A stretch of 22,529 bases of DNA from a virus, in the IMG/VR virus record IMGVR_UViG_3300018081_000021, positions 1-22,529 of that record; one strand, 5' to 3'. The notes beneath the pieces were generated by a model. The model saw nothing but the letters and a program-made list of their open reading frames with translations. It made no database searches and had not been told where the DNA came from. This document shows, one piece after another, positions 1 through 22,529 of this stretch. Positions within the stretch are counted from its first letter, which is position 1; every line of letters starts with the position of its first letter. The position numbers and the translations under genes are program-made.

Positions 1-303
1 CACCCCCAGCATGCATTCAACGCAGATCTTCTTGGGTCCAGTAAGGGAAGCTCTCGGGTTATACCAGATAGGATGCTGGCACTTGCTGCACTCTCCGACT
101 ACTGCAGTAGCAAGCGGAGACTGTGGATAGTTCTCATTCTTGCGGACGCACACCCACCAATCGGCCTTGTCACATTCCGCATCGGTCTGAACCGTGATCT
201 TAATCCCGGCAACCTCTATCACCTTACCGATCATGTCCTCGCCCACCAGCTCGGTACTGGCGATGTTCTCCGCATTTCGCAGGGCCTTGTATTTGTCGTT
301 CAT
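1..303 (-). CDS. Zinc-ribbon hypothetical protein, 3' end cut by the window
   Basis: An open frame starts at ATG 303 and runs off the left edge without a stop, giving 101 visible residues. The C-terminal half holds two CxxC knuckles, GECSKCQHP near residue 75 and KICVECML near residue 95, typical of a zinc ribbon. The middle has a WWVCVRK segment. The start is supported by an ATGA overlap with the stop of the 39-aa gene upstream, a sign of translational coupling. Zinc ribbons in phages bind nucleic acid or protein; no specific function can be given. Coding is fairly certain and function unknown. Confidence 0.7.
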   Translation of the reverse strand, partial: MNDKYKALRNAENIASTELVGEDMIGKVIEVAGIKITVQTDAECDKADWWVCVRKNENYPQSPLATAVVGECSKCQHPIWYNPRASLTGPKKICVECMLGV

Positions 304-419
304 GGTTTCTTTCGGTAACGCAGCCAATCGATGAGCCGCCACAGCCATTCAAAACGGCGGGCAATGCGGGAGATTGGACGGTAAGGGTCCTCCCTCTTCG
401 TCTTCTCTTTGTCAGTCAT
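300..419 (-). CDS. 39-aa basic hypothetical protein
   Basis: A short gene starting at ATG 419, five bases after the stop of the upstream gene, and ending in an ATGA overlap with the downstream zinc-ribbon gene. The product is very basic, with several K/R pairs and a tryptophan-rich stretch (FEWLWRLIDWLRY) that could form an amphipathic helix. A GTG start at 485 would give 61 residues but would overlap the upstream gene by about 60 bases, so 419 is preferred. GGGA lies about 9 bases upstream. No known family recognised; tight packing on both sides is the main support. Confidence 0.5.
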   Translation of the reverse strand: MTDKEKTKREDPYRPISRIARRFEWLWRLIDWLRYRKKP

Positions 420-424
420 AAGTT

Positions 425-733
425 TTATCCCATGCTCCAGTTGCAGATACCATTGGCCCACTTCGGCCGACGGATCCTTTTCCACTTGCGCTTGTTATTG
501 CAGGCATACCACCAACGCGGTTTGTCATGCGAACCGATGGAGTGCACGCCGGGCAGCATCGCTTCGATTACGCAATGGGTATACACGCAACAGTCCAGTC
601 CGCCCTGATTAACAATAACCGCCGCCATGGCATGGGCAACGTCGTGGAAATAGCCGAGACACTGGATGCGTGTCGGGAGGTCAGCTTTATAGACCATGCA
701 TGTGATGGTGTAGATGGGCTTTGGTTTCTTCAT
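425..733 (-). CDS. 102-aa hypothetical protein
   Basis: The frame is open upstream to 823, but ATG 733 (MKKPKPIYTITCMVYKADLP) reads as a natural start. A -1 product of the upstream gene would end in an ATGA overlap exactly here. The protein has a beta-like N-terminus, a helical centre (YFHDVAHAMAAVIVNQ), several cysteines and a basic tail (NNKRKWKRIRRPKWA). No Shine-Dalgarno is visible; the region before the start is pyrimidine-rich. Family not recognised. It belongs to the left-arm minus-strand run of small phage genes. Confidence 0.6.
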   Translation of the reverse strand: MKKPKPIYTITCMVYKADLPTRIQCLGYFHDVAHAMAAVIVNQGGLDCCVYTHCVIEAMLPGVHSIGSHDKPRWWYACNNKRKWKRIRRPKWANGICNWSMG

Positions 734-884
734 AAAGAGGGAAAGGGGAGTGGCCAAGAACAGGCCGTTGGTCTGCGATTGACAACAGCCGCTCGCGATT
801 TGACCACTCCCCAAAAAAATCATGGATGGTGCCTTGGTCTATGTGTTGTAAGGCGAACACACGGTCGCCGGGTTTAGGTTCCAT
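687..884 (-). CDS. 65-aa hypothetical protein with a T7 slippery run
   Basis: Starts at ATG 884 with MEPKPGDRVFALQHIDQGTIHDFF, a beginning that resembles small phage proteins with a GDRV motif (inference from memory of such proteins). In frame it is 65 residues and overlaps the next gene by 47 bases, which is unusual here. Codons 22-24 form T TTT TTT, a canonical -1 slippery heptamer. A -1 shift there would give a 51-aa product whose stop makes an ATGA overlap with the next gene's start at 733. Which product is real, or whether the homopolymer is miscounted, cannot be told from one sequence. Confidence 0.5.
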   Translation of the reverse strand: MEPKPGDRVFALQHIDQGTIHDFFGEWSNRERLLSIADQRPVLGHSPFPLYEETKAHLHHHMHGL

Positions 885-1061
885 AATAAAAAGAATCGTC
901 AACACACTCCACGTCGCTCTCGCTGCGCTTCGCCACAGTCTTTCAGCTCAGATCGCAACTCCCGAATCTAACAGGCGCTTCGTTTTCCTGTGAGCTCAGT
1001 GATGTCACGAGCCGGTGTTGGGCGAGCCGTCGATGGTGTGTTGACGAAAGTGGAAACTGAA

Positions 1062-1835
1062 TCAGGCGATGGTCAATGAAGGATACTTCGTGCGCAGATA
1101 CTCATGGACAATGTCCCGGTCAGCCGCCACCAACACGCCGTCATACATGATGTACTCAGCGATGTAACCTTTCATGACGTTGCCATTGGCTGACTCTCCA
1201 ATCTTGGGAGCGGCATCAAACCCCACCGTGTTGGTTGCTGTGGTGAAAATCTGCGTGCCGTCCAGTCGCACAATGTATTCGGCACTCTTAGATGACACGT
1301 TCAACACCCGCCACGCAGTCAGCACAGGCGTCGGATTGCCAACCGTCTTACGCACCGTCGACCCCCAACCCATGTAGATTTGACCATCCGTGAATGGGTA
1401 ATAATCATCGGTGTTGTTGCTGCCAAATTCCCAAATGTCCCCGATGTTCGGACCAGGTCCCGGCGGCGGATCTGCGTCCACTTTGAGAACACAGAAACAT
1501 TCCCCAGCCGTTAACGCGGTCAGAACATTGGGAACAGCCACATGCGTGTTGCTCACGCCCGGCCAGCGGACCGCTGGCAATCCGTCCAGCTGACCCGTGG
1601 CAAAGAGTGGCGATACGAACGGCGTTGTCCCATCATGCCCGTTACCAGAGGAATCAGGCCACGTCTCAACCGGATCATTGTTGTTGAGCGCTAAGGCATC
1701 GGCCTTATACCAAATAACCAGAGCCACCCCCTCCACGTCATCAGGGCTAGCCCCAGGGCAGCAGCCATATCCACGGGATGGCGGGAAAATTAGCGGCTGA
1801 ACCCTTGGATCTGGCGTGTAGGTAACCTCAGGCAT
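1062..1835 (-). CDS. LamG/concanavalin A-like virion protein
   Basis: 257 residues from ATG 1835. After a proline-rich N-terminus with a CCPG knot, residues 40-75 carry the signature VIWYKADAL...NNNDPVETWPDSSGNGHDG, typical of LamG-like jelly-roll domains. The end has IAEYIMYDGVL and HEYLRTKYPS, the closing strand and helix usual in such domains. These domains bind glycans and are common in phage tail and receptor-binding proteins, so a virion-surface role is likely; it would act on the host envelope. The first 27 residues are partly repeated in a 23-aa open frame just upstream, in the same frame, separated by TAG. No Shine-Dalgarno is visible at 1835. Confidence 0.75.
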   Translation of the reverse strand: MPEVTYTPDPRVQPLIFPPSRGYGCCPGASPDDVEGVALVIWYKADALALNNNDPVETWPDSSGNGHDGTTPFVSPLFATGQLDGLPAVRWPGVSNTHVAVPNVLTALTAGECFCVLKVDADPPPGPGPNIGDIWEFGSNNTDDYYPFTDGQIYMGWGSTVRKTVGNPTPVLTAWRVLNVSSKSAEYIVRLDGTQIFTTATNTVGFDAAPKIGESANGNVMKGYIAEYIMYDGVLVAADRDIVHEYLRTKYPSLTIA

Positions 1836-1841
1836 TACAGA

Positions 1842-1913
1842 CTACGGACAGCAGTTGTAACGACGTGACAACGTTGTGGTCTGCGGTTGCGGCCTTGGAT
1901 CAGGAGTATACAT
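1842..1913 (-). CDS. 23-aa micro-ORF duplicating the LamG gene's N-terminal motif
   Basis: ATG 1913 to TAG 1844-1842 encodes a peptide beginning YTPDPRPQP and ending SRRYNCCP. The LamG protein downstream has YTPDPRVQP...SRGYGCCP at its own N-terminus, so the two share YTPDPRxQP, SRxY and CCP at the same spacing. The two frames are identical and only TAG and two sense codons separate this peptide from the LamG start. It may be an expressed peptide, a decayed repeat, or the first repeat of a longer protein made by amber readthrough. The coding call is tentative. Confidence 0.35.
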   Translation of the reverse strand: MYTPDPRPQPQTTTLSRRYNCCP

Positions 1914-1959
1914 GGCATCAGGCTAGGCCGCGCCTTTGTTCGTGTCAGCAGAAAAGATA

Positions 1960-2025
1960 CCGCGCATCCTTACGTGGGGAATAGGACACGTTAGCCTGTC
2001 AGGTCAGGCTATTCAGGATGCGCGG
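1960..2025. repeat. Nested inverted repeat between genes
   Basis: CCGCGCATCCT (1960-1970) is matched exactly by AGGATGCGCGG (2015-2025). Inside it lies a second perfect hairpin, TAGCCTG (1992-1998) with CAGGCTA (2005-2011) around a six-base loop. It sits just downstream of the gene ending at 2033. No T-run follows on the minus strand, so it is not a classic intrinsic terminator. It may slow transcription, protect mRNA ends or bind a protein. Confidence 0.45.
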
Positions 2026-2032
2026 CGAAAAG

Positions 2033-2251
2033 TTATTCGGAATGCGCTTGGCCTTGGTCTGGCTCCTCTTCAAGCATGGTCGCCTCGATCCGGGCCGCAA
2101 AGGGACCAAAGTCATTCTCCTCGCCCAGCACCCACTGAAGAACATCCTTCACTTTCATCGCGTCACGCATGTTCTCTGACCCGGCCTCAATGATCCCGTC
2201 CAGGGCCGCAATCACGCTTCGAATCTGTTCCTCCGTTGGTTTTGCTGGCAT
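2033..2251 (-). CDS. 72-aa hypothetical protein
   Basis: Starts at ATG 2251, nine bases after the stop of the upstream gene. The product is acidic and predicted mostly helical: a first helix (EEQIRSVIAALDGIIEAG), a central helix (MRDAMKVKDVLQWVLGEEN) and an acidic tail (LEEEPDQGQAHSE). No cysteines, membrane segment or known domain seen. The gene packing and regular amphipathic pattern support coding; function unknown. Confidence 0.6.
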   Translation of the reverse strand: MPAKPTEEQIRSVIAALDGIIEAGSENMRDAMKVKDVLQWVLGEENDFGPFAARIEATMLEEEPDQGQAHSE

Positions 2252-2260
2252 AGGGTTAAT

Positions 2261-2512
2261 TCAGGTTTCGGTTTGATTCTTGTTCTGGATCTCGCGTTCA
2301 GCAAATAGGCCAGCATCGCCTTGCGCAATCGCGTTGGTGCCGACATCCCTGATTGCCTCAAGCACCAGCTCCTTGAGGCTGGTCAATGTCATTAATTCCA
2401 GATCGGTCACGTGCGCCTCGCGCTTGTTGGGATCCATGTACACCTCCACCCTAAAGTCCCTGCTGCCGTCCGGATTGTTAGTTTCCTCCGCTTTGATGAT
2501 TAGCTTTAACAT
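2261..2512 (-). CDS. 83-aa hypothetical protein
   Basis: Starts at ATG 2512, seven bases inside the end of the upstream 74-aa gene. The N-terminal half looks like beta strands (MLKLIIKAEE, RDFRVEVYMD) and the second half a helix (LMTLTSLKELVLEAIRDVG) followed by a charged polar tail. Such a strand-helix layout is common in small phage regulators and inhibitors, but no family is recognised. Coding is supported by the overlap and by a typical composition. Confidence 0.6.
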   Translation of the reverse strand: MLKLIIKAEETNNPDGSRDFRVEVYMDPNKREAHVTDLELMTLTSLKELVLEAIRDVGTNAIAQGDAGLFAEREIQNKNQTET

Positions 2513-2730
2513 TTACGTTTCCTCTTCCTCTTGGGAGCCTTGCCCTTCGCGTCGTAAACGTATCGCACCGTGATTGCATTGCTCGTAGTGGTGGATTTCT
2601 TCACGTCCAATAGATAAGCCTCCGCCGCGTAGTAGAGCCCCATCGCTTCATCTAAGCATTCCACCGGGGATACGCTGCGTCCTACCGCAATAATTGCCGC
2701 CAACGTGGCGAGTGTGGCAGGTGTTAGCAT
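2506..2730 (-). CDS. 74-aa hypothetical protein with a lysine/arginine tail
   Basis: From ATG 2730. It begins with a hydrophobic alanine-rich stretch (LTPATLATLAAIIAVG), has a helix with paired tyrosines (EAMGLYYAAEAYLLD) and ends in a basic cluster KRKRKRKC. The N-terminus is too short and weak to call a membrane helix with confidence. It overlaps the downstream gene by seven bases and starts three bases after the upstream 51-aa gene's stop. Function unknown; the basic tail could contact nucleic acid. Confidence 0.55.
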   Translation of the reverse strand: MLTPATLATLAAIIAVGRSVSPVECLDEAMGLYYAAEAYLLDVKKSTTTSNAITVRYVYDAKGKAPKRKRKRKC

Positions 2731-2733
2731 AGG

Positions 2734-2889
2734 TTATGGCGTTTTCTCCACCTTCGGTTCCGGCTTGGGCGTGTCCTTGCGCTCACCGAGGCTCTGTAGA
2801 TAGCAGCAGCCACCAATGCCGATGCCCGCAAGAAGGATGGCCAAGCCTTGCCCAATGCAGTCCCAGAATTTTTCTGATGGTTTACACAT
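2734..2889 (-). CDS. 51-aa single-pass membrane protein
   Basis: ATG 2889 to TAA 2736-2734. Residues about 12-31 form one hydrophobic helix rich in glycine and isoleucine (IGQGLAILLAGIGIGGCCYL), followed by a short charged, proline-rich tail (GERKDTPKPEPKVEKTP). GGGG lies seven bases before the start, one of the better Shine-Dalgarno matches in the window. It follows the gene ending at 2910 by 20 bases. Small one-helix proteins with soluble tails are often holins, spanin parts or membrane-associated host-takeover proteins; nothing here decides between them. Confidence 0.65.
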   Translation of the reverse strand: MCKPSEKFWDCIGQGLAILLAGIGIGGCCYLQSLGERKDTPKPEPKVEKTP

Positions 2890-2909
2890 CTTCAGACCCC
2901 TTGGTTTGT

Positions 2910-3317
2910 TCATTCAGATGCCAGCCCTTCCCGGACCCCCGCTGGGGTGCAATATTCCACATAGTTCTCATGCTTATGCCCGATAGCAACACACGCTCCG
3001 CAACTGCAATCGCAGTCTTTGTCGCTGGTTGTGGTGGCACTAAACAAGTGAAGCTTACGCGCCGCAAATTGTGGCGGCTGCCCTTCGGCTGCACGGTTGG
3101 CATTCTCAAATATGCCAACCCGATCCACCGTCGCAATGCACCTCAGCGCCGCAGCCGGGTGCACGACCACAACCCCGGCGAACTCGGTGAACTCCGCCGG
3201 GTCGATTGTGAATGCATCACGGTCACCGACAGTGACCAGCTCGATGTCTTGCTGCTGAGCCAGCTGTAACTGCTCCGGTGTCGGCTGGTGCCTGGCTATA
3301 AACGCGAACTTCATCAT
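2910..3317 (-). CDS. 135-aa conserved-looking protein with C-terminal cysteine cluster
   Basis: ATG 3317 and ATG 3314 are both possible; AAAGG upstream fits either. The N-terminal 90 residues alternate strands and helices (MKFAFIARHQPT, IELVTVGDRDAF, FAGVVVVHPAAAL, VGIFENANRAAEG), like a small Rossmann-type alpha/beta fold. I have the impression of an uncharacterised family spread among mobile elements, but cannot name one. Residues from about 105 carry CDCSCGAC and further Cys/His, a possible metal site added to the fold. Position within the accessory run suggests a non-structural role. Confidence 0.65.
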   Translation of the reverse strand: MMKFAFIARHQPTPEQLQLAQQQDIELVTVGDRDAFTIDPAEFTEFAGVVVVHPAAALRCIATVDRVGIFENANRAAEGQPPQFAARKLHLFSATTTSDKDCDCSCGACVAIGHKHENYVEYCTPAGVREGLASE

Positions 3318-3373
3318 ACCTATTGCCTTTCGTTGGTTGTTTACCGCAAACGTGCGCTCTGGTCATCCACTCG

Positions 3374-3451
3374 CTACCCACCCACGATTGGATACGTGGC
3401 CTTAGCCTTGTCCGATGTGAGCGCACGAAAAAGCTCATTGGGCTGGTTCAT
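3374..3451 (-). CDS. Possible 25-aa peptide
   Basis: ATG 3451 lies inside the last codons of the HNH gene; the frame runs to TAG 3376-3374 and encodes a peptide starting MNQPNELFRALTSDKAKATY. Its composition is more protein-like than that of the competing longer frame here, which is arginine-rich. No ribosome-binding site is clear. It would fill the space between the HNH gene and the gene starting at 3317. Weakly supported. Confidence 0.25.
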   Translation of the reverse strand: MNQPNELFRALTSDKAKATYPIVGG

Positions 3452-3857
3452 GGCGTTTTGGATGCCTGCGTTCCCATGATTCCTTGGTCTTCATCTTCGT
3501 GCAGATGATACAATTACGTCGCCCGTCTGGATGGTGGTAGAGATTCCCTTCCACCAGGGCGTGCCCACGACTACAAAATTGCTGGCGTGGATGATGCAGT
3601 CCGGCGTGTTTGGCTTTGGTTAGTGGAACCAGGTGAAGCGGGTTAACGCAGTGCTTCGAATCGCATTCATGGTGAATCACGTATCCCGTAGGGATTCGCC
3701 CGCAGATTAATTCGAACGCTATCCTGTGTGCCTGAACCGTTCTCCCCTTAATCTTGAACAGCCCATAGCCCTTCTTGTTCTTATACTTAGTCCAGAACCA
3801 GCAAGCGTCTGTTTTAACGACATTGGACCAGAATGCTTCCTCTGTGAAGATCCTCAC
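3435..3857 (-). CDS. HNH homing-type endonuclease
   Basis: 140 residues from GTG 3857, with AGG seven bases upstream. N-terminal FTEEAFWSNVVKTDACWFW and GYGLFKIKGRTVQAHRIAFE match the usual lead-in of phage HNH endonucleases. The core is IHHECDSKHCVNPLHLVPLT (His-His, Asn-Pro-x-His-Leu). It is followed by CSRGHALVEGN and RNCIICTK, a second cysteine pair that completes a zinc-binding fold. Such enzymes nick or cut DNA and often spread themselves between phages. The frame is open to 4079 (214 aa), and the extra N-terminus contains CKLCRICRKK, so a longer form cannot be excluded. A structured leader of about 400 bases precedes it. Confidence 0.85.
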   Translation of the reverse strand: MRIFTEEAFWSNVVKTDACWFWTKYKNKKGYGLFKIKGRTVQAHRIAFELICGRIPTGYVIHHECDSKHCVNPLHLVPLTKAKHAGLHHPRQQFCSRGHALVEGNLYHHPDGRRNCIICTKMKTKESWERRHPKRHEPAQ

Positions 3858-4265
3858 CGTTGCACCTATATGGAGAATCACCACCCCGGGATGCAACGGT
3901 AACGCACAGAATGCGTATCGTAACCTTTCGGTTGCCGGGGTGATGAAAATTGGATTGCGACCGTTGCATGGTCGCACCATACGCAGAAGGCAGGGGTGGA
4001 AGCAATCGGTTTTTAGGCGAATCACAACCACCCCCTTAAATTCCTTCTTTCTGCATATTCGACATAGTTTGCAGACCACCGGGATCTCCGGTGAGTAAAC
4101 GTTCCTCAGATGACTCAGGGTTTCGAAGCCTGAACACGACGGACTTCCACCGTCAATGCTTAGTTAGGCCATGTCATTAGGCCAGCGTGTCTGCGTTGAT
4201 AGACTCCCGCTTTACATGCCAGCCCAACCTTCTCCGGACAAGAGTCCGGCCTGTTCTGGCAAAAC
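3858..4265 (-). other. Structured non-coding leader upstream of the HNH gene
   Basis: No convincing gene lies here, but the RNA read on the minus strand should fold strongly. Hairpins: CACCCCGG/CCGGGGTG (3882-3889, 3935-3942), closing an interrupted stem that ends in ACGCA/TGCGT; TGCGACC/GGTCGCA (3956-3976); CACCGG/CCGGTG (4077-4093); GACGG/CCGTC with a seven-base loop (4138-4154); CCGGAC/GTCCGG (4234-4249) inside an outer GCCAG/CTGGC. The nine-mer ACCGTTGCA occurs at 3856, inverted at 3892, and again at 3960. It may be an intron-like RNA carrying the HNH gene or a regulated leader. I do not see clear group I or group II core motifs. Confidence 0.4.
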
Positions 4266-4556
4266 CTACGCACCTTTCAACGTGCATAGGACACTGAAAA
4301 ATTCATGGTCAATCCCCTCTGCGGAGACTCCAACGTGCAGGATCTTGGTCCGACCAATTGGTGGCCGCTCCGGTTCGCTCATTAAGCTCCATCCTGGCAC
4401 CGTCAGACTGTTATCAGGGAGCAAGTCCATAGGCTCCGTGACCTGCAACAAGTCCATTAATCCTCTGTATTCCCCCTCGGTATTCACATTCTTAAGGGCC
4501 GTGCAATCCAACCCATCTACAGCTATTCCCCACGGGTTGTCCTGCCTACGAAACAA
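4266..4556 (-). CDS. Possible 96-aa hypothetical protein
   Basis: Open frame from TTG 4556 to TAG at 4266. Segments such as WGIAVDGLDCTALKNVNTEG and YRGLMDLLQVTEPMDLLPD look protein-like and the strand agrees with all neighbours, but no ATG start is near the beginning and no good ribosome-binding site is visible. An internal ATG would give about 63 residues from MDLLQVTEP. The plus-strand frame over the same bases is serine- and proline-rich and judged a shadow. No family recognised. Confidence 0.4.
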   Translation of the reverse strand: MFRRQDNPWGIAVDGLDCTALKNVNTEGEYRGLMDLLQVTEPMDLLPDNSLTVPGWSLMSEPERPPIGRTKILHVGVSAEGIDHEFFSVLCTLKGA

Positions 4557-4657
4557 TCCGTAACCGATCTATGGCGCGCCTGTTGGTTGGGCCGGGACTG
4601 CGCTCTTTTTCGTCTACTCCCTTGTCCTATCCCGATTGAATCCTTGTCCGTGGAAGG

Positions 4658-4677
4658 GGCGACTCAAGCGAGTCGCC
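4658..4677 (-). terminator. Strong hairpin after the 69-aa gene
   Basis: GGCGACTC (4658-4665) pairs perfectly with GAGTCGCC (4670-4677) around a four-base loop, 25 bases past the stop of the gene ending at 4702 on the minus strand. The stem is GC-rich, but CCCTTCC rather than a T-run follows, so intrinsic termination would be weak. It may instead protect the 3' end of the upstream message. Confidence 0.4.
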
Positions 4678-4701
4678 AGTGGTTCGGATCGATGCTTCAG
4701 A

Positions 4702-4911
4702 TCACGCCGGAACATTATCTAATAAACGCTTAAGCCAACGGAACCAATCGACACTTACGTCAAGCGCTTCGAACCCATCCGGATGTTCAATGTAACGTCC
4801 ATTGCCATCGGGTAAGATCCGCAAGCGCGGCGCGTCGATGGGTTCAGGTTTGATCTTGTTCACAACCATGATCCATTTGCCGTCAACTTCAATGACCTGC
4901 TTTGTTTCCAT
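4702..4911 (-). CDS. 69-aa hypothetical protein
   Basis: The frame is open back to 5070, but ATG 4911 is chosen because AAAGGGGA lies eight bases before it, one of the best ribosome-binding sites in the window. The product begins METKQVIEVDGKWIMVVNKI, continues with APRLRILPDGNGRYIEHPDG and ends in an amphipathic helix with tryptophans (VDWFRWLKRLLDNV). It looks like a small beta-rich domain plus one helix. Family unknown. A hairpin stands just downstream and another upstream at 5013-5040. Confidence 0.65.
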   Translation of the reverse strand: METKQVIEVDGKWIMVVNKIKPEPIDAPRLRILPDGNGRYIEHPDGFEALDVSVDWFRWLKRLLDNVPA

Positions 4912-5012
4912 AGTGCTATCCCCTTTCTTTGGGCTTAAATTGCCCATTCCACGGACAACGAGAGACAAGCTTTCCCCGTTGTTTCGTTTCGTCTTTCGCT
5001 CGTGTGCTCCTT

Positions 5013-5040
5013 TGTTCCCCCGTCGTAAAACGGGAGAACA
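5013..5040 (-). promoter_or_regulatory. 11-bp hairpin in the leader of the 69-aa gene
   Basis: TGTTCCCCCGT (5013-5023) and ACGGGAGAACA (5030-5040) form an eleven-pair stem with one G-U wobble and a six-base loop. It begins seven bases after the stop of the zinc-ribbon gene ending at 5048 and about 100 bases before the next start. No T-run follows, so attenuation or RNA processing is as likely as termination. Confidence 0.4.
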
Positions 5041-5047
5041 GTGTTGG

Positions 5048-5239
5048 TTAGCTGAAGCTAAATTCAGCAACCTGTAATGTATAGCATCGGGGACAATCGC
5101 CCGTCATTACGACACGACTTGCGCTAATGTCGCAATCCAAGAAGCTAATTTTCCGCAATGCCTTGGCCCGATACCAGTGTCCGCATGAAGCACAACGGTT
5201 TGATCGTCGCGAATCACGCGGGCATCGACGCTTAGCCAT
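5048..5239 (-). CDS. 63-aa zinc-ribbon protein
   Basis: ATG 5239 has AAGGAG six bases upstream, formed by the last codons and stop of the preceding gene. The protein contains RCASCGHWYRAKAL near residues 15-28 and GDCPRCYTLQVAEF near residues 47-60, a four-cysteine ribbon. The N-terminus is arginine-rich. Small phage ribbons of this kind may bind nucleic acid or a host enzyme. Good start signals and the clean Cys pattern make coding likely; the specific role is unknown. Confidence 0.7.
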   Translation of the reverse strand: MAKRRCPRDSRRSNRCASCGHWYRAKALRKISFLDCDISASRVVMTGDCPRCYTLQVAEFSFS

Positions 5240-5242
5240 ACC

Positions 5243-5728
5243 TTACTCCTTGGTCACTGGCTCTGGCTTGGTGCCACGGGCCGGACCGTTAGCCTTCACT
5301 TGTGCGCGGGTTGCCTCAAGGGCAGCCTTGCCCTCGGCCTTGTCTTGCGCAGCCTTGGCCGACTTGCGCGACTTCATGGTGTCGAGCCAAAAGGCGAGGA
5401 TTTCAGGCATCACCCCAATCTCAAGCTCGCCCTTGGGCGCACCATGAGAATCGAAGTGAGTTTTGAGCGAATCATGCCACGCCAAGAAGTCCAATGGTGT
5501 GCAGGTCACGCCAGAGAACTCCACCGTGGTTTGTTCCTTCCATGCAACCTCCTTGCCCTGTTTGGCTTTCTTAACGTCGCCGATTTTTGGCTCTTTCTCC
5601 TTGCCGCTAACATCATTTGCGGCTGACTGACAGGCCAACTCGGCCTGCACCACGTCATACCCGGCCACCTCAATCATGCGACGGATCGGGAGGTAGAAGG
5701 AAACAATCCGCTTAGTGCTTAGTTTCAT
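5243..5728 (-). CDS. 161-aa hypothetical protein, first gene of the left arm
   Basis: ATG 5728 has AAGGA five bases upstream and is preferred over an in-frame GTG 33 bases earlier. The N-terminus (MKLSTKRIVSFYLPIRRMIE) and centre (TTVEFSGVTCTPLDFLAWHD, GELEIGVMPEILAFWLDTM) look folded. The last 45 residues are alanine- and lysine-rich, a likely flexible or coiled tail (AQDKAEGKAALEATRAQVKA). It is the most upstream gene of the minus-strand run and so probably the first transcribed from the control region. No family recognised. Confidence 0.65.
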   Translation of the reverse strand: MKLSTKRIVSFYLPIRRMIEVAGYDVVQAELACQSAANDVSGKEKEPKIGDVKKAKQGKEVAWKEQTTVEFSGVTCTPLDFLAWHDSLKTHFDSHGAPKGELEIGVMPEILAFWLDTMKSRKSAKAAQDKAEGKAALEATRAQVKANGPARGTKPEPVTKE

Positions 5729-6452
5729 TTTGTCCTTTGTGTTCCCCCTTGCCACGGGCACGTGTAATCACGACGCGAACTAATACGGGGCACGATCAAG
5801 ACCTCGCTTGCCGATCCCGTCCTATTCCGTTCGCTCACCCGGCCCGAAGACAATCGGACCCGGAAACCAACCCACGAAAGGGCAGATCAAGTGCGTTACA
5901 CTTATGGGTGATTCCACGTAAACCCTTGTCCAAGAGGAACAAAGGAACACACTGCTAATCGACATTGCTAGTTGTTCCGCCTCGCGCCTGATGTTGCTCC
6001 CATCATTGCCACGGTGTTCTGACCCGAAAGGTTCAGCTTCACCGTGAATCGTTTGCTCGGTCCTGTATCCCGTTGGGAAAGTGTCGCCTCAGTGTGCCTG
6101 CCCGTGTGCGGTCTACTGTTTTCAGTCTGACCTGAGGGGGTATGGTGCCAAGTGAGTCTCGCCTGAGAGTGTTGACCTGAATGGCCGTTAGAGTGGCCTA
6201 GGATGCTCTCAGAGGCGTCCAGTTGTCCATTGCCAAGGTTCTACTGCCCGATACTGCCCGAGCGCGTTGTATGGCGTCTGCGCTGTCCAGCAATTCAAGT
6301 TGTCAGAGATAACGGTCATGCCGTTGCCGAGTTGACTCGACACCAGCTTCCCAAGTCCCGGATGCCCATTGAGCAGAGGCAGGACTCACCGTCAACACGG
6401 ACCCTATCACAGTTGTTGAACGGGAGTCAACGGGTAATCAAAGGTGACACGG

Positions 6453-6468
6453 TCCGTAGTAATACGGA
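6453..6468. promoter_or_regulatory. 16-bp palindrome, operator candidate (copy 1)
   Basis: TCCGTA and TACGGA flank GTAA. Fourteen of sixteen bases match the palindrome at 10107-10122, which overlaps a promoter. A half-site, TAATACGG, also occurs at 5781-5788 close to the start of the left-arm operon. The spread over regulatory regions suggests one DNA-binding protein controlling several units. Confidence 0.45.
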
Positions 6469-6476
6469 GCCAAGGA

Positions 6477-6530
6477 CATATGCACATATGCGCAGACGTG
6501 CATGGAACATATGCGCTTAGTTGGCATATG
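6477..6530. repeat. Cluster of four CATATG sites
   Basis: CATATG occurs at 6477, 6485, 6508 and 6525. Two are followed by CGC. A given six-mer is expected about once in four kilobases of random sequence. It could be an iteron-like initiator site or an operator array. Confidence 0.5.
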
Positions 6531-6873
6531 AGAATCAGTCTCAATAAGAACGAGAGCTGACCGCCTTGACGACCGTCGTCTCTGCTCAACTGGCCGCCTT
6601 AACCCAAGTAACATAATTAAGTTGCTAATGATTGATACTGTTGGATTTACAGTATCCTCTTTCCGTTCGGCTGCTGACCATACCCGTGCATCCGCCAGTC
6701 GGCATTGCTCACCAGAATGGCCCGCAATGTCACCAGGATTGACCACGACGAGCCGAGACCCCATGGGGGAGAGCGGGGTGGCCGCCCGGGTGCCTGCCGT
6801 CTCGAATAGGTCTCCCTTCTCTACTCTGGCCAAAACCAAGGAACGCGGCCGACAGGCCGACATCATCTGTCTT

Positions 6874-6911
6874 ATACTGCAGTATGTGTCTGCATATGCG
6901 TATGCATATGC
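6874..6911. repeat. Palindrome cluster ATACTGCAGTAT plus paired GCATATGC
   Basis: The perfect 12-bp palindrome ATACTGCAGTAT (6874-6885) is followed by two GCATATGC palindromes (6892-6899, 6904-6911) separated by GTAT. The ATACTG/CAGTAT half-sites also occur as the inverted repeat at 6634-6656. It lies about 110 bases before the replication operon start. Confidence 0.5.
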
Positions 6912-7019
6912 GTGTATGGACAATCGGGAAAATTGAGACATCGTGAGAATGTCCACTTTTGTCCTTGATCTGGTGGGTGTGGTTGTTCTACCGTTTGCCT
7001 CGCAATTTCACCGTGTGTT

Positions 7020-7853
7020 ATGGAACGGATCTCTATGTATGGCAAGCATTTTGAGAGCATGTATACCGGGTCGATGATTGGCTCTGGTGCGACGGTTTTT
7101 GCGGTGTGGGGGTATGTGGTGGCGAACATGAAGCCACCCAATTTCCATGTCGAGTTGAACCCGGAGCTTTTGGCCTTCATCCTTGGGGAGCCAGTGCCAG
7201 CGGTGATCTCGGCCATTGAGCGGCTGTGTGCTCCGGATCCGAGGAGTCGGTCCAAGGCAATGGATGGTAGGCGCTTAACGAAGGAGGGAGAATATCTGTA
7301 TCTTGTGGTTAATGGGGAACATTATGCTCGGATACAGACCAATGAGGACAAGCGTGCTTATTGGCGTGGCTATAAGCGTATGAAGAGGGCCAGGGGGGAT
7401 GTTCCACAAAATGTTCCACAAGGAACACCACCTGATGGGACTGAACTCAAAGCGCCAAAGGTCCCGCGCTTCCATCCCGACGCTAAAGCGGTCTTGGTTG
7501 CGCTCAACAGACATTCCGGGAGGGTGTTTCGGGAGACGGATGGCAATCTGGAGGTTATCTCGGCTAGGCTCAAGGAATCGGGGGTGACGCTTCCTGGGGT
7601 GGAGCAGATGATTGTTCGCCAGTGTCAACTTTGGGGAGTCGATCCGAAGATGGCGGAGTATCTACGGCCGGAGACGTTGTTTGCCAAGAGCAAGTTCGAC
7701 TCGTATTACGCGGGCAAGGAGCTTCCTGTTGGAAATCAAAAGCGACAAGAGTTCTCCGACCGTCCGGAGACCGTCGATATCCCAATGCTGGATTTCGGTC
7801 AACCACTGGCAAAACCCAATCCCTATGAGCAACGACAGCCTAAAATCCACTGA
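7020..7853 (+). CDS. Phage replication initiator (DnaD-like, with conserved phage C-terminal domain)
   Basis: 277 residues. The N-terminal 120 residues (YGKHFESMYTGSMIGSG, LERLCAPDPRSRSK-like region, GEHYARIQTNEDKRAYW) match the winged-helix part of phage replisome organisers. A variable linker with NVPQ repeats follows. Residues about 150-235 (KAVLVALNRHSGRVFR, RQCQLWGVDPKMAEYLRPET, LFAKSKFDSYYAG) match the conserved phage C-terminal domain with the W...YLRPxTLF..KF pattern (Phg_2220_C type). The protein should bind the phage origin and recruit the helicase loader encoded next. ATG 7020 and ATG 7035 both lack a clear Shine-Dalgarno; homologues tend to begin near the second. Its 3' end overlaps the loader gene by 29 bases. 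Confidence 0.85.
   Translation: MERISMYGKHFESMYTGSMIGSGATVFAVWGYVVANMKPPNFHVELNPELLAFILGEPVPAVISAIERLCAPDPRSRSKAMDGRRLTKEGEYLYLVVNGEHYARIQTNEDKRAYWRGYKRMKRARGDVPQNVPQGTPPDGTELKAPKVPRFHPDAKAVLVALNRHSGRVFRETDGNLEVISARLKESGVTLPGVEQMIVRQCQLWGVDPKMAEYLRPETLFAKSKFDSYYAGKELPVGNQKRQEFSDRPETVDIPMLDFGQPLAKPNPYEQRQPKIH
7401..7426. repeat. GTTCCACAA direct repeats within the initiator gene
   Basis: GTTCCACAA occurs at 7401 and 7413, and the second copy continues into GGAAC, forming GTTCC-ACAA-GGAAC. It lies in the linker between the two protein domains, where some phages keep their replication origin (as in lambda O). It could also simply encode the NVPQ linker. Confidence 0.35.
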
Positions 7854-8460
7854 AGAATTGGCAGCCGAAGTTTTCGGTAAAATCACCAGGACCGCCGGTT
7901 CGGGTCCGGATGGACCCGATCTCGGTGAAGTTGAATCCAGGCGATTGGAAGGAGAGACCAATATCCCGATACGTCATTCCCGGGCGGTGCTGAAGGAGGA
8001 GGGCCCCTGGCTGCACACGCTCAATGCCATTTCGGAGCGGCGCGGGCGCGGGTTCCTGATGGCCTTGGTTTCGAGCCGAGGCAATGGCAAGACACAGATT
8101 GGGGTTGAATTGATTAAACGCTCCAAACACGGCTACTATTGCACCGCTACGGAATTCTTTCTGGCCGTGAAGGAAGCCTATAAGGCAGACAGCAAGCTCA
8201 GCGAGGGGGACGTGGTGAAGCGATTTCGCAAGCCACAGTTGTTGGTGATTGATGAGGTGGCCAAGCGTAAGGAGTCAGAGTGGGAATTCCAACTCCTCTT
8301 TGAGCTTATCAACAAGCGCTACGGGGACATGACTGATACCCTACTCATCTCCAATCAGTCTCCGTTGGTTTTTAGGGATGTCATTGGCCCATCCCTGGCT
8401 TCCCGCATGAAGGAGACGGGGGGCATCGTTGAGTGTAATTGGGAAAGCTTCCGTGTGTGA
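7825..8460 (+). CDS. DnaC-like helicase loader ATPase
   Basis: 211 residues from ATG 7825; the frame is open upstream to 7612, but that part is arginine-rich shadow of the initiator. Walker A is SSRGNGKT (residues 83-90), with serine in place of the usual first glycine. Walker B is LLVIDE (139-144), sensor 1 is LLISNQS with Asn177, and SLASRM near 190-195 carries a likely arginine finger. This is the AAA+ core of DnaC/DnaI-type loaders, which place the replicative helicase on DNA opened by the initiator. Being next to the initiator fits. The N-terminal helicase-binding part is short. No Shine-Dalgarno is seen; coupling through the overlap is likely. Confidence 0.85.
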   Translation: MSNDSLKSTEELAAEVFGKITRTAGSGPDGPDLGEVESRRLEGETNIPIRHSRAVLKEEGPWLHTLNAISERRGRGFLMALVSSRGNGKTQIGVELIKRSKHGYYCTATEFFLAVKEAYKADSKLSEGDVVKRFRKPQLLVIDEVAKRKESEWEFQLLFELINKRYGDMTDTLLISNQSPLVFRDVIGPSLASRMKETGGIVECNWESFRV

Positions 8461-8723
8461 ACAAGTGGCAGCGTCTTTACGCTAAGAAGAAGGCCAGGGG
8501 CATCTGCACGAGGGACAGTAATCCCGCTCACCCCGGGGCAACACTGTGTTGGGAGTGTTTGTGCAAAAGGGGAGAGCGGCGAATTAAGAGGCCAGGGAGC
8601 CGACTGCCTAACAAATGGGAAACAGTCCCCTGGTGGAGTTGGAAACCGCCGTTAATTGCTCACGTGCTGGGGGTGACCCAACAGGCGGTGCATGCGCACA
8701 TCAAAAAGCGAAAAGCTCGATGA
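8457..8723 (+). CDS. 88-aa zinc-finger/HTH DNA-binding protein
   Basis: GTG 8457 overlaps the loader stop as GTGA, which decides the start. Residues about 17-36 contain CTRDSNPAHPGATLCWEC, a compact Cys cluster also seen in small phage DNA-binding proteins. The C-terminus has a helix-turn-helix (LIAHVLGVTQQAVHAHIKKR) preceded by WETVPWWSW. It probably binds DNA or RNA as a regulator in the replication operon. It ends in an ATGA overlap with the next gene. No named family. Confidence 0.7.
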   Translation: MNKWQRLYAKKKARGICTRDSNPAHPGATLCWECLCKRGERRIKRPGSRLPNKWETVPWWSWKPPLIAHVLGVTQQAVHAHIKKRKAR

Positions 8724-9589
8724 AGGTCGCCATTCTGGGAACCGGCTACGTGGCATCAGCCTATGCTCGGGCTTTACACTTCCTGGGCCATCACCCGCTG
8801 ATCCTGTCTCGTCATTGGATCAACTATTTTGATCCGGACCCATTGGGTCTGTGTTTGCGTTCTCATGGCACCGAACTCCTCATCAATGCGGCGGGGTTTA
8901 ATGGCGCGTCAGTCGATGACATCCGGGCCCATCAGGACGCGGCTTATCATTCCCTGGTGAGCCTGCCCGCTTACGCTTCTCGCCTCGCCCGGGACCTGGA
9001 CATTCCTTTTCTCCATGTGTCCACCGGGTGCGTCTTTAATGGCGATTATCCCTGGAGTGAGAGTGATAAACCAAATTTCACGCCCGGCCTCTATCAGCAT
9101 TACAAATTGTTCGCCGAAGAGGACGTGCTGGCCTCCAAAGCCAGGGCCTACATCTTCCGCATCCGGATGCCTTTTAGCTGGCATCATCATCCGCGCAATT
9201 GGCTGACGAAATTGTGTCGACATGAGAAAATCTTGGATGGGCTAAATTCGGTGACGTTTCTGGATGAGTTTGCCCTGCGTTCGTTTTGGTTGATTAAGGA
9301 GAAGAAGGAACCCGGGATCTATCACGCGGCCTATCCCGTGCCCGTGCGCACAGCCGAGGTGGTGCGAATGTTGACTGAAGCTAAGTTACGCTCCTGGCCC
9401 ATCGCCTACTGGGACCGACAGGAGTTCCAGAGCCACCACACCCAACGCAGTGAGGCGATTCTGGATTGCACGAAATTCCAGAAAGCTTACGGCTCGGAAT
9501 TTGGCGATCCCATTGCTGCCATCCGTTGGTGCATCGAGAATTACGGAGGGGTCGGTCCAGTCGGCCGTCCGCCCGCTTCCGCAATGTAA
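8720..9589 (+). CDS. RmlD-like sugar-nucleotide reductase (extended SDR)
   Basis: 289 residues from ATG 8720, which forms ATGA with the previous stop. MKVAILGTGYVASAYARAL is a Rossmann nucleotide-binding start. LLINAAGFNG (53-62), FLHVSTGCVFNGD (97-109) and YQHYK (Tyr125, Lys129) correspond to the NAA, STDxVFxG and catalytic YxxxK motifs of dTDP-4-dehydrorhamnose reductases. The Asp usual after Ser-Thr is Gly here. The enzyme class reduces or epimerises nucleotide sugars for surface polysaccharide. In a phage it could alter host surface sugars or glycosylate DNA or virion parts. No partner RmlA/B/C genes are in the window. The last 49 bases run under the convergent gene ending at 9541. Confidence 0.8.
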   Translation: MKVAILGTGYVASAYARALHFLGHHPLILSRHWINYFDPDPLGLCLRSHGTELLINAAGFNGASVDDIRAHQDAAYHSLVSLPAYASRLARDLDIPFLHVSTGCVFNGDYPWSESDKPNFTPGLYQHYKLFAEEDVLASKARAYIFRIRMPFSWHHHPRNWLTKLCRHEKILDGLNSVTFLDEFALRSFWLIKEKKEPGIYHAAYPVPVRTAEVVRMLTEAKLRSWPIAYWDRQEFQSHHTQRSEAILDCTKFQKAYGSEFGDPIAAIRWCIENYGGVGPVGRPPASAM

Positions 9590-9741
9590 TCTTCGTAGGT
9601 CTTACTCACATGCTGACGCAGTGCTTCCCAATCCTCTGGGGTGGGATCGCTTTTCTGGAGGAGGAGGGCGATTTCTTTTTGGGCCAAGGGCACTAACTTG
9701 ATGGCCGCCTCAATGATCGTGATGACGAGGGCTGGGTTCAT
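9541..9741 (-). CDS. 66-aa helical hypothetical protein
   Basis: ATG 9741 forms ATGA with the stop of the lipoprotein gene upstream, so the two are probably co-translated. The first 28 residues (NPALVITIIEAAIKLVPLAQ, then KEIALLLQ) form an amphipathic or weakly membrane-associated helix. A second helix (EDWEALRQHVSKTYEDYIAE) and a proline-rich tail follow. Its end overlaps the convergent RmlD-like gene by 49 bases. Function unknown; pairing with a lipoprotein suggests an envelope role. Confidence 0.6.
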   Translation of the reverse strand: MNPALVITIIEAAIKLVPLAQKEIALLLQKSDPTPEDWEALRQHVSKTYEDYIAEAGGRPTGPTPP

Positions 9742-10106
9742 TTTTTGGTGAATGCTTCAATGGTTTTAACGAGGTTTTCCTGAGCGGCCACCGCCGTGCT
9801 GGCAATGATCTCAATGGCCACCTTGTTGGTGGAGGTGGTCGCAGATTTGCCCACATCGATGACGGCGTTCATGGACGCTTGATACCGCTCATAGGCAAGC
9901 TTCACCTTGGCCTCCTGCTCCGCTGTTGCTTTGCCGCTATGCACATAAGCGGCCCACGTTTTCATCGCCGCGTCCCCCGATATGGCGACCGTCCCCACCG
10001 TTTTGTGGGTGGTCGACTTCCAGGAAGAACAGGAAACAGAAACGATAGGCGTGACGATCAGGGCCAAAAATACCACCAGCGTCGGGAAGATGTGCTTGAG
10101 CTTCAT
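9738..10106 (-). CDS. 122-aa predicted lipoprotein
   Basis: From ATG 10106. The N-terminus is a lipoprotein signal: KLKH, a hydrophobic core (IFPTLVVFLALIVTPIV) and SVSC with Cys27 as the probable lipidated residue. The mature part is alanine-rich and helical (DAAMKTWAAYVHSGKATAEQ, AIEIIASTAVAAQENLVKTI). Phage lipoproteins act in superinfection exclusion or as outer spanins in lysis. The lack of a proline-rich spanin pattern leaves this open. The gene faces against its neighbours and has its own promoter, so it may be expressed independently, for example during lysogeny. No Shine-Dalgarno: the predicted transcript starts at the ATG. Confidence 0.7.
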   Translation of the reverse strand: MKLKHIFPTLVVFLALIVTPIVSVSCSSWKSTTHKTVGTVAISGDAAMKTWAAYVHSGKATAEQEAKVKLAYERYQASMNAVIDVGKSATTSTNKVAIEIIASTAVAAQENLVKTIEAFTKK

Positions 10107-10122
10107 TCCGCATTAATACGGA
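10107..10122. promoter_or_regulatory. 16-bp palindrome, operator candidate (copy 2)
   Basis: TCCG and CGGA flank a central ATTAAT, offset by one base on each side. It matches the copy at 6453-6468 in 14 of 16 positions and covers the -10 box of the minus-strand promoter, ending next to the ATG of the lipoprotein gene. A repressor bound here would block that promoter. Confidence 0.5.
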
Positions 10123-10141
10123 CTAGACAGCCCCACGTCAA
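10113..10141 (-). promoter_or_regulatory. Sigma70-like promoter, apparently leaderless
   Basis: On the minus strand, TTGACG (10141-10136) and TATTAA (10118-10113) are 17 bases apart. Seven bases past the -10 box is the A of the lipoprotein ATG at 10106, so the expected transcript has no leader, in keeping with the missing ribosome-binding site. Confidence 0.6.
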
Positions 10142-10166
10142 TGCTGTTGTATTGCGCTCAACAGAG

Positions 10167-10379
10167 ATGAAGAGACTTAAAGTGCCGAAGAACACACCGT
10201 GGTGCGTTGAATATCTGGGCGGGACAGGGGGCGTCCGCATTTTGGATTCCCGCATGGAAACCGTGGCGATAGTGTCGTTCAATGCTCAGGAAGAATCACT
10301 AGCCGTTGCCGACCTGCTGGCTGCCTCACCGGAATTACTGGAGGCAACACTTGCACTCTCAAGGCTCGTATCGCGATGA
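10167..10379 (+). CDS. 70-aa conserved-looking phage protein
   Basis: ATG 10167 is the natural start of an open frame that extends further upstream. The product begins MKRLKVPKNTPWCVEYLGG, continues with VRILDSRMETVAIV and ends with LAVADLLAASPELLEATLAL. That last part resembles the DLIAAAPELLEAL-type helix common in small phage proteins of unknown function. It heads the plus-strand run of coupled genes and ends in an ATGA overlap with the next gene. Only a weak purine stretch (AACAGAG) stands before the start. Confidence 0.65.
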   Translation: MKRLKVPKNTPWCVEYLGGTGGVRILDSRMETVAIVSFNAQEESLAVADLLAASPELLEATLALSRLVSR

Positions 10380-10540
10380 ACACTGGACTTGATATCGAGA
10401 TTACCTGCGAGGATGGCGAGTGGCAGATCTGGACCCCGGATACGACCGGAGGGATTATCGGCAGCGGGCCCACTGAGGCTGAAGCAAAAGCGGATGCGGT
10501 TCGTAACATGGAGCTGCTGTGTGACGCCTTGAGGAAATGA
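10376..10540 (+). CDS. 54-aa hypothetical protein
   Basis: ATG 10376 overlaps the previous stop (ATGA) and the stop at 10538-10540 overlaps the next ATG in the same way. The product has a beta-hairpin look at the start (LDIEITCEDGEWQIWTPD) and a C-terminal helix (TEAEAKADAVRNMELLCDAL). Double coupling and sensible composition support it despite its size. No family recognised. Confidence 0.6.
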   Translation: MNTGLDIEITCEDGEWQIWTPDTTGGIIGSGPTEAEAKADAVRNMELLCDALRK

Positions 10541-10701
10541 ACACCGAAGAGTTAGCCCACAAACATGCCACGGCAGCGTTGCGCGATATCATGGAGAGCA
10601 TCCGCAAAGAGGGAGCCATCGATTGGAGAGCCATCATCAAAAAGCACATGATGTTCCTCGCTGGTGAAATTCTTAAGCCCCATGGAAAACCTGGACCCTA
10701 A
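10537..10701 (+). CDS. 54-aa helical hypothetical protein
   Basis: ATG 10537 forms ATGA with the previous stop. It is nearly all helical (EELAHKHATAALRDIMESIR, then AIDWRAIIKKHMMFLAGEIL) with a basic end. The next gene's likely ATG at 10682 lies 20 bases inside its 3' end. Unknown function; part of the coupled early run. Confidence 0.55.
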   Translation: MNTEELAHKHATAALRDIMESIRKEGAIDWRAIIKKHMMFLAGEILKPHGKPGP

Positions 10702-10903
10702 AGAATTAATCGCTGCGATTCGCGGTGGGTTCCCCATTCACTGCTCCTTCTGTGATGTGAGCACGCCACCAGAGCGTCTCCACCCTGAGGAAGGTGGGGA
10801 TTGGGTGTGTGAGGATTGCATCACGCGCTGGGAGATAGAAGACGGTCGACGTTGGTGCGATGGCAAACCGCTCAAGCCCGGCGAAACCACGTTCACACAA
10901 TGA
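10682..10903 (+). CDS. 73-aa zinc-ribbon protein
   Basis: Starts MENLDPKELIAAIRGGFPIH at ATG 10682; a GTG at 10664 in the same frame is an alternative. HCSFCDV and WVCEDCITRW form a CxxC...CxxC ribbon, followed by a charged tail (IEDGRRWCDGKPLKPGE). The stop overlaps the next ATG as ATGA. Likely a small nucleic-acid- or protein-binding factor of the early region. Confidence 0.6.
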   Translation: MENLDPKELIAAIRGGFPIHCSFCDVSTPPERLHPEEGGDWVCEDCITRWEIEDGRRWCDGKPLKPGETTFTQ

Positions 10904-11157
10904 TACGTCTATTAGATCCAAGCGCATTCCCGCTCCCAGCTGGTGCAGCTGCAACTGGAATGAGTCTACGTGATTACTTCGCTGCTGTCGCCTTGCAGGG
11001 GCTGATATCGTCGAATTTCTACGAAAATTATATCGAGAGCATGGATAAGGATCTCCAAGTGCAAATGAGGATAGAGATGCCGGTGGTGGAGATTTGTTCC
11101 CAAATAGCCTATGAGTATGCCGATGCCATGATGAAGCTAAGGAGCCCTCAACCATGA
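10900..11157 (+). CDS. 85-aa phage protein of unknown function
   Basis: ATG 10900 forms ATGA with the zinc-ribbon stop, overruling the longer frame from 10816. The core GMSLRDYFAAVALQGLISS and the end AYEYADAMMKL match a pattern frequent in small phage proteins (G-[LM]-[ST]-x-R-[DE]-YFAA-x-ALQGL ... YADAL). The function of that family is not established. The product is mostly helical. It ends in an ATGA overlap with the SSB-like gene. Confidence 0.7.
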   Translation: MIRLLDPSAFPLPAGAAATGMSLRDYFAAVALQGLISSNFYENYIESMDKDLQVQMRIEMPVVEICSQIAYEYADAMMKLRSPQP

Positions 11158-11435
11158 TCCGCGCCAAAATTAACGTCTCCAAAATCGACAAGAGTAAACT
11201 CTTCAAAGGAGCGAAAGGCACCTACTTGGACATCACCTTAATCGAAACCCCCGATGGGGAATACGGCGATTACATGGTTGTTCAGGATCTTGGCCAGGAA
11301 GCTCGTCAAGCCGGGAAGAAGGGGCCCATCCTGGGGAACGCCAAGAATATTGTGTCCAGGACACAACGCCCCACCGGAGTGGCTGCCAGTGCCCCGCCGG
11401 AACCAACGCAGGGAGAAGACGACGTCCCGTTCTGA
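11154..11435 (+). CDS. SSB-like protein with acidic C-terminal tip
   Basis: 93 residues from ATG 11154 (ATGA overlap). Strands such as YLDITLIETPDGEYGDYMVV resemble an OB-fold. A lysine/glycine loop (AGKKGPILGNAKN) follows, and the chain ends EDDVPF, very like the DDxPF tip by which single-stranded DNA-binding proteins recruit replication and repair partners. This suggests a minimal phage SSB or a DNA-binding accessory, consistent with its place downstream of initiator and loader. It is shorter than a typical SSB. Confidence 0.65.
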   Translation: MIRAKINVSKIDKSKLFKGAKGTYLDITLIETPDGEYGDYMVVQDLGQEARQAGKKGPILGNAKNIVSRTQRPTGVAASAPPEPTQGEDDVPF

Positions 11436-12157
11436 TGACCCTTAGTGAATACCTTGATCTGGATCTGTCAACAGCGCTCCCAACGCTGGATGGCAAAACA
11501 TCCAAGTCCGAGCTCAGGGAGATCTGGTCATCCTTTGGCGTTGAGATCGGCGAAGAGACCGATGGGCAGTTTAGGCTTACGGCGAAGGACTGTCTCTGCG
11601 TTAAACTGATAGCAGCCGCCTATAACGACCATCACGATCACCTGAAATGGGAATCAGCCCGCCATAAAAAACAATTGAAAGTGCTGGAGAGAGCACTAAA
11701 GACACCAACCACAGATCCTGACAACATGACCATCAACATGCCAGAACCTGAACCACCACCAGCCCCATCCCACGTTGGGGGCTTGGCCGAGACTGTCGCC
11801 AGTGAAGCACTCAAGCGCCCCAAGGCATTCGACGATCTGGTGGCTAAGACCAGAGAAGCCAGAGACGCCCTCTTTGAATCCATGAAGGACCTCGGCTCTA
11901 CGGTGGCGAATTTCAAAACAGAGACAGACGCCTACTGTAAGGAGGTCCGAATGTTCCGAGCCTCTGTGGTCAGCGACATCTCTGCAGCCCGCCATGAAAT
12001 GGAGGACATCAGGAAATTCTTCCTGTCCAAAGATCATGACGCTGAGATGCAGCGCCTTTCGCACTTCATCGATCTGTGTGAGCGGCTTCAGAAACTTAAG
12101 AAGGACGGCACACTTGATGCCGTAGCAGAAACTATCCTTAAGCTGGAGGGCGCATGA
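11435..12157 (+). CDS. 240-aa coiled-coil hypothetical protein
   Basis: ATG 11435 overlaps the previous TGA by one base. Residues 1-85 look globular (SEYLDLDLSTALPT, FRLTAKDCLCVKLIAAAYND). A proline-rich hinge (PEPEPPPAPSH) near residue 107 follows, then long heptad-like helices to the end (VAKTREARDALFESMKDLG, ARHEMEDIRKFFLSKDHDAE). An oligomeric scaffold or DNA-organising protein is possible; no family recognised. It is coupled to the next gene by ATGA. Confidence 0.65.
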   Translation: MTLSEYLDLDLSTALPTLDGKTSKSELREIWSSFGVEIGEETDGQFRLTAKDCLCVKLIAAAYNDHHDHLKWESARHKKQLKVLERALKTPTTDPDNMTINMPEPEPPPAPSHVGGLAETVASEALKRPKAFDDLVAKTREARDALFESMKDLGSTVANFKTETDAYCKEVRMFRASVVSDISAARHEMEDIRKFFLSKDHDAEMQRLSHFIDLCERLQKLKKDGTLDAVAETILKLEGA

Positions 12158-12576
12158 AGGGACTGCAAAATCTTGGTGCCTTACTCGATAAGGTGGCGAT
12201 TACGCCAGATCCGAAGCCAAAGATTGTCACGCCAGTCCCGATGCGTACGAAGGTGATATCACGGGCTTCACGCGTTCCGATTAATAGGCAGGCCGCACTC
12301 ATTGTCGCCAAGCCGCCATGGTGGGGGAAGCTGCAGGAGGATCTCTTCAATCCAGCCAAACCGCCACCAGTGGTAACGGTGGAGCAGCTCAAGGAAGCCT
12401 ACAGGCAGAATGCGCTCCTGGCGGAAAGGATCGCCAAATACCGCAGCTCTCACCAGGAACTCACCAGGGAAGTGGAACTACTGAAGAGCAGGCTGGCTGT
12501 GACCCAAGGGAAGTTGGAAACGGCTAAGCTCGAAACGGCTAAGTTCCAACTGGAAATCAAGGAGTTGATCGCGTGA
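12154..12576 (+). CDS. 140-aa protein with C-terminal coiled coil
   Basis: ATG 12154 forms ATGA with the preceding stop. The N-terminal half is proline- and basic-rich (PDPKPKIVTPVPMRTKVI) and probably extended. From about residue 75 there is one long coiled coil (EAYRQNALLAERIAKYRSSH, then LETAKLETAKFQLEIKEL), including a tandem LETAK repeat. It may partner the coiled-coil protein just upstream. Function unknown. Confidence 0.6.
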   Translation: MKGLQNLGALLDKVAITPDPKPKIVTPVPMRTKVISRASRVPINRQAALIVAKPPWWGKLQEDLFNPAKPPPVVTVEQLKEAYRQNALLAERIAKYRSSHQELTREVELLKSRLAVTQGKLETAKLETAKFQLEIKELIA

Positions 12577-12582
12577 TTAGTT

Positions 12583-12885
12583 ATGGACCAATATTTATTC
12601 AATCTCGGTTCACCAAACCCGGGGCGGGCCAGGAACACCGATCCAGATACCAGTCATGAGGCTGCCCATTCAGTTGACGCAACCGCGCTGGAAGCAATAG
12701 TCAGGCAGGCCCTGAAAAACAAAGGGCCCATGACCGCTAGGGAGATCTCCGATGTTACCGGCATTGACCTCCAAACCGTCACCCCCAGATTGGCTCCGCT
12801 TGCAGGGAAGAACCTGGCCAGGAGAACGGACATGCGTCGTCGCGGCCCAACCGGCAGGAGGGCAATCGTGTGGGAGGCGATATGA
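12583..12885 (+). CDS. Winged-helix DNA-binding protein
   Basis: 100 residues from ATG 12583. ARNTDPDTSHEAAHSV, then ALEAIVRQALKNKGPMTARE, ISDVTGIDLQTVTPRLAPL and RRGPTGRRAIVW match a common small phage winged-helix protein: recognition helix at DLQTVTPRL and a basic wing. It would bind DNA as a regulator, and a role in genome packaging is conceivable because the terminase gene ends three bases away and no other small-terminase candidate is visible. That last point is inference from position only. Confidence 0.75.
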   Translation: MDQYLFNLGSPNPGRARNTDPDTSHEAAHSVDATALEAIVRQALKNKGPMTAREISDVTGIDLQTVTPRLAPLAGKNLARRTDMRRRGPTGRRAIVWEAI

Positions 12886-12888
12886 ATT

Positions 12889-14442
12889 TTAGAAACTTGC
12901 CAGCACCAGTCCAGGTGAGCTTGTCTTCTTCACCGATTCGATGTTTGCGCTTCTCAACATGTCCATCGGGCATTCGGCTATGATCGGGTAACTAAGCGAG
13001 TCAAAGACATGCTTGTGATCGTCCTGCTTCACATACTCCGAATCCTTGCCTGACCTGAGGTTCGCAAACATCGTTCTCGTTTTGAACAGCTGAGCCGAGA
13101 CGAACAGCCGCTTTTCGAAAAGCAGCTGCCACAAAAGCTTCACCTTGTCTCTATTGCTGTTTTTGTATTTCGGCGCGGGCTCCAACACGATGGTTCCGCT
13201 ACTGGCCTCATACGCGATACCAGCCTCACTGGTCTCAGCTGCGGAGCGTTCCCGAAATGCGGACGTGTCCGACCAGTGCCTCCACCTCAGATCGATGCCA
13301 TAACGCTTTTTATGGAAAGTCTCCCAGTGTATCATTTTGTCCATCACGGTTTCCACAAATTGCCGAATGCTGACATAAGTCCGAATCACTACGAGCTCAT
13401 CGATAACCGAAAAGCTCACCAGTTGCCGTTTTGTTTTTGGATCCTCCGTAATGATTTTCTCTATAACGTGAAAACTGTGATTTTTGCTTTCGCCCATATC
13501 CCAGCCACCCAGCAAAACCGTGCAGCCAGCTGTTGGAATAATCACCTCCCGCTCATCCTCATTACAGTCAGCATTCCCAATCACATGGATGGATTCATCC
13601 CATGCGTCGCTGAAATGTCCATCGGTGACATCCTGCTCCCACAGTCCAAGGACAAAACGGTTATACCATGATTTCTTCCTGCGATAGCGCTCGATGAGAT
13701 CATCCCTGGCGCTCGGATCCAACAGGGGGTTGTCATCGATCATCACCAGAATTCTGTGGATACGCTCCCTTGCTACTCGCTCCCGATCTGTTTGGTCTGG
13801 GGTTGGCTTGGCGTCTTTGAACTTGAAGAACCGATCATGGAGCCAGTTGTTGGTCCCAGTATCGGGTGGATTACAGTCACATACTATTTGATGTTCCTCG
13901 AACGGAACATAAGGAGTCATGCGAAGCGAATCGCAGAGAATGTCATAGGCATACTCGGTGCAATATTGATCGATTTCGGATGCCCAGATAAAACTGTAAT
14001 TGCTGCCTTTGAATTTCGCCTCCACTTCCTGCGCGTGCTCCAGTGAGTGACACTGGATCTCGGATATTCCACCGTGCCTGTTTCGGATTCGAACGAAAGA
14101 CAGTTTCGTATCGCCTGTGGACTTAGGTCCCTCTACTACAGCAAATCCATGGCATCCCTGCTCCCATCCTGGGAGTGCCCGACAGAGCATGAACCACACA
14201 CCAGCACTCTTTGCATTCTTGAGGGTCTTGGAGATGATCGCGATCATCGCGCCATTGACATCGAAGGCGTGGCGGATTGTTTTGTGGATCAGACCCATGG
14301 TTTTTCCAGATAGGCGCGGCCCGTGAACTAAAAGGAATCGATGATAGTCATCAAACACCTCCAGCTGCTTCATGTTCATCGGTGGGTACCACACACCCGA
14401 ATCATCGTATATGAACCCCTTTTCGTTGACTTTAATGGCCAC
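12889..14442 (-). CDS. terL: Terminase large subunit
   Basis: 517 residues from GTG 14442. Walker A GPRLSGKT (41-48), Walker B FIWASEID with catalytic Glu157, and coupling motif CDCNPPDTG (188-196) make up the ATPase motor. The nuclease domain shows GGWDMGES (Asp315), WSDTSAF (Asp392) and DDHKHVFDSLSY (Asp481), the acidic metal-binding residues. It pumps DNA into the prohead through the portal and cuts it. Length is normal. It is oriented against the portal and capsid genes, convergent with the winged-helix gene and separated by only 45 bases from the divergent 78-aa gene. Confidence 0.92.
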   Translation of the reverse strand: MAIKVNEKGFIYDDSGVWYPPMNMKQLEVFDDYHRFLLVHGPRLSGKTMGLIHKTIRHAFDVNGAMIAIISKTLKNAKSAGVWFMLCRALPGWEQGCHGFAVVEGPKSTGDTKLSFVRIRNRHGGISEIQCHSLEHAQEVEAKFKGSNYSFIWASEIDQYCTEYAYDILCDSLRMTPYVPFEEHQIVCDCNPPDTGTNNWLHDRFFKFKDAKPTPDQTDRERVARERIHRILVMIDDNPLLDPSARDDLIERYRRKKSWYNRFVLGLWEQDVTDGHFSDAWDESIHVIGNADCNEDEREVIIPTAGCTVLLGGWDMGESKNHSFHVIEKIITEDPKTKRQLVSFSVIDELVVIRTYVSIRQFVETVMDKMIHWETFHKKRYGIDLRWRHWSDTSAFRERSAAETSEAGIAYEASSGTIVLEPAPKYKNSNRDKVKLLWQLLFEKRLFVSAQLFKTRTMFANLRSGKDSEYVKQDDHKHVFDSLSYPIIAECPMDMLRSANIESVKKTSSPGLVLASF

Positions 14443-14487
14443 AATTAAAGTTGCGGTTCCGTCGGTTAAGTAGTCAACTCCACAGAT

Positions 14488-14724
14488 ATGGCATCAACAC
14501 TGACTTTCGACACTTCCGAGCCGGACACCAAGGCGCTCGTGGATGCTTGGCAGGATGCAACGGAGTACACGGTTACGGTCAGGCTCAAGACGGGTTCGGG
14601 GGAAGCCAGGAATGCTGCTACTGTGCTGGAGATAACTGATCAAGGCGAGACCGCTCCAGTGGATGAGGAGGCCGTGGAAGAAGCGCCAGCCTATGCACCG
14701 AAGTCAGCTGCTGTTCCCAAATAA
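14488..14724 (+). CDS. 78-aa hypothetical protein before the portal
   Basis: ATG 14488 to TAA 14722-14724. The first 50 residues look beta-rich (ASTLTFDTSEPDTK, YTVTVRLKTGSG) and the tail is acidic and alanine/proline-rich (VDEEAVEEAPAYAPKSAAVP). Position at the head of the structural genes suggests a small virion or head-related protein. The portal frame follows in the same reading frame immediately after the TAA. No Shine-Dalgarno is visible. Confidence 0.55.
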   Translation: MASTLTFDTSEPDTKALVDAWQDATEYTVTVRLKTGSGEARNAATVLEITDQGETAPVDEEAVEEAPAYAPKSAAVPK

Positions 14725-17187
14725 TTGGCTGCCCCCATCCAACGGTTGGTCGACAAACACAAGCTTGACCCTAAAAGCTTAAAGAAAGCTTTTGACTCCG
14801 ACACTCTGGAGGAACGGCCCAAGGTCAAGAAGCTAGTCGAATCCATTCGCGATGTCATCCGGGACGGCATTAACCGCAACCAACGCGATTACCGGCTCTA
14901 CAAAAGCATGGACTGGGCTTACGACAGTCCATTCTACCAGGTCTCCTATACTCAGCTGCGTGGACTATTGTCCAATAAGCCAGATGACAAGAAGGTCATG
15001 GAGACAGTTAATCAATGGGGGTTAAGCCACCTGCTCCCGGATGTAATGGAGAATGGCAAAATCTGCTGTAACCCCGATGGCAGCCATAAGAAGGCGCTCA
15101 ATCTCCCAGTCTTCTTCAATATCTTCGTCCCCATCTGCATGGCCTATATCACCATCCGGTGGGCCAAACTCTTCAATGACCGTAACCTCACCCCGCTCTA
15201 CAAATACGAGCCGGTGCAGTTTACTAAGGAGAACCGTTTTCGTTGCGAAGTCCTTACTCAGATTGTTCAACGTCAGGCCACGCAGTTTGACTACAAGGGT
15301 GATCTGCGTCAGTCTATCTTCCAGTCTCTCCTCTACGGATTTTGCATCAACTTTCCCAGGGAGGCGTGGTTCGTAGAGAAGCAGGAAACAGAGGAAGGCA
15401 AAGAGAAGATTGTCCGGGAAGGCCTGCGCTTCAACATGCCTCACCCCTCCCGCATTTACTACGACCTTTACCACCGGCTTTCCTCGCTCAACTCCAATTC
15501 CGGATGCGAATACGCTGGCTACTGGGAGCTCTGCCGTTACAAGGACATTTACGATAACGACCTCTATTGGAACAAAGAGAAGATTAGCTACGGAGCCCTC
15601 TCCTGGTTCGACATTGGGGTCAGCGATTTTCTGGACCACGTCTTTCCCTGCACCATGCAGTTCCCCACCATCAACAACTCCCAAGGCGTGGGTGGGGCGG
15701 GGGCTTTAGACCGGGAGGGCGATGCCGCCAACACCTACGGCCAGGGCGACTTCAATGCGGCCACGCTTGTTACCCAACATTTCCAGAGAATCATACCCAA
15801 GGACTGTGGGTTAGGTGACTACGAGTATCCGGTCTGGTTCCGCTTTGTCTACGCCTCTGACACCACCGTCATCTGGGCTGAGCCCCTGGCTTTTGACCGG
15901 CTCCCGGTCTATGCCTTTGACGCGGATTTTAACCGGGCTAAGTTCCGCTCCCTGGCCCTGGAGATCATGCCCTTCCAGGATCACGTCAGCAACCTGCTCA
16001 CCCAATGGATCCTATCAGTCAAAGAGAACCTGGTTAACCCCGTGTTCTACGACAAAGAGAAGATCCCGGCCGAATCGCTGAAGCAATTAGAGAACCTGGG
16101 TCAGAAGATGTACAACGGCAGGATGTTCGTGCCTTTCTCGTCGACCGAGAATTTCCGCATGAAGATTGACCAGCGCGAAGCCTTCTTCATCCCTCAGCTA
16201 ACCCATCATAACACCGCCGAAATATCCAATTTAATCACGGGTGTTTTGAGCATGCTTGACCGGGTGCTGCAGCTTTCCCCCCAAGAGATAGGCCAGGCTG
16301 CTCCGCACGAACAAACCGCAGAAGAAACGCGAGTCATCGCGCAGAACACTTCTACCCGTGTTACCTTCACCGGCACCTTCATTGACGACGGGGATTACGC
16401 CAAGAAGGTGATGATCTACGATGCGACCATGGCCCATTCCGACGATGACATTATCGTTGGCATTACGTCTTCACTGGCTGCAACAGAGGCCGAGTTCAAA
16501 AAGCTCCTCAGTAAAGTTGGATTTTCCATTTCCGACAATTCCTCCTATGACCCGTACAACCCAGATTCGATGCACGAAGTAAAGGGGCAGAAGAGCGCGC
16601 TTAAAATCGAAAGCTTCTCCTCCACTCGCGACGCCACCGAACGCATCAATAACCCGGCCGTGGCCGATGCCATGAGTAAGATTTTCGCAGCCATAGCTGG
16701 AAATCCCATGCTCATCCAGGCCATCGGCCCATTGCAATTAGTTGAGCTCCTCAATCAAATTGTCGTTACCATGGGATTGCCTCAGGAATTCCGGTTGAAG
16801 AGTAAGGAAATCGATCCCGCCCAACCCGAGGAACAGCAGGCTGAGCAGGTCGGGGGTATGCTCAAGGAATTCGCCGCCCAGGTGCAACAGCAGGTTGCCC
16901 AATCCTCCCAGCAAACGCTTGCGGCGGCCGTCCAAGCCAGCGCCGAGCAGACTAAAGCCGTCGTCGGACAGGCCGCCCAAGAGATTATGCAGGGAGTGGC
17001 GAAGCAGGAAGAACAGCAGGCGCAGGCGATTGCTCAGGCTTTGCAGGAGCAGAAGAATCAAATCGATCAACTCGGAGCAGCCGTTAACCAATTAGCTCAG
17101 GTTGTTGAAGCGGCCCAGATGGGCATGGCTGGTGTTCCACCAGGACTGCCGGGTGTGCCGATGGAACCCGAGCCTGCGGTGTTTTAG
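14725..17187 (+). CDS. Portal protein (probable)
   Basis: 820 residues if started at TTG 14725; a second TTG is at 14746, and the first ATG comes only after about 60 residues that already look like conserved portal sequence (RNQRDYRLYKSMDWAYDSPF). The central part (LAFDRLPVYAFDADFN, FQDHVSNLLTQWILSVKENL, SPQEIGQAAPHEQTAEETR) resembles large portal proteins of tailed phages. The last 150 residues are glutamine/alanine-rich coiled coil (QQQVAQSSQQTLAAAVQ), ending in a proline-rich tail. Portals form the dodecameric DNA entry ring, contacted by the terminase. Placement before scaffold and capsid supports the call, which rests on resemblance and context rather than a unique motif. Confidence 0.75.
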   Translation: MAAPIQRLVDKHKLDPKSLKKAFDSDTLEERPKVKKLVESIRDVIRDGINRNQRDYRLYKSMDWAYDSPFYQVSYTQLRGLLSNKPDDKKVMETVNQWGLSHLLPDVMENGKICCNPDGSHKKALNLPVFFNIFVPICMAYITIRWAKLFNDRNLTPLYKYEPVQFTKENRFRCEVLTQIVQRQATQFDYKGDLRQSIFQSLLYGFCINFPREAWFVEKQETEEGKEKIVREGLRFNMPHPSRIYYDLYHRLSSLNSNSGCEYAGYWELCRYKDIYDNDLYWNKEKISYGALSWFDIGVSDFLDHVFPCTMQFPTINNSQGVGGAGALDREGDAANTYGQGDFNAATLVTQHFQRIIPKDCGLGDYEYPVWFRFVYASDTTVIWAEPLAFDRLPVYAFDADFNRAKFRSLALEIMPFQDHVSNLLTQWILSVKENLVNPVFYDKEKIPAESLKQLENLGQKMYNGRMFVPFSSTENFRMKIDQREAFFIPQLTHHNTAEISNLITGVLSMLDRVLQLSPQEIGQAAPHEQTAEETRVIAQNTSTRVTFTGTFIDDGDYAKKVMIYDATMAHSDDDIIVGITSSLAATEAEFKKLLSKVGFSISDNSSYDPYNPDSMHEVKGQKSALKIESFSSTRDATERINNPAVADAMSKIFAAIAGNPMLIQAIGPLQLVELLNQIVVTMGLPQEFRLKSKEIDPAQPEEQQAEQVGGMLKEFAAQVQQQVAQSSQQTLAAAVQASAEQTKAVVGQAAQEIMQGVAKQEEQQAQAIAQALQEQKNQIDQLGAAVNQLAQVVEAAQMGMAGVPPGLPGVPMEPEPAVF

Positions 17188-17189
17188 TT

Positions 17190-17471
17190 ATGGATACAAA
17201 TGTCCTTCAGCTTCTCACGCACTTGTTGGCGCAGAAGCCAAACAGCGGCACCAATGATACGCTGGTGATTGTTCTTGTCGCATTAGCCCCAACTCTGGCC
17301 GCTTTAGCGGCGTATCTAAAGGCTCGCTCAGTGGATGCGGGCGTCAGGGAGGTTCATCTGGCCATTAACTCCAGGTTCGATGAGTGGTTGGCCGTAGAAA
17401 GAAAGCAAGGCGTTGCTACCGGCAGACAGGAAGAGCGCGATTTTCAAAAGGCACTACCGGGTGGCAAATAG
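17190..17471 (+). CDS. 93-aa one-helix membrane protein, holin-like
   Basis: ATG 17190 lies two bases after the portal stop. Residues 24-43 (TLVIVLVALAPTLAALAAYL) form one membrane helix. Next comes a conserved-looking soluble part, VREVHLAINSRFDEWLAVER, then KQGVATGRQEERD. This EVHxxxNSRxxxxL...GxAxGRxxE arrangement recurs in small phage membrane proteins often annotated as holin-like, though their function is unproven. It overlaps the next gene by 11 bases. Confidence 0.7.
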   Translation: MDTNVLQLLTHLLAQKPNSGTNDTLVIVLVALAPTLAALAAYLKARSVDAGVREVHLAINSRFDEWLAVERKQGVATGRQEERDFQKALPGGK

Positions 17472-17766
17472 CCCCACCATCATCGTCACCAAAGTTCCGG
17501 TGACCTCCGAACAGCGTGGCCAGTTGCACACCATGTTCGATGGGCCAGCTTACAGCCTCCTTAAGCAGCTACTAATTGCTAGAGCCATCGTCCTGCAGGT
17601 AGAATCGATGAATGCAGCCCTCTATCCGGACAACGAAGCGGCCTCTGGGTTGGCTTTTGCCGCTAAAGAGAAGGCATCAAAGTTGCAAGCGATGCTTGAC
17701 GAGCTGGATTACTTGGAGGTAAACGAGCATGAGTGGTCTCTAGTTGAACTAGAGCGTAGACGTTAG
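17461..17766 (+). CDS. 101-aa hypothetical protein
   Basis: GTG 17461 is chosen because AAAGG stands nine bases upstream; the earlier in-frame start at 17413 would run inside the membrane-protein gene. The product starts VANSPTIIVTKVPVTSEQ (Met in vivo), then has helices (YSLLKQLLIARAIVLQVESM, ALYPDNEAASGLAFAAKEKA) and an acidic end. It lies between portal and scaffold genes, so a head-assembly or accessory role is possible. Family unknown. Confidence 0.65.
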   Translation: MANSPTIIVTKVPVTSEQRGQLHTMFDGPAYSLLKQLLIARAIVLQVESMNAALYPDNEAASGLAFAAKEKASKLQAMLDELDYLEVNEHEWSLVELERRR

Positions 17767-17784
17767 TGACAATGCGGGAAGCAA

Positions 17785-17837
17785 GGCACCACGCTCCACT
17801 CGGGGGACGCTCCCCTCGTCTCCCGAGCATCGGTGCC
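17785..17837 (+). promoter_or_regulatory. Nested stem-loop before the scaffold gene
   Basis: GGCACC (17785-17790) pairs with GGTGCC (17832-17837). Inside, CTCGGG (17799-17804) pairs with CCCGAG (17822-17827), and GGGA/TCCC forms an inner hairpin. It fills much of the 110-base gap before the gene at 17877. No T-run follows, so RNA processing or a structured leader is more likely than termination. Confidence 0.4.
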
Positions 17838-17876
17838 CCGGTCGGTGTAATCGTCCACTGACCCCCGCGCCATTTT

Positions 17877-19436
17877 ATGCCTGAACAGCCAACGCCTCCA
17901 CCGACTCCGCCCGCAAACGCGCCCGTTACGCCACCTACCGCGACATTGGGTGAAGCGGCTCTACCCCAAGTACCACCTCCGGTTTCTCCGGAAAACGATC
18001 CTGACCATCAGATTGCTCTGATGATTGCGCGTCGGAAGGAGAAGAAAGCCCCCAGGGAAGAGTGGAAAGAGGTCGAACCAGCAGCGGAAACGCCCAAAGA
18101 GGCTAAGGAAACGCAAGAAGCACATGGGAAACTTGGCGATCTCATCTCCGAATCGCTCCGATTTGGTAAGAACAAGCCCAAACCCAAGGAGGAACCGCCC
18201 AAAACTGAGCCCAAAGAGCCAGTCACACCACCTCCGGCACCCAAGCCCCCGGTGGACCCGCCCAAAACCGTCGTTTCCAAGAAGAAACCAGAGCCAGAAC
18301 CCATCGATGCGGGCTCTATCGCCCGCCAGGCAGCAGCGGCGGCGACTACGGCGGCTGTTCAGGCCCTCGGACCAGGCTATAAGCCCACCACACCTACCGA
18401 ACCCGACCCATCCGAGGGTCTCAAGCCCCAGGATCGGCACAAATATGAGGTAGCGAAGTTCCTTTCGACTCAAGATCCCCATTACAAGGCTGCTCCCAGG
18501 CAGATTTTAGACCAAGTCAAGCGGGCCGAGGCCTACGCCACCCGTTGGGAGAACCAAAACCCAGGTAAACTCTTCAATCCCGAGGATGAAGAGCACAATG
18601 AGTTCTACGAATCCATCCCCGAGCCCTGGAGTGACCTGGAATTCGCCAAGGCCGAGCGCTTGATGGAGCGTCAGTCCCTCAAGGAGGAGCTCAAGAAGGA
18701 ATACGACAGTGAATTATCGGGTATCAAAGAGACTAACGCCCGTTTGGAGCTCAAAGCCAACGTGGATCAGAAGTATAACCAGGCAGTCGGGCAGTTAATT
18801 GTGGGTTTGGGAGATGATGTCGACAAAGCGATTCGTGCCGGTGGGGTGGACAAGCTGGAAACAGAGGATCCAATCACAGCGCAGGCTCTCATGGACGCCG
18901 TTAAGGGCATGCAGCCCCTCATCGAGACGATGGTTCAGATTGATGATCCGCAGGGGCGCATCAAGGTGGACATGAAGAACCCACTTCACCAGGCCTGGAG
19001 TGAAATCGTGACCGAGGGCGAAAATCTCTGCGCCGGTCATGTGTTGGATGATGGTCGCTCCTTCGCCCGTCGCGCTGACTACGCTAGGATGAACGAGGCT
19101 CAACGCGCCAAACATTGGTTCCTTACTACCGACAATGTCATCAGTGGGTTCATCGATAAATCAGCGAAGTTCTTATCCAAAAAGATCAAGGAAGAGAAAG
19201 ATCGTCAGATAAAGATCGCTCAGTCTTTGGGTTTTGTCCCGAAAGCGTCCAGCAACGGCAAGGCAGAAACGACTACCGCTGGAGAGGATGGAGAAGCTAC
19301 CACTCCGGCTCCTAGTGGGGTCAAGCCGCCATCTCCCACTGCTGGTGCAGGAGCTAAAGTCGGTGATCAGCCAAGTGGTGCCAAAAACTCCAAGGAGAAA
19401 CTGCTCGACTCGATGGCTAAGATCTTGCGCGGCTAA
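17877..19436 (+). CDS. Scaffold-like head assembly protein
   Basis: 519 residues from ATG 17877. The first 150 residues are proline-, lysine- and glutamate-rich and surely disordered (PEQPTPPPTPPANAPVTPP, KPKPKEEPPKTEPKEP). The middle (FLSTQDPHYKAAPRQILDQV, EEHNEFYESIPEPWSDLEF) and the coiled region (MERQSLKEELKKEYDSELSG) are helical. The C-terminus has a linker and a final helix (SKEKLLDSMAKILR), the usual capsid-binding end of scaffolds. Lying directly before the capsid candidate, it fits a scaffolding protein that shapes the prohead and leaves. The sequence itself is low in diagnostic motifs. Confidence 0.65.
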   Translation: MPEQPTPPPTPPANAPVTPPTATLGEAALPQVPPPVSPENDPDHQIALMIARRKEKKAPREEWKEVEPAAETPKEAKETQEAHGKLGDLISESLRFGKNKPKPKEEPPKTEPKEPVTPPPAPKPPVDPPKTVVSKKKPEPEPIDAGSIARQAAAAATTAAVQALGPGYKPTTPTEPDPSEGLKPQDRHKYEVAKFLSTQDPHYKAAPRQILDQVKRAEAYATRWENQNPGKLFNPEDEEHNEFYESIPEPWSDLEFAKAERLMERQSLKEELKKEYDSELSGIKETNARLELKANVDQKYNQAVGQLIVGLGDDVDKAIRAGGVDKLETEDPITAQALMDAVKGMQPLIETMVQIDDPQGRIKVDMKNPLHQAWSEIVTEGENLCAGHVLDDGRSFARRADYARMNEAQRAKHWFLTTDNVISGFIDKSAKFLSKKIKEEKDRQIKIAQSLGFVPKASSNGKAETTTAGEDGEATTPAPSGVKPPSPTAGAGAKVGDQPSGAKNSKEKLLDSMAKILRG

Positions 19437-19441
19437 TACTA

Positions 19442-19493
19442 TTGTTTCACGCCCATTCGCTGGCAATGACGCCATGCGTGCGGTGTGAAACAA
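19442..19493 (+). promoter_or_regulatory. Hairpin touching the capsid gene start codon
   Basis: TTGTTTCACGCC (19442-19453) pairs with GGTGTGAAACAA (19482-19493) in twelve pairs with one G-U. Within the loop, TGGC (19461-19464) pairs with GCCA (19471-19474). The stem ends two bases before ATG 19495. There is no Shine-Dalgarno, so this structure must affect how the capsid message is translated or processed. Confidence 0.55.
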
Positions 19494-19494
19494 A

Positions 19495-21213
19495 ATGGCC
19501 ATCAGCGCAAACATCTTCGAAAAGTGCCTCCCCGCTATTGGTAACTCCATCGCCTCCTGTGGTGCCGTCACACTCTGTGACGTTATCACCGCCGAAAGCG
19601 ATGAACTTTCCAATATCTTCACCGATGGTTCCGGACACTTCCGGGACCTGCGAGCCCTCCTTGCCACCCAGTTTGAGATCAAGGCCTGCGGAGCCAGAAC
19701 CAATGGGCTCTACGATTTCCTCATGTCCAACAAACGGATGATGGGAAATAAAAAGATCGTCATGCCGCTTGGTCCTGGCAACTCCGAGGTATCTCCCTTC
19801 GTCCTGGCCCACCAGGATTCCGTCATCAACGCGGAATATTGGTCCTTAAAGAACCTCTTCGTCTCCGGCGGCACCTACACTATCCACGTCAACTCGCGGG
19901 CGAGTATCCCACTGGATGAGCAGTGGTTTGTTACGGGCATGAACATTTATGTCAATGCTCGGGCTGCCAGCGGAACGGCCCTGCGTGGTTCCTTCTTGGT
20001 CGTCAGCTCTCAGGTTTCAACCTTCGGTGGAGCTGCCACCATCATGATTACGGCCACCGCCCAAAACGACACCTTGGGTTGGGTAGCCAAAGCCGCCTTC
20101 TCCGGTTTCACGGGGGGTGCCCCGCTCTCGGCGGGTGTGGTCATCCGGGGTTCCGCCAACGTCCAGGACGTGGAACGCTGGTGCTACAACCGCCCCGCGC
20201 TCAACCCCAGGAAACACGTGCCATTCTGGTTTGAGACCGACCGTTACACCATGTGCACCGACCAGCTCTATGAAGCCTTCTTCAAGAAGCTGCAAGGTGG
20301 CAACGAATACTTCAAGCTCTTCGGGGATGTGGATTCAACCCAGCGCAATAAGCAACTGGGCGAGATCTTCCAGCGGGAATGGATCAACAAATTCTTCTGG
20401 AACAAACGCATCTCCACCAACCAAACACTGGCCACCTACCGCTCGCTGGCCGAGGTGGTGACGTTCACTAACTCCACTCAAGGCCTCTACGTTCCCGGTG
20501 AAGGCCGCTGCGTGGGCCGCAAAGCCAATGCCATCGGAGTGTATGAGCAGTTGGCCGAGTGCGGTCAGGTCTTTGACTTGCAGAATCAACAGCTCAACTT
20601 GGTCGAGCTCTTTGAGAGCCTCATCTACCCCATCTGGCGCGCCCGTGGCGACCAGGGCATCCCCAATGATGTCATCGAGATCTTCACCGATAGCTTCACC
20701 GCCTCCCAGATCCAACGGGGCATGATCGAATACTACGACACCCGCTCTGACGGATTGGCCCGGTTCATGATCAATACCGACAAGGTCATGAGCGGCAAGA
20801 TGGGTTCGCTCGGGTTCAACTACAACGAATACGAGCTCCAGTACCCAATCGTTAAGTTGCGCATCGTCACCAACAATTACTTCGACGACTTCGCCACGGC
20901 CATGACGGCGGAGAATCAGGGCAGCGCGGGCCGGTTCTTGTTCATTCTGGACTTCACCAGCATCTATCCGGGCATCATCACCTCCAACTCCAAGAAACAT
21001 ACCACGGGTGAAATCGAGAAGTTGGCGCAAATCGACCGCGACTACGCCTGTGTCATGGAAAATCCTACCCAGGAAGTTGCGCTCAATTCCCTCACCTGGA
21101 CAGCCGTCGTGGAGTGCCCAGCCACCAGTGCGATAGTCGAGAATTTTGACATCACGAGAATTCCTAAGGGTGATGCTGGGCAGACTCCTTACGGGGACCT
21201 TTACCAAGTGTAA
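19495..21213 (+). CDS. Major capsid protein candidate
   Basis: 572 residues from ATG 19495. It starts AISANIFEKCLPAIGNSIAS and contains many beta-rich stretches (IHVNSRASIPLDEQWFVTGM, AATIMITATAQNDTLGWVAK), later FWFETDRYTMCTDQLYEAFF and MGSLGFNYNEYELQYPIVKL. The order portal, scaffold, this gene, connector-like genes is the standard head order and is the main reason for the call; no capsid motif is unique enough. The codons are strongly biased toward C-ending ones (TTC, ACC, ATC), as expected of a highly expressed gene. A hairpin precedes it and a terminator-like hairpin follows. Confidence 0.7.
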   Translation: MAISANIFEKCLPAIGNSIASCGAVTLCDVITAESDELSNIFTDGSGHFRDLRALLATQFEIKACGARTNGLYDFLMSNKRMMGNKKIVMPLGPGNSEVSPFVLAHQDSVINAEYWSLKNLFVSGGTYTIHVNSRASIPLDEQWFVTGMNIYVNARAASGTALRGSFLVVSSQVSTFGGAATIMITATAQNDTLGWVAKAAFSGFTGGAPLSAGVVIRGSANVQDVERWCYNRPALNPRKHVPFWFETDRYTMCTDQLYEAFFKKLQGGNEYFKLFGDVDSTQRNKQLGEIFQREWINKFFWNKRISTNQTLATYRSLAEVVTFTNSTQGLYVPGEGRCVGRKANAIGVYEQLAECGQVFDLQNQQLNLVELFESLIYPIWRARGDQGIPNDVIEIFTDSFTASQIQRGMIEYYDTRSDGLARFMINTDKVMSGKMGSLGFNYNEYELQYPIVKLRIVTNNYFDDFATAMTAENQGSAGRFLFILDFTSIYPGIITSNSKKHTTGEIEKLAQIDRDYACVMENPTQEVALNSLTWTAVVECPATSAIVENFDITRIPKGDAGQTPYGDLYQV

Positions 21214-21257
21214 CATACACAAAGACTTAGGTTTAGTTTTGTTGCAGTTCATTGGTT

Positions 21258-21303
21258 GGTGCCCTGTTTGAGTTGTCTCTCCTTGCAACTCCAGGGCACT
21301 TTC
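21258..21303 (+). terminator. Terminator-like hairpin after the capsid gene
   Basis: GTGCCCTG (21259-21266) pairs with CAGGGCAC (21292-21299) and, after a three-base bulge, GAGTTG (21270-21275) pairs with CAACTC (21286-21291). TTT then CCC follows. The U-run is short, so partial termination, or a stable 3' end raising capsid mRNA level over downstream genes, is plausible. Confidence 0.5.
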
Positions 21304-21319
21304 CCTAAGGGTTAAGTGC

Positions 21320-21790
21320 ATGCGCAAGTTCTACGCCAAAGAATTACCCGAATCCCCCGTGTATGTGGCTGGTCACCCCCTCATCTTCGACTTCATGGAA
21401 ACAGAGGACTCTGCGCTCATAGCGGAGCTCGATAAGTGCGTTGCTCGGCACGTGGGTGGGGTAGTTGAGATTTCAGAGGAACAGTTCATTGATGAAATAA
21501 AAAAAAAGGAGACCGGGAACAACTCCGCAAACAGCTTGAGGCCCAGGTTGCAGCGAACCGAGTTACAAGCAGTCCAGTGGGACGCTCTGCGTGCTGCGGG
21601 GGGCGGCGTTAGTAGTCAGTTCGCCAAGCCCCAGTTACAGCGCGAACACAGGCCACACAATCGTTCCGGCCTTCCCTCGGGGGCCTCCCCCAACGGCACC
21701 CACCCGACCCCCGATCCCATTGAGGTGCCCACGGCTGAATCCTTTGGTGAAATCCGGCCGCCTACGGCCAAGCTGAAGGACATCCTATGA
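21320..21790 (+). CDS. 156-aa head-module protein with a possible -1 frameshift site
   Basis: ATG 21320, with TAAGG about ten bases upstream. The first 63 residues look well folded (KFYAKELPESPVYVAGHPLI, IAELDKCVARHVGGVVEIS, EEQFIDEIKKK). At 21499-21508 the codons ATA AAA AAA AAG contain the slippery A AAA AAG heptamer within a run of nine A. In frame, the rest is proline-, arginine- and asparagine-rich and ends in an ATGA overlap with the next gene, so the zero frame is probably used. A -1 shift gives GDREQLRKQLEAQVAANRV and stops at 21612 for a 97-aa product. It may be a small head-completion protein; function unknown. Confidence 0.6.
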   Translation: MRKFYAKELPESPVYVAGHPLIFDFMETEDSALIAELDKCVARHVGGVVEISEEQFIDEIKKKETGNNSANSLRPRLQRTELQAVQWDALRAAGGGVSSQFAKPQLQREHRPHNRSGLPSGASPNGTHPTPDPIEVPTAESFGEIRPPTAKLKDIL

Positions 21791-22529
21791 TCGAATTCCA
21801 AACCTTCTCGGCCTTCCGCTCCATCGTCCAGAACCTGGTCACCCCCGAGGACCTGGCCGAGAACCTGGAAGACTGGTTCCGGGACCAGGTTGGCAATGCT
21901 TTGGCCGATCTGCAGACTCTTATCCCATGGATTCGGACCTTTAACATTAACGGATACACGAAGACCGACGTGGAAGAGTTCTGCGCCGCCAGCATCATGG
22001 ATGGACCAACGGGTAAAATTACCCAAGTCTACGCTTATAAGCCGGGCCGGGATTGCAAGAAGCTCTACTACAAACGGGTCAGCACCGCAGCCATGGATTG
22101 CTGGATGGAACGCCAACGCTGTGTGCAGTGCGACTTAACTCCGCCACCCACCAACATCTATGACACTCCCTACTGCAATTACGTCATTCTGGGCGAAGAT
22201 GCGTGCGCGCCTCCTTATCTATCTGGTGAGGAAGATGACTGTCGGTTTAGAGGGTTGGACGATGACTGCCGAATCTTCACGGTTGGGCCAGACTACCGTA
22301 TTTACGCTGCGCCGAGATTTCCCTGTGGATATAATCTATTCGTCCAATGGCAAGGAATCCGGAGAAAGTGGCAAGATAGTGACCTTGTCCCAGTGGACCA
22401 ACAAATCCGAGAAGCAGTGGTCAATTACGTCGAGCACAAAGATGCCTTAAAGGAGCGCAACTCGGTGGCCATGGTCGAATACATGAGCGAATACACCATG
22501 AACCTGCGCACGCTCAAGTATCGCTACCA
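21787..22529 (+). CDS. Head-module structural protein, 3' end beyond the window
   Basis: ATG 21787 forms ATGA with the previous stop, and the frame stays open for 247 residues to the window edge. It starts IEFQTFSAFRSIVQNLVTPE, then has many cysteines and tyrosines in the centre (FCAASIMDG, RCVQCDL, YCNYVILGEDACAPPYLSGE) and a helical region near the edge (REAVVNYVEHKDALKERNSV, MVEYMSEYTMNLRTLKYRY). Its place two genes after the capsid suggests a head-tail connector or neck protein, by synteny only. Confidence 0.65.
   Translation, partial: MIEFQTFSAFRSIVQNLVTPEDLAENLEDWFRDQVGNALADLQTLIPWIRTFNINGYTKTDVEEFCAASIMDGPTGKITQVYAYKPGRDCKKLYYKRVSTAAMDCWMERQRCVQCDLTPPPTNIYDTPYCNYVILGEDACAPPYLSGEEDDCRFRGLDDDCRIFTVGPDYRIYAAPRFPCGYNLFVQWQGIRRKWQDSDLVPVDQQIREAVVNYVEHKDALKERNSVAMVEYMSEYTMNLRTLKYRY

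Follow-up and report, generated by a model that had tools for sequence, protein, structure and literature searches.

A conserved run of about nine adenines in a dual-coded gene next to the capsid gene points to probable RNA polymerase slippage in a lineage of uncultivated tailed phages

Introduction

Does the gene that follows the major capsid gene in an uncultivated tailed phage encode one protein or two, and, if two, is the second reached at the ribosome or already during transcription? The question is raised by a run of nine adenines within such a gene in an IMG/VR virus record of 22,529 bases; the whole of this stretch, at its full length, is referred to here as the window. For tailed phages, what is known of conserved recoding concerns mainly the ribosome. 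Shifts into the −1 frame occur frequently in structural genes of phages (PMC5009743). The initial annotation of this DNA had proposed a programmed −1 frameshift at a dnaX-type A_AAA_AAG heptamer, with slippage of the transcript mentioned in passing and a miscounted homopolymer as the main rival.

Results

The gene occupies positions 21320..21790 on the + strand and is a 156-aa open reading frame, examined in an alignment of 41 homologues. Its 0-frame product consists of an ordered N-terminal domain followed by a disordered tail with a conserved PPTAK / KPxxGK-type motif at its end. In the AlphaFold2 model of the 156-aa form, residues 1-60 have pLDDT values of 89-93, and residues 61-156 mostly 53-67. 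The N-terminal domain (residues 1-59; 21320..21498, + strand) would be common to both products and is conserved in all homologues; its approximately 60 residues are predicted to fold compactly, with strands and two helices. The tail had been described as odd in composition, a description that lost its force once the relatives were found to share the same low-complexity tail type with conserved motifs. The end of the 0 frame overlaps the start of the next gene as ATGA at 21787, exactly as first reported. The gene product had no significant Pfam or PHROG match, and a fold search returned nothing significant in the PDB, the best BFVD hit (E=4e-3) being an unnamed protein; we therefore assigned it no function. 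The gene's neighbors are the major capsid gene on one side and an unassigned gene of ~250-300 aa on the other, and a capsid-associated or head-completion role is our guess from this position. Neither position nor sequence points to the tail chaperone that had been brought up at the outset.

The upstream neighbor (19495..21213, + strand) encodes a 572-aa protein with no significant Pfam or PHROG match. Its AlphaFold2 model (pTM 0.69, 39 sequences) retrieved the capsid proteins of Vibrio phage VP1 (E=1.6e-13) and crAss001 (E=6e-13) in a Foldseek search of the PDB. On the basis of this model, the protein is the major capsid protein, with the HK97 fold, and the gene under study was rightly placed behind the capsid gene. 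The next gene (21787..22529, + strand) is still open at the window end and drew no Pfam match, nor a significant one in PHROG; its position suggests a part in head-tail connection. Elsewhere in the window, a 324-aa open reading frame at 8615-9589 weakly matched nucleotide-sugar epimerases (phrog_540, E=0.009) and is possibly a sugar gene, and a 257-aa frame on the − strand at 1062-1835 (WYKADALALNNNDPVETWPDSSGNGHDG) resembles a concanavalin/LamG-type domain on visual inspection.

The candidate slippage site is the A9 run at 21499..21507 (+ strand), which reads in frame as ATA AAA AAA AAG. The −1 frame begins with GGA at 21508, overlaps the 0 frame and reads GDREQLRKQLEAQVAANRVTSSPVGRSACCGGRR, that is, 34 codons, before stopping at TAG 21610-21612 (21508..21612, + strand). 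The −1 route yields a 97-aa product with the C terminus GRSACCGGRR, whose last six residues, CCGGRR, form a cysteine tail encoded at 21592..21609 (+ strand). In-frame reading, codon count and product length were thus all as initially described. Judging from the window's own A-to-A frequency, ~0.10 runs of nine or more A would be expected in it by chance; if protein and codon usage are kept constant, A9 falls at this site with a probability of ~0.036 per gene, as against A9 or A10 observed in 77 of 78 genes. The run is therefore beyond chance. It also opposes codon usage, because lysine is mostly encoded by AAG in the related capsid genes (579 AAG, 186 AAA). In 41 related loci (392 kb), a single further A9 turned up and nothing longer; this other A9 (L032:4693) lies ahead of the capsid gene, in a stretch corresponding to the 3′ part of the scaffold-like gene.

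The first six homologues, 45-67% identical, all carried A9 and had −1 frames ending in GR(S/K)ACCGGRR, and broader searches based on capsid sequences and alignments raised the number of loci above 100. A first table made by searching for the run held 48 A9 and one A8. Since that table had used the run as its search criterion, a second survey employed an HMM built solely from the domain that precedes the run, so that the run itself was ignored. It gave 80 distinct matches, from which L081 (at a contig end) and L120 (a second, weak alignment at a locus already counted) were left out. The remaining 78 homologous genes, all near related capsid genes, comprised 67 with A9, 10 with A10 and one with A8, with none below eight and none above ten, and the run sits where the N-terminal domain ends in every one of them. 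Clustering at 60% domain identity left 46 clusters (40 A9, 5 A10, 1 A8). In the sole A8 homologue (L085:5913-6368; A8CG, where the near relative L074 has A9G), the −1 cysteine tail is retained, and the shorter run is possibly a weakened site or a base error. In L084 and L116, where inserted genes put several kilobases between the capsid gene and the gene under study, an A10 run and a −1 tail ending in SCCGG are retained. Seven further loci (L027, L046-L049, L054 and L060) have at least ~1 kb of additional sequence at the same place, with A9 intact and with reading frames that, by eye, look like homing endonucleases. The gene was not matched in the capsid-bearing records L136 and L137 (20.9 and 16.0 kb), which may reflect fragments, divergence, displacement or loss.

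Several lines of evidence bear on whether the −1 frame is coding. A C-x(0-3)-C tail occurs in the −1 frame of 77 of the 78 genes, the exception (L180) being truncated by its contig end; the tail ends vary (CCGGRR, CCGG, CCGRSRRR, CSACGH, CRRCGH, CRSCG, CNCG). Across all 78, the 0-frame tails contain 0 cysteines in 6,801 residues and the −1 tails 162 in 3,239. In 12 pairs of relatives, third-position divergence was 0.195 in the overlap, compared with 0.331 upstream (p=9e-7) and 0.365 downstream (p=9e-9), and this halving indicates that both frames are under selection. The +1 frame is not conserved and ranges from 3 to >200 codons among the homologues. Frames that overlap lack independence, so conservation of the −1 peptide might merely follow from that of the 0-frame protein. 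When synonymous sequences were drawn by codon usage with the 0-frame protein fixed, however, such a cysteine tail arose in only ~0.1-14% of draws per gene (geometric mean ~2%, 41 distinct genes); the genes being related, these values cannot be multiplied into a probability, although the lineages are deep. Moreover, the −1 peptide changed at 23% of positions within the overlap but at 42% downstream, where this frame is non-coding (p=5e-10), whereas the 0-frame peptide changed equally in the two parts (21% vs 20%). We therefore regard mere by-product conservation as very improbable. An artefact, be it a miscounted homopolymer or a broken gene, is refuted by the homologues: some sequencing methods do err on homopolymers, but run and −1 tail recur in dozens of independent contigs, down to ~35% capsid identity, and conservation extends to both frames, one of which either count would disrupt. 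The search for a homologue lacking the run, which could have spoken for a miscount, found no gene among the 78 with fewer than eight A, and alignment over the overlap showed conservation in both frames. Taken together, these comparisons support the view that the gene is dual-coded, with a −1 frame that is genuinely coding and conserved and is entered at the A run, and the expectation that two products are encoded was borne out to that extent.

We next consider where the shift would take place. The run occurs in all three codon phases (phase 2, 0 and 1 in 46, 17 and 15 genes) and is followed by G, C or T, as in ATA AAA AAA AAG in the window, GCT AAA AAA AAA GCC in L063 and CAA AAA AAA ATC in L027. 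On the capsid tree, we counted ~17 changes of phase as against 6 changes of length, with lengths always within 8-10, and in the sister pairs L044/L045 and L021/L056, the phase differs while nine A are retained. That length is conserved and frame phase is not favors slippage of RNA polymerase over a ribosomal shift. The A_AAA_AAG heptamer, proposed at first as the key element, is in frame in only 29 of the 78 genes, the window included; genes that share the window's phase often have it. The feature retained throughout is a stretch of 8-10 A, whatever the phase. Several published measurements are relevant here. In many bacteria, selection against slippage runs becomes visible from nine A or T, and about half of the product of Thermus dnaX arises via slippage on nine A's (PMC1088944). 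The RNA:DNA hybrid is 9 bp, and transcript insertions are mostly of 1 nt (PMC5574713). Slippage of RNA polymerase is likely at this site because the run fills such a ~9-bp hybrid, as it does in Thermus thermophilus dnaX; for slippage of the dnaX type, length rather than phase is required, and the run lies at the threshold of ~9.

Two ways of shifting during translation have to be set against this reading. In ribosomal −1 frameshifting of the dnaX or lambda G-T type, the mRNA is unchanged and a tRNA pair slips back one base at A_AAA_AAA or A_AAA_AAG. The former heptamer is in frame in all 78 genes, as any A9 entails, and the latter in the 29 just mentioned; purine-rich Glu-Glu-Tyr codons lie ~10-20 nt upstream, and shifts of this kind have ample precedent in phage structural genes. 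The heptamer matches dnaX and lambda, whereas the two stimulators, a downstream stem-loop and a Shine-Dalgarno element, do not appear. In pseudoknot-free predictions, downstream RNA structure had a mean z of −0.36 in 41 genes (−1.2 in the window) with none conserved, and upstream Shine-Dalgarno pairing energy equaled the synonymous null (mean percentile 0.54), that is, no selection beyond the amino acids was seen. Seven A, or six A and a G, would also suffice for a ribosome, yet none of the 78 genes has fewer than eight; the run persists in every phase, and no other type of slippery heptamer replaces it. We consider this route unlikely, though it deserves to be kept in view. Sliding of the ribosome along the run, which is length-dependent and would likewise be governed by run length rather than phase, appears far less probable: in E. 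coli in vitro, it gave little product on A9/A10 and became robust at A11 (PMC4363877), and runs longer than A10 are absent here. Some observations also weigh against transcript slippage, namely that the +1 frame, as single-base deletion transcripts would use, is not conserved, that every run contains the ribosomal A_AAA_AAA and that runs longer than ten are missing. A search for a phage-type RNA polymerase (PF00940) in 12 long records gave no match, but was uninformative, as the positive control was unmatched too. On balance, dual coding with RNA polymerase slipping on A9 as the source of the −1 form seems to us the probable explanation of these sequence patterns. The ribosomal shift first put forward was thus not borne out in its proposed form, the run being conserved in any phase and lacking a structural or Shine-Dalgarno stimulator, and transcript slippage, mentioned in passing, fits better.

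Discussion

The dual coding described above suggests the following course of expression. The first 63 residues would be common to two proteins. Normal decoding would give the 156-aa form with its long disordered tail. Slippage of RNA polymerase on the nine A's would give an mRNA with one extra A, placing the ribosome in the −1 frame and producing the 97-aa form, the tail of which would be short, basic and probably helical, ending in Cys-Cys-Gly-Gly-Arg-Arg. What the comparison establishes is that both frames are conserved and constrained and that run length is conserved whatever the codon phase; that the slip occurs at transcription rather than at the ribosome, and that both forms accumulate, we infer. 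As for the cysteine tail, our guess is that it would bind metal or engage in thiol bonding, within the capsid or close to it. L138 and L171/L178 have a longer −1 tail, of 73-78 residues, with CxxCxGxG repeats reminiscent of the DnaJ zinc-finger domain (CPRCHGTGTCRQCGGKRKCYKCGGRGYL); the sole score against Pfam DnaJ_CXXCXGXG, 11.3 bits, is far below the cut-off of 32.7, and the repeats of these two lineages would accordingly be a resemblance to that zinc finger, not membership. The fullest reading, to which we give about even chances, is that an uncultivated tailed-phage lineage has kept, across deep divergence, a nine-A RNA-polymerase slippage site whose phase drifts while its length is held, and which gives part of the output of a capsid-adjacent protein a metal-binding cysteine tail.

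Relatives of this lineage were sought in several collections. No relative was found by tblastn of the capsid, terminase, portal-like and short-form proteins against INPHARED (50,697 phage records). GTDB genomes contained no relative of the gene itself and one capsid match (L088, DTSG01000306.1; coverage 0.08), in a contig of a Planctomycetaceae MAG, which is a weak hint of a host or else a binning error. Within titles and abstracts, in sources covering few subscription journals, we found no description of such double coding, which appears not to have been described previously in this phage group. Transcriptional slippage and phage −1 frameshifts are each already known, and the present case is a variant. 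If true, the fullest reading above would amount to family-wide transcriptional slippage within a structural module of dsDNA phages. The retention of length while phase changes is the variable that tells the two mechanisms apart, and the gene family would make it possible to test cleanly whether transcript slippage has evolved as a strategy in DNA phages. Ordinary gene calling would overlook a conserved protein across the whole lineage, and we caution that homopolymers of this kind in viral assemblies should not be "corrected."

Comparison with known systems helps to place the gene. The nearest solved capsids are those of crAss001 and Vibrio phage VP1, which share the fold of the window's modelled capsid protein; in contrast, the capsid, terminase and portal-like proteins of the window have no INPHARED sequence match, and the gene after the capsid gene of crAss001, gp33 (~330 aa), has no A or T run of at least 7. 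Gene 10 of phages T7 and T3 (10A/10B) and lambda G-GT likewise draw two products from one gene of the structural region via the −1 frame, but their shift is ribosomal and lies in a capsid or tail-chaperone gene, whereas here a separate post-capsid gene is involved and run length is conserved. In potyviruses, P3N-PIPO is a small conserved overlapping −1 frame reached through polymerase slippage, as proposed here, although the polymerase is that of an RNA virus acting on a short site, a GA6-type motif, rather than that of a dsDNA phage system on A9. IS elements and Shigella mxiE/spa13 also use A or T runs for access to a second coding frame; there, slippage fuses two reading frames into a longer product, unlike the shorter product with its own cysteine tail predicted here, and the genes are unrelated. 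The closest parallel in the run itself is Thermus thermophilus dnaX, where slippage has been measured, while here it is read from sequence. Both have exactly nine A in the coding sequence and a normal product alongside a shorter one from slipped transcripts, predicted in our case. The slipped frames of dnaX, however, stop nearby and add no new conserved sequence, whereas in this phage lineage they would open into a conserved −1 module of ~31-75 codons.
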